A DNA stretch of 64,000 bases from positions 1,681,501 through 1,745,500 of the forward strand of contig NZ_CP022110.1 of assembly GCF_000730165.1 (NCBI RefSeq). The letters run 5' to 3'. The notes beneath the pieces were generated by a model. That model was not told the origin of the DNA. It saw only the letters and a list, made by a program, of their open reading frames with translations, and did not search any database. The stretch is from Nitrospirillum viridazoti CBAmc (lineage in GTDB: Bacteria; Pseudomonadota; Alphaproteobacteria; Azospirillales; Azospirillaceae). The translations under genes were made by a program, and so were the position numbers. Position 1 is the first letter of the stretch. Each line of letters opens with the position of its first letter. Positions 1 to 64,000 of the stretch are shown here, in pieces.

Positions 1-300
1 CATGTCCACCAGGGCTGAACGTAAGGGTGGCGTCAGGCCAAGCACACCACTGACCAAGCCGAGGGCGATGGCGGCCAACACCACCCGCGCCGCCGGCGAC
101 CGGCCCAAACGCATCCGCTCCGCCACGATCAGGCCGGTGGCCAAGCTGTCCGCCGTGATCCACAGGAACAGCAGAGCCGCCAAGCCGGCGTGCGCCGCCG
201 CCCACGGCGTGCGAATGGCCAGCGAGGCCGCGGCGATGATAGGAAGGGGCGCCAGCCGCAGAAACGGGGCGACCGCCGGAAAGTGGGCTCGAGACGTCAT
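1..300 (-). CDS. Membrane protein, N-terminal part, cut by the window edge
   Basis: On the minus strand an open frame of 100 codons starts with ATG at 300-298 and runs without a stop to position 1, so the C-terminus lies outside the window. The translation begins MTSRAHFPAVAPFLRL and is rich in Ala, Leu and Ile. It has at least two hydrophobic stretches, about residues 18-32 and 38-55, and probably a third near 72-88. These suggest an inner-membrane protein. A GAAGG sequence lies about ten bases before the ATG. It follows the inositol-phosphatase gene on the same strand after 89 bp and may share its transcript. I do not recognise the family and assign no function. Confidence 0.6.
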   Translation of the reverse strand, partial: MTSRAHFPAVAPFLRLAPLPIIAAASLAIRTPWAAAHAGLAALLFLWITADSLATGLIVAERMRLGRSPAARVVLAAIALGLVSGVLGLTPPLRSALVDM

Positions 301-389
301 GATCGCAGCGCCTTCCAGTCGGGATATCCGGCCCAGGATATCATGGTTGACATGCTGAGCCGGGGAGCTTGGTAGCTGCGGCCCACCGA

Positions 390-1241
390 TCACGCGTCGA
401 ACAACGCTGAATACAACGCCCGCCAGCTGTCGGGGTCGGGCCCCATCAGCAGGCCGCCGGTACGGTCGGTGGGATTGTACGGGCTGGCGTCCAACTTGGC
501 CGCGTGGCCGCCGGCCTCGGCAAACAGCAACGCGCCTGCCGCGTGGTCCCAGGGCTTGATCATGTTGTTCAGGCTGAAGTGCGCCTGGCCGGTCAGCAGG
601 TCCAGGTAGTCGTGGGCGGAACAGCGCTGGGTGTAGGCCTCCGCCACCCGCTCCCGCCGCTGGGTCAGCTGGCGGCGCATGTCGCTGTCGAAGAAGCGGA
701 TGTTGGCGATGCCGCGCATCTGTTCCACCGCCACGGGCGGCAGGGCGACGCAGCGGGTGCCGGCCTCGGCGGCGTCAGCCCCCACCAGCCAGGCGCCCTG
801 GCCCAACCGGCCGCGCACAGTGCGCCGCCCCACGGGGTCGTGGATCCAGCCGGCCACGGTGCGGCCATGGGCGGCCAGGGCGACGATGACGCCGAAGCGC
901 GGCTTGCCGGCCACGAAATTGGCGGTACCATCGATGGGGTCGACGATCCAGACGGGATCCGCACCCAGCAGGCGATCCAGCACGGCGGGGTCAGCCGAGA
1001 CGGCCTCTTCCCCCACGACGGTGCTGCCGGGCAAAAGCGCCGTCAGCCGGGCGGTCAGCGCCCGTTCCGAGGCCTCGTCCGCCACGGTCACCAGGTCGCC
1101 CGGTCCCTTCTCCCGGATATCGCCGCCGTCCAGGTGCTGGAAGCGGGGCAGGATTTCCGTTTCGGCCACGGAACGAATGAGGGCGTCGACAACGGCCACA
1201 TCAATGGCGGGGATGTCGGGTGCAGGCAGGGGCGCGGTCAT
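390..1241 (-). CDS. Inositol monophosphatase family protein
   Basis: A 283-residue protein of the metal-dependent inositol monophosphatase family, close to the family's usual length. The metal-binding motifs are visible in order: GEEAV near residue 77, WIVDPIDGTANF near residue 98 (the DPIDGT metal site), and IKPWDHAAGALL near 228, the family's C-terminal WDxAAG motif. Members hydrolyse inositol phosphates, histidinol phosphate (HisN) or 3'-phosphoadenosine 5'-phosphate (CysQ), or act as SuhB. The motifs alone do not fix the substrate, and no his or cys genes are adjacent. A cytoplasmic enzyme needing Mg2+ is expected. The start (MTAPLPAP) is the first ATG of the frame; the ribosome site before it is weak. 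Confidence 0.85.
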   Translation of the reverse strand: MTAPLPAPDIPAIDVAVVDALIRSVAETEILPRFQHLDGGDIREKGPGDLVTVADEASERALTARLTALLPGSTVVGEEAVSADPAVLDRLLGADPVWIVDPIDGTANFVAGKPRFGVIVALAAHGRTVAGWIHDPVGRRTVRGRLGQGAWLVGADAAEAGTRCVALPPVAVEQMRGIANIRFFDSDMRRQLTQRRERVAEAYTQRCSAHDYLDLLTGQAHFSLNNMIKPWDHAAGALLFAEAGGHAAKLDASPYNPTDRTGGLLMGPDPDSWRALYSALFDA

Positions 1242-1313
1242 GGGGACATCTATGGTTGGCGGCGGCGGTCGTGCCCCCTAGGAATAGAATCGATAGGCCA
1301 AACCATAAAGCCC

Positions 1314-1358
1314 CAAAAAGAAAGGGACCGCCCCCTGGACGAACCAGCAGGCGATCCC
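1314..1358 (-). terminator. Intrinsic terminator after groEL
   Basis: On the minus strand a 9-bp stem (GGGATCGCC with GGCGGTCCC, one G-T pair) closes a 17-nt loop and is followed by TTTCTTTTTG. It lies 49 bp past the groEL stop codon, so it probably ends the groESL transcript before the inositol-phosphatase gene. Confidence 0.75.
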
Positions 1359-1406
1359 TTCCTTCAAACCAGGCCGGAAAGCCGGGCGTCGGGATGACGC
1401 AAGGGC

Positions 1407-3126
<1,720 letters not shown>

Positions 3127-3215
3127 TCCTCGGTTTCCCGTCCGCTGACGCTTCCCGAAAACCTCCGGCGCCCGCAGTCGCGGGCTACGGCATGGGGTTC
3201 CCCATGCCGCTGATT

Positions 3216-3503
3216 TTATTCAAGGATGCCGAGCAGGTCGGACTCGCGCATGATCAGCACGTCCTTGCCGTCGATCTTGGCCTCGGTGCCGGACCACTTG
3301 CCGTACAGCACCTTGTCGCCGGCCTTCACGGACAGGGCGACGATCTCGCCCTTTTCGTTGCGGGCGCCGCTGCCCACGGCCAGGACTTCACCCTGCTGGG
3401 GCTTTTCCTTGACGGTGTCGGGGATGATGATGCCGCCGGCGGTCTTCTGATCCTGCTCGATGGGCCGGATCACCACACGGTCGTGCAGGGGCCTGAAACT
3501 CAT
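3216..3503 (-). CDS. groES: Co-chaperonin GroES (10 kDa)
   Basis: A 95-residue GroES, the normal length, starting [14 protein letters not shown]. The mobile-loop region ([13 protein letters not shown], about residues 18-30) that contacts GroEL is intact. The frame is open further upstream, but the ATG at 3503 is preceded by GGAGG at good spacing and matches the family start, so the longer form is rejected. It lies upstream of groEL on the same strand, 129 bp after hflX. I found no CIRCE inverted repeat (TTAGCACTC-N9-GAGTGCTAA) in that gap, so HrcA control is not supported; control by RpoH is possible but no clear promoter was seen. Confidence 0.97.
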
Positions 3504-3632
3504 TTGGAACCTCCAGGAATAGGCGCCGGCCCCTTCTCTTGAATCGGACCGGCGTCGGGTGGCCGGCACCTTACCCCAGCCGCCGCGGCGGCCGGAAGCG
3601 CAGATGCGCGGGCGCGGTACGAATGGTGGGGG

Positions 3633-5090
3633 TCAGGACGCCTGGGCCTGCCTGTCCGGGGCAACCCGTTCGGCAAGCGGCGGGGTCTCGGTCACGGAAC
3701 AGGCAGGGAAACGATCGCGGAAACGGGCCACGTCCGCCGGCTCCAGCGCCACCGTCAAGTGGGCGTAGTCGTCATCGTCCTCACGCTCCGTCACCTCGCC
3801 CTTGGCGTAGAGCCAGGCCATGGCGGCGCCGTCGCTGACCGGCACGCTGACCTTGACCACATCGCGGCCCGCCACCATGCGGCGGTCCAGGACGTTGAAC
3901 AGGCTTTCCAGCCCGTCGCCGGTCAGGGCCGACACAGCCACCAGGCCATCCGGCCGGCGGCTCTGGCGCACCAGGGTCTCCCGATCCAGGGGCGGCAGCT
4001 TGTCGATCTTGTTCAGGACCTCGACCACCCGGGGATCGGTCTCGGCTTCGATGCCCAGTTCAGCCAGCACCGTCTCCACGTCCCGCTTCTGCGCCTCGCT
4101 GTCCGGATGGGCGGCGTCGCGCACATGCAGGATGATGTCGGCGGCCAGCACCTCCTCCAGGGTGGCACGGAACGCCTCCACCAGATGGTGCGGCAGGTCG
4201 GAGATGAAGCCCACCGTGTCCGACAGGATGATCTTGCGCCCCGACGGCAGCACGATGGACCGCATGGTCGGGTCCAGCGTGGCGAACAGCAGGTCCTTGG
4301 CGAACACGTCCGCCCGCGCCATGCGGTTGAACAGCGTGGACTTGCCGGCGTTGGTGTAGCCGACCAGCGCCACCACCGGATACGGCACGCGCTCGCGCGC
4401 CTTGCGGTGCAGGCCGCGGGTGCGCCGCACCTCCTCCAGCTCGGCCTTCAGCTTGATGATGCGGTCGCCGATGAGACGGCGGTCCATTTCCAGCTGGCTT
4501 TCGCCAGGGCCGCCCAGGAAGCCGAAGCCGCCGCGCTGGCGTTCCAGATGGGTCCAGGACCGCACCAGGCGCGAGCGCTGGTAGGTCAGTGCCGCCAGTT
4601 CCACCTGCAACTGGCCTTCGCGGGTACGCGCACGCGCCCCGAAAATCTCCAGGATCAGGCCGGTGCGGTCGATGACCTTGGTCTTGAGGTCGCGTTCCAG
4701 ATTGCGCTGTTGCACAGGCGACAGCGCATGGTCGACGACGACTAGGCCGATGCCCAGCTCGGCGACGCGCTTGGCCGCCTCTTCCAGGTAGCCGCCGCCC
4801 AGCAGGGTGGCGGGCTTGGGCCGCGTGACGCGCACGCACTCCGCCGCCACCACGTCCAGCTCAATCGCGGCGGTCAGGCCAACGGCCTCTTCCAGCCGCG
4901 ACTCCGGCGGACGTTTGTCGTCGAGTTCTTCGCGTAGGATGGGATGGATCACCAGGGCGCGCCGGGCGGATTTCTCCGCCGGCGGCGCCTCCGGCGACCC
5001 TTCGGGATTCAGGGAAGGAAGCAGGGCGGGCTCATCCGCCGGACGATCCGTCACAGCGCCGCCGTCCTTCCCGTCAACCGGCTGGACCAT
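3633..5090 (-). CDS. hflX: GTPase HflX
   Basis: A 485-residue HflX-type GTPase. An N-terminal HflX domain (about residues 60-215) carries the glycine-rich FGFLGGPGESQLE segment. The G domain follows with P-loop GYTNAGKSTLF near residue 245, DTVGFISDLP near 291 and NKID near 361. HflX binds the ribosome and can split stalled or heat-damaged 70S particles. It lies 34 bp downstream of hfq on the same strand, the usual alphaproteobacterial hfq-hflX pair. The N-terminal ~60 residues are low-complexity, so the exact start is less sure; no strong ribosome site precedes the chosen ATG. Confidence 0.95.
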   Translation of the reverse strand: MVQPVDGKDGGAVTDRPADEPALLPSLNPEGSPEAPPAEKSARRALVIHPILREELDDKRPPESRLEEAVGLTAAIELDVVAAECVRVTRPKPATLLGGGYLEEAAKRVAELGIGLVVVDHALSPVQQRNLERDLKTKVIDRTGLILEIFGARARTREGQLQVELAALTYQRSRLVRSWTHLERQRGGFGFLGGPGESQLEMDRRLIGDRIIKLKAELEEVRRTRGLHRKARERVPYPVVALVGYTNAGKSTLFNRMARADVFAKDLLFATLDPTMRSIVLPSGRKIILSDTVGFISDLPHHLVEAFRATLEEVLAADIILHVRDAAHPDSEAQKRDVETVLAELGIEAETDPRVVEVLNKIDKLPPLDRETLVRQSRRPDGLVAVSALTGDGLESLFNVLDRRMVAGRDVVKVSVPVSDGAAMAWLYAKGEVTEREDDDDYAHLTVALEPADVARFRDRFPACSVTETPPLAERVAPDRQAQAS

Positions 5091-5124
5091 CCCACGATGG
5101 GGGGCCGCCGACTGTTTACACTCA

Positions 5125-5373
5125 TCAATCGTGGTCGCCTTCCTTGGCCGATTCGAACAACTGGATGGGGTGGGCCGGCATCACGGTCGAAATCGCATGC
5201 TTGTAGACCAGCTGCGAATGGGCGTCGCGGCGCAGCAGCACCGAGAAATTGTCGAACCAAGTGATGATGCCTTGCAGCTTCACGCCGTTGACGAGGAAGA
5301 CCGTCACAGGGGTCTTGTTCTTCCGCACGTGGTTCAGAAACACGTCCTGAACGTTTTGCGACTTTTCGGACAT
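5125..5373 (-). CDS. hfq: RNA chaperone Hfq
   Basis: An 82-residue Hfq. Sm1 ([19 protein letters not shown]) and Sm2 motifs are present, including the YKHAIST stretch that forms the proximal-face pore contacting poly-U 3' ends. It assembles as a hexamer and mediates small-RNA/mRNA pairing. The order ntr block, dat, hfq, hflX is conserved in Rhodospirillales. The 145 bp upstream of its ATG (5374-5518) separate it from the HAD gene and probably hold its promoter. Confidence 0.97.
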
Positions 5374-5518
5374 TGCATGCCTCGCTCTTTATTGGGGCCC
5401 TCTACGGAGCGCCCGGGGTTGCCTTTCCGGCGGTTATGGAGCCGTGCGTGAAAGTGCCGGCGGCCCTGGGCACACCCCGGGGCGTCCGCCATCCTAGCAC
5501 AGGAAGTGATATGGGGTG

Positions 5519-6220
5519 CTAGAGCCCATCCACCAAGGTGCAAAGTTCGTCACAGCCGGCAAAGCGGCGATGCGGCGGGTAAATGCTCAGCGCCCCCTCC
5601 CCATGCGGGGTGGCCCCCACCATCAGGGGTACGCAGCCCGTGCGGTGGGCAACCTCCATGTCGACGTCGGCGTCGCCCACGAACCAGACATCCGGCCCCG
5701 GGGCCAAGCCCGCCGGCTGCAGCGCCAGATGCACCGGCGCCGGATGCGGCTTGTCGGCTTCGGCGTCACCGGCCCCCACCAGGGCGCCGCACCAGCGATC
5801 CCAGCCCAGGGCCCGGGCCTCGGTGCGTAGGAAACGGCCGGTCTTGTTGCTGACCACGCCGACATAGACGCCGCGGGCGGATAGCGCCTCCAGCAACTGG
5901 CCCGCCCCCGCCAGCGGATCGAGGTAGTCCAGGTGGTGGGTCTCGAAATGGGCGTAGAAGATGTCCCGCGCCCGTTCCCACCCATCCCCGAACAGCGCCG
6001 GGAAGGCGTCGCGCAGGCTCTGGCGCACGCGGGTGTAGCTTTCCTCCAGCGTCCAGACGGGCATGCCGAAGGCTTCCAGCGCCGCGTTGGTGGCGGCGTG
6101 GACGCAGCGCCAGTTGGTGATCAGGGTGTTGTCCCAATCGAACAACACCGCCCTTGGTAACGTCAGGGGCGGCAGGGCCAGGGCGGGGGTTTCCAGGATA
6201 TCGCGCGCGGTCACGGTCAC
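5519..6220 (-). CDS. HAD-family phosphatase (phosphoglycolate-phosphatase-like)
   Basis: A 233-residue haloacid-dehalogenase-superfamily hydrolase. Motif I is LFDWDNTLI (nucleophile and acid Asp, about residues 27-35), motif II is VVSNKTG near 118, and motif III/IV is WFVGDADVDME near 171. An alpha-helical cap sits between motifs I and II, as in phosphoglycolate phosphatases and related Gph/PGP enzymes. The physiological substrate cannot be read from sequence. The GTG start overlaps the stop of the upstream aminotransferase gene by four bases (GTGA), so the two are translationally coupled. Confidence 0.85.
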   Translation of the reverse strand: MTVTARDILETPALALPPLTLPRAVLFDWDNTLITNWRCVHAATNAALEAFGMPVWTLEESYTRVRQSLRDAFPALFGDGWERARDIFYAHFETHHLDYLDPLAGAGQLLEALSARGVYVGVVSNKTGRFLRTEARALGWDRWCGALVGAGDAEADKPHPAPVHLALQPAGLAPGPDVWFVGDADVDMEVAHRTGCVPLMVGATPHGEGALSIYPPHRRFAGCDELCTLVDGL

Positions 6221-7089
6221 AGCTTGGTCACCACAGGGTCATCCACCCCCACATGCGCCAGGTAGGCCTGGCGCAGACGCCGCCCCAGGGGGCCCGGCAC
6301 CCCATCGCCCACCGGCTTGCCGTCGATGCGGGTGACCGGCACGCAGAAGGTACTGGCGCTGGAGATCAGGGCTTCCCGAGCAGCGTACGCCTCTTCCACC
6401 GTGAACGCCCTCTCCTCAAACGGGATACCCGCCGCCTCGGCCTCGGCCAGCAGCGACAGGCGGGTGATGCCGTTCAGGATGCGGGTGCTGGCGGCGCGGG
6501 TGACCAGCACGCCCTCATTGGTGACGATCCAGGCATTGCTGGAGCAGCCCTCCGTCACCGTGCCGTCGGGGTCGACCTGCCAGGCCTCGAACGCCCCGGC
6601 CTCGGCCGCACGCTGCTTGCCCAGCACCTGGGGCAGCAGGGCCACCGACTTGATGTCGCGCCGGGCCCAGCGGATGTCGGGGATGGTAATGACCGAGACG
6701 CCTTTCTCCAGCTGCTGCGGCGCGCTGAACTTGGTGGAACGGCAGGTGACCACCAGCGTCGGTGCCGGGTCCACCGGGAAGCGGAAGTCGCGCGGCGCCT
6801 GCCCCCTCGTGATCTGGACGTAAACCAGGCCGTTGCGCACCCGGTTGCGGCGCGCCACCTCGCGCATCACGAAGCGCAGGCTCATGGGGTGCATGGGCCA
6901 GGGCAGTTCCAGCTCATTCAAGGAGCGGGACAGGCGGGCCAGGTGGCCGTCTTCGTCGGCGAAGACGCCATCGACCACCGACACCACCTCATAGACACCG
7001 TCGGCGAACTGGAAACCCCGGTCCTCGATATGGACATGGGCGTCGCCGTGGGCCACGTAGCGACCGTTGACATAGGCTGTCCGCGGCAT
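6217..7089 (-). CDS. D-amino-acid aminotransferase (class IV, PLP)
   Basis: A 290-residue fold-type IV PLP aminotransferase, the length expected for D-alanine aminotransferases. It begins MPRTAYVNGRYV, has FADGVYEVV near residue 30, the PLP lysine in DIKSVALLP near 145 and the cofactor-phosphate loop EGCSSNAWIV near 179. It lacks the tight signature of branched-chain aminotransferases (IlvE), and a dat-like gene here is conserved in Azospirillum relatives next to ntrX. It probably makes D-Glu or D-Ala for peptidoglycan, or recycles D-amino acids. The gene sits 65 bp after ntrX and is coupled to the HAD gene. Confidence 0.85.
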   Translation of the reverse strand: MPRTAYVNGRYVAHGDAHVHIEDRGFQFADGVYEVVSVVDGVFADEDGHLARLSRSLNELELPWPMHPMSLRFVMREVARRNRVRNGLVYVQITRGQAPRDFRFPVDPAPTLVVTCRSTKFSAPQQLEKGVSVITIPDIRWARRDIKSVALLPQVLGKQRAAEAGAFEAWQVDPDGTVTEGCSSNAWIVTNEGVLVTRAASTRILNGITRLSLLAEAEAAGIPFEERAFTVEEAYAAREALISSASTFCVPVTRIDGKPVGDGVPGPLGRRLRQAYLAHVGVDDPVVTKL

Positions 7090-7154
7090 AGGGCAAACCT
7101 CACCTTAAATCTTAAGAAGCGGCAGATATTACCAACAGATCAGCGGGTTGCCGC

Positions 7155-8558
7155 TTATTCCTCACCTTTCCCATCACCGCGCTCATTGCCATGCACGCCC
7201 AAGGACTTCAGCTTGCGGTGCAGGGCCGAACGCTCCATGCCCACGAAGGACGCGGTGCGGGAAATGTTGCCGCCGAAGCGGGTGACCTGGGCCAGCAGGT
7301 ATTCACGCTCGAACACCTCGCGGGCGTCGCGCAGCGGCAGGGACATGATCTCCCCGCCCTTTTCCCAGCGCAGCACCGTCGGGGTGATGGAGCCGATCTC
7401 CGGCGGCAGCATGTCGGCACGGATGGGCTCATCCGGGTCGCCCGGCACCATGATCAGCAGCCAGTCCATGACGTTGCGCAGCTGGCGCACGTTGCCGGGC
7501 CATTCATAGGCCTGCAGGGCGGCCATGGCGTCCTCGCCCAGGACACGCTGCGGCAGACCCGACGCGGTGGCGGAGCGCTGCAGGAAATAACGCGCCAGCA
7601 GGGGGATGTCCTCCCGGCGTTCCCGCAGCGACGGCACCTTCAGCGGCACCACCGCCAGGCGGTAGTACAGGTCCTGGCGGAACTGACCCGCCTCGATCTC
7701 GGCCGCCAGGTCGCGGTTGGTGCTGGCGATGACGCGGACGTCCACCTCCACCCGGGTGCTGCCGCCCACGCGCTCGAAAGTCTGCTCCTGCAGTACGCGC
7801 ACGATCTTGCCCTGGGTTTCCAGCGGCATGTCCGCCACCTCGTCCAGGAACAGGGTGCCACCGTGCGCCTGCTCGAAGGTGCCGACCTTGCGGCCCGCCC
7901 CGTCGATGGGATGCTCCGTCCCGAACAGCTCCACCTCCAGCCGGTCGGGCCGCATGGTGGCGCAGTTCAGCGCCACGAAGGGACCGTCGGCGCGGCGGGA
8001 GTGTTCATGGATGATGCGGGCCACGATCTCCTTGCCGCTGCCCGGCGGGCCGCTGACAAGGACGCGGCTGCCCGTGGGCGCCACCTTGTCCAGCGACTGG
8101 CGCAGCTGGTTGATCATCAGCGACCGGCCGATCAGTTCCACCTCACCGCCGGCGCGCAGGCGCAGCTCGCGGTTCTCACGGCGCAGGCGGGCCGCCTCGA
8201 TGGCGCGCTCCACCAGCAGCAGCAGGCGGTCAGACTTGAACGGCTTCTCGATGAAGTCGTAGGCGCCCTTCTTCAGGGCCGCCACCGCCGTCTCGATGGT
8301 GCCGTGGCCGCTGATCATGACCACCGGCACGTCGGGATGATCGCGCTTCATCTCATCCAGGATCTGCAGGCCGTCCAGGCGGCTGCCCTGCAGCCAGATG
8401 TCCAGGATGATCAGGCTGGGCCGGCGGGCGGCGACGGCAGCCAGCGCCTGGTCGGCGTCCGCCGCCTCGCGGGTCTTCATGCCTTCATCTTCCAGGATGC
8501 CGGAGATCAGCATCCGGATATCGGCCTCGTCATCGACGATCAGAATATCATGCGCCAT
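7155..8558 (-). CDS. ntrX: Nitrogen-response regulator NtrX
   Basis: A 467-residue response regulator: receiver domain (residues 1-120, phospho-acceptor Asp in IILDIWL near 54), AAA+ domain (about 145-370, Walker A GPPGSGKE, Walker B LFLDEVAD) and a C-terminal Fis-type helix-turn-helix (GNISRTASFVGMERSALHRKL). The loop that in sigma54 activators reads GAFTGA is replaced here by HPIDGAGRKVG. It may therefore not activate sigma54 polymerase in the usual way, in line with what is reported for alphaproteobacterial NtrX. It follows ntrY by 17 bp and forms its two-component pair. Confidence 0.96.
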   Translation of the reverse strand: MAHDILIVDDEADIRMLISGILEDEGMKTREAADADQALAAVAARRPSLIILDIWLQGSRLDGLQILDEMKRDHPDVPVVMISGHGTIETAVAALKKGAYDFIEKPFKSDRLLLLVERAIEAARLRRENRELRLRAGGEVELIGRSLMINQLRQSLDKVAPTGSRVLVSGPPGSGKEIVARIIHEHSRRADGPFVALNCATMRPDRLEVELFGTEHPIDGAGRKVGTFEQAHGGTLFLDEVADMPLETQGKIVRVLQEQTFERVGGSTRVEVDVRVIASTNRDLAAEIEAGQFRQDLYYRLAVVPLKVPSLRERREDIPLLARYFLQRSATASGLPQRVLGEDAMAALQAYEWPGNVRQLRNVMDWLLIMVPGDPDEPIRADMLPPEIGSITPTVLRWEKGGEIMSLPLRDAREVFEREYLLAQVTRFGGNISRTASFVGMERSALHRKLKSLGVHGNERGDGKGEE

Positions 8559-8575
8559 GGGTCAACGCCTTTGGG

Positions 8576-10927
8576 TCAAACGCTTTTGGAGGCACTGGTC
8601 CCGGCCACCAGGGCCGGGCTGGCGGCCGTTTCCGCGTCCTGCGGAGCCGCCGCTTGCACAAGCGGTAGGATCAGGGTGACGCGGGCGCCGCCACCAGGGT
8701 TGTCGTCCAGCCCCAGGGTGCCGCCGTGGTCTTCCAGGATCTTCTTCACGATGGCCAGGCCCAGGCCGGTGCCCTTGGCCCGGGTGGTGACATAGGGTTC
8801 CGTCAGCCGGTCCCGGCCCTCGGCCGGCAGGCCCCTGCCATTGTCGGCGATGGTCAGGACGATGTGGTCGTCCATGGCCTCCACCTTCAGGGAGATATGG
8901 CCCGGCGGGGAGTCGTGGCCATCGGCCGCGTCCTCTTCCATGCGTCCCTCGATGGCCTCCACCGCGTTCTTCAGCAGGTTGGTCAGGGCCTGGGAGATCT
9001 GGCGGCCGTCGCACTCCACCTCCACCTTCTCAGGCGGCAGGATGCTGTCGAACTTGATGCCAGACTGGGCGGTGGCCTGCAGGAACACGGCCTGACGGCA
9101 CAGCTCCTGGATATTCTGCGGCTTCATCACCGGCGTGGGCATGCGGGCGAAGGCGGAGAACTCGTCCACCATGCGGCCGATGTCGTCCACGTGGCGAACG
9201 ATGGTGTCGGTCATGGCCTTGAAGGTCTCCGGATCGCTCTGGATTTCCTTCAGGTACTTGCGCCGCAGGCGCTCGGCCGACAGCTGGATGGGGGTCAGCG
9301 GGTTCTTGATCTCATGCGCGATGCGGCGGGCGACGTCGGCCCAGGCGGCCTTACGCTGCGCCGACAAGAGTTCCGACACGTCGTCGAAGGTGATGACGAA
9401 GCCGCGGATGCCGTTGCCGCTGGTGTCCGCCGCCACCCGCACCAGCAGGGTGCGCTGGGTGTTGCCCCGGCGGATCTGCACCTGGCCTTCCACCAGGCGC
9501 GACGGGCGCCGGCGGATGGCGGACATGAGATCTTCCAGCTCCGGCACCACGGCCAGGATGTCGCGCCCCATCATCTCGTGCACGTCGGGGATGTCCAGCA
9601 GCTGGGCCGCCGATTGGTTGGGCAGGTTGATGAAGCCCTGCTCGTCCAGGCCGATGACGCCGGCCGACACGCCGGCCAGCACCGCCTCGGTGAAACGGCG
9701 GCGCAGGTCCAGCTGGCGGTTGGCTTCCACCAGATCGCTACGCTGCGACGACAGCTGGCTGGTCATGCGGTTGAAGGCGCGGCTGAGCGAGGTCAGCTCA
9801 TCCTCCGGTCCCGGCAAGGTTTCCGGCACGCGCGCCGTCAGGTCACCGGTGCGGATGCGCTCCGCCGCGATGATCAGCGCGCTGATGGGTGTGATGAGGG
9901 TGTTGGCGAAATTCAGGCCGGCCCAGATAGCCACGAGCAGCAGCAGCAGCGAGACGATGATGAAGATCAGCGTCATCTTGGTCTGCAGGCCGAAGCGCTG
10001 GCCTTCCAGCTCGGTATATTCGCGCACCGCCGTCTGGGCGGCGTTCAGGTGCTCCATCACCTTGGCTTCCACCGGGCGGCCCAGCAGCAGGAAAATGTCG
10101 AAGTCCGGATCCAGGCGGATCAGGGCGGTGACACGCTTCTCCTTCTCATTGAATTCGAAGTCCACCTCGCCCTTGCGCGCCCGCTCCAGCCGTTCCTTGG
10201 GCATGACGTCGGGCTGGAAGACGGAGCCTAGGGTATAGCTGCCGTACTGCCGCCCCTGCCCGTCGAAGATCACCGCCTCGGTGAAGGAGCGCTGGAAGGA
10301 TTCGTTGCGCAGGAAGGCGTAGATGAACAGCGGGTCCAGCGTGACCAGCGGCCCCTGGCGCGCGGCCAGCAGGTCGTTCGCGACCCACGAGGCGTCGTTG
10401 CGGATGGCGATCTGGTGTTCGTCCAGATAGGCCTGGGCCACCACCAGGCTTTCATTCACCGCCGTGCGCACCCGGTCGCTGAACCAGGACTGCAGGCCCA
10501 GGTAAAAGAAGAAGGCGGAGAAGGCGGCCATGACGATGGCGGGCAGCACCGCCAGCAGGCTGAACACCGCCACCAGCCGCACGTGCAGCCGCGATCCGGC
10601 CAGGCCCCGGCGCCGCTCGATCCACAGGCCGACGATGCGCCGGGCCATGAGCGCCAGCAGCATCAGCAGCAGCGCGCCGTCCAGCGTCAGCAGCAGGCTG
10701 ACCGTGTTGGGGCTGTTGCCGAAGGGCGGCTGCTGTGTCAGCGCCGCGTATGTCGCGAAGCCTGACAGCACGGCGGCGAAGGCCAAGGCCACCGCCAGCT
10801 TGTTGCCCAGGCCCAGGCGGGCCGACCAGACGGACAGGCGCCGCCACCAGCTGTCGCTTTTGGGAGGGACGTGCGGTGGAACCGGGGGGCTGGGCGGTGT
10901 GATCAGCGCCGGAGGAACCTCGGTCAT
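8576..10927 (-). CDS. ntrY: Sensor histidine kinase NtrY
   Basis: A 783-residue membrane histidine kinase. Four hydrophobic segments (about 45-70, 80-105, 115-145 and 340-365) flank a periplasmic sensor region. They are followed by HAMP, a PAS domain (about 440-540), the HisKA box RIAHEIKNPLTPIQLSAERL and an ATPase domain with NLLKNAVEAI and DNGRGLP. The open frame extends 64 codons upstream, but the ATG at 10927 (MTEVPPALITP) gives a normal N-terminus and the upstream part is low-complexity, so the shorter form is chosen. It is paired with ntrX and lies downstream of ntrBC. Confidence 0.95.
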   Translation of the reverse strand: MTEVPPALITPPSPPVPPHVPPKSDSWWRRLSVWSARLGLGNKLAVALAFAAVLSGFATYAALTQQPPFGNSPNTVSLLLTLDGALLLMLLALMARRIVGLWIERRRGLAGSRLHVRLVAVFSLLAVLPAIVMAAFSAFFFYLGLQSWFSDRVRTAVNESLVVAQAYLDEHQIAIRNDASWVANDLLAARQGPLVTLDPLFIYAFLRNESFQRSFTEAVIFDGQGRQYGSYTLGSVFQPDVMPKERLERARKGEVDFEFNEKEKRVTALIRLDPDFDIFLLLGRPVEAKVMEHLNAAQTAVREYTELEGQRFGLQTKMTLIFIIVSLLLLLVAIWAGLNFANTLITPISALIIAAERIRTGDLTARVPETLPGPEDELTSLSRAFNRMTSQLSSQRSDLVEANRQLDLRRRFTEAVLAGVSAGVIGLDEQGFINLPNQSAAQLLDIPDVHEMMGRDILAVVPELEDLMSAIRRRPSRLVEGQVQIRRGNTQRTLLVRVAADTSGNGIRGFVITFDDVSELLSAQRKAAWADVARRIAHEIKNPLTPIQLSAERLRRKYLKEIQSDPETFKAMTDTIVRHVDDIGRMVDEFSAFARMPTPVMKPQNIQELCRQAVFLQATAQSGIKFDSILPPEKVEVECDGRQISQALTNLLKNAVEAIEGRMEEDAADGHDSPPGHISLKVEAMDDHIVLTIADNGRGLPAEGRDRLTEPYVTTRAKGTGLGLAIVKKILEDHGGTLGLDDNPGGGARVTLILPLVQAAAPQDAETAASPALVAGTSASKSV

Positions 10928-11263
10928 GGCAAAGGCATCCGGACCGCCGCCACCCCGGACATCGTCAGAGGCGCGAAGATCAAGGCCGGCGCCAGGGTGG
11001 GCGTCGCTGCGACGGGGGGTGAGACCGCATAAAAGGCGAAACGAAGCACGGTTCCTGCCAGGCCGGTGGTTTGCACGGCGCAAACGCCACCCCCGGCGCG
11101 GAGGTGGTGCGGACAACATCCGTCAGGCGACGCCCGTCTGGCCAAAGCCGAAGGAGCGTCACCCGGCAGGGGCTGCTGTTGCCCGGGCGCCCACCTCTGT
11201 TACCAGAATGCCACGCGTGTTTCCAGCCGTCCGTCTTACGCCCGTTGGTAGAGGTGTCCGCTG
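10928..11263. promoter_or_regulatory. ntrC-ntrY intergenic region with inverted repeat
   Basis: This 336-bp gap has no credible gene; the short open frames are shadows. At 11069-11085 a perfect inverted repeat GTTTGC-ACGGC-GCAAAC is flanked by imperfect GGTG/CACC arms. It resembles a dyad operator and could control ntrYX separately from ntrBC. No protein can be assigned to it by eye, and I could not identify a convincing -35/-10 pair. Confidence 0.4.
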
Positions 11264-12718
11264 TTACTTCAGGCCACGGACCACCTGGATGTCCAGGTCG
11301 CGGATCTTTTTGCGCAGGGTATTGCGGTTCAGGCCCAGCATATGCGCGGCCTTGATCTGGTTGCCCCGGGTGGCGATCAGCGACAGCGACAACAGGGGCC
11401 GTTCCACCTCGCGCAGCACGCGATCATACAGGCCGGCGGCCGGCACGCCGTCCTTATGGGCGGCGAAATAGTCCTTCAGGTGCCGCTCCACCGCGGCCCC
11501 CAGGCCTTCGTTCTGCGGCTCCTCCGCGGGGGCGGCGGCGGGCGCGAAGTCCGCCAGCTCCTGCTCGATGACATCGATGGTGATGACTTCCTGCGTGTAC
11601 AGCGCGGCGAGACGCCGCACCATATTCTCCAGCTCACGCACGTTGCCGGGCCAGCGATGGCGGCGCAGGCGGTCCAGGGCGGCGTTGTCCATGCTTTTCA
11701 GCGGCAGTCCCTGCTGGTTCACCAGGCCGAAGAAGTGGCGGACCAGCGCCGGGATGTCCTCCGTCCGCTCGCGCAGCGGCGGCAGGCGGATGGGCACCAC
11801 GTTCAGGCGATAGAACAGATCCTCGCGGAACTGGCCCTGGCGGATCAGGGTGCGCAGGTCGCGGTGGGTGGCGGCCACGATGCGCACGTCGGTCTTGATG
11901 GGGGTGCGACCGCCGACCGTGGTGTACTCCCCCTCCTGCAGCACACGCAGCAGGCGGGTCTGGGCGTCCAGCGGCATGTCGCCGATCTCGTCCAGGAACA
12001 GGGTGCCGCCCTGCGCCTGCTCGAACCGGCCGGTGGACCGCACGGTGGCGCCGGTGAAGGCCCCCTTCTCATGGCCGAACAGCTCGGACTCGATCAGTTC
12101 GCGGGGGATGGCGGCCATGTTGACCGCCAGGAAGGGTCCATTGCGCCGCTTGCCGTAATCGTGCAGGGCGCGGGCCACCAGCTCCTTGCCGGTGCCCGAC
12201 TCGCCGGTGATCATCACCGTCAGGTCTGTGCCCATCAGGCGCGCCAGGACGCGGTAGATCTCCTGCATGGCCGCCGACCGGCCGATAAGGGGCAGCGCCT
12301 CCTCCTCGGCTTGCGCCGCCGCGGCGCCGGCGGCGGCCGGCGGGGCTGGCTGGGGCGTGGACAGGGCGCGTTCCACCATGCCCATCAGATCCTTCAGGTC
12401 GAAGGGCTTGGGCAGATAGTCGAAGGCGCCGCGCTCCGCCGCCTTCACGGCGGTCAGCAGCGTGTTCTGCGCGCTCATGACGATGACGCGCAGTTCGGGG
12501 CGCAGCTTCTTGATGCGCGGCAACAGGTCCAGGCCGTTCTCATCCGGCATCACCACGTCGGTGATGACCAGGTCCCCCTCCCCATCCTGGACCCAGCGCC
12601 ACAAGGTCGCGGCGTTGCCGGTGACCCGCACGTCATGGCCCAGGCGCAGCAGGGCCTGGTTCAGAACGGTGCGGATGGCCCTGTCGTCGTCAGCGACAAG
12701 GATGGTGGATGGACCCAT
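11264..12718 (-). CDS. ntrC: Nitrogen regulator NtrC (sigma54 activator)
   Basis: A 484-residue NtrC: receiver (1-120, Asp in [13 protein letters not shown] near 54), AAA+ domain with Walker [12 protein letters not shown], an intact sigma54-contact loop EKGAFTGAT and Walker B LFLDEIGD, and a C-terminal Fis-type HTH ([21 protein letters not shown]). Phosphorylated NtrC turns on nitrogen-assimilation genes with RpoN. The start is four bases after the ntrB stop, so translation is probably coupled. Position in the dusB-ntrB-ntrC operon and the intact GAFTGA separate it from NtrX. Confidence 0.97.
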
Positions 12719-12721
12719 GGA

Positions 12722-13846
12722 TTAAACGCCCCCCTCTGACGCCGTCCGCCCAGGGGCGACCGGCAGCGAAACCTTGAAGATCGTGCGACGCGGCACGCTG
12801 TCGAAATCGATGACCCCGCCATGGTCGCCGATGATCTTGGCGACAAGCGCCAGGCCCAGGCCGGTCCCGTTCATCTTCGTGGTGACGAAGGGATCGAACA
12901 GGTTGGCCCGCAAGTCCTCCGGAATGCCGTCGCCATTGTCCTGCACGCTGATCAGCAGCGGCAGGTGCACCCGGCTGTCGGACCCCGGCACCGCCAGGCG
13001 CACCCCATGCTGGTAGGCGGTGGACAGGACGATTTCCCCACCCTTTTCCGGGCAGGCCTCGGCCGCGTTCTTCACCAGGTTCAGGAAGACCTGGATCAGC
13101 TGGTCGCGGTTGCCCAGCACCGGCGGCAGCGACGGGTCGTAGCGCTCGACGAAGCGGATGGCGCGGCCGAATCCGCTTTGCGCCACGCGGCGCACATGCT
13201 CCAGCACGCCATGGATGTTCACCGCCGTCTTTTCCAGCGGCCGGCCGTCGGTGAAGACCTCCATGCGGTCCACCAGGGCCACGATGCGGTCGGCTTCATC
13301 GCAGATGAGGCGGGTCAGCATGCGGTCCCCCTCGGACGCGTTCTCTTCCAACAGCTGGGCCGCCCCCCGGATGCCGGACAGCGGGTTCTTCACCTCGTGC
13401 GCCAGCATGGCCGCCATGGCGACGACGGACCGGGCGGCCCCCCGGTGGGTCAGCTGGTTGTCGATCTTGCGGGCGATGGACCGCTCATGCAGCGACAGCA
13501 CCACCAGGTCCGGCGGATCGGACAGGGGGGCCGCCTTGGCCGTCAGGAAATGCAGGCCGATGCGCGGCGTCTCCAGCATGATGCTGTAGTCCGACACGCT
13601 GCCGCCCGTCATCCGCGCCTGATCGATCAGGGAGTGGACAGGGCTGTCGCCCGGGATCAGCGTGTCGAGCTGGCTGCCCACCAGCAGGGCGGCGCTGGCG
13701 TCGAAGAATTCCTCCGCCTGCAGGTTGGCGAAATGAATGCGGCGCTGCCGGTCGATAACCAGGATGGGTTCCGGCAGGGCGGACAGGATGGCCGTGGGAT
13801 CGACCATGCCGGGCGCCGGGGCAGGCAGGGCCGCCGTCCGCCCCAT
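12722..13846 (-). CDS. ntrB: Nitrogen sensor kinase/phosphatase NtrB
   Basis: A 374-residue cytosolic histidine kinase: an N-terminal PAS domain (about 18-125), the H-box [20 protein letters not shown] near 150 and an ATPase domain ([28 protein letters not shown]). There are no membrane segments, as expected for NtrB, which is controlled by PII proteins. It phosphorylates or dephosphorylates NtrC. Its ATG overlaps the dusB stop by one base (TGATG), showing a tight operon. Confidence 0.96.
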
Positions 13847-14937
13847 CAGGCGGCCACCTTCTTTTCGCCGGCGCTGTCGTCGTCCTCAACGTCGCAACCG
13901 GCCTCCGCGGTCAGGCCCCGGCCGGACAGATCGCGCCCCACGATGCCCCGGTCCAGCAGATCCTGGTACCAGCCGCGCACGAAGTCCTGCACCAGCTCCG
14001 CCTTCTCGATGGTGTTGACCTTGGCGCGGTACTCGGCGGAACCGGGCAGGCCCTTGGAATACCAGGCGATGTGCTTGCGCCCGATCTTCAGGCCGGCGTC
14101 GGTGCCGTAATGCTCCAGGATGGCGTCGTAATGCTCCAGCACCAGGTCGCGCTGTTCCACCAGCGTGGGCTCGGCCGGGGCCGCGCCGGTACGCAGCATC
14201 TGGATGACCTGGTTGATGAACCAGGGGCGGCCATAGGTGCCCCGGCCGATCATGACCCCATCGGCGCCGCTCTCTTCCAGGCAGCGGGTCACGTCGGGGA
14301 AATCCACGATGTCGCCGTTGGCGATGACCGGCAGCGACACGGCGTCCTTCACCTGGCGGATGAAGGCCCAGTCGGCGACGCCGTTGTACATCTGGTTGCG
14401 GGTGCGGCCGTGCACGGTGATCATGCGGATGCCGCACTCCTCCGCAATTTTGGCCAGGCGCGGCGCGTTCAGGTTCCGCTCATCCCAGCCCTTGCGCATC
14501 TTCAGGGTCACGGGCACGGACACGGCCTTGACCACAGCGTCCAGGATGCGGCCGGCCAGCGGTTCGTCCTTCATCAGGGCGGAACCGGCATAGCCGTTCA
14601 CCACTTTCTTCACCGGGCAGCCGAAGTTGATGTCGATGATGGAGGCGCCCCGGTCCACGCACAGCTTCGCCGCCTCCGCCATCACCTCGGGCTCACAGCC
14701 CGCCAGCTGGACGGACAGCACGCCCTCCTGGGCGTTGGGGTCGATTTTCTTTTCGGATTCACGGGTGGCGCGGATCATCGCCTGGCTGGCGATCATCTCG
14801 GAAACGACCAAGCCCGCGCCGGCGCGCTTCACCAGACGGCGGAAGGGCGTGTCGGTCACGCCCGACATGGGCGCCAGGATCACCGGATCCTGAATCGTGA
14901 CGGGACCGACCTGAATCGGCGCTAACTTACTGCCCAT
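13846..14937 (-). CDS. dusB: tRNA-dihydrouridine synthase (DusB / NifR3)
   Basis: A 363-residue flavoenzyme of the Dus family. FMN-barrel motifs are visible: [14 protein letters not shown] near 20, [21 protein letters not shown] near 103 (catalytic Cys in GCP), [10 protein letters not shown] near 175, ANGDI near 207 and [11 protein letters not shown] near 230. It reduces uridines in the D loop of tRNA. It heads the classical nifR3-ntrB-ntrC operon. The family-typical N-terminus [11 protein letters not shown] fixes the start. Confidence 0.95.
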
Positions 14938-15190
14938 TTCCTAGGCGCTTTCCATGACTGCTACAAAATTAGGCGTTCAAGCTATCATGAGCCCCCGCCA
15001 AAGGGAAGCGACGCCGCCGAAGACGGCGGATGCGACTATGGTATGGCGCGGTGGCATGGCAGATCGTGGACGCCGGCGGACAAACAAGCCTAGCGGCAAG
15101 GTCTTAAGGGGAGATATCTCTCATCGGGAAATAGGGATAATTGTCACCATCCCTCGTCCGCGTCTCATATTCATGGTGTCTTGACCAACC

Positions 15191-16366
15191 ATGCCGTCCT
15201 GCCTTGCCCTGATCGTCGCCGCCGGCAGCGGCTCCCGCTTCGGCGGGGACATGCCCAAGCAATATCTGTCCCTGGCCGGCCAGCCCGTCCTGGCCCGCAC
15301 CGTGGCCGCGTTCCAGAACCATCCGGAGGTGACGGCCGTGCGGGTGGTGATCAACCCGGCCCACCGCGACCTGTATGAAGAGGCGGTGGCCGGCCTGGAC
15401 CTGCTCCCGCCCGTGGCCGGGGGTGCGGCCCGCCAGGACAGCGTGCGCAATGGGCTGGAGGCTGCGGCCGCCGATGGCGGCTACGACCTGGTGCTGATCC
15501 ACGATGCCGCCCGCCCCCTGGTGGACGCCGCCAGCATCTCCGCCGTCATCAAGGCGCTGGCCGAGGTGCCGGCCGCCCTGGCGGCGGCCAGCGTCAGCGA
15601 CACGCTGAAGCGGGCGGACCAGGATGGCGCCGTGGCCGCCACGGTGGACCGTACCGCCCTGTGGCGGGCGCTGACCCCGCAGGGCTTCCGCTTCCCCGAC
15701 ATCCTGAAGGCGCACCGCGACCTGGCGGGCCAGGAACTGACCGATGACGCCGCCGTGGCGGAGAAGGCCGGCTTCCCCGTGCGCCTGGTGCCCACCAACC
15801 CCGACAACCTGAAAGTGACCCATGCCGAGGATCTGGCGCGGGCGGAGAAGATCATCATGAACGATTTGGGCGACGTTCGCGTGGGCCACGGCTATGACGT
15901 GCACAAGTTCACGGAAGGCGACCACATCGTCCTCTGCGGTCTGAAGGTGCCGCACACCCACAAGCTGGAGGGCCATTCCGACGCCGACGTGGGCCTGCAT
16001 GCCCTGACCGATGCCATCCTGGGCGCCATCAGCGCAGGCGACATCGGCAGCCACTTCCCCCCCACGGATGAGCGCTGGCGCGGCGCCGACAGCGGCAAGT
16101 TCCTGCAGCACGCCGCCAGCCTGGTGAAGGCCAAGGGCGGGGCCATCGCCCATTGCGACATCACCGTCATCTGCGAGCGTCCCAAGGTGGGGCCCCACCG
16201 CGAGGCCATGGTGGCCCGCGTGGCCGACCTGCTAGGGATCGCGCCCGACCGTGTCTCCGTGAAGGCCACCACCACCGAAGGCCTGGGCTTCACCGGCCGG
16301 CGCGAGGGCATCGCCGCCATGGCGACCTGCACGGTCCGCCTGCCCTGGCCGGCTTCAAAGGCCTGA
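15191..16366 (+). CDS. ispDF: Bifunctional MEP cytidylyltransferase / MECDP synthase IspDF
   Basis: A 391-residue fusion of two non-consecutive MEP-pathway enzymes, common in Alphaproteobacteria. The IspD half (1-225) has [20 protein letters not shown], the CTP-binding start, and DAARPLVDA. The IspF half (230-391) has GHGYDVHKF and [20 protein letters not shown], the metal and active-site motifs. It converts MEP to CDP-ME and, two steps later, CDP-MEP to the cyclic diphosphate for isoprenoid synthesis. It is divergent from dusB across a 253-bp gap (14938-15190) that should hold both promoters; I saw no clear operator there. Confidence 0.96.
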
Positions 16367-16371
16367 CCCCC

Positions 16372-16875
16372 ATGTTCCCGGCGGAGATCACACGCGCGGC
16401 CGAACGCCTGCTGGCCGCCTGCCAGGCGAACGGGCTGTGGCTGGCCACGGCCGAGTCCTGCACCGGCGGCTTGATCTCCGCCAGCCTCACCGCGATCTCA
16501 GGCTCCTCCGCCGTGGTGGACCGGGGCGTGGTCACCTACAGCAACCAGGCCAAGGTCGACCTGCTGGGCGTGCCCGACGGCCTGATCGCCCTGCACGGCG
16601 CCGTCAGCCGCGAGGTGGCCCACGCCATGGCGGAGGGGTTGCTGGCCCGCTCCCGCGCCGACATCGCCCTGTCGGTCACCGGCATCGCCGGCCCCGGCGG
16701 GGGCAGCCTGGAAAAGCCGGTGGGCCTGGTCTACCTGGGCTGCGCCCGCCGCGACCACCCCATGGTGGTGGAGCGGCACGTCTTCCCCGGCGACCGTGAG
16801 GCGGTGCGCCTGGCGGCCGTGGCACGGGCGCTGGCGATGGGCTTGGCCGCGACGGGTGACGGCGCGACAGCGTAG
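16372..16875 (+). CDS. pncC: CinA C-terminal-domain nicotinamide-nucleotide amidase (PncC-like)
   Basis: A 167-residue protein consisting only of the CinA C-terminal domain. It has [22 protein letters not shown] (residues ~20-41), [15 protein letters not shown] and [21 protein letters not shown], the family fingerprint. PncC deamidates nicotinamide mononucleotide in pyridine-nucleotide salvage. The ATG at 16372 is five bases after the ispDF stop, so the two are probably co-transcribed. The frame is open upstream only because it overlaps ispDF in another frame. Confidence 0.92.
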
Positions 16876-16882
16876 GACAGAG

Positions 16883-17659
16883 TCAGCGAGAGCCCAACCA
16901 CCAGTCCAACGCTCTCTCGATCACCTCCGGCGGCAGGACATGCCCGCCATCGAACACCCGCACCTCCACCAGGAAGCCACGCCGCTTGAACGCCGGCGCG
17001 GTGGTGCGCGCCGTCTCTTCCAGAGGCAGCACACGGTCGGCCTTGCCGTGGCTGATGAAGACCCGCGCCTGGCCAACGCCGGGCGGATCCCCTTGAGTAT
17101 GCAACGGGGCGATGCGCCCGGGGGAAAAGGCGATCAGCGTGGTAAACAGGTCCAGGTTTTCCGGCCCCAGCGACAGGGCGTAGGTCGCCCCATCGGAGAA
17201 TCCCGCCAGCGCCACCCGGGTCGGGTCCACGGCGTAGCGGGCGAAGACCTGGGCCAGGAAGGCGTCGATGCGCGCCGGGTCGGTGCCATACCGGGGTCCC
17301 CAGCGCTCATCCGCCTCATGCTTGCGCGCCGCCAGCATGTCCCAGGTATAATCCCCGGAGTCGGGGGCCGCGATAATGACGCCCCGGGCCTCCGCCACCG
17401 GCGCCAGCCGGGCCACCATGTCGGCACCCCGCTGGCTGGCGCCATGCAGCATCACCAGCAGCGGCAAGGGCTGGCCCGGTCGGTAGGATCCGGGAATGAG
17501 GACGATGCCATCGCCCAGCCGCACAGGTCCAACGGTTCCCTCCGCCACCGGGGGCGGAACCTGCGGCCGGGCGGTGAGATGAACCAGGTCATCCGCCCGC
17601 GCCGGCACCGCTATGAGCAGCAGCAGGCAGGCCAACACCCCAACGACACGCCCGCGCAT
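16883..17659 (-). CDS. Secreted alpha/beta-hydrolase (PHB-depolymerase/esterase-like)
   Basis: A 258-residue protein with a signal peptide (MRGRVVGVLACLLLLIAVPARA, cleavage expected after residue 22). The alpha/beta-hydrolase core has an oxyanion strand LLVMLHGASQRG, nucleophile elbow LAGFSDGATY (Ser in GFSDG near 158), Asp in SHGKADRVLP near 215 and His in GGHVLPP near 239, so the triad is complete. The layout matches small carboxylesterases and depolymerase-like esterases. The substrate is unknown. It ends 7 bp from pncC, facing it. Confidence 0.8.
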   Translation of the reverse strand: MRGRVVGVLACLLLLIAVPARADDLVHLTARPQVPPPVAEGTVGPVRLGDGIVLIPGSYRPGQPLPLLVMLHGASQRGADMVARLAPVAEARGVIIAAPDSGDYTWDMLAARKHEADERWGPRYGTDPARIDAFLAQVFARYAVDPTRVALAGFSDGATYALSLGPENLDLFTTLIAFSPGRIAPLHTQGDPPGVGQARVFISHGKADRVLPLEETARTTAPAFKRRGFLVEVRVFDGGHVLPPEVIERALDWWLGSR

Positions 17660-17884
17660 CCCGTCCCCCAGCCTGCTTCCCCACCCTGGCAGCTTGGGGG
17701 ACGGGTCGACCCCACGTCAACCGAAGGCGCCGGGACACCTAACGGCAGGGGAATAGGGCGGCAGGAGAAAGAGCGGCGCCAGGGCTCTGCCCCGGTTGCA
17801 TGCCGTGGAGGCTGGGGCATAGTCTGGCGCCCAGTTCAACGTGTCGGACCCCACCTTCACGGTCCCGCCTGCCGGAGTTTCCCC

Positions 17885-18886
17885 ATGTCGCCGCGTTCCC
17901 TTGGTCTGGCCCTGGCGCTCGCCGCCGCGCCCCTGTCGCTGTCCCTGGTGACCCTGCCCTCTACCGCCCGCGCCGCCGCGCCCCAGGTGAAGACCCAGGC
18001 GCCGGGCTACTACCGCCTGATGCTGGGGGATTTCGAGATCACGGCGCTGAATGACACGATCCTGACGCTGCCCATGGACAAGCTGATGACCAACACCATG
18101 CCGGCCAAGGTGGCGGCGGCGTTGGCGCGCAACCATCAGCCCAGCCCCACGCCCACCTCGGTCAATGCCTTCCTGATCAACACCGGGGCGCAACTGATCC
18201 TGGTCGATACCGGCCTGAACGGCCTGGCGGGTCCCCAGGCCCCCAGCCATCTGCTGGCCAACCTGAAGGCCGCCGGCTACACGCCGGACCAGGTGGACGC
18301 GGTGCTGATCACCCACATGCACGCTGACCATATCGGCGGCCTGATGACCGATGGCCAGATGACCTTCCCCAACGCCACCCTCTATGTCGACGCGGCGGAG
18401 AAGGGCCACTGGCTGAACGCCGAAGCCGAGGCCAAGGCGCCCGCCGACAAACGGGGCGGCTTCACCACCGCGCACAAGCTGCTGGACGCCTATGCCGCCG
18501 CCGGCAAGCTGAAGACCTTCGATGGCGTGACCTCGCTGTTCCCCGGCATCACCGCCATCCCCGCCCACGGCCATACCCCCGGCCACACTGTCTACGCGGC
18601 CGAGAGCAAGGGCCAGAAGATCCTGTTCTGGGGCGACCTGATGCATGTGGCGGCGGTGCAGTTCGACACCCCCGCCACCACCGTCCAGTTCGATAGCGAC
18701 AGCCCCGCCGCGTACAAGGAACGGGCCAAAATCTTCGCCGAGGCCGCCAAGGACGGCTATTGGGTGGCCGCCGCCCATATCTCCTTCCCCGGCATCGGCC
18801 ACATCCGTCCCAAGGACGCCACCGACGGCAAGGCCGACCCCAAGAGCTATGTCTGGGAACCGGCGCAGTATAGCCTCGGGGAATGA
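17885..18886 (+). CDS. Exported metallo-beta-lactamase-fold hydrolase
   Basis: A 333-residue protein with a signal peptide (about residues 1-31, ending ARAAA). The MBL fold has the zinc motif LITHMHADHIGG near 139, a downstream metal His in PAHGHTPGHT near 222, and the bridging Asp in FWGDLMH near 246. Fold and length resemble N-acyl-homoserine-lactone lactonases and other periplasmic MBL hydrolases, but the substrate is not established. GGAG lies before the ATG. The next gene starts four bases after its stop, forming a two-gene operon of exported proteins. Confidence 0.85.
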   Translation: MSPRSLGLALALAAAPLSLSLVTLPSTARAAAPQVKTQAPGYYRLMLGDFEITALNDTILTLPMDKLMTNTMPAKVAAALARNHQPSPTPTSVNAFLINTGAQLILVDTGLNGLAGPQAPSHLLANLKAAGYTPDQVDAVLITHMHADHIGGLMTDGQMTFPNATLYVDAAEKGHWLNAEAEAKAPADKRGGFTTAHKLLDAYAAAGKLKTFDGVTSLFPGITAIPAHGHTPGHTVYAAESKGQKILFWGDLMHVAAVQFDTPATTVQFDSDSPAAYKERAKIFAEAAKDGYWVAAAHISFPGIGHIRPKDATDGKADPKSYVWEPAQYSLGE

Positions 18887-18890
18887 GACC

Positions 18891-19553
18891 ATGACGCACA
18901 CCGGGATCGCCACCGCCCTCGCCCTGTTCCTGGCATCAGGCACGGCCCTGGCCGATGACCAGGCCAATACCGCCAGGCTGTTCGCCGATCCCGGGGTGCG
19001 GCAGATGACCCTGGCCGCCGCCCAGCAATCGGCCGTGGTCATGAACGAGCCCTGCCCCAGCGCCCAGGCCACGGTGTCGACCGATGTGGCGGTGTTCCAG
19101 CCCCTGGTGTTCGATGCCGCCGGCCAGCTGCAGACCGGCATCTGGCGCCAGCAGGTGACCTTGGCCGGCTGCGGCGTCACCCGCACCTTGAACGTCATCG
19201 GCTGGAAGCAGGCGGGCCAGGCCATCGGCATGGGCGCCTTGCTGCCCGGCGGCACGCATACCGACGTGCTGCTGCAGCGCGACGCCATACAGCAGGTGGA
19301 CCAACTGGTGAAAATCACCCCCGGCGCCACCGAGGAAGGCTGCGCCCGCGAGTATGTGGCCGACACCCGCTTCGTGGACCGTGACGCAACCCCCGCCCCC
19401 GGCGGCAAATCCCCACCCTGGCGTGAGGTGTGGACCCTGCGCACCTGCACCAAGCAGATCGAGGTGCCCATCCGCTTCATCCCCGACGCCACCGGCACCA
19501 CCATCACCGCCGGCCCGCAGAACGCGGTCAAGGTGACGACGGTGGCGAAGTAG
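18891..19553 (+). CDS. Exported protein of unknown function
   Basis: A 220-residue protein starting four bases after the metallo-hydrolase stop. It has a signal peptide (MTHTGIATALALFLASGTALA). The mature part contains four Cys (in EPCPSAQ, LAGCGVT, EEGCARE and RTCTKQ), which could form two disulfides in the periplasm. I do not recognise a characterised family. Co-transcription with the MBL hydrolase suggests a shared process. Confidence 0.7.
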   Translation: MTHTGIATALALFLASGTALADDQANTARLFADPGVRQMTLAAAQQSAVVMNEPCPSAQATVSTDVAVFQPLVFDAAGQLQTGIWRQQVTLAGCGVTRTLNVIGWKQAGQAIGMGALLPGGTHTDVLLQRDAIQQVDQLVKITPGATEEGCAREYVADTRFVDRDATPAPGGKSPPWREVWTLRTCTKQIEVPIRFIPDATGTTITAGPQNAVKVTTVAK

Positions 19554-19555
19554 GC

Positions 19556-19569
19556 GCCCCGGTTGGGGC
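19556..19569. terminator. Small hairpin between convergent genes
   Basis: GCCCC-GGTT-GGGGC sits between the stop codons of the exported-protein gene and rtcA. The stem is short and there is no T tract, so it is at best a weak two-way terminator. Confidence 0.3.
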
Positions 19570-20583
19570 TTACGCCACCGTTACCAGATGGGTGCCGTCC
19601 TCCCGGGCTTGGAATTGGATATCCCGATCCAGGAAACGGCGGATGATGGCGGCACCGGTCAGGCTGTGCTGCGTCGGCCGCACGGTGGTGAAACAACCGC
19701 CGCCGGCCAGCGCCAGGGGCAACAGCAGCTGATCCGCCAGATAGGGCCCAGCGAAGGCGCCCGAGGCGATGTAGCCCGCCAGGCGGTTGGCCGTCTGGCG
19801 GCCGATATCCTCGGCCCGCAGGCCAATGCGGCCCACGGCGCTGACCACCTCCGTCACTTGGTCGAAGCAGGCCGACAGCATCAGGATGTTGCCGGGTCCC
19901 CGCCCCTCCGCCACCGTCTCAACGGCCCAGGCCTCATCCGGCCAGCCCAGCACTTGGCGGGCGGCCGCTACCTCCCGTTCCGCGATGTTGGCTGGCAAGT
20001 TGGACAGCAGCGCCCGGCCGCGCACCCCGCGCAAGGCGCCCCGCTCCACAAGCTCCTGAGGCCGCAGGGGGCCCGGAGTCACCGACACCTCGATGCGCCC
20101 GCCCCCAACGGGATAGAAGCCCGGGCGAACCAGGCTGGCCGTCACCGTCGGCCCCATACGCGACAGCAACGGCAACAAGGTGGCCGCTGTGAAATCGTAG
20201 GGCGGTGCCGCATGGGCGTGCGTCCCGCCCTCCAATACCAGGCGTGACGGGCCATCCGCCAGCAACAGGGGCGGCAGCAGCGCCTGAAGCACCAGGCCCG
20301 TGCTGCCCGCCGTGCCCACGGCGAAGGTGTAGTCGCCCGCCCTCACCCGGCCCGGCGTGAAGGTCAGGCAGGATGCGCCGATGGCCGCCCCGTCGGCGGT
20401 GGCGCCGCTGATGGCGCACGCCGCCTCCACCGCCGTCAGATGCTGGCGCATCAGGCCGGGTTTCTCCCGCTTGGCGCGGATGTTGTCGATGCGGAACGCC
20501 TGGCCTGTCACCAGCGACAAGGACAGGGCGGTGCGCAGCACCTGCCCACCCCCTTCGCCTTCCGATCCATCAATGATGATCAC
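19570..20583 (-). CDS. rtcA: RNA 3'-terminal phosphate cyclase RtcA
   Basis: A 337-residue RtcA, standard length. It starts MIIIDGSEGEGGGQVLRTALSLS. The segment LADQLLLPLALAGGG and the active-site His in PTQHSLTGAAI (residue ~306; H309 in E. coli RtcA) are intact. It converts RNA 3'-phosphates to 2',3'-cyclic phosphates using ATP. It lies 73 bp after rtcB on the same strand and is the last gene of the rsr-Y RNA-rtcB-rtcA operon. The rtcB-rtcA gap contains a second, in-frame copy of the rtcB tail. Confidence 0.96.
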   Translation of the reverse strand: MIIIDGSEGEGGGQVLRTALSLSLVTGQAFRIDNIRAKREKPGLMRQHLTAVEAACAISGATADGAAIGASCLTFTPGRVRAGDYTFAVGTAGSTGLVLQALLPPLLLADGPSRLVLEGGTHAHAAPPYDFTAATLLPLLSRMGPTVTASLVRPGFYPVGGGRIEVSVTPGPLRPQELVERGALRGVRGRALLSNLPANIAEREVAAARQVLGWPDEAWAVETVAEGRGPGNILMLSACFDQVTEVVSAVGRIGLRAEDIGRQTANRLAGYIASGAFAGPYLADQLLLPLALAGGGCFTTVRPTQHSLTGAAIIRRFLDRDIQFQAREDGTHLVTVA

Positions 20584-20614
20584 TGTATCCCCCCGTCCTG
20601 AAGCGTGAAGGATC

Positions 20615-20692
20615 CTACCCCTTCATGCCCAGGACCTGCTTCCCCGTGTGAAGGCGTCAGCCTTTCACACACAGGACCTGCTTCAACGTATG
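20615..20692 (-). repeat. Tandem duplication of the rtcB 3' end
   Basis: The true rtcB end encodes HTLKQVLCVKG and a TGA (20657-20692). Right after it, in the same frame, 20615-20656 encode HTGKQVLGMKG and a TAG. The block GAAGCAGGTCCTG is identical in both. This is a diverged tandem copy of about 40 bp, outside the normal reading frame end. Readthrough of the TGA would add 13 residues. Confidence 0.8.
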
Positions 20693-21883
20693 AACGATCT
20701 CCACCAGGTCGGCCTGCGCCGCCATGACGGCCTCGATGGGCTTGTAGGCGGCCGGCGTCTCATCGATGACGTCGGCGTCCTTGCGGCACTCCACCCCCTC
20801 GGTCGCGTGGGCGTGGTCCTCCAGCGTGAAGCGCCGCTTGGCCTCATGCCGGGACATCAGGCGCCCGGCCCCGTGGGAGCAGCTGTTGAACGCCTCCGCG
20901 TTCCCCTTGCCGCGCACGATAAAGGACTTGGCGCCCATGGATCCGGGGATGATGCCCATCACCCCACTGCCTGCGTTCACCGCCCCCTTGCGGGTGACCA
21001 GGACGTTTCGGTCGAAATGACGCTCCCGCTGGACGTAGTTGTGGTGGCAGTTGATGGCCTCCATCGCCGCGTCGAACGGCTTGGTGATGACGGTGCGCAT
21101 CGCGGCGATGACGTTGGTCATCATCATGCGCCGATTCAGCGCGGCGAAATCCTGGGCCCAGCCCACCGCCTCGACATAGTCGTTGAAGTGGTCAGTGCCC
21201 TCGGGGAAGTAGGCCAAATCCTCATCCGGCAAATTGATGAACCAGCGGCGCATATCCTTCTTCGCCAGCTCGATGAAGAAGGTGCCGATGGCGTTGCCGA
21301 TCCCGCGCGATCCGGAATGCAGCATCACCCACACCTGGCCCGCCTCATCCAGGCACAGCTCGATGAAGTGGTTACCGGTGCCCAGCGTCCCCAGATGCAC
21401 CAGCGTGTTGGCGCCGGCCAGCTTGGGATACTTGGCGGTGATGCCGGCGAAGCGCTCGGCCAGGGTGCCCCACGCCGCCACGATGTCGGCGGGCGGGTCA
21501 CCCCAGGAACCGCTGTCGCGCCGGCCGCGCCCCACATCCCGGCCATGGGGCACCGCGCGCTCGATAGCCGTGCGCAGCCCGGCCAAATTGTCCGGCAGGT
21601 CGGCGGCCGCCAACGAGGTGCGGGCCGCCATCATGCCACAGCCGATGTCCACCCCCACCGCCGCCGGAATGACGGCGCCCAGCGTGGGAATGACGGAACC
21701 AACAGTGGCGCCGATTCCGACATGGACGTCGGGCATGGCCGCCACATGCTTGAACACGAAGGGCATACGCGCCACCCGCGCCAGCTGGGCACGGGCCTGG
21801 TCGTCCACGGCCACGCCCTTGGTCCACATCTTGATGGGCACGGCGCCATCGGCCACCGTCACCTCGAAGCCATGTTCAGTCAT
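20657..21883 (-). CDS. rtcB: RNA-splicing ligase RtcB
   Basis: A 408-residue RtcB, exactly the E. coli length. It carries IKMWTKGV near 17, VGVDIGCGMMA near 76 (metal Asp and Cys), GTGNHFIE near 168, HSGSRGIGN near 189, and SHGAGR at 336-341 with the guanylylated His at 337. It joins 2',3'-cyclic- or 3'-phosphate ends to 5'-OH ends using GTP and Mn2+. The frame is open far upstream, through the Y RNA array, but that part is not protein-like. GAAGGA with 7-nt spacing supports the ATG at 21883; the ATG at 21889 is a near alternative. Confidence 0.97.
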   Translation of the reverse strand: MTEHGFEVTVADGAVPIKMWTKGVAVDDQARAQLARVARMPFVFKHVAAMPDVHVGIGATVGSVIPTLGAVIPAAVGVDIGCGMMAARTSLAAADLPDNLAGLRTAIERAVPHGRDVGRGRRDSGSWGDPPADIVAAWGTLAERFAGITAKYPKLAGANTLVHLGTLGTGNHFIELCLDEAGQVWVMLHSGSRGIGNAIGTFFIELAKKDMRRWFINLPDEDLAYFPEGTDHFNDYVEAVGWAQDFAALNRRMMMTNVIAAMRTVITKPFDAAMEAINCHHNYVQRERHFDRNVLVTRKGAVNAGSGVMGIIPGSMGAKSFIVRGKGNAEAFNSCSHGAGRLMSRHEAKRRFTLEDHAHATEGVECRKDADVIDETPAAYKPIEAVMAAQADLVEIVHTLKQVLCVKG

Positions 21884-21926
21884 GGTCATTTCCTTCAAGT
21901 CCTTCATATCTCTAACAGCGCACGGC

Positions 21927-22050
21927 AAAAGTGGCGACGAGGGAGTGCGAGAAACGGCACATGCTCTACCTATTGAGCTACAGGCACCGGAAGGTAGGCG
22001 CCCGGCCGGACTCGAACCGGCAACCCTGTAGTTCCCCGCGGCATTCGCCC
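21927..22050 (-). ncRNA. Y RNA-like unit F: permuted tRNA-like module with complete D arm
   Basis: Minus strand, 124 nt. Basal stem GGCGA/TCGCC (22049-22045 with 21937-21933), internal loop ATGCC / nine bases ending CCCTCG, second helix GCGGGGAAC/GTTTCTCGC. Then a tRNA in permuted order: anticodon-stem-like TACA, variable GGGTT, T arm GCCGG-TTCGAGT-CCGGC (22021-22005), acceptor 3' strand CGGGCGC, loop, acceptor 5' strand GTGCCTG, TA, complete D arm GCTC-AATAGGTA-GAGC, A, then TGTG pairing TACA. A T4 follows. This is the YrlA-type design (Ro stem replacing the anticodon loop). It ends 43 bp before the rtcB start. Confidence 0.85.
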
Positions 22051-22073
22051 GGAAATCCGCACTCAGCAAAATC

Positions 22074-22107
22074 AAAAACGGTATCGGCGGGATTGGGACA
22101 TTCGCCG
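22074..22107 (-). ncRNA. Unit E: solitary Ro-box remnant with hairpin
   Basis: Minus strand. It contains the array motif as GGCGAATGT but no T arm or D arm. A small hairpin (CGGCG with CGCCG, 13-nt loop) is followed by ATACCGTTTTT. It may be a deleted unit or a terminator-like spacer between units D and F. Confidence 0.35.
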
Positions 22108-22118
22108 GCGCCAACGAC

Positions 22119-22261
22119 AAAAACGAGGCGACGAGGTGGTGTGGGAAACAGGGGCTGCATGCTCTGCTGCTGAGCTACGCGCCCGGCCCCGAATGGGCCT
22201 GGCGCGGCCGGACTTGCACCGGCGACCTTGCAGGTGACGGAGTTCCCCACGGCATTCGCCC
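22119..22261 (-). ncRNA. Y RNA-like unit D: near-complete permuted tRNA
   Basis: Minus strand, 143 nt. Basal stem GGCGA/TCGCC, internal loop, second helix GTGGGGAAC/GTTTCCCAC. Inside, in order: anticodon-stem 3' strand CTGCA, 5-nt variable loop AGGTC, T arm GCCGG-TGCAAGT-CCGGC (22223-22207), acceptor 3' strand CGCGCC plus A, a capping hairpin (GGCCC, loop ATTCG, GGGCC), acceptor 5' strand GGCGCG, TA, complete D arm GCTC-AGCAGCA-GAGC, A, and anticodon-stem 5' strand TGCAG that pairs with CTGCA. The Ro-binding stem stands exactly where the anticodon loop would be. T5 follows. Its first 25 nt closely match unit F, so the two are paralogues. Confidence 0.88.
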
Positions 22262-22277
22262 GGAAGATGCATCCTGG

Positions 22278-22430
22278 AAAAAACGGTGCCGACGACGAGG
22301 GATGGCCAGACAATGACTGAGCTATCCAGCCATCCCAGAGAATGGACCGGAGGCGGAATTGAACCGCCGACCTCCCGCCTTGCGACGGGCGCTCTACCTG
22401 TAGTCCGGCCAGCATTCGCCAGCGCCGCTC
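22278..22430 (-). ncRNA. Y RNA-like unit C: tRNA permuted through the D loop
   Basis: Minus strand, 153 nt. Basal stem GAGCGGCGCTGGCGA pairs with TCGTCGGCACCGTTT (one mismatch, several G-T), running into T6. Next helix TGGCC/GGCCA. Inside, in order: D-arm 3' half GGTAGAGC, an anticodon-arm-like hairpin (22389-22374), T arm GGCGG-TTCAATT-CCGCC (22368-22352), acceptor 3' strand TCCGGTC, a 13-nt loop, acceptor 5' strand GGCTGGA (7 pairs with two G-T), TA and D-arm 5' half GCTCAG. GCTC can pair with GAGC across the Ro stem. The break point is thus in the D loop, unlike units D and F. Confidence 0.75.
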
Positions 22431-22454
22431 GCGTCGGAAAGCACGACGGCCAAG

Positions 22455-22549
22455 CCGCCGGTGACAAGGGGAATGGGGAGGTTAGCGGAGTCGAACCGCA
22501 GGCCTTTCGGCCCTTCCTGACATGGACTCCCCACCGCATTCACCGGCGG
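22455..22549 (-). ncRNA. Y RNA-like unit B: compact form with T arm, no D arm
   Basis: Minus strand, 95 nt. Basal stem CCGCCGGTGA/TCACCGGCGG (10 bp, perfect), internal loop ATGCGG / TTCCCCTTG, second helix TGGGGAG/CTCCCCA. Inside are a GNRA hairpin GGCC-GAAA-GGCC (22512-22501) and a T-arm-like hairpin GCGG-TTCGACT-CCGC (22499-22485). There is no D-arm sequence. The basal stem reads GGTGA/TCACC where the other units read GGCGA/TCGCC, a compensatory change. Confidence 0.75.
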
Positions 22550-22566
22550 TGACCGAAGACGGACGG

Positions 22567-22721
22567 GCTGGGTCGTGGCGACCAGGGGGGATGGAACCGC
22601 CCTTTGAGCTATCTTTTCCAAGGCGGGCTCGAACCGCATCTCCCCTCCCTCGCAGGCTGGGCGCTCTACCACGGGCTTTCTGTGGAAGATGTAGTTCCAT
22701 CAGCATTCGCCACGACCCAAC
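22567..22721 (-). ncRNA. Y RNA-like unit A, just after rsr
   Basis: Minus strand, 155 nt, starting 12 bp after the rsr stop. Basal stem GTTGGGTCGTGGCGA/TCGCCACGACCCAGC (15 pairs, one G-T), internal loop ATGCT / CCCCCTGG, second helix GATGGAAC/GTTCCATC. Inside: D-arm 3' half GGTAGAGC, a GC-rich stretch resembling a decayed anticodon arm, T-arm-like hairpin GCGG-TTCGAGC-CCGC (22637-22623), a mini-hairpin CTT-GGAA-AAG in place of the acceptor, and D-arm 5' half TAGCTC. The permutation is as in unit C, with a shortened acceptor. Confidence 0.75.
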
Positions 22722-22733
22722 GCATCATCCCGG

Positions 22734-24278
22734 TCAGACGACCGTCGCGCTCACCTCCGCAACCCAATCCCGATCTGATCCGCCGGCGGCGAAACGGGCC
22801 AGGGTTTCGAACACGGCGTCGGAGAAGCCGCCGACGTTCAGCACGTCGGGGCGCTCCACCGCCTGGGTGGTGCCATAAGGCTGCAAGTCGATGCAGACCA
22901 GCTTGGCCCGGGGGCAGCGCCGCTTCAGGCGTTCCCACTCCTGCATCGTCGCAGTGGCGCCTTGGCGCCGGGCGTCGACCCAGGACTGGTTGTCCGAAAC
23001 GATCACCACCAGGTCCGCCACCGCCCGCTGCGCGTTCAGCAAGGCCAGCGGGGCGGATACGGTGGTGCCACCGCCGCCGATGGCGGCCAGTTTGGCGGCG
23101 TTCACCGATACCGGGGCCCGGGGGTCCAGGTCCAGCGGCACCACCTTGGTCTCGAACGGCAGCACCAGGGCGCCGGGGTTGCGCCGCATCACCGCCGCCG
23201 CCACCAGGGCGGCGACATCGATGCAGCGCACCGCCGTCGTCGCCCCCTTGCGGTGGCCGGTGATGGGACTGGTCATGGACCCCGACACGTCGGGGCACAC
23301 CACCACCCGGCCGGGCAGAACCGGCACCGACGCCAGCGACAGCTCCAGCGCCGTTTCCAGCGCCGCCGCCACCACCGGCGGCACGTCCTTGCCCACCATG
23401 CCCCGCGCCGCCATCAGCTGATAGGGCAGAACACGGGCCTTGGCGATGGCGTCGGCGTCCGCCAGCCGCGCCGCCACCCGCTCCGCCAACCCCTCCACCG
23501 CGAACGCGCCGTGGCGCGCCAGGGTGTTCAGGTTCATGCGCAGCGCCTGCCAGCCCATACGGTCCGCCATCTCCGCCCATTGCGCGGGCGTCAGCGGCTC
23601 CGCCGTCAGCCATTCGAAGGGCACCGGCGGCAGGGGCAGCGAACGGTCCCGTTTCCAGGCCTCGAACGCCGCGACCTCCGCCGGCAGGGCCGCCACGTCG
23701 TACGGCTTGCCGATCAACCAGCCGTAGAAGGCGCGGGCGGTCGCATCGACCGGCTTGGGGTGCACCATCTTGACGATATCGGCCAGTGATGGGTCGCTGC
23801 CCGTCGCCGCTCGCATCAACTGCGCCATCGACGCCTGCTCCAGCCACTGGGTCACCAGACGCTTGGGTCGCGTCCCCAGGGAGGTGCGGCCCACCGCGCC
23901 CGACCGCATGATCTGCACGAAGGTGCGCAGCATGCGGCCATTGTCGATGACGCGGCGGAACACGGCCACCGACAGGTCGGGATCGGCCACGGTCAGCCAG
24001 GCGGTCAGCAGCGCCGGCATGTCCTTCATCACGCCCTTGGTGCGGGCATAGACGGCGGCCTGGGCCACGAAGCGCGGGTCAACCGCCTTCGCCACGGCCA
24101 GCACCTCGGCCAACTGGGCCTCGGCCGTGCCGTAGAAGCCGTCATTCAGCGTGCCGGTGGCCGCCAGTTGGGCCAGCGTGTGCTCCGGACCATAGCTGTA
24201 GGCCGGCGCGCCCTCACGATTGCGCGCATCCGGCATCAGTTTCGCGATCATCGACGCGAACAGCTGCTTGTTGGCCAT
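22734..24278 (-). CDS. rsr: Ro60-like TROVE-domain protein Rsr
   Basis: A 514-residue Ro-family protein. An N-terminal HEAT-like TROVE ring (about 1-310, starting MANKQLFASMIAKLMPDAR) precedes a vWA domain whose MIDAS motif DVSGSM sits at 330-335. The ring binds Y RNAs on its outer face and misfolded RNA ends in its hole. The ATG at 24278 has AGGAG at 8-nt spacing; a GTG three codons upstream is rejected. The gene is first in the sigma54-driven operon, followed by the Y RNA array, rtcB and rtcA, the same order as rsr-yrlBA-rtcBA of Salmonella. Confidence 0.94.
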   Translation of the reverse strand: MANKQLFASMIAKLMPDARNREGAPAYSYGPEHTLAQLAATGTLNDGFYGTAEAQLAEVLAVAKAVDPRFVAQAAVYARTKGVMKDMPALLTAWLTVADPDLSVAVFRRVIDNGRMLRTFVQIMRSGAVGRTSLGTRPKRLVTQWLEQASMAQLMRAATGSDPSLADIVKMVHPKPVDATARAFYGWLIGKPYDVAALPAEVAAFEAWKRDRSLPLPPVPFEWLTAEPLTPAQWAEMADRMGWQALRMNLNTLARHGAFAVEGLAERVAARLADADAIAKARVLPYQLMAARGMVGKDVPPVVAAALETALELSLASVPVLPGRVVVCPDVSGSMTSPITGHRKGATTAVRCIDVAALVAAAVMRRNPGALVLPFETKVVPLDLDPRAPVSVNAAKLAAIGGGGTTVSAPLALLNAQRAVADLVVIVSDNQSWVDARRQGATATMQEWERLKRRCPRAKLVCIDLQPYGTTQAVERPDVLNVGGFSDAVFETLARFAAGGSDRDWVAEVSATVV

Positions 24279-24361
24279 GGTCCTCACTCCTCTCTCCTGG
24301 GGGCTGTCGCCCCAAGGGCCGCCGGCACATTCCGGCGGCCCCGATCCGATGCAGGGATATA

Positions 24362-24378
24362 AAGCAACGGCCGTGCCA
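24362..24378 (-). promoter_or_regulatory. Sigma54 promoter of the rsr-Y RNA-rtcBA operon
   Basis: The minus strand reads TGGCACGGCCGTTGCTT, a full match to the sigma54 consensus TGGCAC-N5-TTGC (-24 GG and -12 GC at correct spacing). Transcription would start near 24352, about 75 bp before the rsr ATG. It faces away from rtcR, whose product is a sigma54 activator. Confidence 0.92.
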
Positions 24379-24423
24379 GAGAGCGGTGATAGGATGAAGA
24401 AATTTTACATCATATTGATAATT

Positions 24424-24444
24424 AATGATTATTCATCGATCATT
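24424..24444. promoter_or_regulatory. Candidate RtcR upstream site (AT-rich inverted repeat)
   Basis: A perfect 6-9-6 inverted repeat (AATGAT and ATCATT) lies 46 bp upstream of the sigma54 promoter, in the only strongly AT-rich stretch of this part of the window (24395-24520). The position suits an enhancer for RtcR. The identification is by position only. Confidence 0.45.
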
Positions 24445-24529
24445 CAAAATCAGCTTCCATAAAGCCTCTTTTGGTGATCAAGAAAATCGGATATTAAGCG
24501 ATACGACTTTATAAAAACGGATAAGTCCT

Positions 24530-26122
24530 GTGTCCCGCCCCCTCACCGTCATCGGCTTCCTGGGCTCCACCCTGGACGCCGCCAAGTTCGGGCCCAGCCG
24601 CTGGCAGAAGTGGCGGCCCAGCGTGGGTATCTGCATGCATGAGGATTTGCGGGTGGACCGCTTCGTGCTGCTGCATGGGGAGCGGCACGGCCGCCTGGCC
24701 GAGCAGGTGGTGGAGGACATCCGCACCGTCTCCCCCGAGACGACGGTGGAACAGCGCACCCTAGGCTTCACCAACCCGTGGGACTTCGAGGAGGTCTACG
24801 GCAAACTGTTGGACTTCGCCCGCGCCTTCCCGTTCGAGCCGGAGCGCGAGGACTACCTGATCCACATCACCACCGGCACCCACGTCATCCAGATCTGCCT
24901 GTTCCTGCTGACGGAGGCGCGCTTCCTGCCCGGCCGCCTGTTGCAGACCCAGCCGGCGCGCGGCGAAGGCCTCAACCCCGCCGGGGAATGGAGCAGCATC
25001 GATCTGGACCTGTCGCGCTATGACAGCATCGCCACCCGCTTCGCGGCAGCGGCGGCGGAAGGGTCCTCCTTCCTAAAATCCGGCATCGAGACGCGCAACG
25101 CCGCCTTCAACCGCATGGTGGATGAGATCGAGCGTGTGGCCCTGCGCAGCCGCGCCCCCTTACTGCTGATGGGCCCCACCGGCGCCGGCAAGAGCCACCT
25201 GGCCCGCCGCGTTTATGAGCTGAAGCGCCTGAAGCACCAGGTGGCCGGCCCCTTCGTGGAGGTGAACTGCGCCACCCTGCGGGGTGAGGGCGCCATGTCC
25301 GCCCTGTTCGGCCACCGCAAGGGCGCCTTCACCGGCGCCGTCAGCGACCGGCCTGGCCTGCTGCGCGCGGCCGACACCGGCATGCTGTTCCTGGATGAGA
25401 TCGGGGAGTTGGGCCTGGACGAGCAAGCCATGATCCTGCGGGCCATTGAGGACAAGCGCTTCCTGCCCGTGGGCTCGGACAAAGAAGTGGCGTCGGATTT
25501 CCAGCTGATCGCCGGCACCAACCGCGATCTGGGCGCCGCCGTGGCCAAGGGCGCCTTCCGCGATGATCTCTACGCCCGCCTGAACCTGTGGACCTTCACC
25601 CTGCCCGGCCTCAGCGCCCGGCGGGAGGATATCGAGCCCAACCTCGACTATGAACTGGACCGCCATGCCCAGCGCGACGGCCAGCGCGTGACCTTCAACA
25701 AGGAGGCGCGGGCGCGCTACCTGGCCTTCGCCACTGGGCCGGAGGCCCCCTGGCCAGGCAATTTCCGGGACTTGGGGGCCAGCGTCACCCGCATGGCCAC
25801 CCTGGCCCCCTCGGCACGCATCGACCAGGACACGGTGGAACAGGAGATTACCCGCCTGCGCCGCCTGTGGGCCCCCGCCGCGACAGACGATGGCCTGGCG
25901 GCGCTGCTCACGCCCGATGCGTTGGATACCCTGGACCCGTTCGAGCGGGTGCAGTTGGCCGAAGTGGTCCGTGTCTGCCGCGCCTGCCGCAGCCTGTCGG
26001 AGGCAGGACGTCTATTGTTCAGTGCCTCCCGCACCCGCCGCACGTCATCCAACGACGCGGACCGGCTGCGGAAGTATCTGCAGCGGTTCGGGCTGGAGTG
26101 GGCGGTCCTGGCGGGGGCCTGA
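24530..26122 (+). CDS. rtcR: RtcR: CARF-domain sigma54 activator of RNA repair
   Basis: A 530-residue regulator. Residues 1-180 are the RtcR CARF-like sensor (MSRPLTVIGFLGSTLDA). The AAA+ domain has Walker A GPTGAGKS at 215-222, the sigma54-contact loop GAFTGA at 265-270 and Walker B FLDEIGE at 287-293. A C-terminal HTH lies near 475-520. In enteric bacteria the sensor responds to damaged tRNA or RNA with 2',3'-cyclic phosphate ends and activates rtcBA. It is divergent from rsr across 251 bp holding the sigma54 promoter. The start is GTG with only a weak ribosome site. Confidence 0.95.
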   Translation: MSRPLTVIGFLGSTLDAAKFGPSRWQKWRPSVGICMHEDLRVDRFVLLHGERHGRLAEQVVEDIRTVSPETTVEQRTLGFTNPWDFEEVYGKLLDFARAFPFEPEREDYLIHITTGTHVIQICLFLLTEARFLPGRLLQTQPARGEGLNPAGEWSSIDLDLSRYDSIATRFAAAAAEGSSFLKSGIETRNAAFNRMVDEIERVALRSRAPLLLMGPTGAGKSHLARRVYELKRLKHQVAGPFVEVNCATLRGEGAMSALFGHRKGAFTGAVSDRPGLLRAADTGMLFLDEIGELGLDEQAMILRAIEDKRFLPVGSDKEVASDFQLIAGTNRDLGAAVAKGAFRDDLYARLNLWTFTLPGLSARREDIEPNLDYELDRHAQRDGQRVTFNKEARARYLAFATGPEAPWPGNFRDLGASVTRMATLAPSARIDQDTVEQEITRLRRLWAPAATDDGLAALLTPDALDTLDPFERVQLAEVVRVCRACRSLSEAGRLLFSASRTRRTSSNDADRLRKYLQRFGLEWAVLAGA

Positions 26123-26127
26123 TCCCG

Positions 26128-26874
26128 TCACCACGGCAGCTCCCGCCCGTCATAGGCCCAGAAGCGGCCGGTGTCGTCGGGGGTCAAGCGGTCCAGCATG
26201 TCCAGAATTTGCGGTGCCGCCCGGTCCGGCTTGCGCACCTCCAGGCCGGTCTTGGCGAAGGGGGCCGACAGGGGCGTGTCCACGGTGCCGGGGTGGACGG
26301 CGACGCAGAGCGACAGGGGACGGGTGCGGGCCAACTCGATGGCCGCGGTGCGGACGATCTGGTTCAGCGCGGCCTTGCTGGCGCGATAGGCGTACCAGCC
26401 GCCGGCGCTGTTGTCGGCAATGGAGCCGACCTTGGCGGACAGGGCGGCGAAAACGCAGCGCCGGCTGGCCGGGAACAGGGGCAGCAGGTGCTTGGCCAGC
26501 AGCGCCGGGCCGATGGCGTTGACGGCGAAGGCATGGGCCAGGTGGGCGGGGTCCAGCTGGCGCCAGGTCTTCTCCGGCGCGAAGGCTTGATAGGGCTCCG
26601 GCCCGGGCCCGTGCAGGAAGCCCGTCGCGACGATGGCGGTGCGCAGGGACAGGCCCGTATCCCACACCCGCTGGGCCAGGGCGGCCACCGCGCGATCGTC
26701 GGTGATATCGCAGGGCGGATTCTCCCACCGGCCGGTCAGGATCACGCGCGCGTGGGCGCCACGTTCCTCCAACGCGACGGCCAGGGCCCGGCCCAGCCCC
26801 CCTGCCCCGACCACCACGGCGCATCCGTCCGGCGCCAGACCGTTGCAGCCCATCATCCCATCACCCTCACGCAT
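26128..26874 (-). CDS. Short-chain dehydrogenase/reductase (C-factor-like)
   Basis: An SDR-family oxidoreductase of about 248 residues. The dinucleotide motif is VVVGAGGLGRAL, the catalytic Ser is in ALSAKVGS and the Tyr/Lys pair in YAYRASKAAL. The overall layout resembles CsgA/C-factor-type SDRs. The substrate is unknown. It converges on rtcR with five bases between stops. The start is uncertain: ATG at 26874 is taken, but an ATG about 18 bases further in follows GAGGGTG and would give a more typical N-terminus. Confidence 0.8.
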   Translation of the reverse strand: MREGDGMMGCNGLAPDGCAVVVGAGGLGRALAVALEERGAHARVILTGRWENPPCDITDDRAVAALAQRVWDTGLSLRTAIVATGFLHGPGPEPYQAFAPEKTWRQLDPAHLAHAFAVNAIGPALLAKHLLPLFPASRRCVFAALSAKVGSIADNSAGGWYAYRASKAALNQIVRTAAIELARTRPLSLCVAVHPGTVDTPLSAPFAKTGLEVRKPDRAAPQILDMLDRLTPDDTGRFWAYDGRELPW

Positions 26875-26962
26875 CCTGACCACGCCACCCTGCCGCCGGC
26901 CTGGAAGGACTGGCGACGGTGGGCGATACGCCTGAGGCGGTGAAAAGGATCAGTCCCTAGCC

Positions 26963-29110
26963 TTAAGGTGAGGTCGCCTGCAGGTACCTGGCCAGCCAGT
27001 CCCCCACCTCCTGGTAGAAGTGGCGGCTGTCCTCGGGCTTGGTGATCCAATGCCAGGCGTCGGGCCAGACCAGCAGGCGGCTGGGCACGTGCTGGTGCTG
27101 CAGGACCGCCCAAGCCTCCAGCGTATTACCCAGGGGCACGCGGTAGTCGCGCTCGCCGATGCTCATCAGCATGGGCGTCTTCCAGTTGGCGGCGTAGGTG
27201 ATGGGGCTCTGCTCGCGCCAGATGGCGTTGCCTTCCCAGGGCGGGCCGCCGTTGTTGATCTCGCGATTATAGATGCCGTCGCTCTCGCCCCACTGGGTCA
27301 GCAGGTCGACCTCGCCCGCGTGACTGACCAGGCAGCGGTAGCGGGTGGTGGTGGCCTCCAGCCAGTTGGTCAGGTGGCCGCCGTAGCTGGCGCCGCCGGC
27401 GCACTGGCGGCTGGCGTCGATGAAGGGGAAGCGCTTGATGGCCTCATCCGCCGCCTGGTTGATCTCATCGGCCGGGGTCTTCAGCGGGTCCAGCTTGATG
27501 GCCTGGGCGAAGGCTTCGCCGAAACCGGTGGAACCGGTGTAGTCCGTCATCAGGATGACGGTGCCGCCGGCGCTGGCCGCCAGCAGGTGATAGTTCCAGC
27601 GCAGGCCGATCTGATCCGGGTTGTTGCTGGCCGCCCCGCCGTGGATGAAGACGAACAGCGGGTATTTCCTGTTGGGATCGAAATGGGGCGGCAGCACGAT
27701 CATGCTGTGGATGGTCCGCCCCTTGGCCGAGGTGAAGGTGAAGTGCTGCGGCGGCTGCCAGTCGATGCCGGCGGCGATGGCGGTGTCGATAGTGGTGAGA
27801 TTGGTGTGGCCGCCCTTCTCGCCCTCCGTCCCGCCGGCTTTGCCGGTCGGGTCGATCTTCACGATCTCCGCCGGGTTCACCGAGCTGCCGTACTGGGCGA
27901 TCAGTTGGACCTTGCCGTTCCTGGGCAGGGACAGCGCGGTGTAGCCGCCGACCTTGGGTTGCGCCACCAGGCCAGGTTTGCCGCCCTCGGCCGGCACGCT
28001 GTAGAGGTTCTCCGACGCGCCGTCGGGCGCCAGCAGATAGACGGTGCGGCTGTCGGGCGACAGGGCGTACTGCGTCGGCTGGCGGTCGAAGTCGCGCGCC
28101 ACCACGGTGGTGGCGCCGCCGGCCGGCCACCCCACCCGGGACAAGCGCGGCAGGTTGTAGACCTCCTCATTCTGCGGCATGTAGGTGAAGTACAGGCTCT
28201 TGCCGTCCGGGCTGAAGGCCGCGTGGCCGTAGATACCGGGCGCCGCCGTGACCTCCCGCGGCTCCGCCCCGCCCGCCGCCGGGATGCGGTAGAGATGATA
28301 GGGCACATGGGCGAAGGCGGCGTTCCAGCGCGCCTGCGTCGCCTCGAAGACGATCTCGCCGCCGTCCGGGCTCCAGATCGGAGACAGCGAGACGCTGCTC
28401 TCCCCCTGCATGCCGCCGAAGCCGTCGGTGTGGGCGAAGGCCGTCCCCGACAGGATGTCCTTGGCCACGGCCCCCGGCTCCAGTCCCTGCACCATCACCG
28501 TGGGCTGCCGGTCGTCCAGCCATTCGTTCCAGTAACGCACCGGGAAATGCTCATAGGTGCGGACGTTGTATTTCCGCGCCTTGCGCTCCGCCGCGATCTT
28601 CTTGTTGGCCTCATCGTCCGTGGCGCCGGGGAAGACGCGGCTCTCGAACAGGATGGCCTTGCCGTCAGGGCGCCATTGGGGATGGCTGGCGCCGGTGGAG
28701 ACGGTGGTGACGCGCCGTGCCTCGCCACCCTGGGCCAGGTCCAGCAGGTAGATCTGCTCGACCTCGTCACCCTCACGCTTGGCGGCGAAGGCGATGCTAC
28801 CGCTGTCGGGCGACCAGACGGGGTCGTTCTCGCCGCCCTTGGTGTTGGTCAGGCGCCGGGGGGCGGCGCTGCCGTCCGTGGGCACCAGCCACAGGTCGGT
28901 GACCGACTTGTCCTGCTCATAGGAGGGCTCGACCAGGGAGAACAGCACCCACTTGCCGTTGGGGCTGGTGAGGGGCGCGCCCACGCGCTTCATCATCCAC
29001 AGGGTCTCGTGCGTGAGGGGCTTTTTCTCCTGGGCCGACACGCCCAGCGCCGTGAAGGCGCAGCCGACCAACAGCGCGCCCGCCAGCGCGCGCGTCACAG
29101 ACTTTCTCAT
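26963..29110 (-). CDS. Secreted S9-family (prolyl-oligopeptidase-like) peptidase
   Basis: A 715-residue exported serine peptidase. A signal peptide covers residues 1-26 (ending GVSAQ). A seven-bladed beta-propeller of WD40-like repeats (PVWSPDSGSIAF, PQWRPDGKAILF, PIWSPDGGEIVF, AAFSPDGKSLYF) spans about 60-430. The alpha/beta-hydrolase domain has the nucleophile in CAGGASYGGHLTNW near 566, and the catalytic Asp and His near the C-terminus (WPDAWHWI). It should cleave short peptides in the periplasm. Clear family match to S9C acylaminoacyl-peptidase-like enzymes. It appears to be a single-gene unit. Confidence 0.9.
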   Translation of the reverse strand: MRKSVTRALAGALLVGCAFTALGVSAQEKKPLTHETLWMMKRVGAPLTSPNGKWVLFSLVEPSYEQDKSVTDLWLVPTDGSAAPRRLTNTKGGENDPVWSPDSGSIAFAAKREGDEVEQIYLLDLAQGGEARRVTTVSTGASHPQWRPDGKAILFESRVFPGATDDEANKKIAAERKARKYNVRTYEHFPVRYWNEWLDDRQPTVMVQGLEPGAVAKDILSGTAFAHTDGFGGMQGESSVSLSPIWSPDGGEIVFEATQARWNAAFAHVPYHLYRIPAAGGAEPREVTAAPGIYGHAAFSPDGKSLYFTYMPQNEEVYNLPRLSRVGWPAGGATTVVARDFDRQPTQYALSPDSRTVYLLAPDGASENLYSVPAEGGKPGLVAQPKVGGYTALSLPRNGKVQLIAQYGSSVNPAEIVKIDPTGKAGGTEGEKGGHTNLTTIDTAIAAGIDWQPPQHFTFTSAKGRTIHSMIVLPPHFDPNRKYPLFVFIHGGAASNNPDQIGLRWNYHLLAASAGGTVILMTDYTGSTGFGEAFAQAIKLDPLKTPADEINQAADEAIKRFPFIDASRQCAGGASYGGHLTNWLEATTTRYRCLVSHAGEVDLLTQWGESDGIYNREINNGGPPWEGNAIWREQSPITYAANWKTPMLMSIGERDYRVPLGNTLEAWAVLQHQHVPSRLLVWPDAWHWITKPEDSRHFYQEVGDWLARYLQATSP

Positions 29111-29218
29111 TCCTGTCCCTGCCTTATTTATGGTTCCCGCGTTGGGGGAACCATACCAGGGCGGGGGAACGGCATCAAAATTTAAGCCTGGGTTAAACGC
29201 CGCGCCATTGAAACAGCC

Positions 29219-29656
29219 TCACTCCGTTCGCTGTACAACAGAACTGCGGTTCACTTTCAGCAAAGCGATGAATTTAAGCCGAATGGCGTCCATCAGCGCA
29301 TAGGGTAGCAAGCCATAAGCGACGCTCGCAGCATCCCCCACGCGTAACGGCCGTAAGTCGGGGCCAGGCCAAACAAAGCGATTAGCTTCAGTGAGCACCA
29401 CCCATGACCGCTCACCATCCAATCCCAAGCGGCGTTTAGTCGCCGATGGGATTTCAACCACATGATCGGGATTGGACGGCGGGGTATGAGTTATAGGCAA
29501 CACCGTTACCACCTCGTCCCCGTCCTCCGCGGTAGTCACGAGAATGACGGCACAGGGGCGATCTTTGACGCCTTCATCCTGCCCACGCAAATACTCCCGC
29601 CGCCACAGATAACTGTAGCACAACACCAACCCTTGGGTGGGCTTCGGAAAGGTCAC
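29219..29656 (-). CDS. PemK/MazF-type toxin
   Basis: A 145-residue protein resembling the PemK/MazF family of toxin endoribonucleases: GLVLCYSYLW near the N-terminus, then KDRPCAVIL, VTVLPITHTPP and the SWVVLTEANRFVWPG segment. The GTG start comes three bases after the stop of a Phd-type antitoxin gene, so the pair is an operon with antitoxin first. Base composition is less GC-rich than the flanking genes, a possible sign of acquisition. RNA-cleavage activity is inferred from family only. Confidence 0.75.
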   Translation of the reverse strand: MTFPKPTQGLVLCYSYLWRREYLRGQDEGVKDRPCAVILVTTAEDGDEVVTVLPITHTPPSNPDHVVEIPSATKRRLGLDGERSWVVLTEANRFVWPGPDLRPLRVGDAASVAYGLLPYALMDAIRLKFIALLKVNRSSVVQRTE

Positions 29657-29659
29657 GGG

Positions 29660-29917
29660 TCAGCGCGGGACTTCAGCGTCGAACGCCGCCGATTCCGGGT
29701 CGGGACGCGCCTGTTCCAGCGCCGCAATGTCTGCATCCGAAAAATCGTTCAGGCCCAGCACTTGCCGGTCCCGACGCTTCAGGCGCGCATATTCCTCGAT
29801 GGAGATCAGGATGGTGGCATCCCGGCCATCGCGGCTAATGGCCACTGGCTCATGCAATGCGATGTCCTGGTAGCGCCCTAGATCGCGCTGAAAATCAGCC
29901 GCCGATACCTTCAGCAT
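29660..29917 (-). CDS. Phd/YefM-type antitoxin
   Basis: An 85-residue antitoxin of the prevent-host-death family. An N-terminal DNA-binding fold (MLKVSAADFQRDLGRYQDIA, then EPVAISRDGRDATILISIEEYARLK in pieces) is followed by a disordered acidic tail that would cover the toxin. The ATG at 29917 has GGAG at 8-nt spacing. An in-frame ATG at 29932 is the alternative. It probably also represses its own promoter in the AT-richer gap 29918-30022. Confidence 0.8.
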   Translation of the reverse strand: MLKVSAADFQRDLGRYQDIALHEPVAISRDGRDATILISIEEYARLKRRDRQVLGLNDFSDADIAALEQARPDPESAAFDAEVPR

Positions 29918-30022
29918 GTCCGCCGCTCCCATCGCATCAGTCCGAGCAGTTTATGCAATTTGCTCAAAACGAGCAAATGGGCGGGACATCGGCCTCTGTC
30001 AACCAAGCTACATTCCAGTAGT

Positions 30023-30484
30023 TCAGACCGCCCCCACCGGCCGGCCGCCGGGCGCGCCGTAGAGCTGGTGCGCCCGGGCCTCGAAGGCGGCGACCATGCG
30101 GCGGACGGCTTCGCCGAACAGGGCGCCGATGATCTTCTGCAGGATGAGGTTGCGGAACTCGAAATCCACGTAGAAGTCCAAAAGGCAGCCGTCGGCGTGC
30201 GGCTCGAAGATCCAGTGGTTGTTCAGGTAATGGAACGGGCCCTCGGTATAGGCCACGTCGATGCGGCGGCCGGGCTCGCTCAGCACCACCTTGGAGGTGA
30301 AGCGCTCCCGCACCATCTTGAAGCCGATCACCAGGTCGGCCCAGAAGGTGTTGCCCTCGCGGCGGCGGATGCGGGCCGCCACCGCCCAGGGCAGGAACTC
30401 CGGATACTTCTCCACGTCCGCCACCAGTTGGAACAGCTGTTCCGGCGTGTAGGGCAGGACGCGCTTCTCGGCGTGCGTGGGCAT
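30023..30484 (-). CDS. COQ10/RatA-like START-domain protein
   Basis: A 153-residue SRPBCC/START protein of the COQ10 (RatA) family: MPTHAEKRVLPYTPEQLFQLVADV, then YPEFLPWAVAARI and a C-terminal helix GEAVRRMVAAFEARAHQLYG. Relatives bind ubiquinone and assist respiration. Some are annotated RatA toxins, but in Alphaproteobacteria next to lipA the ubiquinone-binding role is favoured. It starts five bases after the lipA stop and is the last gene of the lpd-lipA stretch. Confidence 0.88.
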   Translation of the reverse strand: MPTHAEKRVLPYTPEQLFQLVADVEKYPEFLPWAVAARIRRREGNTFWADLVIGFKMVRERFTSKVVLSEPGRRIDVAYTEGPFHYLNNHWIFEPHADGCLLDFYVDFEFRNLILQKIIGALFGEAVRRMVAAFEARAHQLYGAPGGRPVGAV

Positions 30485-30489
30485 CAGGC

Positions 30490-31488
30490 TTACTCGGCGG
30501 CGGCTTCGGCGGCGGTCGCCCCGGGAACCGTCTGGGACGGCAGCGGGCGGCCGGCCAGCTTGGCCTCGCGGGCGGCGCGCAGCTTCACGAAATCATCGCC
30601 GGCGTGATGGCTGCTGCGGGTCAGCGGGGAGCTGGACACCATCAGGAACCCCTTGCCCCGGGCCAAGGTTGCATAGCTGGCGAACTCATCCGGCGTGACG
30701 AAGCGGTCCACCGGCGCATGCTTGGGCGTGGGCGCCAGGTACTGGCCGATGGTGATGAAGTCCACATCCGCCGCGCGCAGGTCGTCCATGACCTGGCCCA
30801 CCTCTTCCTTGGTCTCACCCAGGCCGACCATGATGCCGGACTTGGTGAAGATGCTGGGGTCCAGCTCGCGCACGCGCGCCAGCAGGGACAGCGAGGTAAA
30901 ATAGCGGGCGCCGGGGCGGATGCCCGGGTACAGGCGCGGCACCGTTTCCAAGTTATGGTTGAAGACGTCGGGGCGGGCCTCCACCACCGTCTCGATGGCG
31001 CCCTGCTTCTTCATGAAGTCGGGCGTCAGCACCTCGATGGTGGCCTCTGGCGCCTCGCGGCGGATGGCGCGGATGGTGCGGGCGAAATGCTCGGCACCGC
31101 CGTCGGGCAGGTCGTCGCGGTCGACGGAGGTGACCACCACGTGCTGCAGCTTCAGCCGCGCCACGGCCTCCGCCACGTTGTCGGGCTCATGCGGATCCAG
31201 TAGGTCCGGGCGGCCGGTGGCCACGTTGCAGAAGGCGCAGGCGCGGGTGCAGACGGCGCCCAGGATCATGAAGGTGGCGTGGCGCTGCTTCCAGCATTCC
31301 CCGATGTTGGGGCACGCCGCCTCCTCGCACACCGTGTTCAGCTTCAGGCCGCGCATCAGGTTGCGCGTCTCGTTGAACACGCCGCCGGCCGGGGCCTTCA
31401 CCCGCAACCATTCCGGCTTGCGCTGGATGGGGTTGTCCGGGCGGTTCTGCTTTTCCGGATGGCGGATCTTGTCGGCGGTCATGGGCAT
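30490..31488 (-). CDS. lipA: Lipoyl synthase
   Basis: A 332-residue radical-SAM enzyme. The auxiliary cluster ligands are in [13 protein letters not shown], and the radical-SAM cluster in [10 protein letters not shown]. The SPxR-like end reads [15 protein letters not shown]. It inserts two sulfurs into octanoyl groups on lipoyl domains, here directly beside the pyruvate dehydrogenase genes whose products need lipoate. The frame is open upstream by about 90 codons, but [15 protein letters not shown], preceded by AAAGG, is the family N-terminus. Confidence 0.96.
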
Positions 31489-31677
31489 GCAGCCTTTGAA
31501 ACGAATGTTTCCTGAAACATAAGGGGGCCGGAGCGGAAGGCCAAGTGCGCCGGGCGAACCCCACGCATGCATCGCCCCTCCGTTCCGACCCCGATATCGC
31601 CCCAGCACTCTACCCCTCAACTCTAGCCAGGCTGGCGACCGCCAGCCCCGCAGCGAGTACCGCAGGGCGCAGCGAGG

Positions 31678-31716
31678 AAGCCAAGCCCGCGGACGCGGGC
31701 GCCCGGCACCTGAGGG
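31678..31716 (-). repeat. Dispersed hairpin repeat, copy 3 (lipA-lpd gap)
   Basis: Minus strand: CCCTCAGGTGCCGGGC, hairpin GCCCGC-GTCC-GCGGGC, then TTGGCTTC. Same design as copies at 3087 and 41920 with a fully changed but still complementary stem. It begins four bases after the lpd stop codon, in the sense orientation. Confidence 0.8.
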
Positions 31717-31720
31717 AAAA

Positions 31721-33121
31721 TCAATAATGAATCGCGCGGCCGTAGGCGGCCAGCACCGACTCATGCATCATTTCCGACAAGGTCGGGTGGGCGAAGATGG
31801 TGTGCATCAGCTCGGCCTCGGTGGTCTCCAAGGTCTTGCCGACGACGTAGCCCTGGATCAGCTCCGTCACCTCGGCCCCCACCATGTGGGCGCCCAGCAG
31901 CTCGCCGGTCTTGGCGTCGAACACCGTCTTCACCAGGCCCTCGGCCTCGCCCAGGGCGATGGCCTTGCCGTTGCCGATGAAGGGGAAGCGGCCGACCTTG
32001 ATCTCATAGCCAGCGGCCTTGGCCTTGGCTTCGGTCAGGCCAACGCTGGCCACCTGCGGATTGCAGTAGGTGCAACCCGGGATGTTCAGCTTGTCCATCG
32101 GGTGAACGTCCTTCACGCCGGCGATCTTCTCCACGCAGATCACGCCTTCATGGCTGGCCTTGTGCGCCAGCCAGGGGGCGCCGGCCACGTCGCCGATGGC
32201 GTAGACGCCCGGCTCGCCCGTGCGCAGGTAGCCGTCGGTCACGATGTGGCCGCGGTCCAGCTTCACCTTGGTGTTCTCCAGGCCGATGTTCTCGGTGTTG
32301 GCCTGGATGCCGACGGCGGTGATGACACGCTCCACCGTCAGGGTCTCTACCTTGCCGCCCACCTCGACATGGGCCGTCACCGTGGTGGCGCCCTTGTCCA
32401 GCTTGGTCACCTTGCCGCCGGTGATGATCTTCATGCCCTGCTTTTCAAACTGCTTGCGGGCGAAGGCGGAGATTTCCTCATCCTCCACCGGCAGGACGCG
32501 GTCCATGACCTCCACCACCGTCACCTCGGCACCCAGGGTGCGGAAGAAGCTGGCGAATTCGATGCCGATGGCGCCGGATCCCACGACCAGCAGCGACTTC
32601 GGCATGGTGTCGGGGACCAGGGCCTCCTTGTACGACCAGACGAACTTGCCGTCAGGCTCCAGGCCCGGCAGGGAGCGGGCGCGGGCGCCCGTCGCGATGA
32701 TGATGTGCTTGGCCGCCAGGGTCTGGCTGGCACCGTCCTTGGCGGTCACGGTGACCTTGCCGCCGCCGGCCAGCTTGGCCGTGCCGTCGAACACCGGCAC
32801 CTTGTTCTTCTTCAGCAGGCCCTTGACGCCGGCCGACAGCTGGTTCGCCACCTGGCGGGAGCGCTTCACCACCTTGGGCAGGTCGAAGCCCACGCCGCTG
32901 ACGGTCAGGCCGTAGGCGTCGGCGTGCTTCATGTAGCCGTAGATCTCGGCGGAGCGCAGCAGGGCCTTGGTCGGAATGCAGCCCCAGTTCAGGCAGATGC
33001 CGCCCAGATGTTCACGTTCCACCACCGCGGCCTTCAGGCCCAGCTGGGCGGCGCGGATGGCGGCGACATAACCGCCGGGGCCGGCGCCCAGGACCAGCAC
33101 GTCGAATTCGGTATCGGCCAT
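31721..33121 (-). CDS. lpd: Dihydrolipoyl dehydrogenase (E3)
   Basis: A 466-residue flavoprotein disulfide reductase. It has the FAD motif [19 protein letters not shown] at 10-28, the redox disulfide [16 protein letters not shown] near 40-55, the NAD motif [15 protein letters not shown] near 178 and the C-terminal His/Glu pair in [16 protein letters not shown] form ([13 protein letters not shown]). It reoxidises dihydrolipoamide on E2. It follows pdhC by 120 bp on the same strand, completing the pdhABC-lpd set. Confidence 0.97.
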
Positions 33122-33241
33122 TTCGGTCTGTTCCCTTCAAAAGGCGCCGGGACCGCCCAACCCGTGGGGCGCTCGCCCTGCGCTTTTGGTCAACGACAGG
33201 AGAAATCCCCGGAAGCGGCGGGCGCTTCCGGGGATACGGCA

Positions 33242-34573
33242 TCACAGCATCAGCGTGATGGGGTCTTCGATCAGCTTCTTCAGGACCTGCAGGTACTTCG
33301 CACCCACGGCGCCGTCGACCGAGCGGTGGTCCACCGTCAGCGTCAGGCTCATGACCGTGGCCACGGCCAGGGCATCGCCCTTCACCACCGGCCGCTTCTC
33401 ACCGGCACCCACGGACAGGATGCAGCTCTGCGGCGGGTTGATGATGGAGGTGAAGCTCTTGATCCCGAACATGCCCAGGTTGGACACGCTGAAGGTGCCG
33501 CCCTGGAACTCCTCGGGCTTCAGCTTGCCTTCCTTGGCCTTGGCGGCCAGGGACTTCACCTCGGCGGAGATGGTGGCCAGGCCCTTCTGGTCGGCGTTCT
33601 TCACGATGGGGGTGATCAGGCCGCCGTCGGTGGCCACGGCCACGGAGACGTCCACGCCCTCGTACTGCAGGATGCCGTCCTCATGCCAGGAGACGTTGGC
33701 CTCCGGCACCTTGCGCAGGGCGACGGCCACGGCCTTCACGACGAAGTCGTTGACCGACACCTTCTCGCCCGACTTCTCGTTCAGCTGGGCGCGCAGCGCC
33801 AGCAGGGCGTCGATCTCGCAATCGACCTGCAGGCCGAAGTGCGGGATGGTCTGCCAGGCTTCGGTCAGGCGCTTGGCGATGGTCTTGCGCATGCCGCTGT
33901 TGGGCAGGACCTTGTACTTCATGCCCAGCTTGTCGGCCAAAGCCTTGGCGTCGATGCCCTTCGGTGCGGCGGCAGCGGCCGGAGCCGGCGTGGCGGCGGC
34001 CGGAGCAGCGGTGGGGGCAGCAGCGGCGGCCGGGGCGGCCTTGGCGGCACCACCCTTCAACGCTGCTTCCACGTCGGCCTTCACGATGCGGCCGGACGGG
34101 CCGGTGCCGGAGACTTTTGCCAGGTCCAGGCCCGACTGGGCGGCCATGCGGCGGGCCAAGGGGCTGGCGAACACGCGCTTGCCGTCATGTGCCGGCGCGG
34201 CGGCCGGAGCCGCAGTGGCGGCGGCCGGGGCGGCCTCGCTCTTGGCCGGGGCCGGAGCGGCGGCTTCGGTCTTGGCCGGCGCGGGCGCGGCGGCGGGCGG
34301 CGGCGCGGCGTTCAGGGCGTCGGCGCTCTCGCCTTCCTCCAGCAGGACGGCGATCTTGGCGTTCACCGCCACGCCCTCGGTCCCCTCGGGCACCAGGATC
34401 TTGGCCAGGGTACCTTCATCGACCGCTTCCACTTCCATGGTGGCCTTGTCGGTCTCGATCTCGGCGATGACGTCACCGGCCTTGATCGTGTCGCCTTCCT
34501 TCTTCACCCACTTGGCCAGCTTGCCCTCGGTCATCGTGGGCGACAGGGCCGGCATCAGGATATCGATCGGCAT
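33242..34573 (-). CDS. pdhC: Pyruvate dehydrogenase E2 (dihydrolipoyl acetyltransferase)
   Basis: A 443-residue E2: one lipoyl domain (1-80, lipoyl Lys in ETDKATMEV), an Ala/Pro-rich linker, a peripheral-subunit-binding domain (about 138-175, [21 protein letters not shown]) and the acyltransferase core with [14 protein letters not shown] near the end. It transfers acetyl groups to CoA. The first ~66 residues and their DNA are almost the same as the lipoyl domain of pdhB. It lies 114 bp after pdhB in the operon. Confidence 0.97.
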
Positions 34574-34687
34574 GGGTTTGATCTCCCCCAGGGGGCCGTG
34601 GCGTCAGGCCAGGCGCCCCAAATCTCTGACGGATGCGGCAGAAGGCGCCCCTTCCCATGACAGGGTCGGGGCGCCTTCCCGGCCGGT

Positions 34688-36076
34688 TCAGCGGTACAGC
34701 ACGGCCTTGGCGGCGGTGACGACGTCATCCACCTGCGGCAGGGCCAGCTTTTCCAGGTTGGCGGCGTAGGGCATGGGCACGTCCTTGCCGTGCACGCGCA
34801 CCACGGGCGCATCCAGGTAGTCGAAGGCGTGTTCCATCATCACCGCGGACATTTCCGCGCCGATGCCGGCAAAGGGCCAGCCCTCTTCCACCGAGACCAG
34901 GCGGTTGGTCTTCTTCACGCTTTCCACGATGGTGTGGACGTCCAGGGGACGGATGCTGCGCAGATTGATGACCTCGGCGCTGATCCCCTGCTCCGCCAGC
35001 TTGTCGGCGGCGGCCAGCGCCATGCCCACCTGCAGCGAGAAGGCGGTGATGGTCACGTCCGTGCCGGCGCGCTCGATCTTGGCGCGGCCGATCGGGATGA
35101 TGAAGTCCGGATCGGTCGGCACCTCGAAGCTGTGGCCGTACAGGATTTCGTTTTCCAGGAAGACCACGGGGTTCGGGTCGCGGATGGCCGCCTTCAGCAG
35201 GCCTTTGGCGTCGGCGGCGCTATAGGGCGACACCACCTTCAGGCCCGGGATGTGGGCGTACCAGCTGCTGTATTCCTGGCTGTGCTGCGCGGCCACGCGG
35301 GCGGCGGCGCCGTTGGGGCCACGGAACACGATGGGGCAGCCCATCTGCCCGCCGGACATGTACAGCGTCTTGGCGGCGGAGTTGATGATGTGGTCGATGG
35401 CCTGCATCGAGAAGTTGAAGGTCATGAACTCCACGACCGGGCGCAGGCCGCCGAACGCCGCACCCACCGCCAGGCCGGCGAAGCCGTGCTCGGTGATGGG
35501 GGTGTCGATCACGCGGTCGGGGCCGAATTCCTGCAGCAGGCCCTGGGTCACCTTGTAGGCGCCCTGGTATTCGGCCACTTCCTCGCCCATGACGAAGACG
35601 CTGCCGTCCTTGCGCATCTCCTCGGCCATGGCGTCGCGCAGGGCCTCGCGCACCGTCATGGTCTGGGTGTTCTTGAAGAAGCGGTCCTCGTCCGACGGCG
35701 GCGGGGCCACCGGGGCCTTCACCGCCGGGGCGGCGGGGGCGGCGGCCGGCTTGGCCTCTTCCTTGGGCGCTTCGGCCTTGGGGGCCTCGGCAGCGGCGGG
35801 GGCCTTGGCGGCGCTCACGTCGCTGGCGCTCTCGCCTTCACCGGCCAGCAGGGCGATGGCGGTGTTCACGGCCACGTTCTCGGTGCCTTCCGGCACCAGG
35901 ATCTTGGCCAGGGTACCTTCGTCGACCGCTTCCACTTCCATGGTGGCCTTGTCGGTCTCGATCTCGGCGATGACGTCACCAGCCTTGATCGTGTCGCCTT
36001 CCTTCTTCACCCACTTGGCCAGCTTGCCTTCGGTCATGGTGGGGGACAGGGCCGGCATCAGGATATCGATGGGCAT
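34688..36076 (-). CDS. pdhB: Pyruvate dehydrogenase E1 beta with N-terminal lipoyl domain
   Basis: A 462-residue E1 beta. Residues 1-80 form a lipoyl domain (Lys in ETDKATMEV), followed by an Ala/Pro/Glu-rich linker and the transketolase-type beta subunit from about 135 ([15 protein letters not shown], then [18 protein letters not shown] and [15 protein letters not shown]). The fused lipoyl domain is a known alphaproteobacterial feature and adds swinging arms to the complex. It pairs with E1 alpha, 22 bp upstream, to decarboxylate pyruvate with thiamine diphosphate. Confidence 0.97.
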
Positions 36077-36098
36077 TTTCTTATTCTCCGGCCAGCGG

Positions 36099-37112
36099 TC
36101 AGGCTTCGACGAGGATATCGGTCCACAGCTCCGACGCGTCGGGCTCGGGGCTGTTGGTCGCGAAGTCGGCGGCCTCAGTGACGACGGCCTTCACATCGCG
36201 GTCGATGACCTTCAGGCTTTCCTCGTCGGCGTAGCCCTTGGTGAACAGCAGCGACTTCAGATGGTCGATGCAGTCATATTCCGACCGCATCTTGTTGACC
36301 TCTTCCTTCGTGCGGTACTTGGCCGGGTCGGACATGGAGTGGCCGCGGTAGCGGTAGGTCTTCATCTCCAGGATCATGGGGCCGTTGCCGCCACGGACGT
36401 AGGCCACGGCCTCGTCAGCGGCCTTCTTGACCTCCAGCACGTCCATGCCGTTGACCTGCTTGCCCGGGATGCCGTAGGCGCTGCCGCGCAGGTACAGCTC
36501 ACCCGCCGAGGCGCGCTGCTGCGAGGTGCCCATGGCGTACTTGTTGTTCTCGATGACGTAGATCACCGGAAGCTTCCACAGGGCGGCCATGTTGAAGGAC
36601 TCATAGACCTGGCCCTGGTTGACGGCGCCGTCACCCAGGTAGCAGACGTCGATGCAGCCGTCCTTCTTGTACTTGTGGGCGAAGGCCAGGCCCGTGCCGA
36701 TGGGCGTCTGGGCGCCGACAATGCCGTGGCCGCCGTAGAAGTTCTTCTCGCGCGAGAACATGTGCATCGAGCCGCCCTTCCCCTTGGAATAGCCGCCCGC
36801 GCGCCCGGTCAGTTCCGCCATCACGCCCTTGGCCTCCATGCCGCAGGCCAGCATGTGGCCATGGTCACGGTAGCTGGTGATGACGCTGTCGCCCGGCAGC
36901 TGCGCCGCCTGCATGCCCACCACCACGGCCTCCTGGCCGATGTAGAGGTGGCAGAAACCGCCGATGAGGCCCATGCCGTACAGCTGACCGGCCTTCTCCT
37001 CGAAGCGGCGGATCAGCAACATCTCCTTGTAGTAGTGGAGGAGTTCCTCCTGGGTCGGCTCCGGCGCTGCGTTCTCAGCGGGCTTGGCACGGCGTCTCGT
37101 GGTCGTGGCCAC
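36099..37112 (-). CDS. pdhA: Pyruvate dehydrogenase E1 alpha
   Basis: A 337-residue E1 alpha. The ThDP motif is [19 protein letters not shown] (GDG...NN type, with [11 protein letters not shown]), and the phosphorylation-loop-like segment [16 protein letters not shown] is present. The start is taken as GTG at 37112, preceded by GGGAG; a TTG six codons upstream is less likely. First gene of pdhABC. The 207-bp gap upstream (37113-37319) is AT-rich and carries a perfect inverted repeat that may be an operator. Confidence 0.96.
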
Positions 37113-37278
37113 TGGCGTCTCCCTTCTCAAGCGTGGGCGTTTAGCGTCGCAATTCCCTAGGGGGCAGCCCCGGGGGCATTCCGGGCCGGGTCGGCCGGCA
37201 CGGCATCACTGCTAACCACAAGTGCAGCGCAACGCAAGGAGTGTGCACTGCAAAACATTGCTTCAAAAGGATTATTTA

Positions 37279-37303
37279 CGATTAACAGAATTCAGGTTAA
37301 TCG
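37279..37303. promoter_or_regulatory. Perfect 8-9-8 inverted repeat upstream of pdhA
   Basis: CGATTAAC-AGAATTCAG-GTTAATCG lies in the AT-rich ftsB-pdhA gap, about 170 bp before the pdhA start and 17 bp past the ftsB stop. The shape is that of a dimeric repressor or activator site. The regulator is unknown. Confidence 0.5.
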
Positions 37304-37319
37304 AAGGATTATCAGCGGT

Positions 37320-37700
37320 TTACGGCGTTTTCGCCGGCGCGTCCTTATCTTCATGCGGGGCAGGCTTGCCCGGAAGAAGGATCACGAGGTCATCCGGACG
37401 GGAGAAATCGAGCACCTTGCGGGACTCTTCCTCCAGCATGTCGGGGTCCAGATTGTCGGGGCGCAGCAGGCGGGCGCGGCGCTCCATGGCCTCGCGTTCC
37501 GCGCGAACCTGGTCCAGCTGGGCCTTGGCCTGGGTCACCTGGGTCTGCAGCTGGGTCAGCGCCATCAGCCCGCGTTCGCCCTGCACCGTGTGGTAGGCGA
37601 AGTATGCGACAACGGACGCCCCCACGACCGGTGCGACCACCTGGCGTAGGGCGCGGTTCAATGCGGTACGGAAAGAACGGGCGCCAATCATGGGGGCCAT
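37320..37700 (-). CDS. ftsB: Septum-formation initiator FtsB/DivIC family
   Basis: A 126-residue bitopic protein: a short cytoplasmic N-terminus, one membrane helix (about VVAPVVGASVVAYFAYH), a coiled coil (LTQLQTQVTQAKAQLDQVRAEREAME in pieces) and a Pro/Asp-rich tail. FtsB-like proteins link early and late divisome proteins. The place between eno and pdhA is the conserved alphaproteobacterial position. ATG at 37700 is chosen; ATG at 37691 is nearly as good. Confidence 0.85.
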   Translation of the reverse strand: MAPMIGARSFRTALNRALRQVVAPVVGASVVAYFAYHTVQGERGLMALTQLQTQVTQAKAQLDQVRAEREAMERRARLLRPDNLDPDMLEEESRKVLDFSRPDDLVILLPGKPAPHEDKDAPAKTP

Positions 37701-37811
37701 GGTTCCACAAGGGTTCCGCAACCGTCAAATGGAAAGCGGCATCTAGTCTGTGCGCCGTATTTAATTCATGTGAATACCAACCGCCGGTCGGCGTTGAATC
37801 ACGACTTCACC

Positions 37812-37844
37812 AAGAAAAAGGGGTGGAAGCAGCGCCTCCACCCC
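37812..37844 (-). terminator. Intrinsic terminator after eno
   Basis: Minus strand hairpin GGGGTGGA / TCCACCCC with a 9-nt loop followed by TTTTTCTT, 44 bp past the eno stop. Confidence 0.8.
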
Positions 37845-37887
37845 CACTTTCCGGCTATTCCGGACGATACCGGAACGATGCCCGGTT

Positions 37888-39180
<1,293 letters not shown>

Positions 39181-39466
39181 TTATGCGTCGTGACGGCGAA
39201 TGCGTCGTGGCGGGACGGTGCCCGTCATAGCCTTTAGGGCCGGCCCCAGGCAAGACCGGCAGGCGCGGTATCGCCTATGACGATTTGAAGGCTGCGGTTG
39301 TGGGGTGGCCCAGCCCCTACCCCGCTTGCCTGGGCCGCCTCTTTCTTACGGGAAGATTGGCTGTCTTATACCCGTTATGGCAGAGTTGTCGGGACTTTGC
39401 CGTTGGGGAGTCCGCCTTGCCGCAAGCGCCGCGCCATATCGCGTCCCTACTCGCCGCCCTGCTCCC

Positions 39467-39587
39467 GCTTCTTGCCGACGAGGAGAGTCACACCCTGGCC
39501 GAACGGACAGAGCAATACAACATGCCCGCCACCGCCCGCTGGCTGGCCGCGCACAGACAAACGACGTCCCCAGGCGGCAAAACATGA
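39467..39587 (+). pseudogene. Decayed copy of the 3' end of the following ankyrin gene
   Basis: The plus-strand frame ending at 39587 encodes HTLAERTEQYNMPATARWLAAH. This closely matches HTLAERTVLYAMPATARWLAAH at the C-terminus of the next gene (about 40867-40932), and the DNA is alike too. The sequence before about 39460 shows no similarity. Its TGA overlaps the ATG of the next gene (ATGA). I read it as the tail of a lost tandem paralogue. The rest of the 415-bp gap 39169-39583 holds nothing I can identify besides the eno promoter region. Confidence 0.7.
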
Positions 39588-40945
39588 GACCGTTGCCAGG
39601 GGCTCCTGCCTTGCCATTCCACCGGTTCAGCATGGCCGGGCTATTGCTCCTGGCCCTGGCGGGCCTCCCAGCCCGGGCGGCTCCCGAGCCGCAGTCGTTT
39701 CCCGCCGGGGACGCCAGCAAGCTGCGGATAACCTTGACCCGCCTGGGATGCGGCATAGGGCGCTGCCCACAGTACAGTGTGGAGATCGAGGGATCGGGCC
39801 GTGTCGTCTTCGACGGCGGCGGCGATCTGCCGGCGGGCCAGCGTTTTCCCACCACCGTCTATCGCCGTCCGCCCTTCTTTTCCTCCGACGTGGTCGTGCC
39901 CGGCCGGCAGGAGGACCATGTGCCGCCCGAAGCGGTGGCCGCGCTGGCGCGCCGTTTCGAAGAGGCGCATTTCTTCGAACTGGCTGACAGCGACCTCGCC
40001 ATGGTCACCGATGCGCCGCACTACAGCTTGACCCTGGAAACCGACAGGGGCACCAAGCATGTCGAGGATTATGCCGGAACCGGGATGGGAATGCCCGCCG
40101 TGGTCAAAACGCTGGAGGATGAGGTCGACCGCGTCGCCGATACCGCCCGATGGGTTAACGGTGCACCGGGGCTGGTTGACTGGCTGGCCGCCACCGGGTT
40201 CGACTTCACGTCCGTATCCGCCGCCGCCATCGCCCTGCACGGTCCCGATGTGCCGCCCACTGAAACACTCTTGAGCATGATCGACCGTGGCCTGCCGCTG
40301 GAGACGGTCACCAAGGGACGTGACGGCCAGTCCAACAGCTTGTTGGGCCTCGATTTGCTGCGCGATGCGATAAAGGAGGGGCGCGCGCCAGTTTTCCAAC
40401 GACTGGTCGCCGCCGGTTGGCTGGCCCGGTTGCGACCCGGTGAGGCCAGTCACCTATTCGCGCGTTGGGCCGCCGCGTGCGACCCAGCCCTGGCTGAAGC
40501 CGCTGTGGCGGCAGGGATCCCCGTCGATGCCGTCACAGTGGCTGAGCCAAGCCGGCAGAACGTCGGTGGACAGACGGCGCTGGCTTCCCTCCAAAGTTTC
40601 CGATGGAAATCCCGTGACGCCCGCTTGGCCACCGCCAAACGGCTCCTTGCCTTGGGGGCCGACCCCAACCATCGTGACAGGCGGGGCCGCACTCCGCTGT
40701 TCGAAGCAGACGATTTGGACATGGTGGAGACACTGCTGGCCAACGGCGCCGATGTAACGATCCGGGACGAGAACGGCCTGGGACCTGTCTTCGCAACCTG
40801 GAACGACGCTATCGCTGTACGCCTGCTGCGGGCGGGCGCCAGCCCGGACGGGCGCGACGAGGACGGCCACACCCTGGCGGAACGCACGGTGCTCTACGCC
40901 ATGCCAGCCACCGCGCGCTGGCTGGCGGCGCATTCCTCCAAATGA
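39584..40945 (+). CDS. DUF6438-like and ankyrin-repeat protein, probably exported
   Basis: A 453-residue protein. A hydrophobic segment near residues 17-32 (MAGLLLLALAGLPARAA) looks like a signal peptide or anchor. Residues about 42-150 resemble DUF6438 (ITLTRLGCGIGRCPQYSVEI). The C-terminal half holds ankyrin-type repeats (AKRLLALGADPNHRDRRGRTPLFEA, VETLLANGADVTIRDENGLGPVF, AVRLLRAGASPDGRDEDGHTLAE in pieces). It probably makes protein contacts in the periplasm; no enzymatic role is apparent. ATG at 39584 is the first that keeps a clean signal sequence. Confidence 0.8.
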   Translation: MRPLPGAPALPFHRFSMAGLLLLALAGLPARAAPEPQSFPAGDASKLRITLTRLGCGIGRCPQYSVEIEGSGRVVFDGGGDLPAGQRFPTTVYRRPPFFSSDVVVPGRQEDHVPPEAVAALARRFEEAHFFELADSDLAMVTDAPHYSLTLETDRGTKHVEDYAGTGMGMPAVVKTLEDEVDRVADTARWVNGAPGLVDWLAATGFDFTSVSAAAIALHGPDVPPTETLLSMIDRGLPLETVTKGRDGQSNSLLGLDLLRDAIKEGRAPVFQRLVAAGWLARLRPGEASHLFARWAAACDPALAEAAVAAGIPVDAVTVAEPSRQNVGGQTALASLQSFRWKSRDARLATAKRLLALGADPNHRDRRGRTPLFEADDLDMVETLLANGADVTIRDENGLGPVFATWNDAIAVRLLRAGASPDGRDEDGHTLAERTVLYAMPATARWLAAHSSK

Positions 40946-40977
40946 AACACCGGCGGCAGGTCGCCCCGCCGCCGGTG
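40946..40977. terminator. Terminator hairpin between ankyrin gene and kdsA
   Basis: ACACCGGCGGC / GCCGCCGGTGT, a perfect 11-bp stem with a 10-nt loop. Read on the minus strand it is followed by TTCATTTGG, so it best serves kdsA, but it may stop both convergent transcripts. Confidence 0.65.
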
Positions 40978-41011
40978 TCCATCCTTGAAACGCGATGGCC
41001 GAAGTCGCCGA

Positions 41012-41851
41012 TCAGAAGATCGGGTTGGCCTTGGCGATGCGGTCGATGGCGACCATGGTTTCCAGCAGGGCCGGCAGGTCTTTCAGCTTGACCATGTTGG
41101 GGCCATCGCTGGGGGCGCAGTCGGGGTTCTCGTGCGTCTCCATGAAGACGGCGGCCACGCCCACGGCCAGGGCGGCGCGGGCCAGCACCGGCACGAATTC
41201 GCGCTGGCCGCCGCTGGTGGTGCCCTGCCCGCCCGGCTGCTGCACGGAATGGGTGGCGTCCATCACCACCGGATAGCCCGTCTGCGCCATGATGGGCAGG
41301 CTGCGCATGTCGCTGACCAGGGTGTTGTAGCCGAAGCTGGCGCCGCGCTCGCACAGCAGGATGTTCTCGTTGCCGGTGGAGGCGATCTTGGCCGCCACGT
41401 TCTTCATGTCCCACGGCGCCAGGAACTGGCCCTTCTTCACATTGATGACCTTGCCGGTTTCGCCGGCGGCCAGCAGCAGGTCGGTCTGGCGGCAGAGGAA
41501 GGCCGGGATCTGCAGCACGTCCACCACCTCGGCCACGGGGGCGCACTGCTCCGCCGTGTGCACGTCGGTCAGGACGGGGCAGCCGAACTTCTCCCGCACC
41601 TCGGCCAGGATGGGCAGGCTCTTTTCCATGCCCAGGCCGCGCGCGGTGCTGACCGACGTGCGGTTGGCCTTGTCGAAGCTGGTCTTGTAGACGAGGCCGA
41701 TGCCCAGCTTGGCGGTGATCTCCACCAGGGCCTGGCTCATCTCCAGCGCGTGCTCGCGGCTTTCCAGCTGGCAGGGGCCGGCGATCAGCATGAAGGGCTT
41801 GTCGTTGGCCACGTCCAGGTCACGGATGCGGACAGTGCGGATATCGGTCAT
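41012..41851 (-). CDS. kdsA: 3-deoxy-8-phosphooctulonate synthase (KDO-8-P synthase)
   Basis: A 279-residue Kds[13 protein letters not shown] near 22 (PEP loop), [12 protein letters not shown] near 54, and [22 protein letters not shown] near 190 in pieces. It joins PEP and arabinose-5-phosphate for lipopolysaccharide KDO. The ATG at 41851 is chosen; the frame extends eight codons to a TTG. It follows pyrG on the same strand, a conserved pyrG-kdsA-eno neighbourhood, but a strong hairpin lies just upstream. Confidence 0.96.
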
Positions 41852-41876
41852 CTCAAGAATGCTCCCAAAAGCCAAA

Positions 41877-41903
41877 GGGCCGCCGCTGACAATGCGGCGG
41901 CCC
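41877..41903 (-). terminator. GC-rich hairpin between pyrG and kdsA
   Basis: Perfect 10-bp stem GGGCCGCCGC / GCGGCGGCCC (loop ATTGTCA on the minus strand) followed by TTTGGCTTTT, ending only 25 bp before the kdsA start. It could end pyrG transcription or act as a leader structure for kdsA. Confidence 0.5.
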
Positions 41904-41919
41904 CTGGGGACTCTTTTAG

Positions 41920-41959
41920 CCCTCAGGCGCCGGGCGCCGGCATCCGCCGGCTTGGCTTA
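41920..41959 (+). repeat. Dispersed hairpin repeat, copy 2 (kdsA-pyrG gap)
   Basis: CCCTCAGGCGCCGGGC, hairpin GCCGGC-ATCC-GCCGGC, TTGGCTTA. Flanks are identical to copy 1 at 3087; the stem differs but remains fully paired. Confidence 0.8.
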
Positions 41960-42045
41960 CGGGCCTAACGGCCCGGGCCGGCCGTCGCCGGCCTCCCTTG
42001 ACCTGGGACCAAGCCCCATGCCAAGGGTTACACGGGGTGCCCTGC

Positions 42046-43683
<1,638 letters not shown>

Positions 43684-43744
43684 CTAGTTTAGCTAAAGGC
43701 CGCATGTCGGGCCAACGCGAATGCGCCGGCCCCCCGAATTGAAA

Positions 43745-43764
43745 GAGGCGGCTTTCGCCGCCTC
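43745..43764 (-). terminator. Hairpin terminator after secG
   Basis: GAGGCGGC-GAAA-GCCGCCTC on the minus strand, an 8-bp stem with a GAAA tetraloop, followed by TTTCAATT, 19 bp past the secG stop. Confidence 0.75.
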
Positions 43765-43782
43765 CGTTAGTGTCGCCTGCCT

Positions 43783-44214
43783 TTACTGGCCGGTCGGAAC
43801 TTTGGGCTCGCCAGAGGTGGGAGCCGGGGAGGTGGTCGCCGGTGCCGGCTGCTGCGCCGCCGGAGCGCCCGCAGGGGCCGCCGGCTGGTCGCCGGAGGGC
43901 ACGGTGCCAGGCGCGGCACCCGGGGCGGGCGCGGCCGGGGCCGGAGCGGCGGCGGCCGGCAGCTTGTCGAACACCGAATCGTGGTGCGTGGCCGCGCGGT
44001 TCAGCAGGGCCAGCACCAGGCTGGTCACCAGGAAGGCGCCGAAGAGGATGGAGGTGGTGCGGGTCAGCAGGTTGGCGCTGCCCCGGGCCGTCATGAAGCC
44101 GCCCATGGTGCCGCCGCCCATGCCCAGCCCGCCACCTTCAGAGCGCTGGACCAGGACGACACCGACCAGCGCGATGCCGATCAGAATGTGCAAAACCAGG
44201 ACGACGGTGGACAT
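43783..44214 (-). CDS. secG: Preprotein translocase subunit SecG
   Basis: A 143-residue SecG: two membrane helices (VVLVLHILIGIALVGVVLVQ and TSILFGAFLVTSLVLALL) around the conserved cytoplasmic loop RSEGGGLGMGGG...GGFMTARGSANLLTR. A long Ala/Pro-rich C-terminal tail of about 65 residues is usual in Alphaproteobacteria. It works with SecYE at the inner membrane. The ATG at 44214 gives the normal start; the frame runs 11 codons further to a TTG. The order tpiA-secG-pyrG is conserved. Confidence 0.93.
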   Translation of the reverse strand: MSTVVLVLHILIGIALVGVVLVQRSEGGGLGMGGGTMGGFMTARGSANLLTRTTSILFGAFLVTSLVLALLNRAATHHDSVFDKLPAAAAPAPAAPAPGAAPGTVPSGDQPAAPAGAPAAQQPAPATTSPAPTSGEPKVPTGQ

Positions 44215-44338
44215 CGAAGCAGCAATCCTATCCAGCAGGCCAAACAATGGTTATGGCAAAACATGAAATAGCCGGCCGCCCCGTCCGGGGGCGGCCGACC
44301 TGCTCGCGCATCTCTTTACCCAGTCCGAACCCGGGGCG

Positions 44339-45088
44339 CTAGCGGCAAGTTTCCGCGATGGCCCAGAATTCGTCCGCCTTCAAGCTGGCGCCGCCAACCA
44401 GGGCCCCATCGACATCGTCGATGTGCAACAGGCTGGCCGCGTTGTCCGGCTTAACGGAACCGCCATATAAGATGCGCACCGCGTCCGGCTGATCAACCAG
44501 CGTTGCGAGACGTCCCCTGATCATGGAATGCATGGCTGCCACGTCCCTGGGCGTGGGCGTGCGCCCCGTGCCGATGGCCCAGACGGGCTCATAGGCCACC
44601 ACGGTGTTGGCCGCCGTGGCGCCTTCGGGCATGGAATCGTCCACCATGCGGGCGATGACGTCCATGGCGCGGCCGGCGTCGCGCTCCGCCTCCGTCTCAC
44701 CCACGCAGACGATGGCGATCAGGCCGGCGCGGTGGGCGGCGGCGGCCTTGGCCCTCACCTCCACGCTCTGCTCGCCATGGCCCTGCCGCCGCTCGGAATG
44801 GCCGACGATGACGTAGCGGCAGCCGGCGTCGGCCAGCATGGGGGCCCCGATGTCCCCGGTGTGGGCCCCCGAATCCTTGCCATGGCAATCCTGGCCGCCG
44901 ACGCTGACCGGCGCGTCGGACACGGCCTGGACCACGGTGTGGATCAGGGTGGCGGGCGGGCACAGCAGCATGTCGAAAGCGACGTCACCCGCCCCCAGCA
45001 TGCGGCCGGCGAGGTCGGAGGCCAATGCCGTCCCCCCTTCCCGCAGGCCGTGCATCTTCCAATTACCGACAATGAATTTGCGGCGCAT
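44339..45088 (-). CDS. tpiA: Triosephosphate isomerase
   Basis: A 249-residue TIM barrel: KFIVGNWKMHG at the start (active-site Lys), IVGHSERRQ near 93 (catalytic His) and VAYEPVWAIGTGRTP near 162 (catalytic Glu), then ILYGGSVKPDNA. It interconverts the triose phosphates. The ATG at 45088 has AAAGGAA just before it. The gene is divergent from ppiD across 314 bp. Confidence 0.97.
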   Translation of the reverse strand: MRRKFIVGNWKMHGLREGGTALASDLAGRMLGAGDVAFDMLLCPPATLIHTVVQAVSDAPVSVGGQDCHGKDSGAHTGDIGAPMLADAGCRYVIVGHSERRQGHGEQSVEVRAKAAAAHRAGLIAIVCVGETEAERDAGRAMDVIARMVDDSMPEGATAANTVVAYEPVWAIGTGRTPTPRDVAAMHSMIRGRLATLVDQPDAVRILYGGSVKPDNAASLLHIDDVDGALVGGASLKADEFWAIAETCR

Positions 45089-45402
45089 TTCCTTTGTTCT
45101 CCCCGAGTTTAACGCACTCAAAAGGGAAGCATCCGCGCGGGGGCCTTTTAGGTTTGGGTGGCCCGCCTTGTCACGGTTGTCCCTGTCGTCATGCTGTAAC
45201 AGTCATGGGCCGGCATTTCCATGATTCAGGCCGTGACAAGACCGTGAGTCGGCACGTCCGGCCCATGCGCGTCGCCCGCCCAACCATCTATTGCCGCCCC
45301 CGCCCCCTGCTTCTATGATGCCGCGCCCTGATGGGAGGGTGGGATATCCAGGGCTCAGGCCCTGTTCCCACTGACAAGCAATTCGCAAGACGCAGCAGGC
45401 AC
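45089..45402. promoter_or_regulatory. tpiA-ppiD divergent promoter region with inverted repeat
   Basis: This 314-bp gap has no credible gene. A perfect 10-bp inverted repeat, CTTGTCACGG (45167-45176) and CCGTGACAAG (45231-45240), is separated by 54 bp and bracketed by the two divergent genes. TTGTCA within each arm resembles a -35 box facing outward or inward, but convincing -10 boxes were not found. Confidence 0.4.
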
Positions 45403-47286
45403 ATGCTTCAGTTCATCCGCAAATTCTCGGGCTCATGGTTCTCCAAGATCCTGTTCGTGTTCCTGATCATCAGTTTCGGGATCTGGGGTGTGGGACGGGT
45501 GGGCACCACCGTCAGTGACCAAGCTGTGGCCCGCGTCGGCGACACCGAGATCACCCCGCAGGATGTGGACCGCGCCTTCCGCCAGCAGATGAACCGGCTG
45601 CGCCAGACCATGGGGCCGGAGCTGACGGCCGAGCAGGCCAAGCAGATGGGCCTGATGCGCGCGGCGCTGCAGGACGAGATTCAGCGCGCCCTGATCAAGC
45701 AGGCGACGCACGACTTCGGCCTGCGCGTCTCGGAACAGGCGGCGGCGCAGAAGATCGCCGAGATGCCGGTGTTCAAGGACAAGTCCGGCCAGTTCGATCC
45801 CCTGCTGATGCGGGCCCTGCTGCGCCAGAACCAGCTGACCGAGGAAGAGATCGTCGGCGAGGTGCGCGAGGACATGGCCCGCACCGAGGTGACGGAGGCC
45901 CTGGCCGCCGGCATCCGCGTGCCCCAGACCCTGGCCCGTGACCTGGTGCGCTATCGCGGCGAGCAGCGCGGGGCGGAGACGCTGTTCGTGGCCGACAAGG
46001 CCATGCCGGACCCGGGCACGCCCGACCAGGCGGCGCTGGAGGCCTTCCACAAGGCCCAGGCCGTCCGCTACACCGCCCCGGAATACCGCGCCCTGACCGT
46101 CGTCACCCTGTCCACCGACGCCATCGCCAAGACCGAGGAGGTCAGCGATGACGACCTGAAGAAGGCCTATGACGCCCGGTCCAAGGAATTCGTGAAGCCG
46201 GAACGCCGCGACCTGGACCAGGTGCTGGTCGACACCAAAGAGCAGGCGGACAAGGTGGCGCAGGCCGCCGCCGGCGGAAAGTCGCTGGCCGACGCCGCCA
46301 AGGCCGCCGGCGTGTCCATGCTGCCGCTGGCCAACATCACCAAGGCGGACCTGCCTGCCGAGTTGCAGGACATCGCCTTCTCCCTGCCCCAGGGCAAGGT
46401 GTCGGAACCGGTGAAGAGCGGTTTCGGCTGGCACGTCGTCGCCGTCACCAAGATCGTCCCCGGCAGCACCCAGACCCTGGACCAGGTGAAGGCCCAGCTG
46501 GTGGAGCAGGTGAAGGCCGAGCGCGCCACTGACCAGCTGTACGACCTGTCGAACAAGCTGGACGATGCCATTTCCGGCGGCGCCTCCCTGGAAGAGGCCG
46601 CCAAGAAGGTGGACGCGGCGGTGACCAAGATCGCCGCCGTGGACCGCGAGGGCAAGGACCCTGCCGGCAAGCCGGTGACCGGCCTGGCCGTCCCCATCGC
46701 CAAGGTGGTGCAGACCGCCTTCGGCCTGGCCTCGGGCGACAACAGCAGCACCACCGAGGGCGAGCGCAACAAGAGCTATTTCGCCGTGCGCGTGGACAGC
46801 GTGCAGGCCCCGGCCCTGAAGCCGCTGGACCAAGTGAAGGATCAGGTCATTGCCGACTGGAAATCCTCCAAGCGCGACGAGGCCGCCAAGGCCAAGGCCA
46901 AGGACATCGCCGACAAGCTGAAGGCCGGCGCCACGGCGGAGCAGGTGGCCAAGGAGACGGGTGCCGTCTACACCCGCCAGCCGCCCGTGGGCCGCACCCC
47001 ACCCAAGGATAGCCCCCTGACGCCGGAACTGGTGGACGCCCTGTTCACCCTGAAGCCGGGTGAAGTCACCACCGGCGCCGCCGCCGACGGCCAGATGGTG
47101 GTGCGCCTGGCGGCATTGGTGCCCATGCCGGAACCGCTGCTGGCCGACCGCGCCACGGTGGCCGCCAAGCAGCTGCGCGACGGCGTGGCCGGCGACCTCT
47201 ACGTCCAGTTCCTGGACGCCCTGCGCCAGCGCTATCGCATCACCGAGAACCGGACGCTGCTGCAGCGCCTTGAACACCAGGAGTAA
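45403..47286 (+). CDS. ppiD: Membrane-anchored peptidyl-prolyl isomerase (PpiD/SurA-like)
   Basis: A 627-residue PpiD-like folding factor: a short cytoplasmic start, one membrane helix (ILFVFLIISFGIWGVG, about residues 16-31), a SurA-N-like chaperone domain (about 35-230) and a parvulin domain (about 265-360, RRDLDQVLVDTKEQAD ... SGFGWHVVAVTKI). It acts on outer-membrane and exported proteins in the periplasm. The gene ends six bases before trpE, so trpE is probably read from this transcript. The ATG at 45403 is chosen as it opens directly before the membrane anchor. Confidence 0.9.
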   Translation: MLQFIRKFSGSWFSKILFVFLIISFGIWGVGRVGTTVSDQAVARVGDTEITPQDVDRAFRQQMNRLRQTMGPELTAEQAKQMGLMRAALQDEIQRALIKQATHDFGLRVSEQAAAQKIAEMPVFKDKSGQFDPLLMRALLRQNQLTEEEIVGEVREDMARTEVTEALAAGIRVPQTLARDLVRYRGEQRGAETLFVADKAMPDPGTPDQAALEAFHKAQAVRYTAPEYRALTVVTLSTDAIAKTEEVSDDDLKKAYDARSKEFVKPERRDLDQVLVDTKEQADKVAQAAAGGKSLADAAKAAGVSMLPLANITKADLPAELQDIAFSLPQGKVSEPVKSGFGWHVVAVTKIVPGSTQTLDQVKAQLVEQVKAERATDQLYDLSNKLDDAISGGASLEEAAKKVDAAVTKIAAVDREGKDPAGKPVTGLAVPIAKVVQTAFGLASGDNSSTTEGERNKSYFAVRVDSVQAPALKPLDQVKDQVIADWKSSKRDEAAKAKAKDIADKLKAGATAEQVAKETGAVYTRQPPVGRTPPKDSPLTPELVDALFTLKPGEVTTGAAADGQMVVRLAALVPMPEPLLADRATVAAKQLRDGVAGDLYVQFLDALRQRYRITENRTLLQRLEHQE

Positions 47287-47292
47287 GGCGTC

Positions 47293-48819
47293 GTGACCCC
47301 CTTCCCCGATGAGACGGCCTTCGGCACGGCCTACGCCGCGGGCCAGGCGCAGGTCGTCTGGACGCGGCTGGTCAGCGATCTGGAGACGCCCGTCGCCGCC
47401 ATGCTGAAGCTGGCGCAAGGGCGCCCTTTCTCCTTCCTGCTGGAATCGGTCACCGGCGGCTCCGTCCGCGGCCGCTATTCCCTGATCGGGCTGAAGCCCG
47501 ACCTGATCTGGAAGAGCAAGGGGACCCAGGCCTGGATCAACCGCCGGGCCGCCACCGACCTGGCGGCGTTCGAGCCGCTGTCCGCCGCCCCGCTGGACGC
47601 CCTGGCCGACGTGCTGGAGGAGAGCCGCATCGACCTGCCGGCCCACCTGCCGCCCATGTCGGCCGGCCTGTTCGGTTATCTCGGCTACGACATGGTCCGG
47701 CTGATGGAGAAGCTGCCGGAGAAGAACCGGGACGCGCTGGGGGTGGAGGACGCCGTTCTCATCCGCCCCACCATCATGGCCATCTTCGACAGCATCGAGA
47801 ACGTGGTCACCCTGGTGACTCCGGTACGCCCCCAGGCCGGGGTGTCGGCAGAGGCGGCCTACCTCGCCGCCAGGGAACGCCTGGCCGACGCGGTGGCCGA
47901 CCTGGACCGGCCCCTGCCGGTGGGGCATGACGCGGGCAGTGAGATCGAGGCCCTGCCCGACCCCTCCTCGAACATCAGCCGCGCCGACTACCACGCCATG
48001 GTGGAGAAGGCGAAGGAATACATCCGCGCCGGCGACATCTTCCAGGTGGTGCCCAGCCAGCGCTTCTCCGTCCCCTTCGCCCTGCCGCCCTTCGCGCTGT
48101 ACCGCGCGCTACGCCGCATCAACCCCTCGCCCTTCCTGTTCTTCCTGGATTTCGGCGACCTGTCGGTCGTGGGCTCCAGCCCGGAGATCCTGGTGCGGCT
48201 GCGCGACGACACCGTCACCATCCGCCCCATCGCCGGCACCCGCCGCCGCGGCAAGACCCCGGCGGAGGACAAGGAACTGGAGGCCGACCTGCTGGCCGAT
48301 CCCAAGGAGCTGTCAGAGCATCTGATGCTGCTGGATCTCGGCCGCAACGACGTGGGCCGGGTGGCCGAGGTGGGTACGGTCACGGTGACCGAGCGCTTCA
48401 CCATCGAGCATTATTCCCACGTGATGCACATCGTCTCCAACGTTGAGGGCAAGCTGGACAAGTCCCGCTTCAACGCCATCGACGCCCTGGTGGGCGGCTT
48501 CCCCGCCGGCACGGTCTCCGGCGCGCCCAAGGTGCGCGCCATGGAGATCATCGAGGAGCTGGAAGGCACCCGCCGCGGCATCTACGGCGGCTGCATCGGC
48601 TATTTCGCCGCCAACGGCACCATGGACACCTGCATCGCGCTGCGCACCGCCGTCATCAAGGACGGCGTCATGCATGTGCAAGCCGGCGGCGGCGTGGTCG
48701 CGGACAGCGATCCCGAAGCCGAATACCAGGAGACCGTGAACAAGGCCAAGGCCCTGTTCAAGGCCGCCGAGGAAGCCGTGCGCTACGCCCAGGAAAAGCG
48801 GTCGACGCGGAACATCTGA
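47293..48819 (+). CDS. trpE: Anthranilate synthase component I
   Basis: A 508-residue TrpE: an N-terminal regulatory region with LLESVTGGSVRGRYSLIG near 51 (Trp-binding element LLES), and the chorismate-binding domain from about 230, with GDIFQVVPSQRF, IAGTRRRGKT and GAPKVRAMEIIEELEGTRRG in pieces. It makes anthranilate from chorismate with ammonia from TrpG. The GTG start lies six bases past ppiD. Unusually, trpG is 2.4 kb away behind an inserted minus-strand segment. Confidence 0.96.
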   Translation: MTPFPDETAFGTAYAAGQAQVVWTRLVSDLETPVAAMLKLAQGRPFSFLLESVTGGSVRGRYSLIGLKPDLIWKSKGTQAWINRRAATDLAAFEPLSAAPLDALADVLEESRIDLPAHLPPMSAGLFGYLGYDMVRLMEKLPEKNRDALGVEDAVLIRPTIMAIFDSIENVVTLVTPVRPQAGVSAEAAYLAARERLADAVADLDRPLPVGHDAGSEIEALPDPSSNISRADYHAMVEKAKEYIRAGDIFQVVPSQRFSVPFALPPFALYRALRRINPSPFLFFLDFGDLSVVGSSPEILVRLRDDTVTIRPIAGTRRRGKTPAEDKELEADLLADPKELSEHLMLLDLGRNDVGRVAEVGTVTVTERFTIEHYSHVMHIVSNVEGKLDKSRFNAIDALVGGFPAGTVSGAPKVRAMEIIEELEGTRRGIYGGCIGYFAANGTMDTCIALRTAVIKDGVMHVQAGGGVVADSDPEAEYQETVNKAKALFKAAEEAVRYAQEKRSTRNI

Positions 48820-48839
48820 GGCTTAGGTTCAGTGTTTTT

Positions 48840-48871
48840 GGAAGGGGCGGTCCCAACGGGCCGCCCCTTCC
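48840..48871. terminator. Strong hairpin between trpE and brnA
   Basis: GGAAGGGGCGG / CCGCCCCTTCC, 11 perfect pairs plus CCC/GGG inside the loop. There is no clear T tract on either side, so it may act with Rho or as a simple two-way barrier between convergent genes. Confidence 0.5.
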
Positions 48872-48889
48872 TGATTCCTGGCTCAGAGT

Positions 48890-49162
48890 TTAAGCCGCGC
48901 TGTCTTTCAAAAGACGGCGAAGATCTTCATTAAGCCGGGTCTGCCAACCGGCGCCCGTGCCTCGGTAATGGTCCAGGATGTCCTGGTCCAAGCGAATGCT
49001 GACGGCCTGCTTGACGATTGCCGATTTTGGACGACCGACACGACGAACCTGACCAGTCGCCAACGCCTCATCCAAATCCGGAATTGTGTCTGGATCATCA
49101 GCCGCGGCCGCCTGAATGTCGGCATCTTCCTCAGGGGTGGGATATGCCAATCTCTTGGACAT
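48890..49162 (-). CDS. brnA: BrnA antitoxin
   Basis: A 90-residue BrnA-family antitoxin with a C-terminal ribbon-helix-helix DNA-binding fold (VSIRLDQDILDHYRGTGAGW, then TRLNEDLRRLL). It overlaps the 3' end of brnT by 32 bp on the same strand, so toxin precedes antitoxin, the standard brnTA order. BrnA neutralises BrnT and represses the shared promoter. Confidence 0.9.
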   Translation of the reverse strand: MSKRLAYPTPEEDADIQAAAADDPDTIPDLDEALATGQVRRVGRPKSAIVKQAVSIRLDQDILDHYRGTGAGWQTRLNEDLRRLLKDSAA

Positions 49163-49412
49163 AGCGTGCTATCTCTCTGCTATTGGCCTTACGAGCTGAA
49201 ATAAGGCGCCGGCCTTCAGGACGCTCGGTGAACACCACGACATGGACGCGGTTCCCTAAGAGGCCCAAAGCGATCAGCCGAACCTCGCCGTATTCCTGAC
49301 GCAGGTCCTCAACATAGATCGCGTTAGCCCAATCGAATGCATCCAGGCTGATGAAATCCACGCCATGCTTTTCAAGATTGGCCTGGCGTTTGGCTTCGTC
49401 CCAGATGTCCAT
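49131..49412 (-). CDS. brnT: BrnT toxin (RelE-fold ribonuclease)
   Basis: A 93-residue BrnT: WDEAKRQANLEKHGVDF near the N-terminus, then EVRLIALGLLGNRVHVVVFTE and ISARKANSREIARY, all family landmarks. BrnT is a RelE-fold RNA-cleaving toxin that stops translation. The ATG at 49412 lies six bases from a palindromic operator. The module sits between trpE and trpG, which are normally adjacent. Confidence 0.9.
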   Translation of the reverse strand: MDIWDEAKRQANLEKHGVDFISLDAFDWANAIYVEDLRQEYGEVRLIALGLLGNRVHVVVFTERPEGRRLISARKANSREIARYVQEIGISHP

Positions 49413-49418
49413 GCTCTA

Positions 49419-49468
49419 ATTTCGTATATACGATAATACGGCAAACACCATTATTGTATATACGAAAT
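49419..49468. promoter_or_regulatory. brnTA operator: long inverted repeat
   Basis: ATTTCGTATATAC (49419-49431) and GTATATACGAAAT (49456-49468) form a perfect 13-bp inverted repeat with a 24-bp AT-rich spacer. Each arm contains the palindrome GTATATAC. It abuts the brnT start, fitting an autoregulatory site for the BrnA ribbon-helix-helix dimer. Confidence 0.8.
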
Positions 49469-49654
49469 CACTTATTGTCCCCATCCACCAATGTCATCAA
49501 CGCATCCCTCAACGGCCCCGGTAGTTCCGGATCCACCGCGATGGTTTCAGCGGCGAATCTCCACCCCTGCCGGAGCCAGCAGGGCCGCCGCCATCAGCAC
49601 GGCGGTGTTGGACGAGACCGCCCGCAAGCTGCCGGACAGGGCCAGGATACGCAT
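49468..49654 (-). pseudogene. NAD(P)H-dependent FMN reductase remnant
   Basis: An ATG at 49654 opens 35 codons reading MRILALSGSLRAVSSNTAVL ... APAGVEIRR and then TGA (49549-49547). This is the flavin-binding N-terminus of NADPH-dependent FMN reductases, normally near 180 residues. In the +1 frame the sequence continues as FAAETIAVDPELPGPLRDAL and ends at 49468, similar to the tail of such enzymes. The middle is missing and the frame is shifted, so the gene is dead. It ends within the brnTA operator. Confidence 0.65.
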
Positions 49655-49674
49655 GGTGCCGCTCAACCGAACTG

Positions 49675-49878
49675 TCAGACAGGGCCGACGAAGTCGAAGC
49701 CGGCATCCTCGACGGCCCCCCTCACCTGGGCGCCGTCGGCGGGACCGGTGACGGTCACCACACCCGCCTCCACATCCACGTCGACCTCGGCCGCTGGCGC
49801 CACGGCCTGGATGGCCTTCGTCACCGAGCGTGCGCAGCCCTGGCAGGTCATGCCGTCGATTCGATAAGAAGCACTCAT
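49675..49878 (-). CDS. Heavy-metal-associated (CopZ-like) protein
   Basis: A 67-residue HMA-fold protein with the metal site GMTCQGCARSV (residues about 9-19) and the usual beta-alpha-beta pattern ending GFDFVGPV. Such proteins carry Cu(I) or similar soft metals to P-type ATPases. GGAGAG precedes the ATG at 49878. No transporter or regulator partner is nearby in the window. The gene is part of the segment inserted between trpE and trpG. Confidence 0.88.
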   Translation of the reverse strand: MSASYRIDGMTCQGCARSVTKAIQAVAPAAEVDVDVEAGVVTVTGPADGAQVRGAVEDAGFDFVGPV

Positions 49879-49914
49879 CTCGCTCTCCAACTGCCGCCGG
49901 TCAATTAATGATCT

Positions 49915-51024
49915 TTATGTGCCGCCAGGCGTGGCCGCTATGACGGCCGTCAATGGCACAAGGGTGAAGCCCTTGGCGGCCAAGGTGGGCAACCAATGCT
50001 CCAACGCGGTCAGGGTCACGTCATGCGGGTGGCCGATGGCGACGGCGGTGCCGTGGCGGCGCGCCACCTCCTCCACCTTGGCCAGCATGGCCTGCACCGC
50101 CTTGGGCGACTGGTCGTCGTCCAGGAAGACATCGCGGCTGACCAGCGGCAGGCGGTAGCGCGCGGCCAGTTCGGGCCCCTTGGTGTCCGGGGTGGTGCGG
50201 CTGTCCAGGAACATCAGGCCCCGGCGGGACAGTTCGGCCAGAACGATGGACAGCTTGCCCTCATTGGCGGTGAAGCGGCTGCCCATGTGGTTGTTGATGC
50301 CGACATAGCCGTCGAACGACGCAAGATCGGCCTCCAGCCGGCGCTGCACCTCCTCGTCACTCAGGTTCACGGTCAAGGCGCCCGGACCGGGATCGGCCTT
50401 GCCCACCGGCTCCATGGGCACATGCACGATCAGCTCATGCCCCGCCGCCTTGGCGGCCCTGGTCTGGTCGGCCAGGTCGTGGGCATAGGGCAGCCAGGCG
50501 GTGGTGACCGGCCCCGGTAGCGCCACGGCGCGGGTGGAGCGCGGCCGGTCCACACCCAGGTCGTCGATCACCAGCACGATGCGGGCATGCGCCGCCCCCG
50601 GCGCCGGAGCCGCCATCTGGGGCGACGGCACGGCGTTGCGCCGCCAGGCGGCGCCCCCCTTGCCCGGCTCCACCTTCGGCGGTTCGGTCTTGGGAGGAGG
50701 AGCCGGCGGCGGCGTCACCGGTGCCTCGGCATGCTGTTCCGGCGGCGGCACGGGGGGAACCGGCGGCGCGCTGGGCAGACGGGGGCTGGTCTTGCCCGTC
50801 CCCGATGGCGGCGGTGCCGTCGCCACCGTGGGCTTGTGCGGATGACGATTGCCCAGCACATAAGCGCCCAGCAGGGCCACGATGGCCGTCAGGCCGACGA
50901 TACCCGCCAGCTGCGCCCGAGTAAGGCTGATCCTGGCGCCCTTGCGCCGCCGGGCAGGCGCGCGCTTGGGGGTCTTTTGTCCCGGCCGCCCCAAGGGCGG
51001 CGGCGGGGTGACGCGGCGGGGCAT
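49915..51024 (-). CDS. Divergent polysaccharide deacetylase family protein
   Basis: A 369-residue protein with a membrane helix near residues 36-56 (LAGIVGLTAIVALLGAYVLG), a long Pro-rich linker and a C-terminal domain (about 145-369) of the divergent polysaccharide deacetylase type: RIVLVIDDLGVDRP, HELIVHVPMEP, INNHMGSRFT, FLDSRTTPDT and AIGHPHDVTL. These correspond to the YibQ-like family, thought to act on periplasmic glycans. The start at MPRRVTPPPPL is the most plausible but lacks a strong ribosome site. Confidence 0.82.
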   Translation of the reverse strand: MPRRVTPPPPLGRPGQKTPKRAPARRRKGARISLTRAQLAGIVGLTAIVALLGAYVLGNRHPHKPTVATAPPPSGTGKTSPRLPSAPPVPPVPPPEQHAEAPVTPPPAPPPKTEPPKVEPGKGGAAWRRNAVPSPQMAAPAPGAAHARIVLVIDDLGVDRPRSTRAVALPGPVTTAWLPYAHDLADQTRAAKAAGHELIVHVPMEPVGKADPGPGALTVNLSDEEVQRRLEADLASFDGYVGINNHMGSRFTANEGKLSIVLAELSRRGLMFLDSRTTPDTKGPELAARYRLPLVSRDVFLDDDQSPKAVQAMLAKVEEVARRHGTAVAIGHPHDVTLTALEHWLPTLAAKGFTLVPLTAVIAATPGGT

Positions 51025-51271
51025 CAGCGGAACCGTCTGTTGTGGAAAACGGATGTGGTGGAAACGGTCATGACTGCCCCTTCGCGCGCGTGGCCGGTTG
51101 TGGTGAGGGCCGGCCACCAGTACTGCTACAGCCCCGCTGATGCTGGCAATCTCCAAGGTGGAGTATGCCGCTTATCGGACCCGCACCCAATCCGGTTGCC
51201 CTGCGCGCGGCCTCAGGACTAGTGTAGGCCACCTTTGGCCACGTCCAATTCCCCAAACGGGTTCCCAGATC

Positions 51272-51895
51272 ATGCTGCTGCTCATCGATAATTACGATAG
51301 CTTCACGTACAATCTCGTCCATTACATCGGCGAGCTGGGCGCCGACGTGGCCGTTTGGCGTAACAATGCCCTGAGTGTGGATGACGCCCTGGCCCTGAAG
51401 CCGGAGGCCATCGTCCTCTCCCCCGGTCCCTGTGATCCCGACAAGGCCGGCATCTGCCTACCCCTGATCACGGCCGCCGCGGAGCGGGGCATCCCCCTGC
51501 TGGGCGTCTGCCTGGGCCACCAGGCCATCGGCCAGGCCTTCGGCGGCCGCGTCATTCGCGCGCCGGTGCCCATGCATGGCAAGGTCAGCCAGGTAACCCA
51601 CCGGGGTGAAGGCGTCATGAAGACCCTGCCCACGCCCTTCGCCGCCACCCGCTACCATTCCCTGATCGTGGAGCGGGAGACCCTGCCGGCGGAGCTGGAA
51701 TCGGTCGCCTGGATCGAAGGAGGGGCGGAGGACCAGATGATCATGGCCCTGCGCCACCGCACCCTGCCCATCCATGGCGTGCAGTTCCATCCCGAGAGCA
51801 TCGCCTCCGACCACGGCCACCAGATCCTGGCGAACTTCCTGGATTTCGCCGGCGTGGCACGCAAGGTCGTCAAGAAGACCGGCCTGGCGGCATGA
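51272..51895 (+). CDS. trpG: Anthranilate synthase component II (glutamine amidotransferase)
   Basis: A 207-residue class-I glutamine amidotransferase: [14 protein letters not shown] at the start, nucleophile in [17 protein letters not shown] near 80, and [11 protein letters not shown] near 170. It supplies ammonia to TrpE. The frame is open upstream but [14 protein letters not shown] is the family start. Its end overlaps trpD by four bases (ATGA). Separated from trpE by the inserted segment, it must use its own promoter in 51025-51271. Confidence 0.96.
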
Positions 51896-52968
51896 GCGGT
51901 GACATCGGTGACATGAAGGCGCTGCTCGGCCGGGTGGCCGAGGGCAAGCGCCTGTCGGAGGATCAGGCCCTGGCCGCCTTCGACATCATCATGTCAGGCA
52001 ACGCAACCCCATCCCAGATGGGGGGCTTTCTCATGGCCCTGCGCGTGCGCGGCGAAACGGTGGACGAAATCACGGGCGCGGTGCGGGCCTTGCGCGGCCG
52101 CGCGGCCCGTATCGACTGCCCGCCGGGCACCATCGACACCTGCGGCACCGGCGGCGACGCCAGCGGCACCTACAACATCTCCACCACCGTGGCCTTCGTG
52201 CTGGCCGCCTGCGGTGTGCCGGTGGCCAAGCACGGCAACCGCGCCCTGTCGTCCAAATCCGGCGCCGCCGACGTGCTGGGCCAGCTGGGCGTGAACGTGG
52301 AGGCGGAGCTGGAGGCCGTGCGCACCGCCCTGTGGCAGGACGGCATCACCTTCCTCATGGCCACCCGCCACCACGGCGCAATGCGCAACGTGGGCCCGAC
52401 GCGGGTGGAATTGGGTACCCGTACCATCTTCAACCTGACCGGCCCCCTATCCAACCCGGCGGGCGCAAAGCGCCAGTTGATGGGCGTGTTCGCCGAGCGC
52501 TGGGTGGAGCCGCTGGCCCAGGTGCTGAACCGCCTGGGCACGGAGGTCGCCTGGGTGGTCAGCGGCGAGGACGGACTGGACGAGATCACCACCACCGGCG
52601 CCACCCACGTGGCGGAGCTGCGCCACGGCGCCATCCGCCGCTTCCAGGTGACGCCGGAGGACGCCGGACTGCCCCGCGCCCATCCCCAGGATATCCGGGG
52701 CGGCGACGCGATGGAGAACGCCCGGGCCCTGCGCGCCGTGCTGGCGGGGGAAAAGGGCGCCTATCGTGACATCGTGCTGATCAACGCCGCCGCCGCCTTG
52801 ATCGTCGCGGACAAGGCCACCACCTTGCCTGACGGCGTGGCCCAGGCGGCCCAGGCACTGGACGATGGCCGCGCCGCCGCCAAGCTGGCGGCCCTGGCCC
52901 ATCATTGCCCCCTGCCGCCCCCGGTGGCAGAAGAGCCCCTTGCCGCCCCCGGCGGCGGAAGAGATTGA
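51892..52968 (+). CDS. trpD: Anthranilate phosphoribosyltransferase
   Basis: A 358-residue Trp[21 protein letters not shown] near 83 in pieces (PRPP loop GTGGD), [21 protein letters not shown], and [27 protein letters not shown]. It joins anthranilate and PRPP. The start overlaps trpG by four bases and trpC follows 12 bp later, giving trpGDC. Confidence 0.96.
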
Positions 52969-52980
52969 AGGAGCGCGCGC

Positions 52981-53796
52981 ATGAGCGACGCAGCAGACGT
53001 CCTGGCCCGGATTTGCGCCGACAAGCGTGAGCATATCGCGGCCTGCAAAGCCGCCCGCCCCCTCGCCGAGGTGGAACGGGCCGCGCGCGACACCGGCCCT
53101 ACCCGGGGCTTCGCCCGCGCCCTGCAGGCCAAGGTGGATGCCGGCCTCTACGCCCTCATCGCCGAGATCAAGAAGGCCAGCCCCAGCAGGGGCCTGATCC
53201 GGGAGGATTTCGATCCCCCCGCCCTGGCCCGTGCCTATCAGGAGGGCGGCGCCGCCTGCCTGTCGGTGCTGACCGACGTGCCCTATTTCCAGGGGGCAGA
53301 CGAGTATCTGGTGGCGGCCCGCGCCGCCTGCGACCTGCCGGTGCTGCGCAAGGATTTCATGCTGGACACCTACCAGGTGGCCGAGGCCCGCGCCCTGGGC
53401 GCCGACTGCATCCTGCTGATCATGGCGGCGCTGGACGACGCCCAGGCGCTGGAGCTGTATGACGCCGCCACCGGCTGGGGCATGGACGTGCTGGTCGAGG
53501 TGCACGACATCGAGGAGATGCGCCGCGCCCTGGCGCTGCCCGGCGGCCTGCTGGGCGTGAACAACCGCAACCTCAAGACCCTGTCCATCGACCTCGCCAC
53601 CACCGAGATGCTGGCCGGCATGGTGCCGCCGGGCCGCCACCTGGTGGCGGAGAGCGGCCTTTATCACCCGCAGGACCTTCTGCGCATGGAGATCGTGGGC
53701 GCCCGCCGCTTCCTGGTGGGTGAATCGCTGATGCGCCAGGCCGACGTGGCGGCCGCCACCCGCGCCCTGCTGGGCCTGGACAAGGCCGTGGCGTAA
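52981..53796 (+). CDS. trpC: Indole-3-glycerol-phosphate synthase
   Basis: A 271-residue TIM barrel: [18 protein letters not shown] near 60 (catalytic Lys and phosphate contacts), [12 protein letters not shown] near 120, [11 protein letters not shown] near 183 and [12 protein letters not shown] near 222. It closes the indole ring. GGAG precedes the ATG. moaC follows after two bases, so tryptophan and molybdopterin genes share a transcript. Confidence 0.96.
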
Positions 53797-53798
53797 CC

Positions 53799-54290
53799 AT
53801 GTCGGAGAACAGCGGCTTCACCCATTTCGACGCCGCCGGCCGGGCGGTGATGGTCGATGTCTCCGACAAGGCGGAGACGGAGCGCCTGGCGACCGCCCGC
53901 GGCCGCGTGGTCATGAAGGCGGAGACCCTGGCCCTGATCCAGGCGGGCCAGATGGGTAAAGGCGATGTGCTGGGCGTGGCGCGGCTGGCCGGCATCATGG
54001 CGGCCAAGCGCACGCCGGACCTCATCCCCCTCTGCCACCCATTGGCCCTGACCAAGGTGACGGTGGACCTGACCTGCCTGCCCGAGGACAACGCCGTGGA
54101 GATCGAGGCCACGGCCAAGTTGAAGGGCCGCACCGGCGTGGAGATGGAGGCGCTGACGGCCGTTAGCGTCGCCGCCCTGACGCTGTACGACATGTGCAAG
54201 GCGGTGGATAAGGGCATGGTCATCGCCGACATCCGCCTGATCGCCAAGGATGGCGGCAAAAGCGGCCCCTTTCGCGCAGAAACCCCCTGA
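53799..54290 (+). CDS. moaC: Cyclic pyranopterin monophosphate synthase
   Basis: A 163-residue Moa[19 protein letters not shown] at the start, [18 protein letters not shown] near 70 and [28 protein letters not shown] near 108 in pieces. It rearranges the GTP-derived intermediate in molybdenum-cofactor synthesis. Two bases after trpC, 15 before moeA. Confidence 0.96.
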
Positions 54291-54305
54291 ACCACAGGTC
54301 CTGCC

Positions 54306-55505
54306 ATGATCCCCGTTGACGAAGCGCTGGCCCGCATCCTGGCCCAGTTCCAGCCCCTGGCCGGCGAACTGGTGGGGGTGGGCGAGGCGGTGGGCCGCGT
54401 GCTGGCCGCCGATGTCGTGGCGCGGGTGACGCAGCCGCCGGCCGCCGTCTCTGCCATGGATGGCTGGGCGGTGCGGGGATCGGACCTGGGCACCCTGCCC
54501 GTCACGCTGGCCCGGATCGGCGAGGCGCCGGCCGGCCGGCCCTTCGCCGGCACGGTAGCGCCGGGCCAGGCGGTGCGCCTGTTCACCGGCAGCATCATCC
54601 CCGACGGCGCCGACACCGTGGTGCTGCAGGAAGACTGTGACGACCTGGGCGGCGGCGTGCGGGTGCGCGAGGGTACGCCTGGCCGCTGGGTGCGCGCCGC
54701 CGGCCTGGACTTCACCGCCGGGACCGTGGGCCTGAAAGCCGGCCGTCCCCTGACCGTGCGCGACGTGGCCCTGGCCGCCGCCATGAACCACCCTTTCCTG
54801 ACCGTATACCGCCGGCCCCGCGTCGCCATCCTGGCCACGGGCGACGAGGTGGTGATGCCGGGGGAGCCGCTCGGCGCCGGCCAGATCGTCAGCAGCAACG
54901 GCCTGGCGCTGGCCGCCCTGGTGCGGCGCCATGGCGGCACCCCGGTCAACCTGGGCATCGCGCCTGATGACGCCGATACCCTGGCGACCCTGGCACGGGG
55001 GGCGGCCGGATGCGACCTGCTGGTCACCACCGGCGGCGCCTCCGTCGGCGAATACGACCTGGTCCGCGACATGCTGGGCGGCCAGGACTTGGACCTGGAT
55101 TTCTGGAAGATCGCCATGCGGCCGGGCAAGCCGCTGATGTTCGGCCGCTTGGGGGGCACGCCCCTGCTGGGCCTGCCGGGCAACCCCGTCTCCAGCCTGG
55201 TGTGCGCCACCCTGTTCCTGGTGCCGTCGCTGCGCCGCATGCAGGGGCTGGCCGCGGCGGAGCTGCCCCGGGCGCGCGCCGTGCTGGCCAACGCCTTGCC
55301 CGCCAACGACCGGCGGCAAGACTATCTGCGCGCCACCCTGACGGCCGGCGACGGTGCCCTGCCCGCCGTCGCGACCTTCACCCAGCAGGACAGTTCCATG
55401 CTGAGTCGCCTAGCGGCGGCGGATTGCCTGATCATCCGCCCGCCCCACGCCCCTGCCGCCGAGGCCGGCACGGTGGTGGACATCGTCCCGCTGGACGGGA
55501 TTTAA
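54306..55505 (+). CDS. moeA: Molybdopterin molybdenumtransferase MoeA
   Basis: A 399-residue MoeA: AMDGWAVRG near 54, TGSIIPDGADTVV near 96, ILATGDEVVMPGEPL near 178, TTGGASVGEYDL near 242 and GLPGNPVSSLV near 294. It inserts molybdenum into adenylylated molybdopterin. It is the last gene of trpGDC-moaC-moeA; lexA follows with its own SOS-controlled promoter. Confidence 0.95.
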   Translation: MIPVDEALARILAQFQPLAGELVGVGEAVGRVLAADVVARVTQPPAAVSAMDGWAVRGSDLGTLPVTLARIGEAPAGRPFAGTVAPGQAVRLFTGSIIPDGADTVVLQEDCDDLGGGVRVREGTPGRWVRAAGLDFTAGTVGLKAGRPLTVRDVALAAAMNHPFLTVYRRPRVAILATGDEVVMPGEPLGAGQIVSSNGLALAALVRRHGGTPVNLGIAPDDADTLATLARGAAGCDLLVTTGGASVGEYDLVRDMLGGQDLDLDFWKIAMRPGKPLMFGRLGGTPLLGLPGNPVSSLVCATLFLVPSLRRMQGLAAAELPRARAVLANALPANDRRQDYLRATLTAGDGALPAVATFTQQDSSMLSRLAAADCLIIRPPHAPAAEAGTVVDIVPLDGI

Positions 55506-55581
55506 GGCCTACCCCCCTTCGCTCGCCCTAAATCTGTCATTGTCCGGTGGTTTTTCATCGCTAACCCTTGACGCGGGCCGT

Positions 55582-55596
55582 GAACCAAAATAGAAC
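55582..55596. promoter_or_regulatory. Alphaproteobacterial SOS box of lexA
   Basis: GAAC-CAAAATA-GAAC, the complement of GTTC-N7-GTTC, the LexA site of Alphaproteobacteria. It lies 62 bp upstream of the lexA ATG, as expected for autorepression. Confidence 0.9.
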
Positions 55597-55657
55597 ATGG
55601 CCAGTACGTTTCGGGTTTGTTCCATATCTAGCGGCTCGACACAGCGAAGGGGGCGAT

Positions 55658-56380
55658 ATGCTGACGCGGAAGCAACAGGAGCTGCTGCTGTACATCCACC
55701 AGCATCTGGGTGAAGGCGGCGTCTCCCCCTCATTCGATGAGATGAAGGACGCCTTGGGCCTCAAGTCCAAGTCCGGCATCCATCGCCTGATCACCGGGTT
55801 GGAGGAGCGCGGCTTCATTCGCCGCCTGCCCCACCGCGCCCGCGCGCTGGAGGTGTTGCGCCTGCCGGAAACGACGCCCGCGCCCAAGAAGGCCGCGGCG
55901 GTCGCACCGGCGGAGGTGGAACCCCGCTTCAAGCCCAACGTCATCAAGGCCGATTTCCAGGCGGGCTTGCCCGGCAAGGATGCCGGCGATGCCATCGGTG
56001 CCGTCAGCCTACCGCTGTACGGCCGCATCGCCGCCGGCTTGCCCATCGAGGCGCTGCGCGACAGCGGCAGTACCATCGACATTCCCGTCTCCATGCTGGG
56101 CATCGGCGAGCACTACGCCCTGGAAGTGGCCGGCGACAGCATGGTGGAGGCCGGCATCCATGACGGTGACACCGTCATCATCCAGCGCTGCGAGACGGCG
56201 GAAAACGGCGCCATCGTCGTGGCCCTGGTCGACGCGGCCGAGGTGACGCTGAAGCGCCTGCGCCGCAAGAACAACTCCATCGCCCTGGAACCGGCCAACC
56301 CCTCCTACGAGACCCGGGTGTTCGGCGCCGACCGCGTGCGGGTACAAGGCCGCCTGGTGGGCCTGTTCCGCCGGTATTGA
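55658..56380 (+). CDS. lexA: SOS repressor LexA
   Basis: A 240-residue LexA: an N-terminal winged helix ([20 protein letters not shown], recognition region [19 protein letters not shown]) and a C-terminal protease domain with cleavage site in [10 protein letters not shown], catalytic Ser in [11 protein letters not shown] and Lys in EVTLKRLRR. RecA filaments trigger self-cleavage. The ATG at 55658 is chosen over an earlier frame-open ATG because it begins at the canonical MLT and lies after the SOS box. Confidence 0.96.
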
Positions 56381-56431
56381 GTTCCTTTTCCGATGCGGAG
56401 CCTATCCAGGCTCCGCGTCGCTCTGCCGGGA

Positions 56432-56809
56432 TTACTGAGGCGCCAGCAGATCCAGTGGTATGTTCAGAGCCGCCGACAGCTTGGTCATGGCCTTGAGGCT
56501 GCCCGGCTTGCTCCGGTTCTCCACCTCCGACAGATAGGCACGGCTGATGCCGGCGCGGCCCGCCAATTCCTGGGCGGTCAGCCCCCGATGGTCACGGAAA
56601 ACCCGCACGGGATGGTCGCCATCCAGAAGCCGGTCCATGACTTCCACGGGATAGGCTTCTGTCTCCCGCGCCACCAGCTTGGCGGCCACGGCGGTCGCAT
56701 CGCGGATATCTTCGGCGTCAGCCAGCAGCGCGACCATGGCGTCATAGTCGGCCCGGCTGATGGTGACGCTGTCGTCCGTCTGGGCGAGCGGCTTTATGAA
56801 AGCGTTCAT
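56432..56809 (-). CDS. HTH (XRE) antitoxin-like regulator
   Basis: A 125-residue protein. The C-terminal part is a Cro/CI-type helix-turn-helix (GLTAQELAGRAGISRAYLSEVENRSKPGSLKAM in pieces). The N-terminal half (YDAMVALLADAEDIRDA) resembles antitoxin regions that contact the toxin. Its start overlaps the upstream RelE-like gene by four bases, so the pair is a type II toxin-antitoxin operon with toxin first, as in HigBA. It lies between lexA and comEC. Confidence 0.82.
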   Translation of the reverse strand: MNAFIKPLAQTDDSVTISRADYDAMVALLADAEDIRDATAVAAKLVARETEAYPVEVMDRLLDGDHPVRVFRDHRGLTAQELAGRAGISRAYLSEVENRSKPGSLKAMTKLSAALNIPLDLLAPQ

Positions 56810-57057
56810 CGGTAAACTTCCCGTCTGTTGCCGATTTTCAGCACCACCACCGTCACAGTCTCACCATCCAGCCGGTAGACAGCCCGCCAATCACCGTGGC
56901 GGATGCGCCCCATGCCGCCGCCAAACGCCTTGGCCCATGGATGGGTGCCGTTGGGGTCGGCTGCGAAGGCCTTGAGCTTGTCACGAAGCGCCATGGCATC
57001 CGCCCGAGGCATCTTCATAAGGGCTTTCAGGGCCTGCGCTTCGATCAGCAGCTTCAT
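56806..57057 (-). CDS. RelE/ParE-family toxin
   Basis: An 83-residue RelE/ParE-superfamily protein: MKLLIEAQALKALMKMPRADA, WAKAFGGGMGRIRHGDWRAVYRLDG and a C-terminal strand TVTVVVLKIGNRREVYR. RelE-type proteins cut mRNA on the ribosome. The frame is open 13 codons further upstream, but the ATG at 57057 gives the normal fold start. It is coupled to the HTH antitoxin by a 4-bp overlap. Confidence 0.85.
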   Translation of the reverse strand: MKLLIEAQALKALMKMPRADAMALRDKLKAFAADPNGTHPWAKAFGGGMGRIRHGDWRAVYRLDGETVTVVVLKIGNRREVYR

Positions 57058-57117
57058 GGCGCCATTGTCGCTGATAGCGACCGCCCGATCAATCACCTTG
57101 TCGCCAATAGCAACGCC

Positions 57118-59373
57118 TCAGTCCCAGGGCCGTTTGCTTTGCGGATCGTGTACCGTCTCGATGCGTACACCGCCGCGCTCGAAGTACAGGGCGTGCGCGC
57201 CACGGGCGGCCAGCACGTCGGGGCCGATGACGCGGGGGGCGTCGCAGCCCGCCGCCGGCACGCGGGAGATCACCAGGTCGGCATTGTCGCAATCCTCCGC
57301 CAGGGCGTCGCGGGTCCAGGCGATGGCGACCAGGCGCCCGTCCGGGGTGGCGGGGTCGCGCCGCTCCGGCCGGTAAAGGTCGGGATGGTAGAGGCAGCCC
57401 AGGCTGTCACACCGCAGGCTGCCATCGTCCGTGCCCACGGTGGGCCAGGCGGGCGGGCGCCCCTCGCCGCCATCGCGCTTGCCCCAGGTCTCCACCTCGA
57501 AGCCACCGCCGCGCGAGGACGACAGCCACAGTTTGCCGCCACCGTCGCGCACCGCCACCATGGTGCCGCCGCCCGACACCACCATGTCCGGCCGGGGCGT
57601 CAACGGTGCCAGCACGCAGCCGAGCGCGATGGGCGCCAGGCCGGCCAAGCGCCAGCGGCGGCGCCATAGCATGAGCCACAAGCCGCCGCCCACCATCAGG
57701 CCGAAGGCCAAGTCGGACAGGGCGGCGCCGTGCAGCGCGGCCCCCGGCAAGGCGGCGGTGACGCGCGCCGTCCACAGGATGCCCTCGCAGCCCCAGCCGA
57801 TCATGTCGATGATCCAGCCCTCCAGATGGAAGGGCATGGCGACATAGGCCAGCAGGCACAGCGGCATGATCCACAGTTCGGTGATGGGAATGCCGATCAG
57901 GTTGGCCAGCACGCCATAATTGGCCACCTGCTGGAAGTGGTAGAGGCAGAACGGCATGGTGGCGATGGTGGAGATGATGGACGTCAGGCACAGGCCTCCG
58001 ACGAACAAGGCGGCGCGGCGCAGCCAGCCCCCATCCTTGCGCCAGCGGTTCAAGGGATCGCGCAGCACCTCATAGGCGCTGATCAGCGCCAGCACGGCGC
58101 CGAAGCTCATCTGGAAACTGGGGCCCGGCAGTTGCTCCGGCTGGTACAGCAGGCAGAGGATGCCGGCGACGGCGATGGCCCGGGGGCTCAAGACCGACCG
58201 GTCGGCCAGGATGGCCACCATGGCCAGCGCCGTCATGAGGACGGAGCGTAAGGTGGGTACCTGCGCGCCCACCAGCATCATGTAGGCCAGGGTCGCCAGG
58301 ATGGCGAAGGCGGCGGCCCATTTCTTGATGGGATAGCGCAGCGCCACCCTCTCCCACAGGGCCAGGGCCGCCCGGGCGAAGAAGTAGAACAGCGCCGCCA
58401 CCAGGCTGATGTGCAGGCCGGAGATGGACAGGATGTGTTGCAGGCCGGAAACACGCATGGCCTGCAGATCATCGGAGGGAATACCCGTCTGTTCCCCATT
58501 CAGCAGCGCGATGGCGATCATGGCGGGCGCGCCGCTGAGGCGGGCGGCCACGCGGTCGGCGATCAGCTCACGCAGGGCCACCACGCGGTCGTTGATCCAG
58601 CCGACGACGCCCACCGGCGCCGGCGCCACCACCTCGGGCGTCTTGAAGGCGAAGCCGACGGCGCCGATGCCTTGGTAGAAGGCGGATCGGCGGAAATCAT
58701 AGGCGCCCGGCTCCGGACTGTCGGGCGGTGGACGTAGCGCCGCGAGGATGCGCACCCGCGTGCCGGCCGGCGGGGCCGTATCTGTCGGCCGCAGACGGAT
58801 GCGGACGGCGGGCGGCGTCAGCTCGGGGGCCAGGCGGGGGATGTGCGGATCGGCCAGGGTGACGCGTACGCCCTTGTCCAGCCGCTCGACATTGGCCACG
58901 CGGCCCTCCACCGGCACAGGTCCCAGGGGGCGCTGCAGGATGGGGGTCTTCAGCCAGGTGGTGCGGGCCTCCACCGCCGTGAAGCCCACGCCCAGGGCCA
59001 GCAAGGCGCCCAGGGCCAGCCGCAGGGGCAGCCGCTCTCCCGCCAGCAGGTAGAGGCCAAAGGCCCCCAAGGTGAAGAGCAGGCCCGACCAGGACGGCGG
59101 CTCCCCCGGCATGGCGAAGTACAGGGCGATGCCGGCCCCCAGGAAGACGGGCACCCAAAGGACCCAACGTTCGCGCTCTTCCACCAAATTGACATACGCA
59201 GATGCGACAATGCTGGCTAACGCGGCGAACACACGATGTGTGATCCACATCACATCTGAAGGAGGTGGGTCGGCGCCAAATTCGCTCCGCCCAGTAGCTA
59301 AATAGGACCCATTCGACAAGTACGGGGCTTCACGGTCCCAGTCCTCTCCAGCGGGGTCTGCCTCAGGGTGCAT
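57118..59373 (-). CDS. comEC: ComEC/Rec2 DNA-uptake channel protein
   Basis: A 751-residue polytopic membrane protein of the ComEC/Rec2 family. An N-terminal DUF4131/OB-like periplasmic region (about 60-230) precedes the competence domain with LLNGEQTGIPSDDLQAMRVSGLQHILSISGLHISLV in pieces (about 290-325) and some ten membrane helices. A soluble C-terminal region follows (about 590-751). Family members pass single-stranded DNA across the inner membrane. comEC-gltX-gltA next to lexA is a conserved alphaproteobacterial order. Confidence 0.92.
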   Translation of the reverse strand: MHPEADPAGEDWDREAPYLSNGSYLATGRSEFGADPPPSDVMWITHRVFAALASIVASAYVNLVEERERWVLWVPVFLGAGIALYFAMPGEPPSWSGLLFTLGAFGLYLLAGERLPLRLALGALLALGVGFTAVEARTTWLKTPILQRPLGPVPVEGRVANVERLDKGVRVTLADPHIPRLAPELTPPAVRIRLRPTDTAPPAGTRVRILAALRPPPDSPEPGAYDFRRSAFYQGIGAVGFAFKTPEVVAPAPVGVVGWINDRVVALRELIADRVAARLSGAPAMIAIALLNGEQTGIPSDDLQAMRVSGLQHILSISGLHISLVAALFYFFARAALALWERVALRYPIKKWAAAFAILATLAYMMLVGAQVPTLRSVLMTALAMVAILADRSVLSPRAIAVAGILCLLYQPEQLPGPSFQMSFGAVLALISAYEVLRDPLNRWRKDGGWLRRAALFVGGLCLTSIISTIATMPFCLYHFQQVANYGVLANLIGIPITELWIMPLCLLAYVAMPFHLEGWIIDMIGWGCEGILWTARVTAALPGAALHGAALSDLAFGLMVGGGLWLMLWRRRWRLAGLAPIALGCVLAPLTPRPDMVVSGGGTMVAVRDGGGKLWLSSSRGGGFEVETWGKRDGGEGRPPAWPTVGTDDGSLRCDSLGCLYHPDLYRPERRDPATPDGRLVAIAWTRDALAEDCDNADLVISRVPAAGCDAPRVIGPDVLAARGAHALYFERGGVRIETVHDPQSKRPWD

Positions 59374-59574
59374 CTTCGTTCCGGGTGTGCTATCTCAGCG
59401 GCTTCCGCATCCTGGTGATGCGCCCCTGGCGGTTATTCTGCCGCCGGACCTGATCACCAGCTATCTCGATATTCGCGTGGCGCCGTCAACCTCTGGATGC
59501 GTCCTTTCCAAAGCGACCCCTCCAGACGCCCCGACGCGGCGCCACCCGCCCGCATGCCGGAGAGTGCGTTTCCC

Positions 59575-60981
59575 ATGAGTGTCGTCACCCGCTTCGCCCC
59601 GTCCCCCACCGGCTATCTGCACATCGGCGGTGCCCGTACCGCCCTGTTCAACTGGCTGTACGCCCGCCACCACGGCGGCACCTTCCTGCTGCGCATCGAG
59701 GATACGGACCGGGCGCGGTCGACCCAGGCGGCGGTGGACGCCATCATCGACGGCCTGAGCTGGCTGGGCCTGACCTGGGACGGCGACGCCGTCAGCCAGT
59801 TCGAGCGCCGCGAGCGCCATGCCGAGGTGGCGCGCACCATGCTGGCCCAGGGACATGCCTACCATTGCTACTGCTCGCCGGAAGAGCTGGAAGAGATGCG
59901 GGAGCAGCAGAAGGCCGCCGGCCTGCCCATGCGCTATGATGGCCGCTGGCGCGACCGCGACCCGTCGGAGGCACCGGCCGGCGTGGCCCCCGTCATCCGC
60001 CTGAAGGCTCCGCGCGAGGGCGAAACCGTTCTGCAGGACAAGGTGCAGGGCGAGGTGCGGGTGCAGAACAGCCAGCTGGACGACATGGTGCTGCTGCGCG
60101 CCGACGGCACGCCGACCTACATGCTGTCGGTAGTGGTGGACGACCAGGATATGGGCGTGACCCAGGTGATCCGGGGCGACGACCACCTGACCAACACCTT
60201 CCGCCAGCTGCAGATCTACCAGGCCATGGGCTGGACGCCGCCGGACTTCGCGCACATTCCCCTGATCCACGGGCCCGACGGCGCCAAGCTCAGCAAGCGC
60301 CACGGCGCCCTAGGGGCCGAGGCCTACCGTGACCTGGGCTACCTGCCGGAAGCGCTGCGCAACTACTTGCTGCGCCTGGGCTGGAGCCACGGCGATGATG
60401 AGATCATCAGCACCGAGGACGCCGTTTCCTGGTTCAACCTGGAAGGCATCGGGCGGTCCCCGTCGCGCATGGACTACGCCAAGCTGGACAATCTGAACGG
60501 CCATTACATCCGGCAGGCGGACGACGGCCGACTGGTGGACCTGATCGGCCCCCGATTGGTCACGGCCCTGGGGCGTGACTTGAGCGACGCTGACCGCGAC
60601 CTGCTGCGTCGCGCCATGCCGGGCCTGAAGGCGCGGGCCAAGACCCTGGTGGAACTTGCCAACGGCGCACAGTTTTATATCACGGCCCGCCCCCTTCCGC
60701 TGGACGAGAAGGCCACCCAACTCTTGTCCGACGAGGCCCGGGCCCAGCTGGCGACCATCGCCGGCCGCCTGAAGGACGCGTCCGACTGGACCGCCGCGAC
60801 CCTGGAGGGGATCGTGCGCACGTACGCCGAGGAGACGGGCCTGAAGCTGGGCAAACTGGCTCAGCCATTGCGCGCTGCACTCTCCGGCTCCGCGGTCTCG
60901 CCACCGATCTTCGAGGTGGCGGAAGTGCTGGGCCAGGCTGAAACCCTGGCTCGTATCAGTGATGTCGCAGGGGGTGCGTGA
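59575..60981 (+). CDS. gltX: Glutamyl-tRNA synthetase
   Basis: A 468-residue class-I synthetase: [17 protein letters not shown] at 5-21 (HIGH-type HIGG) and [10 protein letters not shown] near 238 (KLSKR signature). It charges tRNA-Glu, possibly also tRNA-Gln in organisms that use GatCAB. ATG at 59575 ([11 protein letters not shown]) is chosen; an ATG seven codons upstream is possible. Divergent from comEC across about 200 bp (59374-59574), which should hold both promoters. Confidence 0.97.
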
Positions 60982-61005
60982 GCCCTCCTGGCGTCATTGC
61001 CTTCG

Positions 61006-61034
61006 GCGGTGCGGAACACTACACTCCGCACCGC
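61006..61034 (+). terminator. Hairpin between gltX and gltA
   Basis: GCGGTGCGGA / TCCGCACCGC, a perfect 10-bp stem with a 9-nt loop, 25 bp after the gltX stop. No T tract follows, so termination is possible but not certain; it could be part of the gltA leader. Confidence 0.5.
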
Positions 61035-61093
61035 GTCATAAAGACCAATAAGGGGCAGAGGGCCCCACTCCGTATAAACAAGGACGTGCCGAA

Positions 61094-62413
<1,320 letters not shown>

Positions 62414-62432
62414 GGCATAGGCGGACGGGACG

Positions 62433-62657
62433 ATGGCGGAGCGGGTTCATCCCAGCAATGGCGATAACGGGACAGGCGCCAGCCGGTCCCGACCCCGTGC
62501 CCGCATCCTACCCGCCCGTTCGCTGGAGAGCCATCTGCCGGCCAACGACAACCCCGTGCCCCCGGGCCGGCGGTTGAAGCGGTTGGTGTGGATGACCTTC
62601 GCCACCCTGGGCGCAGTCCTGGGCATCGCGGCCACCGTGGTGTCCCTGCTGCACTGA
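62433..62657 (+). CDS. Small single-pass membrane protein
   Basis: A 74-residue protein: a basic, Pro/Arg-rich N-terminal half and a C-terminal hydrophobic helix (LVWMTFATLGAVLGIAATVVSLL). GGACGGGA lies before its ATG, and it begins 19 bp after gltA and ends at an intrinsic terminator, so it is probably the second gene of a gltA operon. I know no function for it. Confidence 0.6.
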   Translation: MAERVHPSNGDNGTGASRSRPRARILPARSLESHLPANDNPVPPGRRLKRLVWMTFATLGAVLGIAATVVSLLH

Positions 62658-62691
62658 GGGACGATGGCGAACACCTTCCCGTGCTTTCTGG

Positions 62692-62725
62692 AAAGGCCGT
62701 CCGGGCGACCGGGCGGCCTTTTCTT
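62692..62725 (+). terminator. Intrinsic terminator after the gltA operon
   Basis: AAAGGCCG / CGGCCTTT encloses an inner CCGG-GCGA-CCGG hairpin, and TCTTTC follows. It is 35 bp past the small membrane-protein stop. Confidence 0.85.
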
Positions 62726-62751
62726 TCATATCGTGCCAATGGCCCAGGTTC

Positions 62752-62790
62752 ACCGCATGCATTGCTGGTACTGCCGGCAATGCATGCGGT
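62752..62790. promoter_or_regulatory. Perfect 14-bp inverted repeat upstream of the comB-like gene
   Basis: ACCGCATGCATTGC (62752-62765) and GCAATGCATGCGGT (62777-62790), 11-nt spacer. Each arm contains the palindrome GCATGC/TGCA. It lies 63 bp before the comB-like ATG with no T tract, so an operator or leader hairpin is more likely than a terminator. Confidence 0.5.
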
Positions 62791-62853
62791 CAAAAACTTC
62801 CCAACAGGTACTGGTCGGGCTGATGGCCGGAGCTGTACGTCGCAGGTGCGATC

Positions 62854-63561
62854 ATGACCCAGACTGTACACAGCGAATGGGGCTTGGCCGGGGTGGAGGG
62901 GTTGCGTGAACGCGTGGCGGTGCTGGTCATCGTCGACATCCTGTCCTTTTCCACCGCCGTCGATATCGCGACCAGCCGCGGCGCGGCCATTCTGCCCTTT
63001 CCCTATGGTGACGCGGCGGCGGCCCAGACCGCCGCTGATAAGGCGGGCGCCGTGCTGGCGGCCCCGCGCAACGCTGGCGGCCAACTCAGCCTGTCGCCCC
63101 GCTCCCTCACCGCCATCACGTCCGGCACCCGGCTTATGCTGCCATCGCCCAATGGCTCCCGGCTTTCCCTGGCGGGCGGCGCGGCGAAGGTGATGGCGGG
63201 TTGCCTGCGCAATGTCGTGGCCGTCGCACGACAGGCCCACATGCTGGCCGAGGGCGGCGACATCGCCGTCATCCCGGCGGGCGAGCGCTGGCCGGATGGC
63301 AGCCTGCGGCCAGCGGTGGAGGATCTGCTGGGGGCCGGTGCCATCATCGCGGCGCTGGACCTGCCGACGTCCGCCGAGGCGCGGGTGGCGCGCGACGCCC
63401 ACAGGGCGGCTGGGCCTGACCTGGCCGACATCATCCGGGGCAGCCAGTCCGGCCGGGAACTGGCCGGTTGGGGCTACGCCGATGATGTGGAACTTGCCCT
63501 TGAGCTGAACGTCAGCACCACGGCGCCGGTCTTGCGTGACGGCGCCTATCAGGCGCCCTAG
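62854..63561 (+). CDS. 2-phosphosulfolactate phosphatase (ComB) family protein
   Basis: A 235-residue ComB-fold protein: VLVIVDILSFSTAVDIATSRGA near 24 (metal site and active-site Asp/Ser), LPSPNGSRLSL near 98, VIPAGERWPDGSLRPAVEDLLGAG near 139 in pieces. In archaea ComB acts in coenzyme M synthesis; bacterial members are widespread, and their substrate is often unknown. It overlaps the C-terminus of the convergent aminotransferase gene by four bases. Confidence 0.82.
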   Translation: MTQTVHSEWGLAGVEGLRERVAVLVIVDILSFSTAVDIATSRGAAILPFPYGDAAAAQTAADKAGAVLAAPRNAGGQLSLSPRSLTAITSGTRLMLPSPNGSRLSLAGGAAKVMAGCLRNVVAVARQAHMLAEGGDIAVIPAGERWPDGSLRPAVEDLLGAGAIIAALDLPTSAEARVARDAHRAAGPDLADIIRGSQSGRELAGWGYADDVELALELNVSTTAPVLRDGAYQAP

Positions 63562-64000
63562 GCCCCGTCCATCGCCCGGGCCAGCACCTCGAAGATGCGG
63601 GGGCTGTCGCACTGGGCGACGTTGAAACGCAGGAAGCCGTCGGCGGTATTGGTCAGGCTGAAGACGTCACCGGGTGCCAGCACCACCCCGTGGTCCAGCG
63701 CCGCGCGGGCCAAAGCCACCGACGACGCGCCCGGCGGCAGGGTCGCCCACAGGAACATGCCACCCCGGGGCTCAACCCACGGCTTGAGCCCCAAGACCTC
63801 CAGCCGGCGTACCGTACGTCCCATGGCGCCGGCCAGGCGCGCGCGTACGCCTTCCATATGCCGCCGGTAGCTGCCGTCGGTGAGCAGCTGGTGGATAATG
63901 CGTGGATTGGTGGTGGCGTTGCCGAAGGCAGTGGCCAGCTTCACATCGGCGATGCCTTGGATCCAGTCACCCCGCGCCACGACATAGCCGCAACGTACCG
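63558..64000 (-). CDS. PLP aminotransferase (class I/II, probably MocR-type), C-terminal part
   Basis: The minus-strand frame is open from 64000 to a stop at 63558 and lacks its N-terminus. The sequence RCGYVVARGDWIQGIADVK (just after the PLP lysine of this family) and the tail with LEVLGLKPWVEPRGGMFLW and FLRFNVAQCDSPR are typical of fold-type I aminotransferases, close to the domain fused to GntR regulators in MocR/PdxR proteins. Whether a GntR domain is present lies outside the window. Confidence 0.8.
   Translation of the reverse strand, partial: VRCGYVVARGDWIQGIADVKLATAFGNATTNPRIIHQLLTDGSYRRHMEGVRARLAGAMGRTVRRLEVLGLKPWVEPRGGMFLWATLPPGASSVALARAALDHGVVLAPGDVFSLTNTADGFLRFNVAQCDSPRIFEVLARAMDGA

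Follow-up and report, generated by a model that had tools for sequence, protein, structure and literature searches.

A predicted array of Y RNAs carrying four kinds of tRNA-like module between rsr and rtcB in Nitrospirillum viridazoti CBAmc

What occupies the ~830 bp without a credible gene that separate rsr from rtcB in an RNA-repair operon of Nitrospirillum viridazoti CBAmc, and what might it do there? In the 64,000-nucleotide stretch of DNA analysed here (the window), this interval carries an array of five units, which we read, with a probability of roughly 0.6, as predicted Y RNAs that dock on Rsr and each show partner enzymes another tRNA face. The structural part of this reading, resting on alignments and covariance models, is very probable, its functional part tentative, and it is the anatomy of the units, not the array as such, that looks new.

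The neighbours named in an earlier, sequence-only reading of this DNA, a Ro gene and rtcB, are as described, with rsr, the Ro60 orthologue (22734..24287, minus strand), matching the Pfam families vWA_Ro60 (6.2e-15) and TROVE (6.2e-9) and the Rsr structure 2nvo in the PDB (5.6e-15), and rtcB, encoding an RNA ligase (20657..21886, minus strand), matching Pfam RtcB (9.1e-129). The gene for the RNA 3'-phosphate cyclase, rtcA (19570..20583, minus strand; Pfam RTC, 4.8e-72), completes the minus-strand order rsr, array, rtcB, rtcA, and divergent from this operon stands rtcR (24530..26122, plus strand), encoding a sigma-54 activator with the RtcR sensor domain (Pfam RtcR, 1.4e-80; Sigma54_activat, 4e-49). 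A sigma-54 type promoter, TGGCACGGCCGTTGCT, lies upstream of rsr at 24363..24378 on the minus strand, and is the single zero-mismatch match in a scan of the window with the sigma-54 pattern TGGCACGNNNNNTGCW. With rtcR, this exact site, rtcB and rtcA all present, the locus has the complete gene content of an RtcR-regulated RNA-repair operon; the earlier placement of the array inside such an operon appears sound, and the array likely belongs to the RtcR regulon. The array has rsr directly upstream, the position beside Ro60/Rsr that marks Y RNAs, and the Rsr of the window is 98% identical to that of Nitrospirillum sp. BR 11752.

The motif GGYGAATGY is found on the minus strand at 22711, 22544, 22420, 22260, 22106 and 22049, the same six boxes that had been picked out from the letters alone. 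Its number in the whole window is unremarkable (7 seen against 3.4 expected, with 7 reached by 6 of 100 shuffles), whereas the clustering of six on a single strand within 671 nt stands out. Five of the boxes open a conserved unit, as had been claimed, namely U1 (class B, 22577..22711), whose basal stem extends to about 22571-22720, U2 (class D, 22460..22544), U3 (class A, 22291..22420), and the two class C units of YrlA topology, U4 (22122..22262) and U6 (21928..22051), all on the minus strand. The remaining box, U5 (22076..22106, minus strand), stands alone without structure and is missing, by eye, from the three other Nitrospirillum genomes with rsr; because it has no fold and is absent from these congeners, it is likely the remnant of a unit.

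The five units share a common frame, in which the 5' box, the 3' box and the second helix are the same, with the basal helix and both boxes given by alignments A4, A5 and A2 for U1, U2 and U3 respectively, and U4 and U6 fitting the frame of YrlA. The modules set on this frame differ. In alignments with YrlA, U4 and U6 have a T arm, a capped acceptor and a closed D arm, the Ro stem replacing the anticodon stem, an arrangement not found in the other three: the D stem of U1 and U3 closes around the other arms, and U2 has no D arm. The description of these units as structurally different is therefore apt, with four kinds of tRNA-like module (classes A, B, C and D) in one array.

A covariance search with the Rfam YrlA model (RF02553, gathering score 69), which the sequence-only reading had proposed, gave sub-threshold matches to U6 (62.0 bits), U4 (42.5 bits), U3 (25.6 bits) and U1 (24.8 bits) and none to U2 or the 22106 box, so that even the best unit falls below the score for YrlA membership, and no Rfam family matched at its gathering score anywhere in the window. 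A Twister-sister ribozyme match over U4 (26.4 bits, cut-off 34) was set aside and is tentatively ascribed to tRNA-like similarity. The expectation of a folding signal beyond shuffled controls holds in part: measured against dinucleotide shuffles, it stands for U1 (z -2.15), U2 (-3.42), U3 (-3.76) and U4 (-2.12), but not for U6 (-0.91, equalled by 31 of 200 shuffles) or the 22106 stretch (+0.02). The YrlA matches, the alignments and the class models R1 and R2, described below, together support the proposal that Y RNA-like units, predicted to bear tRNA-like modules, occupy the interval from rsr to rtcB.

Comparative analysis predicts that U3 is a complete tRNA fold in circularly permuted form, opened in the D loop. 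Class A units run from the Ro stem and helix 2 into G18 G19 .. A21 with the 3' strand of the D stem, then through an anticodon stub, a variable region AGGUC, the T arm and a loop-closed acceptor arm to UA, the 5' strand of the D stem and A14 G15, and return through helix 2 and the Ro stem, these position names being assigned by us on the tRNA numbering. Alignment A2 places the corresponding parts of U3 on the minus strand as the 3' half of the D loop with the 3' strand of the D stem (GGTAGAGC, 22391..22398), the anticodon-arm stub CCCGUC-GCAA-GGCGGG (22374..22390), the T arm GGCGG-TTCAATT-CCGCC (22352..22368), the acceptor arm, closed by a loop in place of open ends (22325..22351), and the 5' strand of the D stem, GCTC (22319..22322), with TA before and AG after it as in tRNA; the stub and the acceptor arm are also placed by the rotation test given below.

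A2 comprises 22 of the 23 distinct units from a finder that uses D-arm complementarity (L133:7090 was left out), and RNAalifold, unprompted, returns the same 32 pairs as the drawn structure. Pairing is kept in 96.6% of cells compared with 84.9% in shuffled alignments, and none of 500 shuffles equals the alignment by any measure in a test that, as for the other units here, does not control relatedness. It drops to 38-53% when the partners are slid, and 18 of the 32 pairs have changed on both sides. Searching 91 bacterial sources with a class A covariance model (R1) gave 376 matches at E <= 1, of every unit kind, including 48 rows of at least 74 bits in 43 sources, with the next row at 71.6 (the R1 and R2 searches omit L048 and L049, which are the same loci as L058 and L059); U3, itself among the rows used to build R1, scores 112.2 bits. 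Twenty-six of these rows lie outside A2 and come from a model that rewards pairs. Twenty-five were parsed by landmarks, with 24 of the 25 pairing 4/4 in the D stem, in the forms GAGC/GCUC, GCGC/GCGC, GAAC/GUUC and GAGC/GCUU, the GAAC/GUUC and GCGC/GCGC forms being compensated; the exceptions are L096, which was unparsed (GGAGC against GCCC), and L110, which was mis-parsed. The stem conservation in relatives that had been anticipated is seen for class A, whose pairs are kept with two-sided changes in A2 and in further R1 rows, and new models built from the units and run over rsr loci, another suggestion of the earlier reading, recover further units of class A (R1) and class B (R2). These compensatory changes point to selection for the permuted arrangement. 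Folded by itself, U3 gives as its minimum-energy structure not the class A fold but a long GGGAUGGC...GCCAUCCC hairpin on the 3' side.

The permutation is also evident when the bodies are rotated. All circular rotations of 46 distinct class A bodies (the 48 rows minus L093, from the same locus as L050, leave 47, and the body of L110 could not be cut) were given to ARAGORN, which called a sense-strand tRNA for 42 of the 46 when rotated, for none of the 46 in native order, and for none of the 46 after a single base-by-base shuffle of each body. Nearly all working cuts (428/438) fall in the acceptor segment, which runs from the T stem to the D stem, with every cut lying there for 39 of the 42 called units and a few falling in the last T-stem bases for the other three; L100, L094, L095 and L121 gave no tRNA call in any rotation. 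Under the same treatment ARAGORN called a tRNA for one of 34 class B bodies and for none of the 12 class D or two class C bodies. Class A, U3 included, thus has the defining property of a circularly permuted tRNA fold, its arms reading as a tRNA once rotated. Put in tRNA order, U3 is 73 nt long and scores 83.5 against the best host tRNAs (Thr and Ala), compared with a mean of 88.3 and a minimum of 65.5 for the 48 host tRNAs against their best other isotype, and with best scores averaging 48.9 and reaching at most 59.5 for shuffled U3. Neither ARAGORN nor Rfam finds a tRNA gene in native order in the window, and a relaxed ARAGORN setting gives one odd tRNA-Leu-like call on native U3.

In class B, represented by U1, the parts are a split D arm, an x-x' helix, an anticodon stub, a T arm and a pairing termed P-P'. 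Alignment A4 holds 20 units, 13 of the 15 from a class B pattern (L075 and L083 were left out) and seven picked by eye, and RNAalifold proposes 28 pairs for it, of which 25 were kept and three leader pairs dropped. Pairing is found in 98.0% of cells compared with 93.2% after shuffling (0 of 500 shuffles as good), with 10 pairs changed on both sides. The split D stem reads AAGC/GCUU in 14 units, GAGC/GCUC in five and GAGC/GCUU in one, and the x-x' helix beside it can form in 19 of the 20 rows, one of its positions showing the three pairs C-G, U-A and A-U, and was equalled by none of 2000 shuffles. P-P' joins the bases following ACUACA to the loop after the T arm, in the forms UGUC/GACA, UCCA/UGGA, CUCCA/UGGAG and UGGC/GCCA, and was matched by none of 1000 shuffles for the 20 rows in which it was noticed, by none of 1000 for the 29 distinct combinations from all 34 rows, and by 20 of 1000 for the 14 rows (11 combinations) not used to notice it. 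Because it crosses the D stem, this P-P' pairing would form a pseudoknot, probably where an acceptor stem would otherwise be. The class B covariance model (R2) finds 34 units of at least 83 bits across the 91 sources, with the next at 64.2, all of them in Sphingomonadales, Nitrospirillum or one further genome (G123); U1, which is among the rows used to build R2, scores 111.3 bits.

The class D units, aligned in A5 (17 units picked by eye from 58, with 12 of class D and two of class C taken into the rotation test), have 24 pairs, eight of them changed on both sides. They consist of a tetraloop stub and a T arm with, mostly, a capped acceptor, and lack a D arm; the acceptor hairpin is missing too in four Nitrospirillum class D rows. 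U2 carries a GAAA-capped stub and a T arm.

The occurrence of class A is tied to rsr. Among seven Nitrospirillum genomes, class A exceeds 100 bits in four, the same four that have rsr, with a best score of 30.9 bits in the other three. Every R1 match among those listed at E <= 1e-10 in 385 genomes of the class adjoins rsr, or rtcB (79% identical) in the case of G217, and the five genomes with an R1 match at E <= 1e-12 among 398 of the phylum all have rsr beside the match, these searches scoring only a few candidates per genome. Weaker matches were not used because, at E <= 1e-3, they are scattered over 274 of the 385 class genomes. An even draw from the class contains seven genomes with a convincing rsr, two of which (G000 and G123, one being the genome of the window) carry class A at 74 bits or more; an eighth genome of this draw, G416, has an rsr match of 31% over 145 residues. 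By record names, class A is found in Sphingomonadales, Niveispirillum, Inquilinus, Labrys, Mesorhizobium, Hyphomicrobiaceae, Variovorax, Acidovorax, Undibacterium and a Pedosphaera MAG, with three further records named Mycobacterium, Rhizobiales bacterium and Bacterium. Classes A and B recur in Sphingomonadales, and class A also in Rhizobiales and Burkholderiales, with none of class A at viral rsr loci (best score 53.3 bits over 77 loci).

How common such arrays are was assessed at rsr loci from 12 genomes, from the best 80 of 568 relatives, a sample that leans to near relatives, and from 77 viral contigs. On the same strand, rtcB follows rsr in 11/12 loci of the first set, 74/80 of the second (the best 80 of 568) and 1/77 of the viral set. 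Counting the 5' box with a regular expression over at least 1200 nt downstream of rsr, at 84 non-redundant bacterial loci with the window included (89 less five duplicates; L114 has no detectable rsr end), gave no box at one locus, two at 12, three at 22, four at 22, five at 15, six at seven, seven at four and eight at one. Two to eight boxes thus lie downstream of rsr at 83 of 84 loci, mostly from near relatives, with a mean of 3.9, against a background of 0.07 per 2 kb elsewhere on the same strand, the pattern slightly undercounting (two by pattern and three by eye at L047). The supposition that a locus usually holds one or two Y RNAs is accordingly wrong for this branch, and an array of at least five is not in itself new. 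A 2014 survey by Chen reportedly located probable Y RNAs close to Ro60 in over 250 species, each with one or more that are tRNA-like, and if this is so, several Y RNAs per locus were not new either. Unit content differs among Nitrospirillum arrays, which by eye read B, D, A, C, C (L045), B, D, A, C (L046) and B, D, A (L047), and the class A unit of L047 has, again by eye, the 3' flank that belongs to U6 in the window, as if units had been lost through recombination between 3' boxes.

Several other explanations of the array were weighed. The one that survives best, itself unlikely, takes the units as decoys or sponges that, when tRNA is damaged, would soak up nucleases or enzymes that bind tRNA, Ro serving only to stabilise them; a competitive-inhibitor role has been raised for YrlA (PMC7790460, in part). 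Class A keeps the tRNA body, and its anticodon-stub loop has four bases in 35 of 46 units (GCAA, GAAA, CUUG, UUCG and others) and seven in only one, leaving 45 of 46 without a seven-base loop, so that these mimics would have no usable anticodon. A decoy role would suit such bodies, but leaves unexplained the strictly kept Ro-side boxes and helix 2, as well as class D, which has no D arm.

Somewhat less likely still is that the units are elements of the rsr-rtcB messenger, such as a leader or attenuator sensing tRNA-binding enzymes or Rsr, instead of separate Y RNAs. The whole array is flanked by two genes that are predicted to share a transcript, and a scan of the array found no internal sigma-70-like promoter or intrinsic terminator. 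Furthermore, the rsr leader contains a hairpin, GGGGCCGCCGG-AAUGUG-CCGGCGGCCCU (24315..24342, minus strand), with a GAAUG loop resembling the Y RNA 5' box, and hairpins of the same kind are found in 32 of 91 other rsr leaders examined. However, each of the five units has its own basal stem, 5' box and 3' box, and the number of units varies among congeners (five, four and three by eye), which a tuned attenuator would hardly tolerate.

It is very improbable that all units are ordinary YrlA RNAs and that the D-loop-opened fold over-reads sequence drift. Four units do match the YrlA model weakly, and YrlA is itself a permuted tRNA (PMC11472068, in part), but at 12 loci that together contain 12 units of class A and 12 of class B the Rfam model recovers eight units at its gathering score, none of them of class A or B, and RNAalifold, covariation and the rotation test all give an opening in the D loop. 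That the units are decayed tRNA genes gathered between rsr and rtcB, as the score of U3 against host tRNA-Thr and tRNA-Ala might suggest, can practically be dismissed, being contradicted by the covariation and by native-order tRNA calls in 0 of 46 class A bodies and none in the window.

The reading of the array as predicted Y RNAs that dock on Rsr would work as follows. In keeping with the known activation of RtcR by damaged tRNA in Salmonella (PMC7790460, in part), RtcR would sense tRNA damage and switch on the sigma-54 promoter, so that Rsr, the array, RtcB and RtcA would be co-expressed. The shared frame of the units would dock on Rsr, with one Rsr ring presumably holding one Y RNA. In class C the tether would take the anticodon end, leaving the elbow and acceptor free, whereas in class A the Ro stem would enter at the elbow, with A14-G15 on one side and G18-G19 on the other, and both stubs would stay free and sealed. 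As the exit of the tether differs, the anticodon end in class C and the elbow in class A, the different RNPs would meet different tRNA-binding partners, for which PNPase in decay, RtcB and RtcA in repair, and tRNA-modifying enzymes are candidates. Without an anticodon loop or a free acceptor end, class A would be a tRNA body open neither to cleavage in an anticodon loop nor to charging. Following RtcR sensing, the set may let Rsr steer broken tRNAs to decay or repair.

A broader form of this proposal, to which we would give slightly less than an even chance, is that at least two permutations of tRNA, the anticodon-opened YrlA and the D-loop-opened class A, together with the split-D-arm pseudoknotted form and forms of a T arm plus stub, serve as Y RNA modules carried as a cassette array, forming an RtcR-induced kit of sealed, anticodon-less tRNA bodies through which one Ro protein would address several tRNA-handling enzymes. 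If one operon makes Y RNAs opened at different points, the set of modules offers a direct handle on the partner enzymes, and a tRNA fold rewired in two ways on the same protein-binding frame is useful for the study of RNA fold evolution. RNA model libraries would gain as well, Rfam YrlA having overlooked all 24 class A and class B units at the 12 loci.

The nearest known system is YrlA (RF02553; Salmonella structure 6CU1), which likewise adjoins rsr and combines a basal stem bearing a GGCGAAUG box and a GUCGCC box with a tRNA-like module already recognised as a circular permutation of tRNA (the ARTEMIS paper, PMC11472068, in part). U4 and U6 share this topology but score below the gathering cut-off, whereas in U1 and U3 the tRNA is opened in the D loop instead of the anticodon and a stub of the anticodon arm is retained, U2 lacks a D arm, and several kinds occur in one array. 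The rsr-yrlBA-rtcBA operon of Salmonella similarly unites rtcR, rsr, Y RNAs, rtcB and rtcA (PMC7790460, in part, a study that places the roles of Rsr and Y RNA in RNA-repair operons outside its scope), but has YrlB and YrlA where five units of four kinds are found here. RYPER, formed by Rsr, Y RNA and PNPase, provides a model for a Y RNA tethering Rsr to another enzyme, and YrlA is modified by DusA and TruB (PMC8394870, in part); the modules described here differ. Among the titles and abstract openings listed for Y RNAs and permuted tRNAs, none concerns a D-loop-opened Y RNA, a weak indication given this partial coverage. By analogy with viral tRNA-like structures such as that of TYMV, class B may build an acceptor-like helix as a pseudoknot. 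In algae and archaea, circularly permuted tRNA genes give halves that are processed into normal tRNA. Class A resembles these genes in carrying tRNA arms in rotated order (PMC3978253, in part), but differs from them in that its permuted order is a conserved structure, with the acceptor sealed.

The covariance model R1, built from class A units, the predicted Y RNA units with a tRNA fold permuted in the D loop, was matched in 274 of 385 alphaproteobacterial genomes at E ≤ 1e-3, many of the matches falling in genomes that lack rsr, with one match in the genome of the window lying on a tRNA-Lys gene (G000:C2:1051434-1051557). A weak match to the Rfam Twister-sister family (26.4 bits, below the cut-off of 34) was found at window positions 22160-22238, over U4, an array unit of class C with the YrlA topology. 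The match covers the T arm and D arm of U4, and probably reflects tRNA-like resemblance.

Rhizobiales-type arrays hold an additional kind of unit, not assigned to classes A-D, in which a T arm occurs together with a 3' hairpin that is conserved; such units, containing GGCGCTCTCTGGCACGAGCG, are present at loci L104, L118, L120, L132, and L133. At the Nitrospirillum locus L047, positions 3278-3410 read by eye as a class A unit, and next to it stands the flank found after U6 in the window, a junction that is likely a scar left when a unit was lost between 3' boxes. Inspected by eye, the rtcB that follows the array of Niveispirillum (L050) carries an in-frame stop codon in the first third of its reading frame. 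Locus L098, from a record titled Mycobacterium sp. KBS0706, encodes an Rsr with 64% identity to that of the window, the same value as Inquilinus L096; its Rsr and class A unit have a proteobacterial look by eye, and the record may be misnamed.

Among 92 loci examined, ten, all from Sphingomonadales (L057, L061, L062, L063, L068, L069, L070, L073, L075, and L087), carry a tRNA gene in the leader directly upstream of rsr, 12-21 nt from the rsr match. Eight of these read as tRNA-Pro(UGG), with one tRNA-Trp and one tRNA-Phe, the last an odd reading. Such a leader tRNA, real or mimic, could act as substrate or sensor. Inspection by eye suggests a decayed copy of the leader tRNA at L074, and L125 has two other tRNA genes, 110 and 264 nt distant.

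The rsr leader of the window carries a strong hairpin with a GAAUG(N) loop on the minus strand (24315-24342), and hairpins of this kind occur in 32 of 91 other rsr leaders, with paired changes in the stem (for example GGGGCCGCCGG/CCGGCGGCCCC versus GGGGCGGCCGG/CCGGCCGCCCC). Outside the leader, same-strand hairpins of the GAAUG(N) kind were found at only three loci in 557 kb scanned. Rsr might bind its own leader, because the hairpin loop resembles the 5' box of Y RNA, GGYGAATGY.
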